A stretch of 64,000 nucleotides of DNA from Watersipora subatra (taxonomy: Eukaryota > Bryozoa > Gymnolaemata > Cheilostomatida > Watersiporidae): positions 33,861,155-33,925,154 of the forward strand of contig NC_088712.1 of NCBI RefSeq assembly GCF_963576615.1, given 5' to 3'. Within the stretch, counting starts at the first letter, position 1, and each line of letters begins with the position of its first letter. The notes under the pieces are model-generated. The model was not told the origin of the DNA, did not search any database, and worked only from the letters and a program-made list of their open reading frames with translations. Shown in pieces: positions 1 to 64,000 of this stretch. A program made the position numbers and the translations under genes.

Positions 1-1494
1 TTGAATTATCTGCTAATAATAAAGAATTCCACTGATTTAACTCCTGAAGCTAAAATAATCTTTCTTTTGATCATCTGTATTACCAATTAGAACTGTAATA
101 GCATTTCATTTTTTCACTTTACGGACCTTCGTAATGTTATTCATTTTCTGGCAGTTGCTGGGTATCGTCTCATCTTGGTTGTCGGTAGTGATTTCTCTCA
201 TACTACAAGGTATAGTTTATTATCTGCTCTCTGTATAGGCATCTCCTGTCCTCTCTGTTTGCTATAATCACTCACTGCTTCAACGCCCTCCCTACTGACT
301 TCCTGTCTAGCTTAATTTGAGGTACTTGCTGTTGTTTTTAATTTATCAGTCATTTCTTAGACCTGGATAGCTGTGATGACATATTCCACAGTGAGTTTCT
401 CATCAGGCTCCCTTATCAATTTATCCCTGAGTTTCCCATCATCCATGCCAAATAATAGTCTACCTCTTATCAGTAAGTCAGTAAATCTCTCTGTAAATCA
501 AACAGATATCTCTCAGCCATGAAATTGGCATCCACTCAGAACACTTCCTCATCTTGGTCCACTATATAATTTGAATTTTTTCAGAACATCTTCCAACATT
601 CTGCCTTGAGCTCCTTTCTCTGTCTTCTGTGTTTATCCAGTAGTTTCATCGAGTTCTGTTCTAAATTCTAACGTTTTATACACCTTTCTCACATCGTCCC
701 TTCGCCCGTGTCTGAACAATGCTAGAGCTAGTTTCCTAGTACTGCTTTTGTTGTTGCAACAAATCAATAACTATCGCAGTCTCTTCAAAAGATCTCGACC
801 ATCTTTTTCTCACAATAAAAACAGTTTTAATGTAGAGAATTTCCGTTTAGTATTAGATTTGAGGCCAGGGCTCCTTGAGAGTGGAACACCTAGCATAATG
901 CTCGGTTGATACTATAATTTATATATTTATACTATAATATAATTAATAATATAACTATAAAATTTATTTGAGCATGTTTAGTGATGTTAATTTAATAAAA
1001 CAAAGTTGAATAATTTTGCTAATATTGGAGTTATCTACTCACGGTAAAGAAAGAAAAACAACTCTTGATTAAAATATTACAAGTAGTGCATACTAGAGTG
1101 AATCTACCATCATCATAGCAAAAGCACATCTAGTAGCAGCCAAGGCACAGATCTAGAAGATTATAGAGGAGGCAGGTTTAAACACGCAAGAGGGATAAAT
1201 CTAAAAAAAGATTAGATTTTCAAGTATAGAATGGGTAAATAACAGATATACAAAGGATACACCCAAAGTGTGCAAAAAATGAACCTAGAGAAATAAAAAC
1301 GATGGAGCTAGAAATTGTGTCTACTGATGTAGAAGGTGAAAATTAAATTCATGACTTCATCGAATTTGTGATTATGAGTTTAAACCCTTAGATACTGTCT
1401 CCACACTCAAACATGCCCTTCTCTTGCTCACCCAATTGATGTGCAAATTTATTATGATTTCCTAATCCTTCTTGCAAGTTAAAGCAGTTCTACT
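1..1494. other. unassigned AT-rich sequence
   Basis: I see no convincing exon, RNA gene or transposon end here. Reading frames are short and interrupted on both strands. It is probably intergenic or decayed repeat sequence. Confidence 0.4.
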
Positions 1495-1585
1495 AGTGAC
1501 ATATATAACAGTGCTTGTATAGCACCCAGCTAGTGACATATATAACAGTGCTTGACATATATAACAGTGCTTGTATAGCACCCAG
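1495..1585. repeat. short tandem triplication
   Basis: A segment around GACATATATAACAGTGCTTG occurs three times in a row, twice followed by TATAGCACCCAG. It looks like a recent small duplication in otherwise unique sequence. The 67-residue reading frame that overlaps it is not supported as a gene. Confidence 0.7.
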
Positions 1586-3545
1586 ATATTCAGAACTTTT
1601 GTTGGTACTAAACTCACTTAATAAAACAATCCTTGATCCAAATTCTAGTTACACTGTTCCCGTTGTGAATGCTGAAGACTCGTGCAACTTTCTTGCAGTC
1701 GCTGAGGTGATGAACTAAGACTGTCAATGGTTGTGGCTGGATCGTAACATTTACCATTTATTTCATTGAGCCACATACGAGCGTTGAAGTGTTTTCTGTC
1801 TTTCGACAGATCAGAGTTATTCTCTCGACAGGACGAATATGGTATTCAGCGGGCAAGAACAGGTCGAAACATGCTAGAGTCACCATCATGTTACAGCAGT
1901 GGCTGGCTGATAGATGTGTTTGTTTATCCGCTCCCTTTAGATGTTGCCACGGTGCATCACTTGTATAGTGCAGTGCTTTCACAAATTTTGTTTTTGGTTC
2001 TGCAAGGGTGGCCAGTTCACTCTCCCCATTTCTATAGGGGTTGATGGTTTAGCCGCCGTTGGCATAGGTGCCGCTGATAGCAGATTCATAACACTTGGAC
2101 TAATCTATTAATATCCTAAACTACCCAACAGTAATTGCTTCACAATTTATTCATCTCTGTCGTCGTGAATATGAAATTAAAAATCTAGTCTTCTTTATCT
2201 GTTTTTTCATACACAGAAATAATATAAATTTTTTAACTTCGTTTGAGATTTATTCTCCCTGTGCAGTTATTTAGCCATATGAATTGTTTATTGTAATCCA
2301 TTACACAGCTACATCTTAGCTTCTAACTCACAAGATGCTAATGAAGCCTGTAAATATTGCCTGCTTACCTCAGACTGACTAGATGCGATGTCTAGATACT
2401 TGAACCTTCCAAGCCAAAATGGCCCACATCGATATTATCAATCAATAAGGAGTCATGTTATTATGTTCAATATCATATTCAGTGAGTTATCTAGATGATG
2501 AGTGATTATGTAAGATTAATGGGGCATCTAATTACATAATGTACACTGGTAGAACTATCTACTATACAGTTACCTGCTATAGTGAGAGGTCAATTTACAT
2601 AACGTGTTTCAAGGATCTTTTTCTTTTTATTAATCATGAAAATATTTATTGTAAAAATAGATTTATCCTTTTTGCCAATAACAATGGAAAAAAATGTGCA
2701 ATTGTGTACAACCGATCACGTATTTAGCCCACCACACTTCCATCAGTCACATGGCAAAACCTTTAAACAAATTGCCTTATCCCAAACTTGCTCGTTCCTA
2801 CATTGGTGGCACGAGTTTCAAACCCTGCATAAACTATGTCCAGAATATTTCTGTTTATACTTCCACACATATGACAAATATCGCTCTCTATTCCGTGGCA
2901 TCAGCATACTACATTCACCATCATACATTTCTGTTTATGAACCTTCTGTTACTACAACCTTTAATTCACTATCCCGACTCTTCCGCAATACTATTAAATT
3001 AACAATTGTTTTAAACACTAGACACTGTCTCTAATAAACACAAACATAAATTAGATATGACAGCCATGTAGTAAACACATCCATAGGTTCAACATACATA
3101 TTACATAGCCTCAGTATCATGTTTAGCTGATTGAACACTGCAGATAATACCATCACAGAAGATAATGATAAGTATGATGTTACAATAGCAACTTTATAAT
3201 ATGACCTTGAAAACCTTGATATATGTGCATTAGAACTGTGTCATGTCTGGTCATCCAGTCAGAGATGCATAAAATTATCTTCATTGTCTTTTTCAACCGA
3301 AAGGTCAAACAACACAAACATTAAAGCCTGACAAAGTAAACAAAATGAATTAGTGATTGAGTACCTTACATAGAGTATTATCAGTGTATTTCTTACATCT
3401 TAAGTATTGAGATGATTGAGAAGACAACCTCAACTTTTCACAAGTCACAGGGTAGACAACATGGCAGCTTATGTTATGCTTTTAAAGAATCATGCAAAGC
3501 TTGCAATGATTGGCTACACAAGTCAAAACTTATTGTTTAACTGTT
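1586..3545. other. unassigned sequence
   Basis: Several short overlapping open frames (up to 132 residues near 2636-3034) occur here. None has recognisable motifs, and they overlap in different frames, so I treat them as chance. I recognise no transposon terminus. Confidence 0.35.
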
Positions 3546-3925
3546 CCTCTCTCATTGTGGCCTATGTCCATTCTCATTGTGGCCTATGTCCTCTCTCATT
3601 GTGGCCTATGTCCTCTCTCACTGTGGCCTATGTCCTCTCTCACTGTGGCCTATGTCCTCTCTCATCGTGGCCTATGTCCTCTCTCACTGTGGCCTATGTC
3701 CTCTCTCATTGTGGCCTATGTCCATTCTCATTGTGGCCTATGTCCTCTCTCATTGTGGCCTATGTCCTCTCTCACTGTGGCCTATGTCCATTCTCATTGT
3801 GGCCTATGTCCTCCCTCATTGTGGCCTATGTCCTCTCTCACTGTGGCCTATGTCCTCTCTCATTGTGGCCTATGTCCTCTCTCACTGTGGCCTATGTCCT
3901 CTCTCATTTTGGCCTATGTCCATTC
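3546..3925. repeat. 22-bp minisatellite (~17 copies)
   Basis: The unit CTCTCTCATTGTGGCCTATG plus TC is repeated head to tail about 17 times. Variants are mainly CATTG/CACTG and CCTCTC/CCATTC. Because 22 is not a multiple of three and the unit lacks stops, all three plus-strand frames stay open. They give overlapping 145-174-residue frames with the same 22-residue period, which are repeat artefacts. Confidence 0.95.
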
Positions 3926-4199
3926 TTACTTATTTCTTAGCATTTGAAAACTCGATTAAATCAATTTTTGCAAAAAATGAAGTAGTGTATGTTGCACTTA
4001 CTAATAAGATTTCTCCAATTATATACAGGGCGCAGTAAAATTGTCCAATCACGCAGTGAGTTCGGCTGCGTGTGACTAACAAAGTTGAAAAAGATTGGAA
4101 CTACTTAGTTGCCATTTTTTAAGCGTTGTCACAGCTCGACACTGTCATCTATCCACATAGTAAGTTTGGGTTATGGTCAGATGTTGTCAGTTCTGGTTT

Positions 4200-4342
4200 G
4201 GTATGTTGTTAAACCATCATCTTCTGCGTTTTAAGCAAGCCAACAGCTCAGTTTGGTATGTTGTTAAACCATCATCTTCTGTGTTTTAAGCAAGCCAACA
4301 GCTCAGTTCCGTATGTTGTTAAACCATCATCTTCTGTGTTTT
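4200..4342. repeat. 55-bp tandem repeat (~2.6 copies)
   Basis: GTATGTTGTTAAACCATCAT followed by CTTCTG recurs at 4201, 4256 and 4311, giving a 55-bp period. The first two full units are nearly identical and the third is partial. Confidence 0.85.
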
Positions 4343-4499
4343 CCAGAATATTAAAGTATTTATTCCAGTAGGATTAGCGAATGAAACAGTTTTCAATGTA
4401 AGCCGACTAGATGAGACAATGTAGAAATTTACTGGTAAGCTGATACTGAAACTCTAGGATAAGGTTATTTGCAGACACCAGCCCATATGGAGATGCTTT

Positions 4500-4880
4500 A
4501 TGGGTATGTATGTGTGTATGCATGTGTGTATGTATGCATGTGTGTATGTATGTGTGTATGCATGTGTGTATGCATGTGTGTATGAATGTGTGTATGTATG
4601 CATGTGTGTATGTATGTGTGTATGCCTGTATGTGTATGTATGTGTGTATGCATGTGTGTATGTATGTGTATGCATGTGTGTATACATGTATGTATGCATG
4701 TGTGTATGTGTGTATGCATGTATGTGTGTATGCATGTGTGTATGTATGCATGTGTGTATGTATGTATGCATGTGTGTATGCATGTATGTATGCATGTGTG
4801 TATGTACGCATGTGTGCATGTATGTATGCATGTATGTATGCATGTGTGTATGCATGTGTGTATGTATGCGTGTATGCCTT
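4500..4880. repeat. TG/ATGC-rich alternating tract
   Basis: About 380 bp are built almost entirely of TGTG, TATG and TGCATG steps, so purines and pyrimidines alternate nearly without a break. Both strands give long Met/Cys/Val/Tyr or His/Thr/Tyr/Ile frames (up to 181 residues on the minus strand). These are low-complexity artefacts. Such tracts are classically prone to left-handed DNA and to length change. Confidence 0.95.
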
Positions 4881-4881
4881 G

Positions 4882-5480
4882 ATGAATCTTGAATCTATAT
4901 ATATATTTTTCAAAGCCTGTCTGTTTGCATTCCGGCTATAGATATAGCGCACCCCGACTATTTTACCGATGCCCCTGTTAAAAAATATTTTTTGTAAGGC
5001 TCAATTACTATATCTGGGGTCAATGCCAATTCTTCTCGCGGCGCGGACAGTTACATTGTCTCCGTGGAAGGAGTCTTCGTGGAGTAGGAGTGTCTCCGTG
5101 GAAAGAGTCTTTGTAGAGTAGGAGTGTCTCCGTATTCAGAGTTTTGATGAATAGCTTTTGGTGGAACAGTAACCTTTTTTATACACACACACTTCTAGCA
5201 AAGAATTGCTATTATTAATTCTACCTTTTCAGGATTTTTATTTTGTTTTCTCAGTTTGTATTAATTGCATCATTACCGAATCATCTTTTATTGTAATCGT
5301 AGCAAAACAGACTTAATTTAGCTATTACTTGCTAATTATTTTACATTTACATCTAAACCTTTTTATAGTCGTTTTATTTTTTTAAATTTATTTGACCTGC
5401 ACAAAACATTTTCCTCATGATATGGCAGAGTTTTAGCTTATATTTGTAAGACAAACAATAGAATCAGCCCTTATGCAGAT
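4882..5480. repeat. dispersed repeat family D, copy 1
   Basis: This segment begins after the microsatellite with a TA run and TTTTTCAAAGCCTGTCTGT. It shares long similarity with 63223-64000, for example AACAGTAACCTTTTT, TTTTGTTTTCTCAGTT and CGTAGCAAAACAGACTTAAT, and also with 62865-63130. On the minus strand it retains a broken relative of the 121-residue frame at 63439-63804. It is probably a transposable element of unknown class. Confidence 0.7.
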
Positions 5481-6094
5481 GTAGAAATGTTCCGAACTGA
5501 TTAGTTACACAGACAGGAAATAGAACCAAAATCGAACTTTGAAGTAAAAATAATGAAAACTGTAACTAGCTGATATAAATGTGAGAAATACTAACTCATC
5601 TACATAGCACAGCTTTAAAACAAAACCTTAAAAATGAGGGTATAAATTTATAATTATAAAGCATGAATAAATGTTTATCCTAGATTTATCAAGTGAATAT
5701 CTTGGGAATACCTAATCGAACACAATACACAGCGATAACTCTCTACTACACTACATATATTTAAACATGGATGTACAGGAGGTAAAAGGGATCGAAATAT
5801 AGATTTGACTAACGGACTGCCTACTTCAATGTGATGGTTGGTTGTCCATTATTATCGTAGTTGCGGATGTGGAAGCGGCGACTGTGATTAAATCAACACG
5901 ATGGACAATCGACTATACTGCCATTGATACGACTTGCGTGCGTATGAAGGAGTGACTTGAAGAGCGTGATTAGAATGAGGTTCCTAAGAATGGAGGCTAG
6001 ACATAAGCACTTGCCACTATTGGTACAGTATATCTATAAACAGATTGAAAATAACACGTGAATATAATAATATTAATTGGAGTAAAGCTGTTTA
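5481..6094. other. unassigned sequence
   Basis: No gene or repeat end is recognised. The frames are short and the sequence is AT-rich. Confidence 0.35.
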
Positions 6095-6364
6095 CATACT
6101 ATCATGTTAGCTAGACTCTTAAGTCAGCTATGTCTGCCTGTTGTCTTGCATACTATCATGTTAGCTACACTCTTAAGTCAGCTATGTCTGCCTGTTGTCT
6201 TGCATACTATCATGTTAGCTAGACTCTTAAGTCAGCTATGTCTGCCTGTTGTCTTGCATACTATCATGTTAGCTAGACTCTTAAGTCAGCTATGTCTGCC
6301 TGTTGTCTTGCATACTATCATGTTAGCTAGACTCTTAAGTCAGCTATGTCTGCCTGTTGTCTTG
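6095..6364. repeat. 54-bp minisatellite, five copies
   Basis: Five nearly identical 54-bp units start at 6095, 6149, 6203, 6257 and 6311. The period is a multiple of three, so a plus-strand frame repeats an 18-residue block with MLARLLSQLCLPVVL. The frame gains about 25 non-repeat residues and ends at 6430. I regard it as a repeat artefact because there is no flanking exon evidence. Confidence 0.95.
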
Positions 6365-6950
6365 GAACTTTCAGAAGGTTTCACTTTTGTTAAATTATTG
6401 TTAAATTATGAAACTTCTGACACACAATGAAGTCAGTCAATCAAATCAATGACTTAAGATCTAGTACTGCTCAATTACCTATAGGTGTTAAATTGATCCA
6501 TCAAACACATAGACAACCTCTTTAGTCCAAACAACACTTACTTAAACGGCGTGCATTTAGCTGACTTCCTCTTCTGGTCAACAGATCCAGTTTGGAGCGG
6601 GTAGTTAGTTGGCCATGAGTAAACCAGTGACCAGTGGCTATCTGAAAGATTATTATAAGAATGAGTAGGTGATTTTACTCGTCTAAATATTACTAGTTGA
6701 GTGTTCTTTTTGCAAGGGATACAAATGGACCCATATTAACTGCATAGTCACACCAACAAACCGTATGACTGCATTTATTTCCATAGGAAACTGTATATAG
6801 CATAAATATCTAAGCTAGACTGCATAGTACACAACTCCACGGTTGATTCTCTAAATACTCTAACATTAGGAGAGATGATGTTGTGAGCGGAAATTTGAAG
6901 TAAACATCAACCAGCAACGACTCTGATCATACTCCATAGCTCTTTGCAAG
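6365..6950. other. unassigned sequence
   Basis: Nothing recognisable lies between the 54-bp array and the terminal inverted repeat at 6953. Confidence 0.35.
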
Positions 6951-7449
6951 TACAGCGCATCCTCAGGATACAATTACTCTGATATACGATTTTTTCACCT
7001 TACGAAGTTGAACATGGTGAGATTTTCACCTAACCGTGTGAATTTTATTTCACTATACGACATCAAGAAAATTTTCGCCCGAGTTCAAATTTGGCAGTCG
7101 ATATGATTATTACGTACGTCGAAATAACAAAGACACTGAAATGCGGTTCGCCGAAAACATTTTCATAACGTTTAGAAGAGACATGATTGATATGCGACTT
7201 CTCTCAGCATTCCACGTGGGAAATTTTGTGAAAAGTGCGTAAGTATGAGCAAATATTTATTTTTAGCATTATACTTCATTTTACTATAAACTTCTATTTG
7301 CATACGTAAATATACAAGTATCTATATTTAATTCGTTACCTATGGAATCTGAGACCGATACAAACGTTACAAGATAAAGGAAAAATGATTTCTATGACAA
7401 CAAAGTTGAAGGCCATAAATAAATAGGAAGAGTACGCTCGTATTGTTAA

Positions 7450-8331
7450 AGGTTGACTTGCAAAAAATTCACATTACCGTTTATTTGGTATCAAAAGATT
7501 CACCATGTTTTACTCTGTTGTGTTGTAGGTGCCAAATATGTGGAAATGTGGTTACAAGCTCTTAAAAGCTCAAAAACGAAAAGCCGCTGTAGATTGGAAT
7601 CTCTTTATTTCTCTGACGTAGTCATGATAGTTTGGTTATTGTCTTGTCACGTGATGTTTTCACATGGTAAAGGCCAATAAAAAGCTCAATATAAACTTAT
7701 CATAGCACTAGTTTGTGACAAACACTTTGGGTTTTACCGAAGACCCCGTATCAAATATAGATGCTCGCTACTTTACAGTTTTGTTTCGGCTTGAACTAAT
7801 CGTCAAATCTTAATTTGATCATGTGACCCAATACTTCGAAAATAATTTTTGCAGCACTTTTTGATTATCACAGATGACCAACAGGCTCGCCATGATTGTC
7901 AGACAATGATATGCATGCATTCCTTCGAGCTAAGGTTAAAAAGTTTAACGAATTTTTACTGTAAATTATGAGATATCACTGCTAAAAGTGACAGCATTAC
8001 AACTACGATAAAACAGATGCGTAAGAACAATAGACATGGTTTTATTGAATGCGTGAAGTATATTTGTGAAAATATTTCGACGAATAAGGTTGCATGAAAG
8101 TGTAAACAAACCATTTACCACAACTACGTCACATTTGAGCCGTTTTGGAAAGAGAATCCAAACTACGGCGGTCTCGTGCGGCTGCGATTAACTGTTCGTT
8201 TTTGAGCTTTTAAGAGCTTGTGATCACATTCCCACATATTTTACACCTACATGTACAACACAACAGAGTAAGACATGGTGAATCTTTTGATATCAAATAA
8301 CTGTAATGTGAATTTTGTTGCAAGTCAACCT
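7450..8331. mobile_element. TTAA repeat, copy A (non-autonomous)
   Basis: An 882-bp element starts AGGTTGACTTGCAAAAAATT and ends in the reverse of it, GTTGCAAGTCAACCT, with TTAA on both sides. The inverted arms extend well beyond 100 bp, past the ACCATGT/ACATGGT and AACACAACAGAG blocks. TTAA duplications are typical of piggyBac-like elements, but no piggyBac transposase is present. The 75-residue frame at 7453-7680 lies in the arm and recurs in other copies, so it is not a gene. Confidence 0.85.
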
Positions 8332-8407
8332 TTAATATTGCCAAGAAATATGGTCGCAATCAATTAACAATTGCGATTATTGTTATTAAAAACAAGAAAT
8401 TTGTTAA

Positions 8408-8515
8408 AGCAAACACAAGGATGAGCTTAGGACTGACGACTTGAAAGAGTTCAAGGCCATGCATGAGATCAGCATTCAAGTGGAGCAACAGTTAGCCATT
8501 AAAACTGAATAAATA
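8408..8515 (+). pseudogene. C-terminal coding-like fragment, unknown family
   Basis: A short frame reads SKHKDELRTDDLKEF and then KAMHEISIQVEQQLAIKTE before a stop. Its charged, helix-like composition contrasts with the surrounding AT-rich sequence. It starts about 75 bp after TTAA repeat copy A and is open for only ~35 codons, so it could be the last exon of a decayed transposase or host gene. I do not recognise the family, and chance is possible. Confidence 0.25.
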
Positions 8516-8746
8516 GTCTGACAAATATCATTAATTTATTTTCTTTGTGGGGTGTGTTTTTCATGTTTTATTCATTTTATTTTATGTTTTATTTTCTTGT
8601 TTAGTCATGTCTTTGTAGGCGGGCCTGTTTTCTACTACACAAACACAAACCATCGAATGTATGTAACGCATATATAACTAGCTACTCAAGATAGTTGACG
8701 CATCCACATTACTTTCTAGAACTTGCTAAAGCCCTGCCTTTTAGGG

Positions 8747-8754
8747 TATAAATA
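8747..8754 (+). promoter_or_regulatory. TATAAATA box candidate
   Basis: TATAAATA lies in a locally GC-richer segment (GCCCTGCCTTTTAGGG just upstream). The same octamer occurs before coding-like segments at 12590 and 26032. No transcript start can be shown. It may be the promoter of a transposon such as an LTR. Confidence 0.25.
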
Positions 8755-9259
8755 CGTGCACACTTCTGCATGTATGGTTACATTGATTCTGGTGCATATT
8801 TCCTACAAGACAAACTACTGTAGAACCTTCTCTGAATCCTTTTACAAGTGTTAGCTCGCTAGCAATTTTCTGCATTGCACCAGCATTTACACTGCACCAG
8901 CAAGCATCATCCTCAATAGGTGATCAAGTAGGCTATCTTCTACATTGCACCAAGTTAGCTTGTTTTCTTAGAGCACTCTCTGCACCAGCAGGAAAGCTGT
9001 GTCTTCCTGGCCATCTCTGCTTTTTATGACCCAAAAGTGTTAAACTTCTTTTAATACCAGTCAAAAAAATTGGGCAGGATTAGATTTATAGTGTATAATA
9101 ACATAATTAGCATTGATACGCCTTTGCCTCCTCTCCGCTCTAGTCACTACATGTACCAGCTCAAGTCACGTTACTCCAAAGGTATGTACGTCTTGTATAG
9201 TAAATAAAATTTCATTTTTCATTTCAATGGCCATTAAATGGTCAAGTGTGTGAGAGGGT

Positions 9260-9296
9260 CAAGCGATACAGTTACTTTCAATAACTGTATCGCTTG
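9260..9296. repeat. perfect 15-bp hairpin
   Basis: CAAGCGATACAGTTA and TAACTGTATCGCTTG are exact reverse complements separated by CTTTCAA. The stem is longer than expected by chance in sequence of this size. Confidence 0.8.
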
Positions 9297-9862
9297 GCCT
9301 TTCTTGTCGGATTAGGTTGAAAGGGTTTTGACCAGACACGCTAAATTTTATAATGAAAGTGAAGACAGAAACTTGTGAAGGATAAAGTTTCGTGATAAAA
9401 AGTTGAAATTCATTAAAATAGTTCAAAATACATACTAAAACTTAGTTTTAAGGGTGAGTTTGGCAAGCTAAACTTATTTGAAGTGAATTCAAAGTTTATG
9501 TTATGCGTACCTTTTGAAGGTAAGAACTTCTTACCGTATGATCTGCATTTGGCACACAGATTACAATTTTACAGTATTGCAGATGATAATCAGTAGGTGC
9601 ACTTAATACAATGCAGCTGCTGTAGGTAATTATAGTTACTAAAGTTAACATACTATTTTGTTACTAATTTTCAATATGTACAGCATTTTTATAAAATTTT
9701 GGATGATTTTTACCATTTTTTTTCTATTGTATAATTACAATAGCTTCTATATCCGGACATACGATTTTTTCGCCATACGATGCCAGCTTTGGAACGAATC
9801 AACATCGTATCGCGAGGGTGCCCTGTATTTATACATTTACCGGCGTCAGTTTTGCTATTTAA

Positions 9863-11248
9863 AGAATAGAGAAAGCATAATATTATTATGCTTTATTAGT
9901 TATCTTGAGGTGTTGACTGATGTTCTAAAAAAAGAATCAAGGAGATTGACACACTAGAAGCTGAGATATAGCCAGCCAAACACAGGTCTACCCAATAAAG
10001 AATCAGAGGAAAACCCTTCGAAAATCCCGAAAACTGTGACATATGAAATCGACTTAATGGTCATGTGCCGGAGTTGCGCACCCTTACCGCCGTTATGTAT
10101 AATGATTGTTTTGGCTACGAGATGTGAAACGCTTCTAGCGATAGTAAATAATTTACAGACTAGCTCTGGTTTCTCAGAAAAATCCACCAAACGTTGTGTG
10201 GTAAAGGCATTTGCCCACAACCCCTCGCCATGATTTTTCAAAGCAGAAGAGCAGATTTTGACTATTGTGCTTCAAATTTTAACTCGATCTCCACGGATAT
10301 GCTCTGAAGATCATCTGTTCAACGAACGGCGCGTGTATAGTCTATATGCGATATCCGCGAGTTGCAGTTTGTTTAGAATAAAAAATAGGAATGGGACTTT
10401 TTGTTCCTTCATCATTTTTCTACTGTGTATCTACTGCAGCATTCTTCTACTGTGTATCTACTGCAGCATTCAGTTGATTTTCATGATTATCGTCACTATT
10501 AACAGACTGTAAGTTCACTACAGCCATAATCTTAAAAAGACCAACTTGACCGTGCTGCTCTTGCTATAAGAAAAGAAAACGATAACTTTTGATTTGATTT
10601 TTCTATTGATCTATTATCTTATCTATGATTATTTTTTATGATTTATATAATATTCATAATGCATATTATACAAAATAATAATATAACTGCGTATAGAATA
10701 AATGATGTAACTAATATAATTTGTAAAAAATTCCAAATGATAACCGAGATTGATGATTGACTTAATTGATTCCATTTATTAGCTATAGTTAAAAAAATCT
10801 GAACAACGCTAAAGATGAGTCTGAATAGGGAAGTTAAGTAGGAGAACAACAAAACTGAGCTGCGAAATGTTGCGAAATAATAGATGCGTGTAATTATTTT
10901 ATGATAAAACTAATCTACACGTCAGAGGGACTGGTTCGGAATTCTAGGAGCGATGATTGTTAGGCCCAATTTGATTGCTCTATACTTCTAGGGATTAAAC
11001 CAATTAAAACGCCGTGATTGTTTTAGGAGAGCGCATTAGTTGGCTTAATTGACCAATGGCACGCAAGTCGATTTCATACGTCATATATTGATGATTACCA
11101 AAACACTTATGCTATTTTGGTAGACCTGTGTTTGGCTAGCTATATCTCAGCTTCTGGTTGGTCAATCTCCTTGATTCTTTTTTTAGAACATCAGTCAACA
11201 CCTCAAGATGAATAATAAAGCATAATAATATTATGCTTTCTCTATTCT
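9863..11248. mobile_element. TTAA-flanked foldback element
   Basis: AGAATAGAGAAAGCATAATA at 9863 is matched by its reverse complement ending at 11248, with TTAA on both sides (9859-9862 and 11249-11252). The inverted arms continue for roughly 200 bp, through the CAGCCAAACACAGGTCTACC segment and its inverse near 11125. The ~1 kb core has no recognisable transposase. End structure suggests a piggyBac-like non-autonomous element of a family different from the AGGTTGACTTGC repeat. Confidence 0.7.
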
Positions 11249-11439
11249 TTAATATTTGTACGTGTTTTAATAATTCATATTTTATCGTACCACAACGCCT
11301 CATCATTATTATTCAATGTATACTACGTATACTACATTCAAACATCCGTTTCATTTGGCGCGCAATTACCGATTACGGCGCGTCGATGAACGATTACGCT
11401 TGCAAGCAAGGCGTACAAAGCACGCCAAATGTTATACTG

Positions 11440-11906
11440 AAGACAGAAACTGATGAAGAATAAAGTTTTCGAGATATAAAGTTGAAATTCAGTTAAATTG
11501 TTAAAAGACATACTAAAATTTAGTTTCAAGTGTGAGTTTAGCAAGGTAAACTTATTTGAAGTGAACTGAAAGTTTATATTATACGTACGTCTTGAAGGTA
11601 AGAACATCTTACCATACATACGGCATTTGGTACACCAATTATAATGTTGCATTTTATTGCAGATCATAGCCATTAAAATACACTGAATACAATAAAGTTA
11701 TTGTGGGTAACTATAGTTACTAAAGTTAACATACTATTTTCCTACTAATTTTTAATATGTACAGCATTTATATAAAAAGTTGACAATTTTTACCAGGGGA
11801 TGTTTGCAACTTATAATTACAATGGTCTTTATACCCCTACATTCTATTTTTCACCATACGATGCCAATCTTGAAACGGATCAACATCGTATCCTGAGGGT
11901 GGACTG
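11440..11906. mobile_element. 3' end of a second family P2 element
   Basis: This segment is a direct-orientation relative of 9350-9825. Shared blocks include GAAGACAGAAACT, CTAAAGTTAACATACTATTT and AACATCGTATC. It ends GAGGGTGGACTG followed by TA, equivalent to the right end at 9825. No partner left end is clear, so it is a fragment. Confidence 0.65.
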
Positions 11907-11997
11907 TACAAATAAGATTTGCCCCTTCCATCCTATACTCCATCAATTTGTGTTGGCCTACACTAATAACTCACCACTAGTCAGGAAGTGAGGATGG

Positions 11998-12172
11998 TTA
12001 GTCATAAATGATGAGGTCATGTCTTGAGAGTTCTGTAGGCCTGTAAGCTGCAACCCACTCATCAGACGGAGCGATATCATCAATATAGTCTGTAGGATTC
12101 TTAAACTTATAGAGTCTCCATTGCGCATATGAGGGAGCTTCTTCATTGTACATCTTATAGGTGGTCTTACCC
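11998..12172 (-). CDS. candidate 3'-terminal coding exon, unknown protein
   Basis: Reading on the minus strand after an acceptor-like CAACAG, the frame is open to a stop at 12000-11998. It includes GKTTYKMYNEEAPSYAQWRL, then YKFKNPTDYIDD and finally RPTELSRHDLIIYD. Amino acid composition is ordinary, rich in Trp, Tyr and Asp, unlike the repeat frames. The end matches VVADRPTENTRRDIIIYD from the minus strand at about 12750-12800, so the two may be duplicated exons or copies of one repeat-borne gene. I do not recognise the family. The upstream exon was not found. Confidence 0.35.
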
Positions 12173-12589
12173 CTGTTGACACTATGTTGGTGGTCTAGCT
12201 GGCCACTTCCAGTAAACCCGTAGAGGTTTTCTCTTAAAATAGTTGATAGAAAACTAGTGAGTAGTTAGAATAATGATAATTATAATAGACTAACTACTGT
12301 ATGCTAAACTTTCACTATGTCAATTATATAATGTATAATTATATGTTATCTCTCTACAAGTAAGCTTTTATAAACTATATATAATACACACGCTAGCAAA
12401 AGGTTTAATGAGTTTTGTTTATAATCATCACTGACATAGAACTCCATGCTTTACTTCAATGTCTATGTTTAGGTACATGTATTTGCATGTCAGTTATAGT
12501 TGACACACATGTGATATATTGGATGAGCTGTGATTATTTACCACTAGGGGAGATGATGTAGATAGACTTTGTGTTGCTATGGGTAGAGC

Positions 12590-12597
12590 TATAAATA
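12590..12597 (+). promoter_or_regulatory. TATAAATA box candidate
   Basis: TATAAATA is followed within 30 bp by ACTCCACACACTC and a locally GC-richer stretch, as a transcription start might be. It faces right. No plus-strand gene is recognised downstream. Confidence 0.2.
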
Positions 12598-12704
12598 AGG
12601 CTGAGGACTCCACACACTCTATGTTCTGTCCTGTACTTCCTTAGTCCCCGAGAAGATGCTGCTAGAAGATCACCATTCTCAAGGTCATTTACACAATGGA
12701 AACA

Positions 12705-12896
12705 TCAACGAGTAGATATTCCAATTCTTTGCTGCAGCATGCAGTCATATATAATGATGTCACGCCTTGTGTTTTCTGTAGGCCTATCAGCTACAACACA
12801 CATATCTGTTACAACCATTAAAAACCGCTTTCCATCTTTGATGTTGGGTAGGAGTGTGACAACCTTCTGGTCTCTCATTTGTAAAGTAAAAAACAT
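12705..12896 (-). pseudogene. paralogous coding-like fragment
   Basis: A minus-strand frame of 63 residues contains KVVTLLPNIKDGKRFLMVV, then DMCVVADRPTENTRRDIIIY and DCMLQQRIG. The RPTENTRRDIIIYD part aligns with RPTELSRHDLIIYD in the exon at 11998-12172, and the nucleotides there are alike too. The motif ATCAACGAGTAGATATTCC in its 3' part recurs near 17604, so part of it belongs to a dispersed sequence. Function unknown. Confidence 0.3.
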
Positions 12897-13329
12897 GGCG
12901 GTGACACTCTAAAATAGCATCAATGATGTTTATACGGAAAAGATTTGTAGCTTGTCTTAGATGTCTCCTTGTTTAGAAGCTTAGCACCACCACAGCAACC
13001 CAGATGAATGTTATGATCTTCTCTGTGCCATACTGCATAGCCCTCGCCTCTGAAAGACGCTTGAATCTCAAGGTCAGGGCTATTTCCACAGTAATCATCG
13101 TGTCAATAAATGAAATACATGGACATAAATAGTGACCAGTTATTCTAAGGATGCAATTCAGTCAAACCTTGACAGATGAAGTTAATCCATTCAAAAATTT
13201 GTTTGTATGTCAAAATTGTCATACATTACATGTTAGCACAAATAGTCTAAGAATGTACTGTATTGGATTTCATTCGTACATAACTCGAAATCTTAATGCT
13301 AAATATTTTAGATGATTGTCTATAGCATC

Positions 13330-15010
13330 ACAATAAATTGATCCCGCGACCAAACACGAACAAAGTGAGTGTTTGGGAGCTTTATGATAAATGCATATGT
13401 GCACACAACTCACGAAAATTATTCATCAATGGCCGTCCCAAACCCTTGTACCGAAATCCCATCAAAAAATTTAACCACTTTTGTGTGGAGTCATTTAAGT
13501 ATAATAATGATACAAAACACATATAAACCTATTTAAATATGTTACCAAGTCTTTGAAAAGTGTAAACATATTCTTAAAACTTACCCATCTAATCGGATTA
13601 TACATAAATAAAAAGGTTAATTTGGCTTAAAATTGCAATTAAAACCTGACAAGCCTTTTTAATCAAAATAAAGACCGACCAACAAAACGCCCATAAAGTC
13701 GTGCGACAGATGGTAGAACCATAAAGCCATGCGAATTTCACGAGAAAAACATGCACATTTCACCAGTCTATGGCATTGTCCAATTGCAGAAGGTTTCTGT
13801 AATAAACACAAGTACTGAAAAGTAATTGTTTCTTTTTTGCCAATTTTAAAGAAAACTCTGACATTTTGCACACTTACAATGAGTACTTGGGTATTCCAAC
13901 TGATGTCCAAAGCAGGAACAGTAAAGGAAATGACGATGATATTTTTCTAACCATTCTTATAAGATTAGTACAATATTTAATTATAAAAATAATGATTCAA
14001 TTTTATAAGATTATTATAAGATTTAGTTATAAGAAAAATCATTTGAATTTTCAAGATCGAAGTATATAGTGACCGATGGTGTGCAATATGTTACCGTTAT
14101 TACTTTTCTAAAGATTTTGTTGATGATACTACAGCTGTGCCCAATATCGCGGTAGGCCTACTGCCAAGCCGTTTTTAATATCTGCAAAATTAAGTGATAG
14201 GCCTACATTTTCTTACAGATATACAGCTATTTCTATGACAACCAGTTAAAATATGTTTAGATTTTTAAATTCGGCATAATCTTTTGGATGTAAATACAAA
14301 AGTATAGATAAATATCACAACTTCTTGATATTGGTTCTATGACGTTTTGAAATGTAAACAAAATTGTGCATTGGTTTTCGTTTCTCAAACTTTAACACCA
14401 GTTTTCTCATAACTATGTTTTTGCACTAATGGTAAACATACATTCAGTTTATTGACCATAAAATCTGCTGTAATTAAGCCGGAATCAAACATTTTTGCAA
14501 AATAAGTGAGAATTTTCTCCTTCTGCCAGTGTAGATAACTCTCACACACTCGTCTTAACCATGGTTTCTGTGACATGATCTATTTCTTTATTTTGCTCCA
14601 GTTTGCAAAAAACTTCCAGACACATGTCAATGCTAATGCTTGCTTTCTGTTACAGATACTGTCAAAACCACTCTACATTCAACACAACCAACTTTGAAAT
14701 TGTGTATATTACACAGCAGCTTGCCATTTTACTTCTAATATTGCATTTCTCCTATTCCAGGGGGAAGATATAAACATATAATCTTTTCATTTCATTATCG
14801 TTGTTTGTTGTACATAATAACACCCAGTACATTACAGCTACCATTGCAGCTACCATTGCAGTTCTCCCATTTCACTGCAGTGCCATTTGACTGCTAATAT
14901 TGCATTTCTCAACCAGCACTACCCTTTCTTTTTTCCATTATCACGTTGGTCGTGGGCTGTATGACAGGGGAATTTCTAGTTTAATAAATTTAGCCAAAAA
15001 TACAAATGTA
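13330..15010. mobile_element. inverted relative of the 47.8-50.7 kb element
   Basis: Several blocks are reverse complements of the 47834-50665 element. Examples are CACCAGTCTATGGCATTG near 13760 (inverse near 49625), the AAACCTATTTAAATATGTT block near 13530 (inverse near 49860), and the CATTACAGCTACCATTGCAG block near 14830 (inverse near 48080). Terminal repeats are not clear. Minus-strand frames of 62-83 residues (13659-13910, 14385-14576) may be eroded transposase, but I cannot identify them. Confidence 0.6.
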
Positions 15011-15124
15011 CAAAAAGTAACTTACATTTATGAAACTAAACAATGTTAAGAATGTACTGTATTGGATTTCATTCGTACATGGCTCGAAATCTTAATGCTA
15101 AATATTTTAGATGATTGTCTATAG

Positions 15125-16334
15125 CAGTGTTTTTTCAACTCTTTTTGAGCCAAGGCACATTTTTACATTTGAAAAACTTTGCGGCACACCACTAACCAAA
15201 AATGTTATAAAATGATACTCTGAACAGTATATTTAATCACAATATAGTTTCTCAATTTATTTATACTCAGTCAGTGTGAAAACTGGGCCTGTTTAGATGA
15301 ATAAAGCCAATTTCCTAGCGCCACCCATTATTTGAAGGTCACCTGTAATTGATACTGACATTCATCGGCTAATTAGTAGTCAAAGGTGCTTAACTAAGCA
15401 CATTGTACTAAACGACCTGTCCAAGATTCCGATGGACTTTTGAGTTTGTGGGTCAATATTAAACGCATTGACCGTGCATCAAACACATGAATAGATGCAC
15501 CTAGATCATGTGCCTGGAGATAGAGCCAACTACATCTAGGACTGGGCATTCAATCAAGGTCCTACGACATAAGTTGTGTGTTAAACTTCAGAGCAATTCG
15601 AGAACGTACATATAAACCTTGGCAGGCACGAATCCGAAGATGCTAATCGGCAAGTCGTTGAAGGGATATCCAACGTTTCAGGTCAGACGCCCGATTAAGA
15701 TTAGACTGGAGTGTCTCCAGCAAGCAGGGCCAATGCTGGCATTACCAATAAAATGACATTCAACTAATGGATGCTGATTCTAGAACTACTCAACAGTTCT
15801 AGAGAATGACGAGTACTGTTGCAATAGTGATGTATTATTTGATTTTCAACATTAAACATTTTATTACATGCCAGTAATCCCCATGTTATTTTGTATTATA
15901 TGTCTTGTATTATATTTTTGTCTTGTAATTTTATGATGGTTGATATTTTATCATTGGCTCTTTGAATTATCTTATACTATAACTTTATGTTGGATGTTAT
16001 GTTATTATTCGTTAAATGAAGTTTAACTTACAAAATCTTGAGCAGCTAGTTGAAAAATTGAATGCCATCCTTTTATTGAACGACACCTCTCATTAAACGC
16101 CATCATTAAAGGGTCGAAAAATAGAGAACGCCATGGCGGTTTTGCGGTAAATTACCCTTCCAATTTTTACATTCAAGGACACCAGACGATGACATAATAT
16201 TCACAGAGAATGATTAATAAATGTTTTGTAAAAATTGAATTTTAAAAAAGTGACATTGGATAATTTCTCACGGCACACCTGGCAAATTCTCACGGCACAC
16301 TAGTGTGCCGCGGCACCAGGGTTGAAAATCACTG
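15125..16334. mobile_element. hAT-type element with 8-bp target duplication
   Basis: The element starts CAGTGTTTTTTCAACTC and ends GTTGAAAATCACTG. It is flanked on both sides by GTCTATAG (15117-15124 and 16335-16342). The subterminal GCGGCACACC and GTGCCGCGGCACCAGG blocks match the usual ends of hAT elements. The length is 1210 bp with no transposase frame, so it is non-autonomous. The empty site is visible in the related sequence at 13317-13330, which reads straight through GTCTATAGCATCACAA. Confidence 0.9.
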
Positions 16335-16342
16335 GTCTATAG

Positions 16343-18710
16343 CATCACAACTAATTCATGTAATAAATTTAACCAAAAATACTGATGTACAAAAATTAAC
16401 TTACATGTATGAAACTTAACTAATGCAGCAATTAACAATGAAAGGTTTCTGCTATCATCTTGTCTTGGTTGTAATGACAAGACATTCCCTCTCTGTGACC
16501 TCTGTTAGAGAGTATAATTGGTCGTATCAACTGATCCAAAGATGTCTGCTCTTGTTTTCCATTATTCTTTGCAATAATTCTAGGTAAAGCGTCAACTTTT
16601 CCCCATTTTTACCACTACTACCCTCGCACTGGTTGTCTACAGAAACTCAACTTTGAAGCAAGAAATAGATGGTATAACATATTGTTTAATATTATTAGAA
16701 TAAAACACAGCGAAGACAATCTGTGCATATAAGTTCCGATCAACAATACTAGACGATGTAGGTTGGAAGCTACTCGGGATGTTGGGCCAAATATGGGTAT
16801 ATTCAGGAATCGAAAGTCAAAGTTCGACTGTATAACTGCTAGATATAAATAGTAGGTTTGATGCGTTGACTAGTTTTAATACCATTTATTCAATAAATCA
16901 GGATATTTTTTTGTTATTGACTCAAGTAATCAGTATGAGTAAGGTAAGATACTCATACCTAGACAAATCATAAACTGAGCAGAAAATCGCTGAAACAATA
17001 TCTATGAGAACTATGCAATGTTACGACTGGAGAACATTTATCGTCAGAATAAGTTAAGTGTGAAGATGATTTAAAATGAGTATGTGAGAGCAGACTGGCT
17101 TCAAACTTGGCTTCAATTGAGAGGTTATTCCTGATAGGAACTAGCATCAACTGGTAGCTGCTACACCGAAGCTCCCAAATAGGTGTCATAAAGCAGTCAA
17201 CACTTTCGTTTATAATCCTGTAAATTTAAGTCTAATGTAGAACATTTGAAATGTATGAGTCATCAGTTGCAAAGCCTTTTGTTAAATGGTTCAACTGCCC
17301 TTTCATTTGTTCAATGCCACCAATGATATACAACCCTACAAAGATAGGCGCCGAGCATCATGTGGGCGGGGTTTAATGATCGAGCTCTGTTGGATGAACT
17401 CAAACACGGCACCCGGACAAAGAAATATGCTGAACAAAGCCCCTTGTAAAATTACAAATATTATGAACAATAGTGGCTATTTTACTGATCTGTTGGTTTC
17501 AGTTTGTTGTCAAATAAATAAAGTTGCCCAACCTTGTCACCGTTATGATCAGTCAGTTGCCATTCACAAGCATTCGTGATATTAATAGTCGCCATCAACG
17601 ACATCAACGAGTAGATATTCCTATTCCATTGTAAAATAGCCCTAATTTGGTTTTATATTTAGATTTTGAGTATGAAAACTACACTGCACAGCTTTGCTTG
17701 CTGTCTGATCTTAGTGGCCAGGTCAAACAATATGACAACGACTAAAGATTTTGTCCTATTATATTAGGGGGAGCAAAATATTAATGAAAAACTAGAGAAA
17801 AAAGGACGTTGTTCGGGTGATTTTGGGTAAATTATATCTAATTTTAAGCATATACTACGACCGCTAAAAATCTCAAAATTGATAAAAATAGGTAATTCCG
17901 AAATGTTTTATTTCCATGGATCGTACATATCGCTAATATTGAAGAGGGAAAGAGAGAATTACGTGTTTGCTGGTTACAGGTTTTGTTGTGTTGTACTACT
18001 AACCGGAAATCAGGTATAATCCGCAATCGACGCAAATAGGTGATAGAAATCTAGACCCAAAAACCTAAGACAACGCGACCGCCCTGCGAGAACTGTGTTA
18101 GCTCCAGAACCCAGGCTAGCACAATCATAACAGACCTCGATCCTTAAACCCCTGTCACATGATGCCAGTAACCTATCCTGTAGGGTCATATATCATTGAT
18201 GCCACCAAAAAAATGTTCAAAATTTGTTTATTACTAGTTTTACTGTACAAAATTAAAGTACAGCAGAGCCTCATGAAAAACTACATACAAAATAGAGGGT
18301 CATTTTATGCCATAGCGCTTTCCTAATGAAATAGCTAATGGGGTATATATAATCCATCAGATGGTGGAAAATTCTTACCGTTACTGCCAATGATTTTTTA
18401 CTTTTAAGATAAAAAAACTTTACTGCAATCAGCTCAAGCACAAACATCGAAAGAGTATGCTTCACCTTTGATTTCATTCAGAAATAAGATCGCATGATCA
18501 ACAGCATCGATCATACCTAGGAAAATGGGCTTGAATAGTTTCTATTACCTTTTTTCTATTACCACTTGGCTTTTGTTTGAACTGCGAGAAGCTCTACCCC
18601 ACTAACTTACCTGTAGTATGCAAATAATTTTATATGATTTGAATGCAAGAAACAAAAATTTGTCAAATTAAAACACTTGAGCCACTAATACAAAAAAGTG
18701 GGTTCTTAAA
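16343..18710. other. unassigned sequence
   Basis: The first ~100 bp continue the repeat interrupted by the hAT element. The rest has short frames only. A 97-residue plus frame at 17286-17579 has no motif I recognise. No splice-supported exon was found. Confidence 0.35.
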
Positions 18711-19017
18711 GGTTGACTTGCAACAAAATTCACATTACAGTTATTTGGTATCAAAAGGTTCGCCATGTCTAAAGGTATAAACACACTAGGCGATATTTAG
18801 AGCGATATCGCGCTGCGTGGCGCTAATCTGCGCTGGAATTCACTCAGCGTGCTCATGCAGAGCGATAACGCTAGACTTTTGTCTACACAACTTTATCGCC
18901 CGTGAGGTGCATTTTGATTGGTTGTTTTCATTCCCCCATAATGCTTCGATTTTCGCGTACCATATTTCTTCCTTTGTTAACGACTGTCCGAGGTACGACT
19001 TTCTGAACACGCGCAAA

Positions 19018-20090
19018 ATGAACATTGAACTTTTCATCGAGTTAATAAGAGAAAATCCTGTATTATATGATACAAAACACAAAAGCTACAAAGATTCACA
19101 CATGAAAAATAATATTTGGGAAGTAATTGTGCTGAAAGTTGGTCATATTGAGAATGGTAAGTAATTATTGTTTATTATGTAAACGGCTCCGTTGTACTTA
19201 ACTATACTAAGTACATCGGCTACATGACATATGTGGGATGAATTTAATCAAATAGTTTAAAGTAGCTTTCTTAACGGGATGTAACTAATATTTATTTGTT
19301 TTAGTAACAAAAGCAAAGCAACAATGGAAGTCGCTGCGTGATCAGTTTAGAAAATGCGTACTTGAAAAGAATAGAGCACAGCGGTCTGGCGCAGCTGCTT
19401 GCCCAGATCCAAAATGGAAATGGTTTCCATTTCTGAAATGGCTTAAAGACCATGTTGATCGACCAAGGTTAGTTAATGGACACACGTTTGCAGTTAGTAT
19501 AGACTAGAATCATAGACTTATAATCTGATTGCCAATATAAATGAACTAGTTGGATATCTGAACCATTACCTAAAATGAGTGAAGGAAATTTTGATCTACA
19601 GCAGCTGTTGTCAGCCTCGCGTGCATGCTCAGTAATTGTAATAAATTATTATGTGCTTGCAAATAGATGCACATGCATAAATTAACACCAAAAAAATTAA
19701 TAAAATAAGCTTTGTCGTTTTAGCACTACGAGCACTATCAGTACATTAGAGGAAGTGGCTGCTGTGAGCATAGATGAGGAAGAATGCCCGTCTACAAACA
19801 TCTCCTTACTTGCATCAGCCTCCCAAACATCCCAAGCTCCCTCATCGTCCAAGAGTAAGAAGAGGAAGTGTGCCGAAGTTGACTTTGGCCAGGAATTGCT
19901 TAAACGTTTTGATTCAATGGATCAAGAGGATAGACTTGACAGTTTTGGAGCAGAGGTGGCCAGAGACATTCGCTCCATTAAAGGAGAACTAGAACAGGAG
20001 CTAGTTATAAGAGAGATAAGGGACATAATATTCAGGGCTAAGTTTACCAGAAGTGCACATGCTGCCCACACTGAGGAGTTGAACGGATAG
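19018..20090 (+). CDS. Harbinger accessory MADF-domain protein
   Basis: Three exons, 19018-19156, 19305-19467 and 19724-20090, join in frame to 222 aa, with GTAAGT and GTTAGT donors. Residues 3 to about 98 form a MADF domain: IELFIELIRENPVLYD, then NIWEVIVLKVG, QQWKSLRDQFRK and KWKWFPFLKWLKDHV. A Lys-rich segment SSSKSKKRKC follows, likely a nuclear signal. The C-terminus (SFGAEVARDIRSI to EIRDIIFRAKF) resembles the BESS interaction motif. In known Harbinger elements the Myb/MADF partner binds transposon DNA and brings the transposase into the nucleus, so I infer the same here. AATAAA at 20154 could serve for polyadenylation. A start upstream of 19018 is possible, but this ATG begins exactly at the domain. 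Confidence 0.88.
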
Positions 20091-20316
20091 CTTTATATTA
20101 TGATTTCATTTTTAATACACACTTAGTAAATATATATTGTTTGGTAATATAATAATAAATATATATTGCTTGATATTATAATAACAAATATAGTTTGCTT
20201 AATAATATAATAATATTTTGCTTAATTATATAATAATATTTTGCTTAATAATATAGTGTATTTGCTTTTAAAATTGTTGTGACATTAAAATTGTACACAA
20301 TAGACAACAACAGAGC
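20091..20316. repeat. AT-rich spacer between converging genes
   Basis: Imperfect 20-30-bp units around TTGCTTAATAATATAATAAT fill the gap between the two stop codons. The tract probably contains the 3' untranslated regions and polyadenylation signals of both genes. Confidence 0.6.
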
Positions 20317-22325
20317 TCATTGCGTTCTGCGTACATGGGCATCTTGCCATTCCACAGCCCCAAGTCCAGTGAAGTATGATTTAAAGTGGTTTCTGATGTC
20401 GGCGGCATCTAGACTGTAGCTGCGGTTTGTTTGTCTGCGGTTATGAGCAGGTGTCTCGCGTCGCCAGATACCTTCCACGATTTCTCCTCCAGGTGCTATG
20501 GAGTCGGCAAACCCTGGTGGGCTGTATGGGTTTATGTTTTGTTCTCTCATAACATTGTGGAGAACACAAGTTGCTAAGATAACTCTCTTGGCATTATCTG
20601 GTGACATGACAAGAGTATTGTCCCTCAAACATCTCCATCTAAAAAATTTCAAGTGAAGCAAATTGTAAACAGCGCATAATGAAAATGTCACATAGTGCCT
20701 AATATAATAATATTTTTGCACATGGTGTTTCAAGCAGTAAAGTAGATTGCAGATTTGTGTATTGAGAACACTAACCTAGAGGTCATTATGCCAAAAGCAT
20801 TTTCAATGGTCCTCCGTGCCCTGCTTAGCCGATAGTTGAAAATCTTCTTGCCATGGCTGTCTACCACTCTCCCTGGGAATGGCCGCATTAACCATGGCTT
20901 AAGAGGGAACGCCTCATCTCCTACCATCACAAATGGTAATGGCTGAGAAGTTCCTGAAATAAATACAAAATCATCAAATGACTCCTATTGTACATATCAC
21001 TCTGGGAAATTCAGGATGCCGATGAATATTAAGTGATATTTCAGCACTTTGTGAAAATATTTAAAGGCAAGAAATTTGTGATTTGACAAATTTTTTAATT
21101 ACCTGGCAAGTTTGTTGGGGACGGTATATTGAGCTGGCCAGACTCCATTGCAGCGTTTAATGAAGACTGGCCAAAGGTTCCCCCATCAGAAAATCGTCCG
21201 GGAGTGCCAACATCAACATACGTAAATCTGTACTTGGCATCGCACATTGCCATAAGTACAACACTAAAATAATTAAAAAGATATTTGCCCTGTGACAAGT
21301 AATGTGCTAGTTTACAAGCAGATTGCCAAGACCCAACACTTGGTTTCAAATGGCAACATGGTTATATTTTGTAACATATTTCACAGGTTGGCTCATCACT
21401 AATAAAAAAATTGCTACTCTAAACAAGAAATGTGTGGAGAGAAGGTGAAGAGGAGGCGAAATAAGAAAAAACCATGCTAGAAATGCTTTACAAACATTTT
21501 GTTACCTAAAAGTCCTCTTGTAGTTGAAATACATTGAGCCGCTGTTACGTGGTGCCTGGATTTGACAATGTTTCCCGTCTACACTTCCCAAGCAATTGGG
21601 AAAATTCCATGTTTGCTCATATCTGTAATACAAATAGAATCAATTGTTGAGACATTATGTTACATGATGCATAAATTGATGTGAACAGCTAAAGTATTTG
21701 AGATAAAAATCAGTGTTTTCTCATACATGATAATTTAGCAGGTACAAAATAGCACTTTACTAAACAACGTTTTTTATTTAACTGAGAAAAAATGAACAAT
21801 TATTTATAAGATCTATATTAATTACCCTTTGGCGATATCGAGCCAGGCATCCTCGGTAGATGGAGTTACCAGATAAGTATGACGCAAACGATTCCAAATA
21901 GAATCACAAGTGGTATAAATGATTTCTCTCGCTGTGGACAGCCCTACTCTAAAAAACATGGCTATCAATTTGATGCTGTCCCCGGTGGCTAAGTAGAGTA
22001 GAGTGAGTGTGAGTCGCAGTTCTGCTGATATAGCTTTTCTCAACTGGGTGTCCGATTTAACAATGTCTTCTTTAATAAATTCTAATATGTGGTTGAAGCA
22101 TTGGGGTGTGACACGGACAGCTTCTCGGTAAAGGTGCTGGTGGGAGTTGTTGCGTTGGTAAACTTCAAAAACACTGTTATAACCACCTTGCAACGCTCTA
22201 TTAAGGTTAGGCATTTGAATCCAAAAACGTTTGTTCTTGTTTCTTTTGGTAATTCGCAATTTATGAATGTGAGATAGTCCTAGTAGCATCAAAAGTCGTT
22301 GACGACGTTGTTTTGTAAGCGCCAT
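20317..22325 (-). CDS. PIF/Harbinger DDE transposase (HARBI1-like)
   Basis: Five exons, 22325-21826, 21622-21506, 21263-21103, 20953-20776 and 20638-20317, total 1278 nt and encode 425 aa without a stop. All introns are GT-AG and the phases match. The N-terminal ~165 residues contain a helix-rich region ([16 protein letters not shown] to [11 protein letters not shown]) typical of HARBI1 proteins. The DDE_Tnp_4-type catalytic core shows Asp182 in GSVDGKH, Asp272 in VGDEAFPL and Glu310 in [11 protein letters not shown]. The conserved [19 protein letters not shown] sits between the first two. It should cut and paste the 22-bp ends. Length is in the usual range of about 350-450 aa. Nothing looks broken, so activity is possible. 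Confidence 0.93.
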
Positions 22326-23029
22326 ATTTACTTGTAACTATTGAGAACTCCGGAGTAACTGGTTATACAGAATTCTATTGGCTATTTGCGAGCACGCTCT
22401 ATTTACTTATCGCTGGTGAATCGCTCCAGTGTGTTTATGCACACGCTAGCGATATTTCCGCCCTCTTCATGACGCTCGCGATAAAATCGCCTAGTGTGTT
22501 TATACCTTTAGTCTGCTGTGTTGTAGGTGCAAAATATGTGGGAATGTGATTACAAGCTCTTAAAAGCTCAAATATGAAAAGCCGCCGTAGATGGGAATCT
22601 GTTTATTTCTCTGACGCAGTCATGACAGTTTGGTTAATGTCTTGTCACGTGATGTTCTCACGTGAATTGAAAGGCCAATAAAAAACTCAACATAAAACTT
22701 ATCGTAGCACTAGTTTATTACAAACACTTCGGATTTTATTGAAGACCCCGTATCAAATATAGATGCTCGCTACTTTACAGTTTTGTTTCGGCTTGATCTA
22801 ATCGTCAAGTCGTAATCTGATCATGTGACCCAATACTTCGCAAATAGTTTTTGCAGTACTTTTCTATTATCACAGGTGACCAACAGGCTCGTCTTGATTA
22901 TCAAAAAATGATATGTACTCCTTCGAGGTAAGGTTGAAAAATTAAATGAATTTTTACGGTAAGTTATAAGATATCATTGCTAAAAGTGACAGCATTACAA
23001 CGACGATAAAAGAGACGCGTACGAACAAT

Positions 23030-24412
23030 GGGGGTCCTACCACACGAAGTTGTCGTCAGAATAATCACTTTTAAAATCGCTGTCGTCACTTTTAAAATCA
23101 CTGTCGTCACCTTTTTTAAGTTGGTAACCAAAACAACCTCTCTCTTCACATTCGTTATTTTAATACAAATATTCATTCTGGTGGCACTGGGTTGCGTTAA
23201 AAACCTGAAACTTGCTCAGCTTTAACTATTGCTAATCAAAAGCATGGCTCAACCAGCGACCTTCACAAACTTATTAGCAATGTTTGGGAGCATTGCTGAT
23301 TACCCCACAAAAAGTGACAGCCGTCTTAGGTTTTTAGGGCTACATTATTTGCACTGAAAATAGACCAAGATTGTCTTTAATTATCACTGTCAGTCACAGA
23401 CTTTGAAACGGATTTGCTGTCAGTGTCGTGGCATTTAATTGCTGTTTACTTTATTTACCTGACAGTCTATAAATGCTAGGCCAGATGCTTCAAACCAAAA
23501 CTAGTGAAGTTTCGTTTGATCGTGTTGATTTATGGACAAATAATAAATTAGTAAAGGTACGGCCACACGTAACAAATTTTTCGTTGGTTCTGACCGAAAT
23601 CATGAAATTAACAAAACACAGAATTATTCTGTGCTGCTGGAATCGTGCTAGCGAGCACAATTCTAGCAGTTTTTGCAATTAGTATAGTCCAAGAGACGTA
23701 TAATGACACAATAGAGGTATAAGTGCAATTCAACATAGTACACACGATGCAACTGCTTAGATTGCGCTATTGTATGTATTTATCTTTTGGGCACTATAGC
23801 TACAAATTGTTTATTTTTTAATAATAAAACTTTCCTTTTTAGCAGCAAAGGTTTTGTGGTAGAAAATGTTGCCATCTTTAGTGCAATCAAGTCGGTTGCA
23901 TCGTATTTACTATGGTAAATTGCCGTGATATTTTTCTTGCGTGTCGCATTATGTTCTCGGACTACATAAATTTTAAAATTTGCTAGATTCGTGCTCGTTT
24001 ACCAACAATAGCCCAACATAAACAGTTACACCGTGTGAACCATGTTGAATTGCTTTCTTTTTTTATTGTGTGTCGCAATACGTTTCTTGGACTATACTAA
24101 TTGCTAAAGCTGTTAAAATCTTGCTCGCTAAGAATTTGTTTAGTCTATTAAAAGCGTTTCGTCGACGAATTCGGTGGGCCTGCACAGCTCAAATAATTCT
24201 GCGATTTTCGACCGAATAATTCTGTGTTTTCGGCCAGAACGCGAAACCAATGAAAAATTCGTTACGTGTAGCCGTACCTTTAGTAATCCTACCGACACAT
24301 TTATCGTCACTTCATCACCTACATTGATAATTAATGGTCGTCTCGCCTGTCACTTTTCAAATATCCCTGTCGTCGGGAAGTCAGAATCGTCACAAAACAT
24401 GGGAGGACCCCC
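23030..24412. mobile_element. GGGGGTCC-ended DNA element with 6-bp duplication
   Basis: The left end GGGGGTCCTACC and right end GGGAGGACCCCC are inverted, and AACAAT stands on both sides (23024-23029 and 24413-24418). Other copies of the host repeat have a single AACAAT at this place, which confirms an insertion. The element is 1383 bp, has no recognisable transposase, and contains another insertion at 23555-24279. The superfamily is uncertain. Confidence 0.75.
23555..24279. mobile_element. AGGTACGG-ended foldback MITE
   Basis: AGGTACGGCCACACGTAAC at the left is matched inverted at the right (GTTACGTGTAGCCGTACCT), and the similarity continues through AAATTTTTCGTTGGTT. Deeper inverted blocks (GCAATTAGTATAGTCCAAGA near 23678 and its inverse near 24088) make it a long foldback. 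TTAGTAA lies on both sides. The AGG..CACAC end resembles the Harbinger end at 18773, so it may be mobilised by a related transposase. It has no coding region. Confidence 0.7.
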
Positions 24413-24718
24413 AACAATAGACATGGTTTTATTGAATGCATGAAGTATATTTGTGAAAATATTTCGACGAATAAGGTTGCATGAAAGTGTAAACAGAAAC
24501 CATCTCCTACAACTACATCACATTTGAGCCGTTTTGGAAAGAGAATTCAAACTACGGCGATCTCGAGTGGCTGCGATTAACTGTTCGTTTTTTAGCTTTT
24601 AAGAGCTTGTAATCACATTTCCACATATTTTGCACCTACAACACAACAGAGTAAGACATGGTGAATCTTTTGATGCCAAATAACTGTAATGTGAATTTTG
24701 TTGCAAGTCAACCTCTAA

Positions 24719-25064
24719 CATTCTGATGTGCAATGCAATAAACAGGCAATTTACATGAACGAATCAAATCAAATAATTTATCAAAAAAGTAATTAAAACC
24801 AATTTACATCGAAAAAAGATGGATTTAAAAAGTCATGATTTTTCCAACCCTACTGTGTTATTAATGTTGTACTAAATAGAACTCTTGCCTCCTGTTCTGT
24901 TGTCCATTCAACATGTTCTCGAGCCAAACAGATCCTCATCTTGCACAGTGCTTTTGCCAGCAACGGTTTTCTGCGAGTTTTTCAAACACAAACTAGTGAA
25001 GTGAACATTACTAGACAAGGATAGGCGACTCCCAACTCAAAGCGAGTCCATGCAGACTCAATGA
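24719..25064. other. unassigned sequence
   Basis: No gene or repeat end is recognised. The last ~50 bp grade into the adjacent minisatellite. Confidence 0.35.
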
Positions 25065-25378
25065 TGAGTCGATAAACAGACTGGAGGGTGAGCCAATAAA
25101 CGGTCTGGAGGGCGAGCTGATGCGCAGACTCGTTGGTGAGCTAATAACCAGACTGGTGGATGAGCCGATAAACAGATTCGTGGGTGAGCCAATAAACAGA
25201 GTCAAAAGTGAGCCGATAAACAGACTCGAGGGCGAGGCAATAAAAAGACCCGATGGTGAGCCGATAAACAGACTCGAGGGTGAGCCGATAAACAGACTCG
25301 AGGGTGAGCCGATAAACAGACTGGTGGGTGAGCCGATGAACAGACTCGAGGGTGAGCCGATAAACAGACTGGCGGGTG
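25065..25378. repeat. 24-bp minisatellite (~13 copies)
   Basis: The unit is GAGCCGATAAACAGACTCGA plus GGGT, degenerate at the left and nearly perfect at the right. Its period is a multiple of three, so a plus frame of 89 residues repeats EPINRLEG and a minus frame repeats a related octapeptide. Neither has flanking exon support. Confidence 0.93.
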
Positions 25379-26031
25379 CCTTTTACTAACTTTTACACCC
25401 TAGTAAGCCAATCGCAATAGTTCTCGGTGTTCGGCCAATAGTACTTATAGTTAATGCAGCTATGATACGCTGGCTGATATCACAATGCTAAAGACAGAAA
25501 CAGGGACAAGAATTTGATACGCTAGTTGCCTTGGAAAATCAATCATAGCTATAGTAAAGAACGCAGTATCTTTACTGGTGTTATATCTCACAGCACCGAG
25601 CAGTAACGCACCAGCAATGATAAAACTAAATGGTTATATAGCAAACCAAGAGAAAAATCTTCAGTTGATTGGCTGCACAATAATTAGGTCAATTGTTGCC
25701 ACAATAACATATTCCGAATACAAAAACGATAACATTTGTCACTAATTAATCATGCAATATGAGTATGAATAACTTTCTAAGTATTTATAAGTAACATGTA
25801 TGCAAATCTTAGAACAATATGGTAATAAATCGCTAACATAAAAAATTGCTAGTATAAAACATACATATACACTACATTGGACAGGTGTTAAGCGTGTGCT
25901 TTGTAAATGACTATTCAAATTTGACTGAATTGCGATGAACGTAATATAGATCCATTGAGTCAGCAATTTGAAGCTGCTGGATTATAGACTTGGAGAACAT
26001 GTGACCAACTCCATTGCGTATGCTCACAGTC
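25379..26031. other. unassigned sequence
   Basis: No recognisable coding or repeat feature. It precedes the TATA-like box at 26032. Confidence 0.35.
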
Positions 26032-26039
26032 TATAAATA
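26032..26039 (+). promoter_or_regulatory. TATAAATA box candidate
   Basis: TATAAATA stands 40 bp upstream of the ATG at 26079 of the zinc-finger remnant, a plausible core promoter distance. No transcript evidence is available. Confidence 0.35.
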
Positions 26040-26078
26040 CTAGTACACACTGATTGACATTTTATTCGCTTTGCAAGC

Positions 26079-26421
26079 ATGAAGCACTCGTGTACTGCTT
26101 GCGATTTTTCTTCTAACAAGGAGCATGACCTATAGAGGCACGCTCGCGTTCATAGACACCGCTACTCCTCCTGTGATGAAGTGTTCACGACCCAGCCGTT
26201 CCTGCAAGTACACAACTCTGCTGAGCACCAGAAAACGCAGTCTACCCGAACTGAACCTCAGCGATGAAGAGCGTGTTCACCCCGTCGCCCATACCATCAC
26301 CGAGGGCAACGCTACACAAGGCAATGACAACTTCAACTTCACTACTTCACAGCATGAATTAGTCGGAGATGACAGTGACCCTCTTGGGCTACTGGACTCA
26401 ACACTAAAAATCGACTTCTGA
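26079..26421 (+). pseudogene. broken C2H2 zinc-finger coding remnant
   Basis: From ATG 26079 the frame reads MKHSCTACDFSSNKEHDL, a stop (TAG 26133-26135), then RHARVH. Counting the stop as one residue, this is an exact C-x2-C-x12-H-x3-H zinc finger. A second finger follows with C-x12-H-x4-H (SCDEVFTTQPFLQVHNSAEH), with Tyr where its first Cys should be. That frame ends at TGA 26265. An overlapping +1 frame (ATG 26125, 98 aa) continues to 26421 with an acidic Ser/Thr-rich C-terminus ending in LLDSTLKIDF, so a frameshift may link the fingers to this tail. The local GC content and codon texture stand out from the surroundings. It could alternatively be a young gene using the 98-aa frame. Confidence 0.5.
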
Positions 26422-26853
26422 CTGCCAGCAGTCCCATCACCGGCCTCGGCCCCATTTCTATTTCAAGGGTTTTGTTCTGCAACGACAATGGTGGAAACTC
26501 AGTGTCATCCTTATTGTCCATTCTTTTACTACACTAGTAGCTATCAGACTTTTTTCCTGATGTAGTAGTTTTTTCCATGAAACCTGATGACTTGTAATCA
26601 GGTTGCGTGAAAAATTTTCTATCACATGATTGCTCCAACATTTTATAACATGTCAGATCAGATTGTTCTCACTGAGAGCCTCTAAAGACAAAAAGACGTG
26701 AAAACTCAGTTTCAAGAATCTTTTTTGTTTATTTTTTACTTTTATTTATTTTATTTTTTACTTCTATTTCTTTTATTTTTTTTTAATTCTTCATTATATA
26801 TTTATTTATTGACATATATACATGTACAAATCTCTCCGGTTAAATCAAAGAAA

Positions 26854-28377
26854 CTAAACACTTGCACACTCGACATCCCCTCGAAGATCCCTAGTTGTTT
26901 TTGGCCAAAAGGAGTGAAAATATTCCCCTAATTTTATAGATGGCATGTACAATTTCCTATTTTGTCTTGTATCGTGCGGGTTATTGGGAAGAGTAAAAGT
27001 GTTCTGAATAACAACAGAACTCAACACTTTGCAATATAGTTTTATTCGGGCATCTTTTCTAGGCTCTTGTAATGATTTTATGTTAGTGCTTTCCCTTAAT
27101 TGTGAAAAGCTTACTGGTGATCTTATGCGGTAAACAAATTTCAGACATTTATTTTGGATTTTCTCAATCTTCTTAATATCATTTTTTAAATAGGGGTCCC
27201 ACACCTGGCAAGCATATTCAAGGCCTGATCGTATCAGAGTCTTGTATGCCACTAATCTTGTCTTAGTGTCAGCTGTTTTAAGAACTCTTTGTAACATTCC
27301 TACTAGTCTGTTAGCTTTTGATGTAATTTTATCTATGTGTTTTTCCCATTTTAATTTACTACTCAGCTCAACTCCTAAATATGGATTAGAGTCAACATTT
27401 GTTAACTTTACATTATGTAAATAGTAGTCTTGCTGAGATTTCAGTTCACCGATGGAAAGAACTGAACACTTTGAAGGATTAAAAGAAAGTTGCCAGATGC
27501 GGAACCATTCCTCGCGAGTCATTAAATCTTCGTTTAAAACTGCACTCTCACTTCTCAAATTGTACACAAGGGCATCATCTGCAAACAGACGACATTCCGA
27601 TGTTATTTTGCCTGGCAAGTCATTTACATAAACAAGAAACAGAAATGAACCCAAAACCGATCCGTGAAAGACCCCAGAGAGAACATCGCAAAAATGTGAT
27701 TCAATACCCTCCACTGAAACAAATTGCTTCCTACTAATTAAAAAATTTCTAATCCATGATATAAATATAGGGCGAATGCTAAGGCTTTTTAACTTAAATA
27801 GCAATTTCCGATGATTTACTGAATCAAAGGCCTTTGAAAAGTCCAGTATCAAAACATCTGTGATATGTTTCTCTTTATTTAAAGCTAAATCATTGAAAGT
27901 ATGGATCAGTTGTGTCTCACATGATCTTTCTTTATGGAAAACATGCTGAGAGTCACACAATATTTTGTTTTTATCAAAAAATTGATGAATGTTGGAAGCT
28001 ATTATGTGTTCCAGTAACTTGCAAGTAATACAAGTCAATGAAACAGGCCTGTAATTATTTGGTTGCTTTCTATCGCCCTTTTTAAAAATTGGTTTCACCT
28101 TGGCAAGCTTCCATATATCCGGAAGAGAGCTCGAGGTCAGAGAGTACTTAAATATTTCAGTTAATGCGTGAACAATACAAGCAGAAGTCTTTAGAAGTAT
28201 GCCGTTTAGATTGTCTGGACCACATGATTTAGCAACTCTAATGTCATTGAGAACTTTCAGAACACCTTCCTTTTTTATTTCAAAAACAGAATCATCTACA
28301 TCATATTTCTCAAAGTCAGTTGGCAAAGGTGTATCGTCGTCAACAACAAACACTGACTGAAAAAAGCAATTAAGCAT
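26854..28377 (-). pseudogene. LINE reverse transcriptase, long open frame
   Basis: This frame of 507 residues carries the reverse transcriptase core: KVKPIFKKGD, NNYRPVSLT, LDFSKAFDSVNH, the catalytic LFADDALVY, and a C-terminal part with CQVWDPYLKNDIKKIEKIQ typical of Jockey/CR1-like proteins. The usual SQH-GF..G motif reads HVFHKERSC and the usual GVPQGSVLGP reads GVFHGSVLGS, changes that suggest loss of function. The true protein would be joined upstream to the endonuclease, but the frame shifts near 28450. In a live element it would copy RNA at the target site. Confidence 0.88.
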
Positions 28378-28421
28378 ATTAGCGTTTTCTGTTGATGACT
28401 TTGATTTAGATCCATTTAGAG

Positions 28422-29496
28422 TTATTTTGGGTATAATATCACAACCGTTGCTTTTTGCTTTTTCAAGGTGTCTGTAAAATGCCCTGACGGTAATGGTTTA
28501 AAAAGAGTTTTAGGTAGATATGTCTTTTTAGCTTGTAACACGAGCCTTTTGTTATATTTCCATGTGTTTTTGTACCTTGTAACATTATAGTTAGTTTCAT
28601 GAGTTTTCATTAAATGATAAAAAAGTTTCTGTTTTTTATTGCATTTGACAAGCATTTTGTAAACCATGGTGGCTGTTGTGTAGTTTTTCTTGTTCTAACT
28701 GGCACACATGTTTGTTTTAATGCCTGCATACCTGCACAAAATATATTGTAAATCTTATTAATGGACTCACCAGCTTTAATACAACTAAGTTTATTTGTCT
28801 CACACTCCGCAAAGACCTCGAAGCCTCCTACAAGATCAGCTTTGTTGTAGGAAAATACTTGAGTTTCCCTGAAAACCTCTTGATTTTGTTGTGTGAGATC
28901 AAGCCTAATATTTATCAAACTGTGGTCACTATATATAGGGGTAGAGACAATCACATCCTGAACAAAAGACTTGTTGGCAAACACTAGATCCAACATATTC
29001 CCTTTGTTATGGGTAGTTTGGAAGATGTGTTGTTCATAGGGGAATTCAGCTATTTTGGATAGAAAAGATTATTGATATTATAGTCTCCATCTACAACAAA
29101 ATCTACCCAATCAATATTTGGCATGTTAAAGTCACCACAAATCAACACAGTTTGATTTCTAACCACACTATCAACTCCAGAAAGAAGTGATGGAATAAGC
29201 ATTTAATCTTGATTGCTTGGTGGTCTGTATACTATGAGCAAAAATATAGAGAATGTGTTTGTCAAAGAGAATTTTATCAACAAGGATTCAGAAGACTGGA
29301 GTGGAATAATATATGAATGATAGTCATTACGAATATATGCAGCAACTCCTCCTCCATGTTGATTTCTATTATTGCTAAGCAACTGAAAAAATTTTATTTC
29401 TAGCTCTCCAGTATGAATATCTGATCCCAAATGGGTTTCAGTTAAGCAAATTGCAAATATATTTGGTGACAGTTGGAGCTCCCATTCTTCCCACAT
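28422..29496 (-). pseudogene. LINE endonuclease and linker remnants
   Basis: Three frames read in turn: 29496-29203 (FAICLTETHLGSDI to LLIVYRPPSNQD), a short stretch with VLICGDFNMPNIDWVDF near 29130, then 28996-28610 (MLDLVFANKS to IYSDHSLINIRLDL) and 28667-28422 (linker). The catalytic Glu of ETH, the Asp-Asn of GDFN and the SDH motif are retained, so the breaks are frame changes rather than active-site loss. Confidence 0.8.
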
Positions 29497-29519
29497 GTAT
29501 TCAAGAAACTGCGTCTAAT

Positions 29520-31284
29520 CCGATTTGGGTGCATCCTACACATTATTTGATAGGATATTCAAAATCTTGACAAGATTTTGAATCTAGTGGTTTACACCTT
29601 ACCTAGGCTACGCTTGTTTGCTAGTGACAAAGACGAGAACGATAAATTGTAAGCTTGAGAAATTTGTTCTACGAATAAAGGGAGCCCAGTTTATTTTGCA
29701 CACCACTGCAGATAACCCAACTCTTTTCATTTTAAACTGTATGGGAGTTGCAGCTTTGGAGCCGCCATCTTGATATACATGTACACGTATTATGAAGCTG
29801 CACATTAATTTACACACATAATGAGTCTGCCGAATGTTTTTTTTTTCAACAAGTCAATGTATAGCTATAGTACGTTCTGTAACCATTATCTCATATCCCA
29901 TATTCGACACCACAACACATTTGTATCTTATTACGTTGCCTAACAAACAAAAAAATCAATACCTAAGCAATATGAGTACAACACGCAGTTGTTATCAATA
30001 CAGAACAAGTCAAGCTCGTCAAGTGAGAATAAAGATATTCTCACTTGACGAGCAGCGGCTACTGAAATGGCAACAGCCACATAAAGTTCTTGGTATAAAA
30101 AACAACATCCACTTCTTACGTACTCTTTTAATATTTAACGAACTAATCTACTTGCAAATGCTACTTCGGGAGGACGATCTTATTAAAAATTTACTCCAAA
30201 GAGAGAATGCACTATTTATTCCATCCTTCTCTGGCACGTGTAAGACCACTTAAGACTAATTTTAAGGTAACATATCAAATTGGTAAAATGTGTTATCGGT
30301 ACATATATGACCACCTGTTGACACGATAATGGCCTGTGGCCACCAGACTAATACAAAAATTCTGCGTTTTTGAAAGCCTATTTCGCAGCTGACGTTTCGT
30401 GCGCAAAATTCAGTAATCTCCCGCCTGATGACGAGTAATCTCCCCCTGCCTCGACCGCTTCCATTTTGTACCTGGTTAGTTGGTTAATATTTACTGAAAT
30501 AATAGTAATATAAAATATAATATTATTTGTGTTTTTATTTGCAGGCAAAAATAAATGTAATCTATAATTGTATTTCATGAGAAAGAAACTCCCCATCTGT
30601 AAGTGAGATTGTCAGATGTAAAAAACGAAACGGTTATGTAGAGAGAGTAATTACAAGTAGCAAAATAAAATAATACTGGCAAGAAACAGAAATTGCTCCA
30701 CGGCAAGACTTATATACAGTGTTTATATACAAGGCAATACAGAATGCAATAATGAGAATGCGATAAAGAAAATATTTTGAGTCCGCAGTGCCAGAGGTGG
30801 ACCCAATCCACCCAGGCGGCACAGGCCCCGCCAACCAACGCCAGACGAGGTCAGGGGCCGAGAAGAACAAAATTCCAGAGCAAACTGTGTGCCCGAATGT
30901 CTGGCACATGCTGAAATAACAGCTGATAAGGTCCCCTTTGCACATCCGTGCGAATTGAAAGGAATATGTAATAAAACAAAAATAAAATGTATGAGTAGTA
31001 TGCTAACTGCAGCAACAACTGAAATAGATGACAAATAAATGTTAGCATCATCTAATAAAAAATTTGTATTAGGCTAAAGTGCTTGACGAAAACTCCTGCC
31101 ATAACCAAAGTCATAAAGTGTATATGAGTTAGCATCCGTCTTGACAATCTACAGACACACTTGATGTCCCCGATGGCTCTACATAGAGCCACCGTGGACA
31201 ACTAGACAAGAGCATGGGTTAACAATGCAATATGATGGCGGTCTAGAAGATAAGTGAGATGAAAACTTCAGGTATCATAGTAAG
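29520..31284. other. unassigned sequence between two LINE fragments
   Basis: A 139-residue plus frame (29834-30253) contains a perfect hairpin and has no recognised motif. Three overlapping minus frames of 66-103 residues near 30634-31051 are mutually exclusive and unsupported. A GACGTTTCG/GCCTGATGACGA region near 30390-30430 resembles sequence near 33795-33905, so part is dispersed repeat. Confidence 0.35.
30014..30053. repeat. perfect 18-bp hairpin, 4-base loop
   Basis: GCTCGTCAAGTGAGAATA and TATTCTCACTTGACGAGC are exact reverse complements around AAGA. It is short for a microRNA precursor but far too perfect for chance. Confidence 0.9.
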
Positions 31285-32229
31285 TAGGCTTACTTGGTAA
31301 TGCTTATGGTAAGCGACTAGGTTTTTCTATATATCTAATCACGCTAAACCAGTCACCTAGCTGTGGTGTGAGAGATTTCCTGATAACATTGTACGAATGA
31401 CATTTAAACAAGAAGTGGTAGAGAGATTCGTCCTCTGACAAGTATACACAAGTCGGGGAGTAAGTTAAACCGAGTTTATACATGTGAATTTGTAGCCTGC
31501 AGTGCCCTGTAAGAAGGGAACAAAGATTTCCAATTAAGGTTGGTGGTAGGTGCAGTGGGATTTTTGACTCCTGCAATAGTGTTGTTGGGTTGGTTAACAA
31601 AGGTATGAGACCATCTGAACTCTGTCTCAATCATCGAAATATCTGAGTTTGCATCTAGAGTTCTAAGGCCTAGGAGTTTAGCACATTCTGAATTTACCTG
31701 CTGGCTTAATCTACTTTTGGTATACAAGAACAGTTTGTCTTTGCTATTGTTTGAAGCAATTTGTTTCACAAGGCTCAGCCTAAGGTCTATGTATTGAATG
31801 GGTAGAGGTTTTATATTCGCAAAAACATGAAGTTCCTCCGTAGGTGGGTGGAATAGTACATGTATCATGTCTTTCAATATAGCGTACAATGAAATTCTGA
31901 ACTCGCTGTCCCATAAATGAGCGAGGTAGCACACTTTAGGGAGAATAACTGATAATAGTATGCGTCTGGATGTCTTTATGTTTAGATTTTTATTGATGAA
32001 AGGTTTAAGCATGGCCCATTTTCGCTTGAGTGTTTAAGTGGCAATGCCAAGTTGTATGTCAAAGCTTAGTTTGTTATTTAGAGTTAGTCCTAAGACTTTA
32101 GTGTTGCTAGTTCTATTTATTGTCTGGCCTAAAATCTTAGGTGTTAGACTAACTGTCTCCTTGAAAGACCACAAAATCACTCTTTGAGCAGTTAGCCTTC
32201 AGCCTCCATTTGGAAAGCCATCTGTCCAT
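31285..32229 (-). pseudogene. 3' part of a second LINE
   Basis: The minus strand encodes the region after the reverse transcriptase catalytic loop: DRWLSKWRLKANCSKSDFVV, TKVLGLTLNNKLSFDIQLG, KTSRRILLSVILPKVCYLAH, and a C-terminal LLTGHCRLQIHMYKLGL with ESLYHFLFKCHSY. These are typical of I/Jockey-group C-terminal regions. Frameshifts and a stop (after LGIAT near 32035) break it into frames 32012-31476 and 31630-31304. It is not the same family as the LINE at 26.7-29.5 kb. It abuts TTAA repeat copy C. Confidence 0.8.
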
Positions 32230-32644
32230 ATGTACTCCTTCGAGCTAAGGTTAAAAAGTTTAATGATTTTTTACGGTAAGTTATAAGATATCAGTGCTAA
32301 AAGTGACAGCATTACAATGACGATAAAACAGACGCATAAGAACAATAGACATGGTTTTATTGAATGCATGAAATATATTTATAAAAAATATTTCGACGAA
32401 TGAGGTTGCATGAAAGTGTAAACAGAAACCATCCTGTAACAACTACATCCTATTTGAGCCGTTTGGGAAAGCGAATCCAAACTACGGCGGTCTCGTGTGG
32501 CTGCGATTAACTGTTCGTTTTTTAACTTTCAAGAGCTTGTAATCACATTTCCACATATTTGGCAGCTACAACACAACAGAGTAAGACATGGTGAATCTTT
32601 CGATACCAAATAACTGTAATGTGAATTTTATTGCAAGTCAACCT
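32228..32644. mobile_element. TTAA repeat, copy C (right half)
   Basis: The segment runs from ATATGTACTCCTTCGAGC to GCAAGTCAACCT then TTAA and matches the right half of copies A and B. The left half is missing and is replaced by LINE sequence. Confidence 0.85.
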
Positions 32645-33059
32645 TTAAACAATAGCATGATGTTGAACCCCAGCAACTTCTCCATGGTAGCACTTAGTGC
32701 TAGCCTGGGAAAGTTTTTCACCAATCCAGCACTACTAAGCAACACTCTCGTCGCTTTCTCACTGTGGTTGCAAACCTCAATCACCACAGGCGAAAACAAA
32801 GTCAAGCCACCACGATTCTTAACTGTGATTAGGGAATTTGTTGCTTGGTTTACATCATAGTTGGTAACATCTACAATGCTAGTGATACAATCATTACATT
32901 TCAGCTTTGGTGACCTAGTAGCCAGCTGTAAAATAATCATTCTGTCTCATTTTTGACTTAAGACATACTTGCATACTCATCATATTTAGTCATGTTTAGT
33001 TCAGCATGATATTAGTCTATTTACCTAGCCAGGGTCTGGCTCTTTGAGTGGGTGGGCTA

Positions 33060-33162
33060 TTTGCCCCTCCCCCCATTTCCTTTCTCCCTTCTCTCTTTTC
33101 CCCTTCTCACTTCTTCTTTGGAGTAGGGGAAAGGAAAGAATAGGGATAGGAGAGGGTGGCAA
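33060..33162. repeat. polypyrimidine tract followed by purine-rich tract
   Basis: About 55 bases are almost all C and T (CCCCTCCCCCCATTTCC onward). They are followed by a G/A-rich stretch (GGGGAAAGGAAAGAATAGGG). The two can pair as a loose hairpin or form triplex DNA. Confidence 0.7.
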
Positions 33163-34579
33163 ATAAAGCCCTGATGGCTCATGATTTGTGTGCAACAATT
33201 CATACCTTTTATAGTTTTATTCTAAGGCGGTTATCAGATATTATCACATAATTGCTTTAGTTTACTGGATTATGTATCCAAGAAGGTTTTTATGTGAAAA
33301 TAAATGTAATTTTGTCAAATTCTCCTCATAAGCTTCATTGTTACCATCAGTGCAGTCAAGCGTGAGGTACAATACAATGACGTTACGTCATGCTATTTAA
33401 GTCTGACAAGGCAACCGATGGGAATAGCTATTATTGGCCAATCTAGGTTTATATATCTATGGATTTATCAGTGATCAGCATCAACAGTTATCAGCAGTAA
33501 TAACACAATAATTTTCATTAAAAAGCCGAAACAGATTGTAACACAAGTTGTCTTTTCTTTTGGAGAAACAACCCCTTGAAAAGATGACAGCTGGTATTTT
33601 TGGAGGAGAAACAACTCTGTAAAAGTCTGTGCAGCAAGCAGAGGTTGCATACACTGGATTTTTGTGCGTATCTCGTAGTGGAATCATAGCCTTATAAGCT
33701 AGGGAAAATGCCAAATTAATCTTCCTCTCAATTTGAAGTACAGGTAAATGTAGTTGCTACAATGTTCCTATTATCAGTGCTCGCGTATATCTATCATTGA
33801 ATTTCTCGCCTGATGACGACAATTACGAAACATCCTCTTGACTGAACAACCTGCCATGATTGGCCAACGAACAGTAACACTAATAAATTTCTCTCTGAAA
33901 ACGTCAGCTGCCAAATAGACTTTCGATAAAAACAGCCCCATGATTGGCTGGCGAACGGTAGCACTAATTATATTACGGTAAATTTCCTGTCTGCAAATGT
34001 CATCTGCGAAATAGACATGCGTAAGAAACTCCCTAAATTTTGCTTACTCTTACTTAGTTGGTGCCACCGCCTTTTGTTCATAAAACCTATTGTATACACG
34101 TACAGTAATATACATGTACTTAGAATTATACCAAATTGAGACGTTGGAAATTCGTGTCAATTTCGAAAAGAGCCGTTGGCCAGAGAGTGGACGCTCACGA
34201 GCCAATGAAATTAAAAGTAAAAAAGAAGTGTCCATATCGACTGTAATGTCATATCGCCTCTTCCATATTTTGGCAAGTGTGCTAGGTTTCCGGTAGTAAA
34301 TTCCGAAGCAATAAAGTTGCTTTTCAGTAATTTCTTGTGTTTTCGATATACAGTAAGACGACTATAGGACGAGAAGAGGACCAAAGCTATGAAAACGTTG
34401 CCTTCAAGTCTTTTACACAAAATTATGGTACAAAAAATTTGGAAAATTTGACATGCGCTTACCTCGAGTGCTTAAAACCACGAGTACTACGTGCGATGTG
34501 AAAGGCCACCTTTTGCAACACACGTAGTATCCGCGCTTAGGCCACCCGCAGGGTGAAATTTGTTGGTCATCATCTATGT

Positions 34580-34615
34580 CGAAATAGATTGTTTATATAC
34601 TTAAACAATCTATTC
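34580..34615. repeat. hairpin
   Basis: AATAGATTGTTTA and TTAAACAATCTATT are inverted around a short TATAC loop. Confidence 0.75.
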
Positions 34616-36714
34616 TATAATCACCCCGCGCCTACAACCCTAGCCCTATGCTATGGAATGCCAAATAGAATGTTTGACACAAACGATTCATGACACCTGT
34701 ACCTATAGTACCTGTACCTATAGTAAAATTTAAAAAAAGAACTATTTGTGAGTTTCTAGCCCGCAGTTCCTAACTCGGTTGAGGAATGCTAAACAAATGT
34801 TATAAATGTTAGGTATACAGAACAATTTTCTTACGCCCATGGTAGTACTGATTACATATACTCGCCAACACAGCTACACTTATTTCAAACAGACTAGAAC
34901 TCGTAGGCTATGATCTCACAACGAGCTATCTTAATTATACCATACCTGTACCTACATGCAGACAAAATAACCCCATTACGGTATTTGAAAATTTATTCCT
35001 TGTCTCAACCAGATCTTGTAAGACCAACTCAATTACTTGCAAGAGTGCTTGTAAAGCGTGAGTCACTGATGTGCCTGATACATGATTCCTCAAGCTTTAG
35101 AGCTAAGCTCAACATATGGCTGTTAGTAATTTTATTGCATTTTCACATCTCAAGGGGTTCACTCTCTTCTATTCATTCCAAGGGCTAGTCTGAGATGCTG
35201 ACTTACACACCGATAAAAAATTACCCCTTATCACTTCATTATCACTGACTAATTGCTCCCTTTTTTGGCTCATGAATGCCCCTTTCCACTGTATGAAACC
35301 CGATGAGACAGGTTTGGCCCCTACCCCTGTACCAAGCTAAAAAAACATAACATACATTGTTCTTATAAAAACACTCCCGAGTGTCTGGCCACTAAAAACA
35401 TCCTTAATATGTGCTTTTTTCGTAAAGTCCTTGGGGATGAAAGTTGAGAGTGAACTCCTGGGCTTCACATCTTCTCGAACTGTTCGGTCATCAATACTGT
35501 TGTAGATGATTTTGTTTTAAATGAGCTATCTTATCTACCTTTAGTATTAGTACGAGTCCAAATCTCCTTATATTTGGATTATGGATAGTCAGTTGTGTTT
35601 GTCATTAGGTGCAGAGGACTCTGGTTAGCTGGTGCTATAGTGTTATTCACTGTCTACGTGAGTGTCGATGCCAATAGGTTGGAGGTAGTCTAGTGATGGT
35701 TGAGTTACGGTTCTACAAGGCTAATCCAGCGCTTTAGTTTATGTAATGATGCCTTATATATATACGCTACTGTACGTACACCTTCAACCAACCCTCTACA
35801 GTCAGAGTTGGGGTTAGATTAGCAGTCTAGACGTAAGATATTATGATACAACATACATGTTGTTCGATCAGCTATTAGTATACAATTAACTGATGTTGCT
35901 TCCTTAGTTGCTAGACATAGAATGCATTACAATGTATTAAGCTACTTCTATATAAATGGATGGACTGAATAGGAGTTGTGTTCTTACTATAGTGTTGCTA
36001 TGGATTGAGTAGATAAGTCCCAACTCCACAATCAACTGATAAGAGTATAATTGCACATGTGTATGCAGCAAGTACGCAATGGTTAAGATGCATACTTGTT
36101 TCCGTTAGTGGAAGAAATATGCTGTATATGATATATGCTGTAGGAATGTATTGTAACTGCTAAGTTTCCTACCTAACAACTAATCCCTTGACAGTTACGT
36201 GTGTGGGAACATCACTAATATACAACTATTTCAAAAACATGATTTTCCACTTTAACAATACGATAGTTCTCTAGCTAGCTATAAAATGTAAAATTTCGAA
36301 TTTCACAAGCTACGAGGTGCGCAATACCACAACTGTAATACTCTCATATTGTGTTTCTCATTGTGGTGCCATACACTATTTGAATACTCACTAAGCAGCT
36401 CTATTCTAAAATAGCAATAAATCTTTGAGAGTGTAACACTCAAAAGAACAATGAGCTTTGTCACAAACATCTGGACCCTTTTGAAGACCTCAAATAATTC
36501 AGAAACCAAATATGGGGCCTTTGCATACAAATTATTATTCAATCTAATGCAAATCACTCAAATTGATGTGTTATTTGCATACATTTGTAAGTGTAATACA
36601 GGATACACACTTGGTTTAATTAAGAAACAGCAAGGCTTAAATGAAAACTAAAGAAATCAAACAAGCAAATAAGAATACATATATTATAATCTCAACACAG
36701 GAACTAGCTCGATG

Positions 36715-36724
36715 TTTATTTATT
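36715..36724 (-). terminator. atlastin polyadenylation signals
   Basis: Two overlapping AATAAA hexamers on the minus strand lie about 185-195 bp after the atlastin stop codon. They would end a short 3' untranslated region. Confidence 0.55.
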
Positions 36725-36907
36725 GACTGTAAGTTATAAAGATTAAAATGTCTCCAAAGGAGATGAACCAACCATTCAATTCCTTACAAGAATCACGCAA
36801 TATGGAGCACTGTTTATACAGACTTTATCGAAGGTAACTTGATATGTATTTCTCACATATTGAGAGGCTATACCTTTAGCCCACACAAACATCTATGCGC
36901 GGATACA

Positions 36908-37078
36908 CTACATGGTGCTAGTTAAAGGAGTGTTTCTACGCCTGACAGATGTACTGCTGGATGCTAGGCTGCCTGAAGAAGAGACAGGAGCTGTAGATGA
37001 CGTACTAATTCCTAGGGGTATATTTGACATGTGTTGCATGCCTGCATCTGATATTTTATGTATGGGTCCAGCCAGCAA
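36908..37078 (-). CDS. atl: atlastin last coding exon
   Basis: The acceptor TTTACAG is followed by [19 protein letters not shown], then a Ser/Thr-rich tail with [13 protein letters not shown] and a stop at 36910-36908. C-terminal tails vary strongly among atlastins, so identity rests on linkage, frame and position. Confidence 0.85.
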   Translation of the reverse strand: MLAGPIHKISDAGMQHMSNIPLGISTSSTAPVSSSGSLASSSTSVRRRNTPLTSTM

Positions 37079-40000
37079 CTGTAAATAAAACAATAAAATT
37101 ACCATAATTTCAGCACACCAAACTTAAAGGTTGACTTGCAACAAAATTCACATTGCAGTTATTTGATATGAAAAGATTCACCATGTCTTACTCTGTTGTG
37201 TTGTAGGTGCCAAAAATGTGGAAATGTGATTACAAACTCTTAAAAGGTAAAAAAAACGAACAGTTAATCGCAGCCACACGTGACCGCCGTAGTTTGGATT
37301 CTCAAATGGGACGTAGTTGTGGTAGATGGTTTCTGTTTACACTTTCATGCAACCTTATTCGTCGAAATATTTTCACAAATATACTTCACGTAATCAATAA
37401 AACCATATCTATTGTTTTTACACGCCTATTTTTTTGTCATTGTAATGCTGTCACTTTAAGCAGTGATATCTTATAACTTACCGTAAAAATTTGTTTAATT
37501 TTTTTGTTAACCTTACCTCGAAGGAGTACATATCACTGTCTGATAATCAAGACGAGCCTGTTGGTCACCTGTGATAATCGAAAAGTGCTGCAGAAATTAT
37601 TTGTGAAGTATTGTGTCACATGATCAGATTATGACTTGACGATTTGATCAAGCCGAAACAAAACTGCAAAGTAGCGAGCATCTATATTTGATACGGGGTC
37701 TTCGGTAAAACCTGAAGTGTTGGTCATAAACTAGTGCTACGATAGGTTTTATATTGAGCTTTTTATTGGCCTTTCAATTCACGTGAGAACATCATGTGAC
37801 AAGACAATAACCAAACTGTCATGGCTACGTCAGAGAAATAAACGGATTCCAATCTACGGCGGCTTTTCGTTTTTGAGCTTTTAAGAGCTTGTAACCACAT
37901 TTCCACATATTTGGCACCTACAACACAACAGAGTAAGACATGATGAATCTTTTGATACCAAATAACTGTAATGTGAATTTTGTTGCAAGTCAACCTTTAA
38001 GTTAAACCGTATAGTTAAAAAAATCAGATTGGAAAAAACTACCACTTCATCTGATGCTGTATGTAAGACACAAACAACAACTACTACAACTAACTACAAA
38101 CACTAGAACAACTAAGGTGAGTTTAAAACTAATAATAGCATATTGGCCATCTAGACCGACCAGTTGTTTGTGCTTGAGCATTCGACTGACAAGCCTAGTA
38201 AATAAAACTTCCTAGTTTGATGTTTCAGAAAATCAAAAAATTATTTACGTTGGCAAATTTAATATAATAATTTGCAATATTTGAGCAAATGCACCAATGT
38301 AACTTCCAACAAACCTCACTGTCGGTTATACAAAAAGACAATGTTTTACTACTTAGATGAGACAAATGCAAAGACTTGCTGCACTAAGACAGATCGCTCA
38401 GCATTATCAATATTGGTGCCCGAAGTGTCAGTGATATACCCTGGTGTACCGAGTGTCCGTGATATACTCTGGTGTACCAAGTGTCAGTGATATACCCTGG
38501 TGTACCAAGTGTCAGTGATATACCCTGGTGTACCAAGTGTCAGTGATATACCCTGGTGTACCGAGTGTCAGTGATATACCCTGGTGTACCGAGTGTCAGT
38601 GATATACTCTGGTGTACCGAGTGTCAGTGACATACTCTGGTGTACCAAGTGTCAGTGATATTCTCTGGTGTACCGAGTGTCAGTGATATACTCTGGTGTA
38701 CCGAGTGTCAGTGATATACTCTGGTGTACCAAGTGTCAGTGATATACCCTGATGTACCGAGTGTCAGTGATATACTCTGGCGTACCAAGTGTCAGTGATA
38801 TACCCTGGTGTACCAAGTGTCAGTGATATACCCTGGTGTACCGAGTGTCAGTGATATACTCTGGTGTACCGAGTGTCAGTGACATACTCTGGTGTACCAA
38901 GTGTCAGTGATATTCTCTGGTGTACCGAGTGTCAGTGATATACTCTGGTGTACCGAGTGTCAGTGATATACTCTGGTGTACCAAGTGTCAGTGATATACC
39001 CTGATGTACCGAGTGTCAGTGATATACTCTGGCGTACCAAGTGTCAGTGATATACCCTGGTGTACCAAATGTCAGTGATATACTCTGGTGTACCGAGTGT
39101 CCGTGATATACTCTGGTGTACCAAGTGTCAGTGATATACCCTGGTGTACCAAGTGTCAGTGATATACCCTGGTGTACCGAGTGTCAGTGATATACCCTGG
39201 TGTACCGAGTGTCAGTGATATACCCTGGTGTACCGAGTGTCAGTGATATACCCTGGTGTACCGAGTGTCAGTGATATACTCTGGCGTACCGAGTGTCAGT
39301 GATATACCCTGGTGTACCGAGTGTCAGTGATATACCCTGGTGTATCTTTGCAGCTGCCAGTCTCATGACCTGTCTTGTCAATCAACAAGCTGCTGATGAT
39401 TGACAAGACATTGTCAATCATCAGCTTGATTGTAATTTTATACATAATTACAATATAATATATATAATAGAATATATATCATAATATATACATATATCAG
39501 ATGTTTTTTGGGACATACCGCGTCAAATATAACTTGAGCAATCTCATCTATTTTAGTACCAACGTCTCTCAGTTCTCCAGTGTACCGACAGTAGGCCCAA
39601 GTCAGGAGGAGCACCAGAGATATGAGTAGCAAAGCGTTGAGCAGTGAAACTATAGCCGACAACCCTACTACTGTGAAGAGACCTGTAAACAGCAAGCGAT
39701 GAAATTTAAACAACAGGCAATGCTAGTAGTCTAGGCAAATATTGCTATATGGGAACTAAAAGGCAGTATCAGATTTTCCCAAAGCAGTAATATAATAAAA
39801 TATACTGTGTCTCTTTAACCTACTATAGTCAAAACCACTACTTACAAACACCTCAACATACGAGTCGCTCAGCAATCAGACACAAGGCGCTGCAGCTTTG
39901 AACCACTACTTACAATCACCTCAACATACGAGTTGCTCAGCAATCAGACACAAGGCGCTGCAGCTTTGAACCACTACTTACAAACACCTCAACATACGAG

Positions 40001-43000
40001 TCGCTCAGCAATCAGGCACAAAGCGCTGCAGCTTTGAACCACTACTTACAAACACCTCAACATACGAGTTGCTCAGCAATCAGATACAAGGCGCTGCAGC
40101 TTTGAACCACTACTTACAAACACCTCAACATACGAGTCGCTCAGCAATCAGACACAAGGCGCTGCAGCTTTGAACCACTACTTACAATCACCTCAACATA
40201 CGAGTTGCTCAGCAATCAGACACAAGGCGCTGCAGCTTTGAACCACTACTTACAATCACCTCAACATATGAGTCGCTCAGCAATCAGACACAAGGCGCTG
40301 CAGCTTTGAACCACTACTTACAAACACCTCAACATACGAGTCGCTCAGCAATCAGACACAAGGCGCTGCAGCTTTGAACCACTACTTAGAAAAGTAACCA
40401 GTAAAATAACAATTCAAAAACTAAAAACTTTCTCTTTTTAAAGATTAAAATGTGAAATATTAATAATAGTAGATAAGGTAAGTTAATTTAAACTCTATAT
40501 AGTTCACAATAAAGTAAGTTAATCCGCTCTTCCCAGCAATAACCTCATTGACTTGTGTCAAAGATGACATAATAGCAAAATCCTCTTTTATCTATTATTA
40601 ATATATTTACTCAATTCTTTACATCGCTTTCTCTTTCTTCACCATTTTTGAGTACGAGAGTCAGTGGTCTCTTTGGGAACTGAACCCTGACCTGCTGGTC
40701 ACGGGTCAGCTACTCTAGACGAATAGGTCATCGCAGCTCTCATTGCATATATGTAATACAACAAACACGTGAGTATCCCCAGTATTGAGCCAGTTACACT
40801 GCACAGTTAAATATAATGCGGTGTAATTACCTCAAGTATTCACTACTATCATGCATTTTTCAGTATTTTCGATAGTTAAATTTTCAAATCAAGTAAAAAC
40901 TCAAAAACTGAATTGCCATTGTTTTTAAAGGTAGGTTAGTTTTAAAAATTGTTAGTTATAAATATACTTTTTTTGACGGGATTAAATGAAATTTGATTTG
41001 TGAGCAAAAGAAAAATGGAGAAAACCAGAAACGATTAAAATTTTTCCAGGCTATAGTAAAAATCAATAGCCATTAATCAGATGTATAGAATAGACAACTC
41101 CCACAATGCTATTGATTACACCGAACAGAAAATTACAAAACAACAAATATACTCTCACCTGACAGGGTATAAGTAGCGATAAAACAGATGAAGAAAGTAA
41201 TTGGAGTTCTGAATGTCCGAAGCATGCTTTTAGCTTCATTAGATTGCTGGTAGATCTCCCACGCCTGATTAATGTCCCGCTGCAACGTCTCCATATATGA
41301 TAAACTGCAATAGATTCTAACATATGACTCGCTACAACAACTAAATGATATGAATAGTAAACTAAACTATTAATTGAAATGTTGATGAAAATGGCCAAGA
41401 TGTTTATGCTATTGTATGACACATTGCGAGTGCATAGCTTAGTCATATTCATTTTAGCATACGCATAGGAATTTTTTTTTGCTGATGCACGAGACTTACA
41501 TGTATTATCTAGTAAAGATCTTCCATCAAATGATAATATTTATAAAATAATAAAATTTTTTATTTCCATTATACTTTTGAGTATCAAAAGTAAGTCTTTA
41601 AAACAATAAACATTTTATTTGAACAACCTGGACGTTCAACTAGCGACACGCTTCTCTAGGGATTATGACAAGGCTAGCAGGTGTTTGTAAGCCCTTTCAA
41701 TGAGGAGTTGTAGCAAGTGAGCCCTTTCTATGAGGAGTTGTAGCAAGTGAGCCCTTCCTATGAGGAGTTGAAGCAAGTTAACCTTTTCTCATTCAACGTT
41801 CATCATCAGGTTGACGAATTCAAATGAGGCACTCACCAATTGGCTGACTTTCAACCAATCAACACAAAAAACAATGAGCCCTATTAATAACGACATTATA
41901 ATTTTAACACATATACTTGGAGTAATTCTAACTCTCTCGCGGCTGAAATCACTGGTCAGTATCTCAAGACCATGAACTGGTTTGCCATCGTCGCTATTAA
42001 GTGGCAGCGTGTAGAAAAATAGAATAATAACTTTCCAACTTTTGATTATAACTATGATGTCTTGAAAGTCAGTAGAGACATTTGGTAATGTTTATACATT
42101 TCATTAGTCGATTTTAGAAGAAGTTTAGTGTGCTGTCACACTACTCTAACAGCAATTAGCCAATCAAATCAATCAACTTTTTATAAGGGCTTTACAAATA
42201 GGCAACTTTACAAACAGGCAACTTTACAAACAGGCAAGTTTACAGACAGGCAACTTTACAGACAGGCAACTTTACAGACAGGCAGTCAACATCAAACGTA
42301 GGAAGATGGCACACTGCCTGAAACAACCCTAAAACCTTCACCAATGAGTCTCACAAGTTTTCTACTATAAAATAAGATTCTTAAACAAAGTAACTTTTCA
42401 ACAGCCCTTTTTACCATTTTTCCTAGTTTCCTAGTAACTAGGAAACTAGTTTGCTTTCTTTGTCAATCTTTTTTCCACTATGAGGATAACATATACATAA
42501 TTATTATATATACAGCAGACGCTTCTACAATGTAATCCGTGTCAGGAACATTTCTGTTATAGGTATTTTACGTTACAACAATAAAATTCATGCCTTATAT
42601 ATATATATATTTGTTATATATATACACACAAAGTGAATGTCTACACATTTTATTGAGTAAACTTTTTGTTTTTTTATAAAATCTTGTTGACTATTTTTCT
42701 AAAAATCAACTACGGTTAACTAAAATCAATGATGGTCATCACAACTAAAATCTCAATGCAGCTATATTTAAAGAGTTGATAAATTGTTGGTAAAAAATTC
42801 TACTTGCTTTCAGGTAATTATTAAATTGAAAAAAAAAACTTTTCTGTTCAAGCCGTTTATATAAAATCCTGGAAAAGGTGGAATGGGTTTCCCAACCAGA
42901 CTGTTGGTATACTATTTGATAACAGTTAATTGGTAATTAATTTCATACGTTGTTCAAATATGTCAGAGAATCGCAACATGAGTTTTATGTAGTTTTAATC

Positions 43001-46000
43001 AGGAATCTGTGGGCTATTTAACAAACAAGCGAATGCTTCCTTTCGCCATAACAACCAAATTTCTTGTAGGAATGTAGCAAAACATTTCACCTACTGACAG
43101 GCAGTAGAAGGGTTAATAAATCCTATAAATAAATCAATGAACAAACAATAGCCGTTGACTAAGTATGATTCAACAGCCAATGTTATGTGTAGAGAACTCA
43201 AAAGGGAATATAGTTATTAACATATTTGAAGCAACCGTACTGGCTATGAAATACTTCCACTCCTTGTTGTATATATTAACAAATATTTGTGAGTATATGT
43301 AATATACCAACAAGAGTAACTTTATGACATCCTCCCACTTCTTAAGGTATATACTATATACTAGCGGATATTTGTGACTACCACCAACCTGAGTAACTCT
43401 ATGAAACACACCCACTTCTCATTGTATATTTTAGCAGATATTTGTGGTGACAACCTGTGTAACTCTATGAAATACTTCCACATCTCATGGTATATTCTAG
43501 CAGATATTTGTGGTGACCAACCTGAGTAACTGTATGAAATATTTCGACATCTCACGGTATATTCTAGCAGATATTTGTGGCGACCAACCTGTGTAACTCT
43601 ATGAAATACTTCCACATCTCATGGTATATTCCCACAAATATTTGTGGCTACCAACTTGAGTAACTCTATAAAAGATCTCCACATTTCATTGCTTACCTAA
43701 ACTCTGCACCACCCATTTTCTTAACTCCATGAAATGTTTCCATAGCTTGTGTCATAAATGTGTCGTGAGCTTCTTTCAACTGCTCAGGATGCAAGTAAGG
43801 TCTGTCTCCACCACAAGTCTACCAAAACTACCACTCAGTAGTTCAATGCTTCAAATTATTTGATAAGGACAAACTCCAGATAATTTGTCTAATGCTTAAC
43901 CGCTGTGACACAAGTTCCGACTTGCAATTTCATACCTCCTGAAGTACTAGCGTAATGACAAACAAAACACCTGCTGTAATTGTCAAACACACTCACCACA
44001 TCCATGCGATTTGTGTAGTAGCTCTTTGCAGCTGTAAGAGCTACAAGGTTATTAGCTTCTGCAGTTGCATTCATTAGAGATTTTGGTTCAGGCAGTGAAT
44101 CACCTTGGAAGATCTTCATGTATACCTTTATAATAAATTATACTACAATTAATATGCTTTTATAAGGCTCTGTAAGACATGTTGAATGGTTCCTCATGCC
44201 TCCATAGGCTAGGCATAATCTCTCTCTAAACAGATCGATGTTTGGAGGTAATCAATGCGTCCTTCTGCTAAAGGCCCTGCATATTGCGCTCGTTCATAAC
44301 GCTTTTCCACTACTCGTGTCTTCTTGTCTAATTTCATTATCACTGTGTTTCATCTTTTCTCTTTGAATTCAATGCTGAAAGCGAAAATCTTACCATAGCA
44401 ATAATTGCAGTTAAAGCTCGAAATAGGAATTTCGCTCCCCCGGAAATTGTTTCAAAAGCATAGCCTTAGCCTTCAATACCCTACTGTAGTTTGACTTTTT
44501 ACATTACATTTGGTAAAATGGAAGATACCTTAGCAGTTTTCTGTAGAGCTTATTTTTATTTCACAATTTTTTGTAAAGACACTCTACTGCACTCTTTCAT
44601 TAGAATTTTATTAGATCGTAACCTTAGCCTAGGCCATGGAACAGCCATTGTTTAGTGGTGAGGCTGCGAGCATACAAGCAGTAAGTCGGTGGTTCGGGTC
44701 ATATTAGGACCATTGGAGGTGTTAGCATGGGCATACAACCACAATTGCTCATGTGCCAAAGCTCATATGCAAATGGTCACAAGGAAAGCCTATATCGCAA
44801 CGAAAACCTTTTGAAGAAGCACCTTAACGTAGGCTAGCCTTTGATACTTTAATAGTTTATGTTAATACAGTGGAACCTCTACCTACAAAATTAATTCGTT
44901 CCAAAAACTGTTTTATAAGTAGAAACAGATTTTACCATATATATGGCCAAATCTAATCTAAGCCGCCCCACAAACCCGCACATGATATTTGTATAAATTA
45001 TAAATACACATAATGGTTAAAAACTATAACAAATACATGTTAGAGTTACATTAATATATTGCTATAATATACATGTATAGTAAATATTAATATATTGCTC
45101 CATGATTAGAAAAAGTACACATAGCCAGAAGATCAAAGAAGTAACAACCAAAAACTAAAATCAATGTGTTTGTTCACCGTTATCGTTGGCCATCTACACA
45201 AGGATAAGCGAAGACCACCGGTAGAGGGAGGACAAGGGTCAAAGGTTGGTGTTGTAATGTTGTCTTTGGTTTTTTTCTCAGAATAAATGTTTTAATTACG
45301 TAAGTAAAAAATTTATTTACACCCCCACAAGCTGAAAAAACCTGTCAAAACCTGGAACTGAGTAACACCTGTGTCAACATTTAAAATATGCAGTCCGTTG
45401 AATTGCTAGAAACTAAAGTTGTCCTACTCTTTATGTGACATATAATAACTCCAAATATGCAATGAATAAAAATTAAACGCTTGTCGTTTACTGAATTTTG
45501 CTAGCTATTAAAACAGAGTCAGGCGTATTGTACTGTCAGGCGCATACTCACGGAAGTAAATGGACCAAAATACAAAACAAACAAGCAGGCCAAAATATAA
45601 AAGGCATATAGAAAACTGTCTAAGTCGCAGCAAAATCTCTACCAAAAACGTCTTATAACCTGAAACTTACATACCCTAGGACACTTTTATTTCGCTAGTA
45701 TTTAGTTTCATGAGTAGCACACAGAGTAAAATTTCACTGCTGCTTAATTTCGCGGCTCTGATGAGTGCAAAAATATAGTGATGCGAAAATAAATGCAGTG
45801 GAAAAAAACAGATTACATTCCTCAGGTCCAGTTCGCTAATAAGAAAAGAAATTCAATTTTGGACTAGTTCGTATTTGTAAACCGCAGGTTGAAATGTGTG
45901 GGTGAGATTGATAATTCAATTTGATCACTTGCTGCCATTTGTTTCTTGGACTATCAATGATGTCTAGGTCCCTACCGCCGTGAATTTCACACTCAACTCC

Positions 46001-49000
46001 CAAGAAGAAAAAAATAGATAGGTAACAATCAACTTCACAACAAAAACTGTATAACCCTTTCGCTGCCATAAACGCATTTATGCGTTTTCAAGGAGCCACT
46101 GCCACATACGCATTTTTGGACTTCCTCAGTAATTGCGTGGTAACCTGATTTTATTATTCGTTGACCACATAACCCAGTCTTTAAGAGTTTTATGAAATTG
46201 ACTGTGTTGACAGAAGATTTCTCTATAAAATCGGCCTAAAACAGCAAGCAATTTTAAACTGTTGTTTGAGAATTTCTAATCTAAAAACGAACAATTTTCT
46301 GCGAGTTCATTAACTACCGCGCGCGAGCCATAAAACAGATAATTAGTTGTTGATGACATTATAGCCGATTAAGATTTAGATTTTCGTGATTATACAGATA
46401 ATTAAAGTAGCAGCACTGTCTCTGACAGTGGTGAAAGTAATAGTTTTGTAAGAGTAAGGAACGTTGTGGAGGATCATTTTAGCTTCACATAGCTAAACGG
46501 ATTGATCGATCGTAGCTTCACATAGCTTTATCACCGCGCACAAGTGGAGATACATTGAATTTTTGCATAACAATATTGGTTAAAATGTTGGCAAAATGTT
46601 ATAGATAGAGATTGAACTTGAAAAAATACTGTATACATATCATGAAACAATATCGGCAATTTCGGTGATTGGTGATGGTTGGCAGTGAAAGAGATAATGT
46701 GGTTGGACCTGATGAGGGTTGATATTGTTTTTGGTTGGTAATAAAAATCATCACTACAATAATATTCTTCAATTTTATGACTTCACCTACCAGACTTTCA
46801 TCCACATCAGTTACAAATTCAGTGACTAAACTGATATCATCTTAATTTGCTTTGCCATGCTGCTCAGTCGGTGTATTAGCTAAAATGAGTTTACCAGAAA
46901 TTTCCCATTGAGCCCAACCACAGACGAAAATTGCCTGCATTTCTAATATGACGATTTTATTGTGGATATCAATGAACAAAGCTATTTAAATTCGCGTTTT
47001 CGCTCGTTCGTTATGATAGTTTAGTTTTGCTCATGAAATTTTTGCGAGAGGATGACTCCGCGAAAATTGAATGACGCGAATACATAAGTATCCTAGGGTA
47101 TGTAGTCTTTTCTAAGTAGAGGTTTCACTGTGTTGATAAAAAGCAAACAGGTGAAATGTTTATGTTAATTTTCCTCCTCTTAAATAGAATATTTTTTATT
47201 AAAATAAAACTATCCAGTTCTACAAGTTTTATAATTATAGTATACAGTACACTAGACTAGTGAGTAAGTGGAGGTATGTCTTGCAGCTGAACTGTAGTTC
47301 AGTTGCAAGACATACTCTTAGCCTTGTCTACTAATAGATTTTTAGGGGACGTCCAGCTGTCTTATTACATCTGTATATTGCTCATGGTGTGAAATAGTAA
47401 AAAAAAAGCTAAAAAAATTATTTTCCCGACTTGGATTAACATTCTTTACATGAACTATAATGGGAAAAATAGTTTTGGATTTGGGCAAATCATTTTTTGA
47501 ACAGCTTTTTGGACTGGACTTTATTAGCATTTCAATTCCCATGATAACATCATGTGTAAACAATAACCATAGTGTTTGAGTACGTCGTCGAAATATAGAG
47601 ATTCCAAACTACGTCGTTGTCGTGATGGCTGCGATTAAATGTTCGTTTTTGAGCTTTTAAGAGCTTGTAATCCCATTTTCACATATTTTACACCGACAAT
47701 ACAGCGGAGTAAGATGCGATGAATCCTTTAATACCAAATAACTGTAATGTGAAAATTGTTACAAGTAAACCCTCATAAAGATTCTGTGCAGAAGGTGTTC
47801 CTTGTGAAAGCATCTGGCAACAACTTGAATATACAGTGAAACTCGACTAACTTGAACTTCACGGGACCAAGAGAAAGTGTTCGGGTTATCAGAGCATTCA
47901 AGTTATGAGAACACTGTCACAGGTGCATGTATTTATCAGTACATATACAAACTAGAAATTCCACTGTCATACAGCCCATGACCAAAGTGATATTGGAAAA
48001 AAAGAAAGGGTACTGATGGTTGAGAAATGCAATATTAGCAGTCAAATGGCACTGCAGTGCAATAGGATAACTGCAATGGTAGCTGTAATGTACTGGGTGT
48101 GGGTGTTAGTATATACAACAAATAGCAATAATGAAAGTGGAATTTGTGAAATTAGTGAGATTAGTAAATTAAATAAAATTCAGTAATTTTGAAATTATTC
48201 CTACAGTAAATTTAAAAGTCAGTAAAATTAGTAACAGTGGAATTTGAAAGTTGGTTGTTGGTTAAAATAAATATTAATTCAAGCTGTAGACCTAAACTAC
48301 TGTAAGTAATTAAACTAGCAACAGCAATAATGAAATAAGTTTATTATATCTCTGAAATGCAATATTAAAAGTAAAATACATTGTAATATACAGTTTGAAA
48401 GTTGGTTGTGTTGAATGTAGAACGGTTTTGACAGCGATATGTAACAGAAATAAATATTAATAAAATAAATATACAACTATCTCAAACTTATGTTTTACAA
48501 TAATAAAATAAATATTAATTCAAGCTGTAGACCTAAACTACTGTAAGCAATTTAACTAACAACAGCAATAATGAAATATGTTTATTATATCTCTGAAATG
48601 CAATATTAAAAGTAAAATACATTGTAATATACAGTTTGAAAGTTGGTTGTGTTGAATGTAAAACGGTTTTGACAGCGATATGTAACAGAAATAAATATTA
48701 ATAAAATAAATATATAACTATCTCAAACTTATGTTTTACAATAATAAAATAAATATTAATTCAAGCTGTAGACCTAACCTACTGTAAGTAATTTAACTAA
48801 CAACAGCAATAATGAAATACGTTTATTATATCTCTTATTATATTGAAATGCAATATTAAAAGTAAAATGGCAAGCTGCCGTGTAATATACAATTTGAAAG
48901 TTAGTTGCTGGTTAAAATAAATATTAATTCAAGCTGTAGACCTAAACTACTGTAAGCAATTTAACTAACAACAGCAATAATGAAATATGTTTATTATATC

Positions 49001-52000
49001 TCTGAAATGCAATATTAAAAGTAAAATATATTGTAATATACAGTTTGAAAGTTGGTTGTGTTGAATGCAGAACGGTTTTGACAACGATATGTAACAGAAA
49101 TAAATATTAATAAAATAAACATTTAATTATCTCAAACTTATGTTTTACAATAATAAAATAAATATTAATTCAAGCTGTAGACCTAACCTACTGTACGGAA
49201 TTTAACTAACAACAACAATAAAGAAATATAATTATTATATCTCTGAAATGCAATATTAAAAGTTAAACGGCAAGCTGATGTGTAATATACAGTTTGAAAG
49301 TTGGTTGTGTTGTGAATGTAGAATGGTTTTGACAGCGATATGTAACAGAAAGCAAGCGTTTGCATTTACGTGTCTGGAAGTTTTATGCAAACTGGAGTGA
49401 AATAAAGAAATATTCTTGTCATAAAAGGGCATTGTAGTAATGCCCTACCTTGTATATAAGATGTAAAGAAATCTGGCTGATGTTCTTGATAATTTGAAAA
49501 ACCTTCGGTAATTGGACAAAAACGTAGGCTGATAAACTGTGTACCACATTTTCGTACCTGTAAATCGGTCTACGCCTCAAACAGTCTCAAGCAGTACACA
49601 AACCTTCTTGGCAATCAAACAATGCCATAGACTGGTGAAATGAGCACATTTTTCTCGTGCTGAATTGCGTACTGCTAAATAGTTCTACTATCTGTCGCAC
49701 GGCTTTATTGGCATTTTGTAGGTCGGTCGAAACTATTAATAAACCAAGCTGTTCAAGTGTTTTGTTGCGATTTTTGGCAGGATGAATCTGTCTATTTATG
49801 TATAATCCGATCAGATGGGTTAGTTTTAGGAATTTGCAGTAACCTTTCAAAGGCTTGGTAACATATTTAAATAGGTTTATATACGTTTTGTATCCTTATT
49901 ATACTTAAACAACTTTACTGAAAAATAGTTAAATTTGTTGATAGAATTTCGTTACAAGGGTTTGGTTACGGCCGTTAACGGATAATTTTTCAGGAGCTGT
50001 GTGCACATGTGCATTTATCATAAATCTCCCAATCAATCGTTTCGCTCTTGTTTGGTCGTGGGACTATATATAAATCAAAAGCATAGATTGCTTGTTGCAA
50101 GTTAAGGGGCCTCTCATGTAATGTTTTAACAATTTTTATAAGTATAAATATTTTCCTATTACTTGAGATGGGTTTGTTTTAGGTGATGTGACTGCCAGGA
50201 CGTTTTCAGATTAAAATAGGCAAAACTTGATTGCGGTTGAAACGCTAAGAAAAAAATACATCTTTTTCTTTTGAGCGTTTTAACAAAAACCAAGTTTGCC
50301 GATTTTTCTCTAAGTTTATTCGAAGGTTACCTTGCTTTCGAAGGGATATCCCAAGCGGATGTTTGATAAAATTTGAGTTTTTGCAAACCTTTAGAAAAGT
50401 TGTTAACGAAAATATTTTGCCGATAGTGGTAATGACGCCTAAGAACTATTAAAACTTGATGTTTATCTCTATGGCTTGGAATAAAGTGATAATCTAAAGC
50501 GATAACAAACGTTTCGGTAGCTGTTGGGCAAAAAACTGTTCGAGGTAATGAAGTTAAGGTCGGGTTATCTATAGCAATTTATCATTGCGTTTATCATTGT
50601 ATCAAATCCGTTCGAGTTAACCGTGTGTTCGAGCTATCCGAGGGCGAGTTATCCGAGTTTCACTGTATTTCTTTCCTATGTTGGCGGCAACATTTGATTA
50701 TATGTAAATATATATAAATTTATATAAATAAGTATAAATATAAATAAATACATAAAACCATTAATTTAGTGTTGCATAATATTCTACTGTCTAAATAAAA
50801 TAAGTGTGGCTATGGTACACTAGCTAGATAAAATAAGTGTGGCTATGGTATGCTAGCTATAAATAAGCGTGGCTATGGTATACTACCTATAAATAAGTGG
50901 GGCTATGGTACACTAGCTAGATAAAATAAGTGTGGCTATGGTATACTATTTATAAATAAGTGGGGCTATGGTATGCTAGCTATAAATAAGTGTGGCTATG
51001 GTATGCTAGCTATAAATAAGTGTGGCTATGGTATGCTAGCTATAAATAAGTGAGGCTATGGTATGCTGGCTATAAATAAGTGTGGCTATGGTATGCTAGC
51101 TATAAATAAGTGGGGCTATGGTACACTAGCTAGATAAAATAAGTGTGGCTATGGTATGCTAGCTATAAGTGAGGCTTAGGTACACTAGCCAAAATAGCGC
51201 TATTATATGAATAAAAGCTGTCCATAGTTTTAACACCAATGCTCGATAGAGACTCTGAAATAATAAATAATCTAAAATATAGGATGCCGAGTGAACCTAT
51301 GAGATGCGCCTACCTTAAAATATTCAATGAGGTCTTGTCCAGTAACTGGATTACCACTTATCTCTTTCACAACCAAATGTCTCCGACTCAATAAATATGG
51401 CACCATATCCTTGAGTTGCTCTTTGAATTCACTCTCGATATCTATAACAACAGACATAAGATATCTATAACAACAGACATAAGATATCTACGCCCAACAA
51501 AAGACAAACCTGTAAAAATTAGGTTGGAAAGTCGATCAGCTAGTTGGCTCAACAGAGATCAACAGCACTCGCAGATTCCTATACAATAGGAAAAGGGTCT
51601 AGGAGGGGGAACTGGGAGGAAGTAGTTATATGAGAGAGGTATATGAGATAGGTATATGAGATAGGCGTATGAGGTAGGCGTATGAGGTAGGCGTATGAGG
51701 TAGGCGTATGAGGTAGGCGTATGAGGTAGGCGTATGAGGTAGGCGTATGAGGTAGGCGTATGAGGTAGGCGTATGAGGTAGGCGTATGAGGTAGGCGTAT
51801 GAGGTAGGCGTATGAGGTAGGCGTATGAGGTAGGCGTATGAGGTAGGCGTATGAGGTAGGCGTATGAGGTAGGCGTATGAGGTAGGCGTATGAGGTAGGC
51901 GTATGAGGCAGGCGTATGAGGCAGGCGTATGAGGCAGGCGTATGAGGCAGGCGTATGAGGCAGGCGTATGAGGCAGGCGTATGAGGCAGGCGTATGAGGC

Positions 52001-55000
52001 AGGCGTATGAGGCAGGCGTATGAGGCAGGCGTATGAGGTAGGCGTATGAGGTAGGCGTATGAGGTAGGCGTATGAGGTAGGCGTATGAGGTAGGCGTATG
52101 AGGTAGGCGTATGAGGTAGGCGTATGAGGTAGGCGTATGAGGTAGGCGTATGAGGTAGGCGTATGAGGTAGGCGTATGAGGTAGGCGTATGAGGTAGGCG
52201 TATGAGGTAGGCGTATGAGGTAGGCATAAGAGGTAGGTATATGAAGTAGGCATATCAGGTAGGCATATCAGGTAGGGCATATGAAATAGGTACATGACAT
52301 TTGGGATACTACTGACAAACCATGTAGCCTTTTAGAACCAAAAAGAAAGAACTAAAAAAAAGAGTATATCGGGGAAATCGTATCATGAGGGTGCACTGTA
52401 TATCAGGGAAATCGTATCCTGAGGGTGCACTGCATATCAGGGTAATCATATGCTGAGGGTGCACTGCATATCAAGGTAATCGTATTCTGAGGGTGCACTG
52501 TATATCAGGGTAATCGTATCCTGAGGGTGCACTGTATATCAGGGTAATCGTATCCTGAGGGTGCACTGTATATTATAACAATAGGAATCCAATTAAGCAT
52601 CAGATACTAACGAGCGTTGGTAAGGCTGTGAACCCCAGTAGTATAATAGGTAGATGAGACAATTCCATACCTGTTAACCTGCCATCAAATCTGGGGTTGG
52701 TGGCGACTTTCAGTCCTGGATGCGGCATCAAGAAACAGTCGATAGTCTCAAAGCACGACCTGATTTGCTGCCGGAGCAACTGGAGCTCAGCATGTTGTGA
52801 GGCACTTAGCTACATCAGGATAGAGATGCTGATTAGCGGTTTAAAAAACAAGAGAGGACAAGAGTTAATGAAGTTGACAGCAATAGCTAGCTGGAAGAAA
52901 GTCAGAAATATGTAGCACTTCAAGTCAAGTGAAATCAATTAATCGCATTCGCCCATAATGGGCGATATCTTTATTAAAGGTTGACTTGCAACAAAATTCA
53001 CATTACAGTTATTTGGTATCAAAAGATTCACCATGTTTTACTCTGTTGTGTTGTAGGTGCAAAATATGTGGAAATGTGATTACAAGCTCTTAAAAGCACA
53101 AAAACGAACGGTTAATCGCAGCCACATGAGAACGCCGTAGTTTGGATTCTCTTTCCATAACGGCTCAAATGTGACGTAGTTGTGGTAGATGGTTTCTGTT
53201 TACACCTTCATGCAACCTTATTCGTCGAAATATTTTCACAAATATACTTCACGCATTCAATAAAACCATGTCTATTGTTCTTACGCGTCTATTTTATCGT
53301 CATTGTAATGCTGTCACTTTTAGCACTGATATCTTATAACTTACCGTAAAAATTCGTTTAATTTTTTAACCTTACTTCGAAGGAGTACATATCATTGTCT
53401 GATAATCATGACGAGCCTGTTGGTCACCTGTGATAATCGAAAAGTGCTGCAAAAATTATTTGCGAAGTATTGGGTCACATGATCAGATTACGACTTGACG
53501 ATTGAATAATGCCGAAACAAAACTGTAAAGTAGCGAGCATCTATATTTGATACGGAGTCTTCGGAGAAACTCGAAGTGTTTGTCATAAACTAGTGCTACG
53601 ATAAGTTTTATATTGAGCTTTGTATTGGCCTTTTAATTCACGTGAGAACATTCGTGACAAGACGATAACCAAATTTCGTCGCTACGTCATCGAAATAAAG
53701 AGATTCTAATCTACGGCGGCTTTTCGTTTTTGAGCTTTCAAGAGCTTGTAATCCTATTTCCACATACAGTCAAACATGGATAACTCGGCCACGGATATTT
53801 CGAACACATCGTTAACTCGAACGGATTCTTTGGTCCGTTCCTACGCAATGATAAATTGCTTTAGATAACTGGAACTTAACATCATTAACTCGAACAGTTT
53901 TTTGCCGAAGGAACAAACTTAAAACAAACTTTGGTTTGTTTTAATCCAAAGGGATTTACATTAGTCGCGGAGCTACGACTACTCTGCCTTCCTAGCGAGT
54001 AAAGTGCTCCCTATAGGTATATAGTGTACATATATTTCCCCCGTACTCATAATGGAACCGATTATGAGACCGTATAAAACCTGATTAATGGGGTCGCTAA
54101 CACGTCAGCTAAGTTACGGCCAAACTAAACACGTTAAAAAGTAGTAGCGATAAAGGATATATATAAGCGATATATAAGGATAACACACCTTTTCACAGTA
54201 CACTCGATAGGTTTTTTAAATGAAACAACTACTGAGATGTAAAGCATGCGTTTTTGGATTGGTCATAAATGTTTACTCGTGTGAAGTTTTAAAAATTATC
54301 CCAAAATTTAGATATTTTCCTATCAGCTAAGATTTGTTTGTTGTCTGAGGTGATGTGACTGCCAAGATGTTTTAAGATTAAAATTGGCAAAATTGATTCC
54401 TGTTAAAACGCTCAGAAGAAAAAGATGGATTTTTTTCTGAGTGTTTCAACAACGATCAAGTTTTGCCAATTTTAATCTGAAAACCTCATGGCAGTACATC
54501 ACCTAAAACAACAAACAAATCTCAAGTAATAGAAAAACATCTTTACTTCCTGATAAATACTTTTGCAACTTTACACGAGGGCCCCTATAACTTGTAACAA
54601 GCAATCTATGATTTTGCTTTATACATAGTTTGTATATGTACATGTATCTTCTGTTAAATGCATGCACTTGTGACAGCGCTCTGATAACTTGAACGCTCTG
54701 ATAACTCAAACACTTTCGCTCGGTCCCGTGAGGTTTGAGTTATCCATGTTTGACTGTATTTGGCACTTACAACACAACAGAGTAAAACATGGTGAATCTT
54801 TTGATACCAAATAACTGTAATGTGAAATTTGTTGCAAGTCAACCTTTAAGTAACAAGAGTAGATTAAACAAATGTAAACACTATGGTAGCTGTAATAAAC
54901 ATATGTAAACACTATGGCAGCTGTAATAAACATATGTAAACACTATGGCAGCTGTAATAAACATATGTAAACACTATGGCAGCTGTAATAAACATATGTA

Positions 55001-56082
55001 AACACTATGGTGTCTACACACAGTTAGTTTAGTTACATAATATCATCTCTGACTGTAGATAAACCTACTCACAGTTAGTTTGGTTACATAATATCATCTC
55101 TGACTGTATATAAACCTACTTACAGTTAGTTTAGTTACATAATATCATCTCTGACTATATTTAAACCTACTTACAGTTAGTTTGGTTACATAATATCATC
55201 TCTGACTGTATATAAACCTACTCACAGTTAGTTTGGTTACATAATATCATCTCTGCCTGTATCTAGACCAATTTGTTGTTAGTTTGGTTACAAAATATCA
55301 TTTCTGACCGTATAGGAACATAAGATTTGTTAAAGGAACAATGACTCCTCCATAGAATATCCCCCAAGACAGAAATGCAGGGATTACAAGTGTAAGTAAC
55401 AGCTTGTGATAATAGCCAGGTTAAACCACCGTATGTATCCTAACAAACATCAAGCCGCGGGCATTTGTCAAACAAGAAGGGTTGGTCAGTCGCTAAAGAT
55501 TAAATAATTATTGGTTTTGCATTATTTACTAAGGAATAATATAATATTACTATCTGCAAGTAGTTGCTTGTAAATTGATTGAATTGTGTGGTGAACTTTA
55601 AACCAGTATACATTCTGTGGATGATAATTTTATAGTTTTGTTCATCTAAAGCACGTTTTTTCTTTCCTCACGTAGCTATCATTCAAACCATCTTCCCAGA
55701 TGATTCATTCAATAACAGCTAGCCCGAATTGCATAGTTTCTTTGTTTATGATCATGTGTGAAGAACTTCGCTCAGCGATGTTTGCATTAGCTTAACCCTT
55801 CCCCCTAGCCCAAGAATCCACTCAATAAAATTGATTAGTGGTGAAAAATACAAACTTTTTAAACTTTTATATGGACTAATTGACGGATAGTGAGATTCTA
55901 AAAATCTTAAAAAAGAAACGACTCACTTCGAGCCTTTTGGCTAACAAAGAATTCCCTCCGTCCATGCCATACTCATAGTCGTAAGGGTAGCTCCAGTCTC
56001 TCACAAGAAAAAGCAAGGACTGAAAGGGCGGAGGTCCATTCTCCCCAGCTATAGTTGCCAACTTGCCATATTCAGTAAAGAG
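36908..56082 (-). CDS. atl: atlastin GTPase, 3' eight exons (5' part missing)
   Basis: Atlastins are dynamin-like GTPases that tether and fuse ER tubules. Exons 56082-55927, 52809-52671, 51441-51314, 44125-43997, 43818-43697, 41304-41159, 39682-39519 and 37078-36908 join to 1155 nt (384 aa plus stop) with matching phases and GT-AG introns. Residues 1-52 hold LFTEYGKLA and the guanine-binding RD motif LVRDW (Arg28-Asp29). Residues 64-225 cover [43 protein letters not shown] and KKMGGAEF, the end of the G domain and the three-helix bundle. Two hydrophobic segments (about 260-278 and 281-304) form the membrane hairpin, followed by [19 protein letters not shown]. The tail is Ser/Thr-rich. About 200 N-terminal residues with the P-loop were not found and should lie right of the window. 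Confidence 0.95.
37128..37996. mobile_element. TTAA repeat, copy D, in last atlastin intron
   Basis: An 869-bp copy with intact ends (AGGTTGACTTGCAACAAAAT and its inverse) and TTAA on both sides (37124-37127, 37997-38000). Its interior is inverted relative to copy A. It begins only 50 bp from the acceptor of the last exon, on the intron side. Confidence 0.88.
38425..39345. repeat. 28-bp minisatellite (~33 copies) in atlastin intron
   Basis: The unit is GTGTCAGTGATATACCCTGG plus TGTACCAA. Variants at four or five positions recur in the same order 252 bp apart, for example CATACTCTGG at 38631 and 38883 and GATGTACCGA at 38751 and 39003. This marks a nine-unit higher-order duplication. There are no unique spacers. 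Confidence 0.97.
39376..39428. repeat. hairpin beside the 28-bp array
   Basis: CTGATGATTGACAA and TTGTCAATCATCAG are exact inverse copies around GACA. The pairing extends outward through CAAG/CTTG apart from one 3-base bulge. Confidence 0.85.
39519..39682 (-). CDS. atl: atlastin exon: second membrane segment
   Basis: This exon encodes [40 protein letters not shown] and [14 protein letters not shown]. The WAY.RYTGE block just after the second membrane segment is characteristic of atlastins. The donor is GTATGT. Confidence 0.95.
39833..40390. repeat. 68-bp minisatellite, eight copies, in atlastin intron
   Basis: Units with CACCTCAACATACGAGTCGC, CAGCAATCAGACACAAGG and CGCTGCAGCTTTGAACC repeat every 68 bp with only a few changes. 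It starts about 150 bp upstream of the acceptor of exon 39682-39519. Confidence 0.95.
41159..41304 (-). CDS. atl: atlastin exon: helical bundle end and first membrane segment
   Basis: It encodes [20 protein letters not shown], then [20 protein letters not shown] and FIATYTLSG. The R(T/S)P just before the first hydrophobic segment is conserved in atlastins. The donor is GTGAGA. Confidence 0.95.
41692..41780. repeat. 30-bp tandem repeat, three copies
   Basis: GAGGAGTTGTAGCAAGTGAG with flanking CCCTTTCTAT recurs three times. It is intronic to atlastin. Confidence 0.85.
42189..42284. repeat. 16-bp tandem repeat (~6 copies)
   Basis: CAGGCAACTTTACAAA units, changing to CAGGCAACTTTACAGA in the right half. 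Intronic to atlastin. Confidence 0.9.
42424..42450. repeat. near-perfect palindrome
   Basis: CTAGTTTCCTAGT and ACTAGGAAACTAG are exact inverse copies around a single A. Confidence 0.85.
43225..43680. repeat. 67-bp degenerate tandem repeat in atlastin intron
   Basis: AACTCTATGAAATACTTCCA, CATCTCATGGTATATTCTAG and CAGATATTTGTGGTGACCAA recur with a 67-bp period (for example 43461, 43528, 43595). The array is divergent at the left and ends close to the donor of exon 43818-43697. Minus-strand frames of 81-84 residues here are repeat products. Confidence 0.85.
43697..43818 (-). CDS. atl: atlastin exon: CGGD to KKMGG segment
   Basis: It encodes [20 protein letters not shown], then [27 protein letters not shown] and the KKMGG.EF block are signature sequences of the atlastin helical domain. 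Splice sites are CAAAGT-side TTTTGGTAG and GTAAGC. Confidence 0.96.
43997..44125 (-). CDS. atl: atlastin exon: YMKIFQG to NRMDV
   Basis: It encodes [20 protein letters not shown], then [20 protein letters not shown] and MDV. The I.IFQG..LP.PKS and ATAEANN blocks are strongly conserved in the family. The acceptor ATAAAG has a weak pyrimidine tract. The donor is GTGAGT. Confidence 0.95.
44635..44840 (+). mobile_element. tRNA-derived SINE-like sequence
   Basis: TTTAGTGGTGAGGCTG resembles a Pol III A box, and about 38 bases later GGTTCGGGTC resembles a B box, the spacing found in tRNA genes. The rest cannot fold as a complete functional tRNA. A non-tRNA body follows (ATTGCTCATGTGCC). Only one copy is seen here, so the assignment is tentative. 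Confidence 0.4.
45670..47103. mobile_element. CATACCCTAGGA-ended TA element
   Basis: The left end is TA CATACCCTAGGACACTT and the right end is AAGTATCCTAGGGTATG TA. The subterminal blocks TTTCATGAGTAGCAC and GCTCATGAAATTT are also inverted. It lies inside the 44878-47130 element and carries a piggyBac-like insertion. No transposase is seen. Confidence 0.7.
46050..46698. mobile_element. piggyBac-like MITE candidate
   Basis: The left end TATAACCCTTTCGCTGCC and the right end GGCAGTGAAAGAGATAA are inverted relatives. TTAACCCTTT-like ends are characteristic of piggyBac elements, although the TTAA duplication is eroded here (TATAA, ATAA). It is about 650 bp and non-coding. Confidence 0.5.
47274..47315. 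repeat. 20-bp hairpin
   Basis: GTATGTCTTGCAGCTGAACT and AGTTCAGTTGCAAGACATAC pair along 20 bases with one G-T pair and a minimal loop. Confidence 0.88.
47502..47771. mobile_element. TTAA repeat fragment, copy G
   Basis: GAGCTTTTAAGAGCTTGTAA, CCAAATAACTGTAATGTG and the eroded end GTTACAAGTAAACC match the right arm of the TTAA repeat. It is more divergent than the other copies, hence probably older. Confidence 0.75.
47834..50665. mobile_element. CAGTGAAACTCG-ended pogo-like element, 2.8 kb
   Basis: Flanked by TA, it starts CAGTGAAACTCGACTAACTT and ends GCGAGTTATCCGAGTTTCACTG. The right 500 bp, including a long internal inverted region near 50150-50330, are related to the 990-bp element at 53767-54756. 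It carries a 241-bp satellite. An 87-residue minus frame (49587-49850) lies in its coding-like middle but is not identifiable. It is in the intron between atlastin exons at 51314 and 44125. Confidence 0.75.
48228..49350. repeat. 241-bp satellite (~4.5 units)
   Basis: AAGCTGTAGACCTAAACTAC recurs at 48281, 48522, 48763, 48931 and 49172, spacings of 241, 241, 168 and 241 bp, so one unit lacks 73 bp. Units contain ATGAAATATGTTTATTATAT and TGACAGCGATATGTAACAGA. It lies wholly within the 47834-50665 element. Confidence 0.92.
50795..51185. repeat. ~30-bp minisatellite (~13 copies)
   Basis: TATAAATAAGTGTGGCTATG followed by GTATGCTAGC is repeated, with a longer TAGATAAAATAAG variant. It is intronic, ending about 130 bp from the donor of exon 51441-51314. 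Confidence 0.93.
51314..51441 (-). CDS. atl: atlastin exon: DIESEF to EYFK
   Basis: It encodes [20 protein letters not shown], then [20 protein letters not shown] and YFK. LVVKEI.GN.VT...L.EYFK is a signature of atlastins at the end of the GTPase domain. The first codon is split with the previous exon. The donor is GTAGGC. Confidence 0.96.
51636..52280. repeat. 13-bp minisatellite (~49 copies)
   Basis: GTATGAGGTAGGC is repeated almost without change, with a central block (about 51908-52030) where GAGGTAGG becomes GAGGCAGG. Minus frames of 222 and 238 residues repeat a 13-residue block with [11 protein letters not shown]. They are artefacts of a 13-bp unit lacking stops. It lies in the intron between atlastin exons 52671 and 51441. 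Confidence 0.97.
52361..52573. repeat. 34-bp minisatellite built from transposon-end sequence
   Basis: About six units contain GTATCCTGAGGGTGCACTGT followed by ATATCAGGGTAATC. GTATCCTGAGGGTG.ACTGTA is the right terminal repeat of the family P2 element (9807-9827 and 11889-11908). It lies about 100 bp from the exon ending at 52671, on the intron side. Confidence 0.92.
52671..52809 (-). CDS. atl: atlastin exon: [15 protein letters not shown] segment
   Basis: It encodes [20 protein letters not shown], then [20 protein letters not shown] and FDGRLT. The [13 protein letters not shown] block is diagnostic of atlastins. The donor at 52670 (GTATGG) was preferred to an upstream GTTAAC because only it keeps the frame into the next exon. 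The acceptor choice (ATGTAG) is likely but less certain. Confidence 0.95.
52978..54845. mobile_element. TTAA repeat, copy E, split by a TA element
   Basis: It starts AGGTTGACTTGCAACAAAAT after TTAA (52974-52977) and ends GTCAACCT then TTAA (54846-54849). Removing the 990-bp insert and one TA leaves about 876 bp, the same size as other full copies. It lies in the atlastin intron 52809-55927, in the same internal orientation as copy D. Confidence 0.9.
53767..54756. mobile_element. 990-bp CAGTCAAACATGG-ended TA element
   Basis: It begins CAGTCAAACATGGATAACTC and ends GTTATCCATGTTTGACTG with TA on both sides. Removing it restores CCACATATTTGGCAC, identical to other copies of the host repeat, proving a TA-duplicating insertion. 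It shares its internal inverted region (54330-54535) and its left part with the 2.8-kb element at 47834-50665, so it is a non-autonomous deletion derivative. Confidence 0.92.
54869..55015. repeat. 31-bp tandem repeat (~5 copies)
   Basis: ATATGTAAACACTATGGCAG plus CTGTAATAAAC repeats every 31 bp. Intronic to atlastin. Confidence 0.93.
55019..55300. repeat. 51-bp tandem repeat (~5 copies)
   Basis: ACAGTTAGTTTGGTTACATA, ATATCATCTCTGACTGTA and TAAACCTACT repeat every 51-62 bp. It directly follows the 31-bp array. Confidence 0.88.
55301..55926. other. atlastin intron sequence
   Basis: No repeat or exon is recognised. The last bases are the donor region of the exon 56082-55927. Confidence 0.5.
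55927..56082 (-). CDS. atl: atlastin exon: RD motif
   Basis: It encodes [20 protein letters not shown], then [20 protein letters not shown] and [21 protein letters not shown] and FLVRDW..PY...YG..GG are signature atlastin sequences, the RD pair being the G4 nucleotide-recognition motif. It begins after TTTACAG in phase 0. An upstream exon must exist but was not found in the window. Confidence 0.96.
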
Positions 56083-57242
56083 CTGTAAAGATATATTTAT
56101 ATAACAATCATTTTTGGAAGATTCGCAAAAATCTTCGGTACAGCAATGTCAGACCTAGTAGGAGTTGAGATGCTTCTAGATACCAAGTGAACTAGACCTG
56201 ATCTACTAAATGGAGGGATTTACAAAGCCATGGCTACGGAGGGCATTTATTTAGCTTCAGTTTGACATGGTGCCTCATTCTGACACTGGAGTAGCTACAG
56301 TACTGACCGGGTAGGTTGACATTTTATCACGTGCTATAGGCTAACGGGTTATTCTTAACAATACCAACATTGGTAACACACTGACAAGCAGCGGCGTATG
56401 CTATTGTCTATTAACTTTTCTACTTTATATTAGCAAGGATTATTGCAAAGGCAGCCTTCGTGTTAGAGAGAAATACATGAGCTCGGTACTAATATCACTA
56501 GTCAATAAAATGAGAGCAGTGCGAGTGAATCGCCACTCTTTATACATAGAAAAGGCATCAAGTGACGACATTAAGGAATGCTCACTATAAAGTCAGTTCA
56601 ATGAAGTCTTAAACAAAAATCGATGAAAGCTAACAGGCAACTTCGCATGCTAGCTGAAATTCTACAGTAAAGTGGCAGAAAAGCTAGCGTGCCAGACAGC
56701 TAGCAAGGTCCACTTCTATATACACAGCAAGCGAGCTATAGTTCAGCGATGAAGCTATCTAAGAAATGTCCACTATTCAGCGAGCCAAGTACGGTTAAAG
56801 CCAGCGGGCGATGTGTCAAAAAGCCAGGCTAGGATCTGCTTGCCACGTACCATATGAAAGGACCTCATTCTCAGATCTCATATAAGCCAGAAAATAACTT
56901 GCGAAGTAATCCCAATTATACAGAAGTTCCACTATGGCAGGTAGCCACAATTCAATATCTATTATTTTAAACGCACTGCAACTTTTAACTTTATTCTCAG
57001 CCCCCCCATGGTCAAACATAAACATACTAAGTGAAGTTCTGAAATTTCTTCATGTTGAAACTGATGCAGGATGGAGCAAACATTCTTACACAAATACATC
57101 GTCGCTGTTTAATAAAAACCAAAACAGATGAGTCCTTGAAATAATTACAAATAGCATTGAAACATCTACAATAATTTGTACTGGAAGCTACTGTAAAACC
57201 TCTATTTGAATGGCACGGCGCTGTATTTTTTAATCCTTCTCC
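56083..57242. other. probable atlastin intron, nothing recognised
   Basis: I looked on the minus strand for the missing P-loop and DTQGAFD-type sequences and did not find them. Short frames of 65-69 residues (56816-57131) have no motif. Confidence 0.45.
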
Positions 57243-57390
57243 TATAGTGGCATTCTACTAAAGGTGGCGTTCTATTAAAGGTGGCATTCTATTTAAGGTG
57301 GCGTTCTATTAAAGGTGGTGTTCTATTAAAGGTGGAGTTCTCTTAAAGGTGGTGTTCTATTAAAGGTGGCGTTCTATTAGAGGTGGCGCT
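57243..57390. repeat. 17-bp tandem repeat (~9 copies)
   Basis: GGTGGCGTTCTATTAAA units with small changes. The preceding GTAAAACCTCTATTTGAATG resembles a transposon terminus, so the array may lie inside a decayed element. Confidence 0.88.
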
Positions 57391-58871
57391 CAAATCGAGT
57401 TGTTAAGGTGTGTAAAAACACAAGTGCAAAACCAAAACTAATTGCACTAATTAAACTACTAACGTGATAATCAGAATAGAAGGTTTTATTGTTATTTTAC
57501 ATTACCATCTTCGCTAGCCTTTCCACTCTTATTTATAAAGCAGTGATGTTTTGAGAATTTTTGAATGTCGTAAACTGGAATAAACATAAATTTATGTTCA
57601 ATTGTATATCCTAAGGTATACACTCACACATTCCGTAAATTCTGTTTTCATTAGAAAAGCCGAGCAAGACCAATTTCTGTGAGGAATCGTGATTCATGTG
57701 CAAAAAAAAGGGATGGACATAAGTGGATGTGTCATATAGATTACCAAAGTGTGGGCTTGTGAGCAGATACTACCAAAAAAGCATTTAATTCAAAAAAGAT
57801 ACGTTATTCCAGAAGAGAATTCTAGCGATGACAATTTGAAAGGTGAAGAATGGAACTTTGTGTTTGATATATCTCATGTTGGATTACTAGTATTTTACTA
57901 TTTTATAAATAAATCCCTATATGTCATATCATGTAATTTTGATTTGCGATGGTTTTTTGAAGTTAAATTTTACTAGAATTTACGTGTCATGAAAAACGTG
58001 ATCGCTGCGTAAGATGAGGAAAAATTTTTAAGCTTGAAATTTGGAGTCAAATTTTCTACTTATACCTGTAATTTACAGTAGATACATAGATTTTTAGCAA
58101 ATGCATAGCACACCAGAAATGCACCCGTTCGCTACAAAAGAAGCCAACAATGTTAAGGAACAGCATATTTGTATCTTTGGTCATTCTATAGTCCTAAGAC
58201 CTCGCAAAGATCAATTTTGCAGATTGTAATAATTGGCTGTTTTTGACTAATTAGTCATGCATGCCGTGGGCATTACAGTTGTCTGGACCAGAAATCATCC
58301 ATTCGGCAGCAAGTGTAGCTATTAGTGCAGGCAATGTATAAGACATGAATGAATCGCTTCAACTTTTAACATTATCTATTCTGATGCTAATCTATTATAA
58401 ACTAATTTCAGCATTTAGGATTACCTCAAGTGCCTACCAAAAGTCTGCTAGCAGGTTTTGTGCCAAATAATGGCAACGAATATACGCTTACCTACAAGTG
58501 TATGCTAAATATAATTTTCAGCAATGTTGTTTTAATTAATTCATTACTAATGCAACAAAACTGGCTTTGACTACTTTGTTCTGATACAAACTTAGTTTCA
58601 GTAAAGAAAATTGCTTCCATGTTATAATATTAGCTTTGTTCATAAACAAGTTTTAGATCTTGAAGTTATTTCCAGTTTACCGACTAAGTTTCAGTTATAA
58701 AACTCAGTTTCACTTTACCAACTTAGTTTCATTTTACAAACTTTGTGTCAGCTTGTAAACTTAATTTAAATTAATAATCTTGACTCGATTTAAAGTGTTT
58801 AGCTGCTCCTTTTGAAACTCTCTTGTTTGTTGGACAGCTAACTCTTCATGACCACATATTTAGCTAAATCC
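57391..58871. other. unassigned sequence
   Basis: No exon or repeat end is recognised. The segment 58640-58770 has loosely repeated ACTTAGTTTCA/AACTCAGTTTCA phrases. Confidence 0.35.
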
Positions 58872-58984
58872 GTTTAAATCAAGGATATACTCGTTGAGCA
58901 GTTTAAATCAAGGATATACTCGTTGAGCAGTTTAAATCAAGGATATACTCGTTGAGCAGTTTAAATCAAGGATATACACGTTAT
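58872..58984. repeat. 29-bp tandem repeat, four copies
   Basis: GTTTAAATCAAGGATATACT plus CGTTGAGCA repeats every 29 bp. The fourth unit joins directly to TTAA repeat copy F. Confidence 0.93.
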
Positions 58985-58987
58985 ATA

Positions 58988-59106
58988 CTTTTAAGAGCTT
59001 GTAATCACTTTTCCACATATTTTGCACCTACAACACAGCAGAGTAAGACATGGTGAATCTTTTCATATCAAATAACTGTAATGTGAATTTTGTTGCAAGT
59101 CAACCT
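58988..59106. mobile_element. TTAA repeat fragment, copy F (one arm)
   Basis: Only the right inverted arm is present, from CTTTTAAGAGCTTGTAATCA to GCAAGTCAACCT, followed by TTAA. Confidence 0.88.
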
Positions 59107-59703
59107 TTAACACCACGATTTTAATTCTACTCTATTATAGCATAATTTCTCATTTGTTTTTGTATATTAAACATATAAGTGATGTTACGAAACAGTTTTA
59201 ATAAGGAATGGTGTGATACTGAGAAAATACTCAAATCTTTTTTGGACTTTTTCACAGTATGTATATCATGGATCTCAAAAAGGTTGTGCTGGACCACTTT
59301 CTTATTGACTTATTGAGAAACTTATAGTTCAATGTATAATATAATGAATTATGTGTATTATTATATTTAGGTTCATTTCATAATAACATTGCATCGTTCC
59401 ATAATTTGTGGCTAATTGAGGTTTGCAGGAATAGCAAAAAAGACAAGAGTTGAGCTAGTCTCCCCCTTCAGCCACCTTGCATACATTGGACCACAGGCAA
59501 TAAGAACTGGACCACAGGCAATAAGAATTGGACCACACCTAAGTTGATGTGGACCTAAGTTGGTGCAAAAAAATAATCATAAAATATTTGCTTAACACTG
59601 TGCTTTCTTAAAAACAATAACCTTTGATATGTATGCACTATCACGAGAGTTCAGTTTTGTTTCTGTCCAGACGTGCGCAGCTTGTGCCCTATACACTATG
59701 TTT
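59107..59703. other. unassigned sequence
   Basis: It contains only a short local duplication (ACCACAGGCAATAAGAA near 59491 and 59512). Nothing else is recognised. Confidence 0.4.
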
Positions 59704-60030
59704 CCATGATTCACATAATCCGCATGACTCACATAATCCGCATGATTCACATAATCCGCATGATTCACATAATCCGCATGACTCACATAATCCGCATGAT
59801 TCACATAATCCGCATGACTCACATAATCCGCATGATTCACATAATCCGCATGATTCACATAATCCGCATGACTCACATAATCCGCATGATTCACATAATC
59901 CGCATGACTCACATAATCCGCATGATTCACATAATCCGCATGATTCACATAATCCGCATGACTCACATAATCCGCATGATTCACATAATCCGCATGATTC
60001 ACATAATCCGCATGATTCACATAATTCGAA
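59704..60030. repeat. 18-bp minisatellite (~18 copies)
   Basis: CATAATCCGCATGATTCA alternates with CATAATCCGCATGACTCA in an irregular order. The period is six codons and free of stops, so three overlapping frames of 137-142 residues result (HNPHDS, IIRMTH and, on the minus strand, a Tyr-Val-Asn-His-Ala-Asp repeat). None has exon support. Confidence 0.96.
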
Positions 60031-60044
60031 TGATCTGGGAGTTG

Positions 60045-60882
60045 AGTAAAAGGGTGGTCACACGAGCGCCGAACCCAACTAAATGACGCAAAACGATGTC
60101 GCTCTCAGCTGTAAAAAATTCGGCCGAAGACATTTCTGGCCGAAACGAACCATTTCGGTCCTGCTCGAAATTTCATGGCCGAACCCTTGCTCTTATTGGC
60201 TGGTTAAAATGCTAAAATTCTAGCGAGCACGCGTCACATTTCTCCTTACGTGTGTGTGTGAGTAAAGTTAAAAAAGCAATGGGACGATACTTTTATTTCG
60301 TTAAATAAACAACATGAAGCAATTTACGACAAGGTTCACCCGGACTTGTGATTGTGTTGCATAAATGTAAGATGTTGCACTTAAGTTTCGCATAAATGTA
60401 AGAAAATGGTTGTGATTTTTTTTCGTGTAGAATACAAGTAATGCGTCATATTTATCCTGATGAAGTATCGTTGACTGATTTATTTATGCATAAGCCACAG
60501 TACTATGATAAAGACTGTTTTTGTTTATTATGTACTCAGCATAGAAAAACATTCATATGTTAATAAAAAATATATAATTATGTTGATGGGAAGGGTTGGC
60601 AAAATCTTTGTATCGAGTGATTTATTTTGAGCAGCTGAACGATCATCTGATAAAACTGCTGTGTAATTATAATTTATAATTGTTCCTCAAAGTCTTTTGT
60701 TTACAATAGAAATATTTAACTCAAATACATAAAAACTACTAATGAAACCGTGTCCTGTCTCTATACGTATGGTATCTAGGAAGCGAAGTGACTTCGGATG
60801 CCGTGTGACATGTGCCACGAACCGAACCAGCCTCTGAACCGATCCTACGTCGGTTCGGTGCTCCTGTGACCACGCCTTTACT
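60045..60882. mobile_element. AGGGTGGTCACACG-ended MITE
   Basis: GAGTAAAAGGGTGGTCACAC at the left is inverted at the right as GTGACCACGCCTTTACTC, and GCCGAACC is inverted too (GGTTCGGTGC). The AGG..CACAC and TAA/TTA pattern resembles the ends of the Harbinger element at 18773. It is about 830 bp and non-coding. The interior has GGCCGAAACGAACC-type phrases. Confidence 0.7.
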
Positions 60883-62134
60883 CTGCAATCGACCGTTTCA
60901 ATTGAACACCTGGCGATGTGGATTTAACACCAGTGCTTGGCCCCATAGGTCAAGTATTAGCCTAATTAATGACTCTGTAAATAGCTGAGCAGTCTTGTCA
61001 CGCTTAGCTTAGCAGCGATCGTTCGGAACATTGGCGCATTGAGACTGCTGAAATCGATATAAAAGCAACTGAAGCGTGAAAATGTTTTTAATGTAATAGC
61101 CATCGATATTCTAATGCGCATTAATCGCAAGTACCGTTTCCATGATTCGCAAGCACGATGGATTCGATAAAGTTTTGCGGATCGCAAAATTCGCTTAGCT
61201 TGCGGATTTATGCCGTTTCCATGATGCGGATAACTTGCGGATTGGCTCAAATTTGTGAATTATGCCGTCATGGAAACGCAGTGACAAATAGCTTAAAATG
61301 AGTCATCCCCTATCTTTTGTCTTACTTACCAGCTGGTCAGCTGACCTTGTTCAGTGTTGAGTTGGCTAGTGTAACTGTGGTTCAGTTGCTAGTATAGCTG
61401 TCTAATTGTAATGTTACATTCGTTTATTGCTTGTTACTACAAGATGTAACAGTCTTTATTGTACATTCTTGTAATGGCTGTAGTGAAATCATGCTAACAA
61501 ATTATGTATCATATACTGCTCAAAATCTAGACGGCTCATAGGCCTAGGGCATTAGCTCTTTTTTACTTGTGCTTAATTGTTTCAGACCTCCATCTGCCTG
61601 ACCTATTTTAGGACCTCCGTCTCAGGCATAAAGGAATGAAAGGAGAGATGCCAAGCACTGAGAGCGTACTACATTCAAACTCGTACTTAAATAGTACTGA
61701 AACGATAGTAAAAATATTTCAATACTTCTGTTTGTTTACTCCAAACACTCATTTCCTTGATGAAAATGGAGGTCTGCCCTATAATTTCCAACTAGAGCAA
61801 GTCAAAGAACTGGGCTGATTTACAGATCATCGCTGCGGTATCTACCAAATTGAGTGGTTCAAAATTTACACAAGCTTTCACATATCAGAATAATAAAATT
61901 CACTACCTATGAACTAATATAGTTTTCTTTCATAGATTAGTACTACCTAACTCTATACTCTTGACACTAGATGTGTTTTAGCAATTATCATTGGTCATGC
62001 CTACTCGTAGGTCAATCTAAAGTCGCGTGCGGGAATTTTCGACACCTGGGGACCGAAGCTAAAACCTGCCAACATCTACTGGAAACTTGTAGATAGCAAA
62101 AATTAAGTAAAAGCTGCCATCAAGTCGTAATCTA
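60883..62134. other. unassigned sequence with one transposon-like end
   Basis: Near 61130-61285 TTTCCATGAT recurs and the segment closes with TGCCGTCATGGAAACGCAGTG, which looks like a DNA-transposon terminus. I did not find its partner. No exon is recognised. Confidence 0.35.
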
Positions 62135-63240
62135 TATATTTATTTCTCAAGGTTTGTGTATTCGTAGTTGTGATTGTCCAGCTATAGCTATTATTGTAGA
62201 ATAGTGCCCACGCGTTGCGATGCAGCTGTTGAGAAATATTTTGAGACCTAAGTATATGCAACACGATGCTTTTTCGTCTTTTCTTCGTTAGGGCTAATTT
62301 GTTAGGTCCCGATGATATAAACAATAATTTATTTAGGAACTTAAAATTTGGCGATTTGTGTACTGATTAAATAGGTTATTGAGAGATATATGTTGCTCAC
62401 CGTGGCGAGTTCAGCCTTATCCTTTATGGTAAAACTGATAAAACGGACAAATGATAAAATTTTAGTTAAAAGTTTGAAGTTTATTAAAATACATACTAAA
62501 ACTTCCTGAAAGTTCCTAAATTCATTCAAGTTAGATACAGTGTTTATGTTACCTGTCTGTCTCGGCAGTAAAAACTCTCCACGTAGTACATTGTAATGAA
62601 AATGGTGGTCTACTGTGTTATATTATCTTGCAGATCATAACCACAAAATGCACTAATGCCATTGTAGGTAACTATAGTTACCAAGGTTCACACACTCCTT
62701 CGTTATTATTTTTAATGATGTGGATTTTGGTGATTTTTACCAGGAAGTGATTGCATTAGATAATTACTACAGGTTTCAATACCCGTATGTACGTCATAGC
62801 AATACTATGTACGTTTATAGCCTACGATATTTTTGCATGCCAACACTGAAAGGAACTAAAATCATATAATTGTATACCAAATAATTTTTCATTGTAATCG
62901 TAGCAAAACAGACTATATGTAGCCATTACTTGCTAATGATTTCACCTTTACATTTTTATTTTTCCTCCTTATTTCAACTAAACACTTTTTTCAAAGTTAT
63001 GAAGTTTCTAAGTTGCAGGTTTTTGACAAAGTTTGAAAACCTTTGCAGCTGTTTTTATCTTCTTTCTTAATTTATTTCAACTACACAAAAGGCCACAAAA
63101 CACATCTCTCATGATATGCAGTTTGAAAGGTAGAATGGTAACTGTTGTTATATGTTAAATAAAAATTAATTTTCTGTGCAAAGACTTATTTATTACCCGG
63201 GCAATGCCAGGTAGCACAGCTAGTATATATATATATATAT
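62135..63240. repeat. dispersed repeat family D, copy 2 (composite)
   Basis: It starts with the TATATTTATTTCTCAAGG head and GTCCAGCTATAGCTATTA shared with copy 3, is interrupted by a family P2 fragment (about 62450-62830), resumes with TGTAATCGTAGCAAAACAGA, and ends CCCGGGCAATGCCAGGTAGC ACAGCTAG before a TA microsatellite. Confidence 0.6.
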
Positions 63241-63321
63241 TTCTCAAAGTTTGTCATCTGTCTATCCTTGAGTATGTCCAGCTATAGCTATTAATATTTT
63301 GTAATTAAAATTTCACATTTT

Positions 63322-63395
63322 TCTGGACTTGAACTCACAAAGATCGCAACCGCAGTTTTGTTATTCAATTCTCTAACCACGAAACTATGAAATCT
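63322..63395 (-). mobile_element. tRNA-like SINE head
   Basis: On the minus strand, TAGTTTCGTGGTTAGAGAAT is A-box-like and GAGTTCAAGTCC, about 40 bases later, is B-box-like. The sequence between does not give a clean cloverleaf, so this is a tRNA-derived element rather than a tRNA gene. Confidence 0.45.
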
Positions 63396-63438
63396 CTTAC
63401 AATTTATTGCTCTAACGCATAAACGTATTTACATAGGC

Positions 63439-63804
63439 CTAACGTATAAACCCTTTTTCGTTTTCACACCAAAAATTATGTATCAATTGAAACTCTGTGA
63501 CCCTTTTTAGCTCTATGAAATGCTGCACTTTATTTGTGTTTTCGCGAACTTCTTGTTTCGGTTTTTCGTAAGCTTCAATTGCTATATCACGGTCAAGGCC
63601 AATTTTTTTCACGCGGACAATTGTATTATCTTGAGTAGGAATAGCCTCTACATTATTTCTCTGTTTGGTCAAACAAAGACAGTACGATATCTCATTTTTA
63701 CATTTGTACCAGTATCGAGAGATACCAGTATCGTCGTATTCAAGGTTTTGATGGATAGCTTCTACTGGAACAGTAACCTTTTTCATACACACACTTCTAT
63801 GCAC
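63439..63804 (-). CDS. repeat-borne conserved reading frame, unknown protein
   Basis: The frame has 121 codons with normal composition: KKVTVPVEAIHQNLEYDDTG, WYKCKNEISYCLCLTKQRNN, VEAIPTQDNTIVRVKKIG, DRDIAIEAYEKPKQEVREN. Copy 1 at 5000-5200 retains the same protein in broken form (KKVTVPPKAIHQNSEYGDT and NVTVRAARRIGIDPRY). Conservation of protein sense between two diverged copies suggests a real transposon-encoded segment. I do not recognise the family, and the ATG may not be the true start. Confidence 0.4.
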   Translation of the reverse strand: MHRSVCMKKVTVPVEAIHQNLEYDDTGISRYWYKCKNEISYCLCLTKQRNNVEAIPTQDNTIVRVKKIGLDRDIAIEAYEKPKQEVRENTNKVQHFIELKRVTEFQLIHNFWCENEKGFIR

Positions 63805-64000
63805 GAATTGTTATTACTAACTCAACAGAACTTTTATTTTGTTTTCTCAGTTCGTATTAATTGTATCAATACCAAATCGTCTTCTATTGTAATCATAGCA
63901 AAACAGATTTAATTTAGCTATTACTTGCTAATTATTTCACATTTACATTTGAACACCTTTACATTTTTATTTTTCCTTCTAATTTATTTCAACGAAACAC

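Follow-up and report, generated by a model that had tools for sequence, protein, structure and literature searches.

This locus, part of a 64-kb window of the Watersipora subatra genome (the window being the whole stretch of DNA analyzed), raises the question of whether it holds a complete transposon that moved recently and, if so, what the two unequal copies of its target-site duplication say about how such elements insert. The element is of the known PIF/Harbinger kind, and we consider it very probable that it is an intact autonomous transposon, recently copied, with short derivatives of about 600 to 820 bp and with the mode of action proposed below. The features are collected in Table 1.

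Table 1. Positions of the element, its predicted genes and its insertion site in the window.
Feature	Position	Strand	Basis
PIF/Harbinger element, very probably complete and autonomous, 3735 bp	18773..22507		ends, genes, 11 further near-full-length genomic copies
Left terminal inverted repeat, 22 bp	18773..18794	+	same as right end
Right terminal inverted repeat, 22 bp	22486..22507	-	same as left end
Left subterminal cluster, five GCGATA/TATCGC motifs (putative MADF-protein binding sites)	18790..18899		motif count
Right subterminal cluster, three GCGATA/TATCGC motifs	22408..22483		motif count
MADF (Myb/SANT-like) gene, 222 aa	19018-19156, 19305-19467, 19724-20090	+	spliced frame to stop, Pfam
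DDE transposase gene, 425 aa, five exons	22325-21826, 21622-21506, 21263-21103, 20953-20776, 20638-20317	-	spliced frame, Pfam
Left target-site duplication, TAA (center unlike target TTA)	18770..18772	+	10/10 paralogous repeat ends TTA
Right target-site duplication, TTA (equal to target)	22508..22510	+	paralogous repeat ends
Host repeat, first piece	18703..18772	+	alignments to 7420-8360, 37100-38020, 52950-53830
Host repeat, second piece	22508..23029	+	alignments to other window copies
Host repeat, third piece	24413..24722	+	alignments to other window copies

An intact two-gene Harbinger had been proposed here in the initial annotation, and its limits were recovered exactly, with both genes open. 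The sequence AGGTATAAACACACTAGGCGAT is found at both ends of the element, running from 18773 on the forward strand and up to 22507 on the reverse strand; the 22-bp ends are identical, as annotated (22/22), and first differ at position 23. Allowing up to three mismatches, the 22-bp end occurs at two places only in the 64-kb window (mean of 0.00 in 100 shuffles), and genome-wide it gave 1021 matches versus 4 for the control. The GCGATA/TATCGC motifs are concentrated outside the genes, with 8 in 427 bp (both ends pooled) versus 1 in the intervening 3308 bp, and the ends of all 12 near-full-length copies carry five to eight of them, the lowest count (5) belonging to L020, a copy whose stretch lacks the right end. 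Elsewhere in the window, where nearly every other element had been described as decayed, a reverse transcriptase frame of 547 aa is still open.

Both annotated frames, of 425 and 222 codons, were reproduced with GT-AG introns (four of four predicted in the transposase gene and both of those in its three-exon partner, which lies on the opposite strand and converges on it as described), and the GT-AG ends of all six are intact in 10 of the 12 near-full-length copies. The transposase matched the full DDE_Tnp_4 profile (PF13359) over residues 181 to 347 (E = 1.3e-30), with the catalytic residues D182, D272 and E310 where they had been placed, while its match to HTH_Tnp_4 (PF13613; E = 0.00094) scored 19.2 bits, below the Pfam cut-off of 27. 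A Myb/SANT/MADF second open reading frame is present, since the 222-aa protein matched MADF_DNA_bdg (PF10545) at E = 3.7e-18. The MADF half of the annotated MADF/BESS partner thus stands; a BESS motif C-terminal to it was dropped, with no Pfam match at E ≤ 1 in the whole protein or at E ≤ 10 in its C-terminal 81 aa. A search for solved relatives of either protein gave none that was convincing.

Judging from the sequences, the element was copied very recently, and its ends are common to many short nonautonomous derivatives. The lack of a second copy above ~95% identity had been named as grounds for rejecting its youth; a genome search returned 10 other near-full-length copies at 95 to 100% identity. 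The nearest of them (C8), on another chromosome, differs by seven substitutions and one indel over 3734 bp, and the window copy, with two private substitutions, has the shortest terminal branch in a tree of 12 copies. Shared changes among the copies show purifying selection on both frames, omega being 0.15 for MADF (nine of the 12 copies, of equal length) and 0.13 for the transposase (8/12), and 0.48 and 0.65, respectively, for private changes. Among the matches listed, 64 end pairs could be placed, 57 of which delimit short derivatives of 608 to 817 bp. In one nonautonomous copy, the outer 152 and 189 bp of the full element enclose an unrelated middle, and two short derivatives that we fetched (L081 and L070) are identical over 791 of 791 bp at different sites; such derivatives may be mobilized in trans by the encoded transposase.

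The suggestion that the element is perhaps active is supported for the recent past. It is possible, if rather doubtful, that the window copy is young and already dead, the family having fallen silent after a recent jump and its unequal duplication making it a poor donor. This would agree with a transposase frame that is broken in 8 of the 12 near-full-length copies and with rice mPing, for which unequal duplications, like that of the window copy, are reported to reduce repair of the excision site in yeast (PMC4561436). However, both frames are open in four of the 12 copies, two of these four having only 2 and 4 private substitutions, and the identity of the two short derivatives likewise speaks against a silent family.

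The roles of the proteins, the splicing and any present activity are predictions. The DDE_Tnp_4 transposase would, as in its superfamily, cut and paste the element, and the MADF protein would sit on the GCGATA motifs inside both ends and recruit the transposase, as superfamily and motif clustering suggest. Insertion would take place into T-N-A, mostly TAA or TTA, and create 3-bp duplications. The parts of published accounts that bear on these features offer several comparisons. In that of the PIF/Harbinger (PHIS) superfamily by Han et al. (2015, PMC4482050), autonomous elements average ~4.1 kb and share with ours the DDE transposase and Myb/SANT open reading frames, TWA duplications and short inverted ends starting with A or G; the differences are the weak helix-turn-helix match here and the unequal central bases, which do not appear in the results and discussion of that account. 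The same source describes NuwaII, with a C|TNA|G target, which resembles our element in the TNA target and its palindromic context; we rejected membership in NuwaII, whose ends start with GG, as the ends here start with AGG and the -1/+1 flanks are C or G rather than strictly C...G. Insect PIF elements (Markova et al. 2022, PMC9710019) also have a MADF second gene, both genes deriving from one element, although the pair there is domesticated and the one here lies in an intact copy of mobile type. For zebrafish Harbinger3_DR, as related there, a Myb-like protein binds a subterminal motif of 9 bp and interacts with the transposase, the two thereby localizing jointly to the nucleus, whereas the GCGATA motif here is a putative one and the protein is MADF-type. 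Rice mPing/Ping/Pong (PMC2836001, PMC4561436) shares the two proteins, the 3-bp TAA/TTA duplications, an extended target preference and the short derivatives; a cut through the duplications, leaving a 3-nt 5' overhang, has been proposed for it, and the unequal duplications in that system are laboratory constructs, unlike the natural insertions here.

The window copy interrupts a host repeat of ~890 bp with inverted ends, whose third piece is preceded by an additional ~1.4 kb without counterpart in the other repeat copies. These copies provide paralogous empty sites, and 10 of 10 paralogous repeat ends within the window give TTA as the target. The inequality of the duplication had gone unmentioned in that annotation.

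To describe the duplications more widely, we tallied 81 insertions sampled among the matches listed, leaving out L015 (ATA/ATA) and L060 (TCA/AAG). Most insertions carry the expected TWA-type duplications. TNA was found on both sides in 81 of 81, with equal TAA or TTA duplications in 58, TAA/TTA or TTA/TAA in 17 and a one-sided C or G center in 6. The two sides were thus unequal in 23 insertions, and the differing base was the central one in all 23, bearing in mind that the pattern searches behind many tallied insertions favored outer T and A. Among 11 distinct near-full-length insertions, one departs from TWA with ATA, and a second has a one-sided TCA. Thirteen of 38 short copies, fetched irrespective of their duplications, were unequal. 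Their flanks reveal an extended palindromic target preference (C or G at -1 in 28 and at +1 in 25, T at -2 in 23 and A at +2 in 22), a descriptive count, without shuffled control, that includes L077 and L078, with the same flanks as L076. The left end has an excess of A (67 A and 30 T among 100 listed). For two further unequal insertions, L047 and L067, 10 of 10 paralogous empty sites each read TTA, so that in three of three unequal insertions with empty sites exactly one copy of the duplication departs from the target. Because the empty sites match one copy and not the other, the change of the central base seems to arise at insertion.

Three other accounts of the unequal duplications rank low. 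Any base can mutate after insertion, and C or G is involved in 4 of the 13 fetched short copies that are unequal; yet we give ordinary point mutation almost no credence, since it would not single out the center in 23 of 23 sampled cases (many of them from pattern searches that favored outer T and A) while the outer positions differ in 0 of 76 (38 fetched copies, L060 set aside). Nor are unequal copies older (median divergence of 0.0165 versus 0.0241, p = 0.17); L081 is unequal despite its identity to L070 over 791 bp, and the three unequal full-length copies all have branches among the four shortest (a post hoc test). If TA alone (2 bp) were duplicated and one more base could accompany it at either end, TAA...TTA would be a simple TA duplication, and TAA/TTA, TTA/TTA, TAA/TAA and TTA/TAA could all be parsed alike. 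Against this extremely improbable reading, the empty sites of the window copy, L047 and L067 have three-base TTA (10/10 each; TA alone in 0/3), and the unequal cases with a one-sided TGA or TCA have no TA there. Gene conversion or exchange, by which young sequence overwrote the interior of old insertions with mutated duplications, would put young interiors into old flanks, and copies are numerous; it is still a very unlikely explanation, as it leaves the central-only difference unaccounted for and as L047 and L067 have flanks 98 to 99% identical to the paralogs read, for which reason these insertions look recent.

We lean, with little more than even confidence, toward a partly inherited duplication, in which the donor T-N-A would be kept as 3-nt 5' overhangs on the excised element. 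These overhangs would pair by their outer T and A with a new T-N-A target, and any central mispair between donor and target would be settled independently at each end, which would account for variation at the central base only and for 23 of 81 insertions being unequal. Less probable, and in our opinion a somewhat unlikely alternative, is that untemplated or error-prone filling of the gap at one end alters the central base at insertion, donor bases being uninvolved. It fits the single altered copy in all three unequal cases with empty sites, but such filling should affect the outer two bases too, and A<->T changes predominate (17/23). The relatedness of copies bears on both readings. In 36 short copies (L048 unpaired; L060, L077 and L078 dropped), the central bases of nearest neighbors agreed above permuted values (0.583 versus 0.447, p = 0.036), which gap filling would not predict, and pairs under five distance cut-offs gave p values from 0.015 to 0.15; central base and element distance did not correlate in these copies on either side (p = 0.80 and 0.47), as gap filling would have it. 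Taken together, these values are only suggestive of a central base passed on between related copies.

Carry-over should, by our own estimate, replace the center of both duplication copies in about 1 of 10 equal cases; we found this in 0 of 7 judged, a result in favor of gap filling. Paralogs had TTA like the duplication for L079 (1/1), L076 (4/4) and L059 (8/8, the paralogs having one more base in their left flank); the three of L045 read TAA once and TAT twice, with a central A in all; and the tandem neighbors of L052, L073 and L082 matched the duplications of these insertions, as judged by eye. A more diverged paralog of L079 (94%) has a central A, and the seven of L046 (83 to 92%) read GTA in three cases and other triplets in four, for which reason L046 is not among the seven judged. 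Carry-over of the donor overhang fits the unequal duplications, short of proof.

The unequal duplications look like a trace of how the element inserts. Should carry-over of the donor overhang hold, the duplicated landing site would not, in this superfamily, be a pure copy of its target, the logic of empty sites would need correcting, and the 5'-overhang excision model of rice mPing would be backed by natural insertions. With four doubly open copies and near-identical short derivatives, this MADF-type Harbinger pair is also a convenient candidate for studying the role of the second protein.

The Harbinger element in the window is real, young and intact, and an ordinary member of its superfamily. 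As the initial annotation had it, the element carries two genes (see the table below), and both the 222-aa MADF and the 425-aa DDE_Tnp_4 frames are open in the window copy, with GT-AG borders at all six predicted introns. The proposed DDE residues D182, D272 and E310 were found in the transposase; we take them to be catalytic from the Pfam match and general knowledge of the family. An HTH_Tnp_4 match in the same protein was sub-threshold. Sequence comparison confirmed that the terminal 22 bp are identical at both ends, and this 22-mer is absent elsewhere in the window with up to three mismatches allowed. For the partner, described as a MADF/BESS protein of three exons, the MADF domain and the exons stood, while the domain search gave no support for a BESS motif. 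Nor is every other element in the window fully decayed, because a 547-aa reverse transcriptase frame is still open.

Features of the window
Feature	Position	Strand	Details
PIF/Harbinger element	18773-22507		22-bp ends, two genes
MADF gene		+	three exons, 222 aa; MADF domain, E 3.7e-18
Transposase gene		-	five exons, 425 aa; full DDE_Tnp_4 match, E 1.3e-30
Open frame, 547 aa	26857-28497	-	reverse transcriptase domain, PF00078, E 1.9e-30
Pieces of the ~890-bp inverted-end repeat	7443-8339, 24413-24722, 32228-32648, 37113-38001, 52972-53766, others	both	85-95% alike within 64 kb; Harbinger element inside one copy
Long tandem arrays	38414-39344, 51629-52290, 39833-40392		self-match offsets; steps of about 28, 13 and 68 bp

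A search of the 784-Mb genome, in which 40 of 1,088 candidates were scored so that copy counts are lower bounds, gave at least 12 near-full-length copies, window included. The near-identical second copies proposed as a check are there: 10 others at 95 to 100% identity, together with one split copy at 91%. The nearest relative, on chromosome C8, is separated from the window copy by seven substitutions and one indel, in line with the claim of youth; among the 12 copies, two substitutions are private to the window copy and four to the C8 copy. Four of the 12 copies (window, L010, L015 and L019) keep both frames open, and the transposase frame is broken in the remaining eight; ten copies have an open MADF frame (slightly shorter in L013 and L016), which may stem from the shorter length of that gene. 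Other listed matches were partial (69 to 90% identity), with stops in the reading frames at the seven such loci examined. Older relatives (about 73 to 87%; L023, L024, L025, L029 to L032, L036, L037 and L040) are clustered on C9 of the assembly (G000) at about 21.98 to 22.94 Mb and on C6 at about 10.3 and 11.85 Mb; the clusters hold duplicated pieces, as though local duplication had spread these relatives. At locus L027, an old copy of the element's family is adjoined by pieces of another Harbinger-like transposase (7525-8378), ~29% identical.

Omega was estimated from copies whose coding sequences have the same length (MADF, 9 of 12; transposase, 8 of 12), with stops scored as replacements. 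It was 0.15 (MADF) and 0.13 (transposase) for changes common to two or more copies, and 0.48 and 0.65 for private changes, as expected if the lineage depends on both proteins for its spread and its single copies decay once inserted. The motif GCGATA or its complement has eight occurrences in the 427 bp that lie outside the genes versus one in the 3,308 bp between, and the ends of each of the 12 copies hold five to eight. With Harbinger3_DR (PMC9710019) as a model, the motifs are putative binding sites of the MADF protein.

Since the flanks of L012 and L014 are 96 to 98% alike, we counted them as one duplicated insertion, leaving 11 distinct near-full-length insertions. The 3-bp target-site duplications (left/right) were equal in seven (L010, L013, L015, L016, L017, L018 and L019, the last only on the assumption that its left end has a mutated first base); L020 (TAA/TAA) is an eighth case, its right part found at a distance in L021. 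They were unequal in three: window (TAA/TTA), L011 (TCA/TTA) and L012/L014 (TAA/TTA). The repeat that the window element entered is ~890 bp long and has inverted ends, and several copies of it lie in the window. The empty-site triplet reads TTA in 10 of 10 paralogous repeat ends within the window, some pairs of which are the two ends of a single copy, so the left TAA of the element deviates from the expected TTA. The base 3' of the right duplication is G at the element versus C in all ten.

Many short derivatives carry these ends; the 22-mer has 1,021 genome matches (up to three mismatches) versus 4 for a control. From ~75 short-element places among the first 100 matches listed, 40 copies were retrieved, 39 with both ends recognisable (L048 was unpaired); with L060 (TCA/AAG) set aside as not of the form TNA, 38 of 640 to 793 bp were counted. 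In one near-consensus copy, an unrelated middle separates 152 bp kept from the left end of the element and 189 bp kept from the right. Duplications were equal in 25 and unequal in 13; the difference lies at the central base in every unequal case, and the outer two bases never differ. Unequal copies are no older than equal ones, and L081 (TGA/TAA) and L070 (TAA/TAA) match at all 791 bases despite their different flanks.

A joined-flank search for all 13 unequal short copies listed 17 places for the L047 site and 23 for the L067 site; the other 11 had no empty site among the best 40 of 2,860 candidates, which were those scored. The empty sites read TTA in 10 of 10 for each, so that in L047 (TAA/TTA) and L067 (TTA/TAA) one duplication copy equals the target and the other has a central A. 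L051 apparently lies inside an old Harbinger end and, by eye, also spans three bases. In the equal insertions L045, L059, L076 and L079 the central base matches the paralogs read (TAT in two of three for L045).

End-pattern searches with the central base free matched 184 left ends and 128 right ends. All 200 listed (100 of each) have the outer T and A, weaker evidence than the 38 short copies because the pattern barred one letter per outer position except at the cost of a mismatch. Of the 100 left ends listed, 67 have a central A and 30 a central T, an asymmetry that random orientation would not give. Coordinate pairing yielded 64 insertions, of which 44 have equal and 20 unequal duplications; 57 were 608 to 817 bp long, 17 of them unequal. 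Paired ends, retrieved short copies and four full-length copies were combined into a tally of 81, after removal of a doubtful 4,833-bp pair and two copies with flanks common to a third, and with L015 (ATA/ATA), L060 and the duplicate L014 left outside. It comprises 33 TAA/TAA, 25 TTA/TTA, 14 TAA/TTA versus 3 TTA/TAA (symmetry would be expected under random orientation) and 6 with C or G. Unequal duplications make up 23 of 81 (28%, 95% interval 19 to 40%) in this non-random sample, drawn from well-kept ends among the matches listed; the 22 insertions reached by both routes agree.

The central base seems to change when the element inserts. In the rice mPing model, as given in PMC4561436, excision cuts through the duplications and leaves a 3-nt 5' overhang. 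If such a cut applies here, the excised element could retain the three bases of its donor, a triplet whose T and A would let it pair with any TNA target. A simple steady-state model with random resolution at each end predicts 36% unequal versus the 28% observed; the donor share, when fitted, is 0.36. Concordance of the central base among related copies is no more than suggestive of such carry-over; double replacement, with both duplication copies unlike the target centre, was not seen among equal insertions with paralogs read. It is possible that an untemplated or error-prone fill-in, restricted to the central base, makes the change instead. In the literature searched, mostly outside subscription papers, we found no mention of such unequal duplications in natural insertions, and do not claim that none exists; in the parts consulted, the "TSD mismatch" of PMC8903248 is a search setting, and the "imperfect TSD" of PMC5454002 refers to non-canonical copies of one MITE. 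The insertions of this element hold a clear, testable record of their own making.
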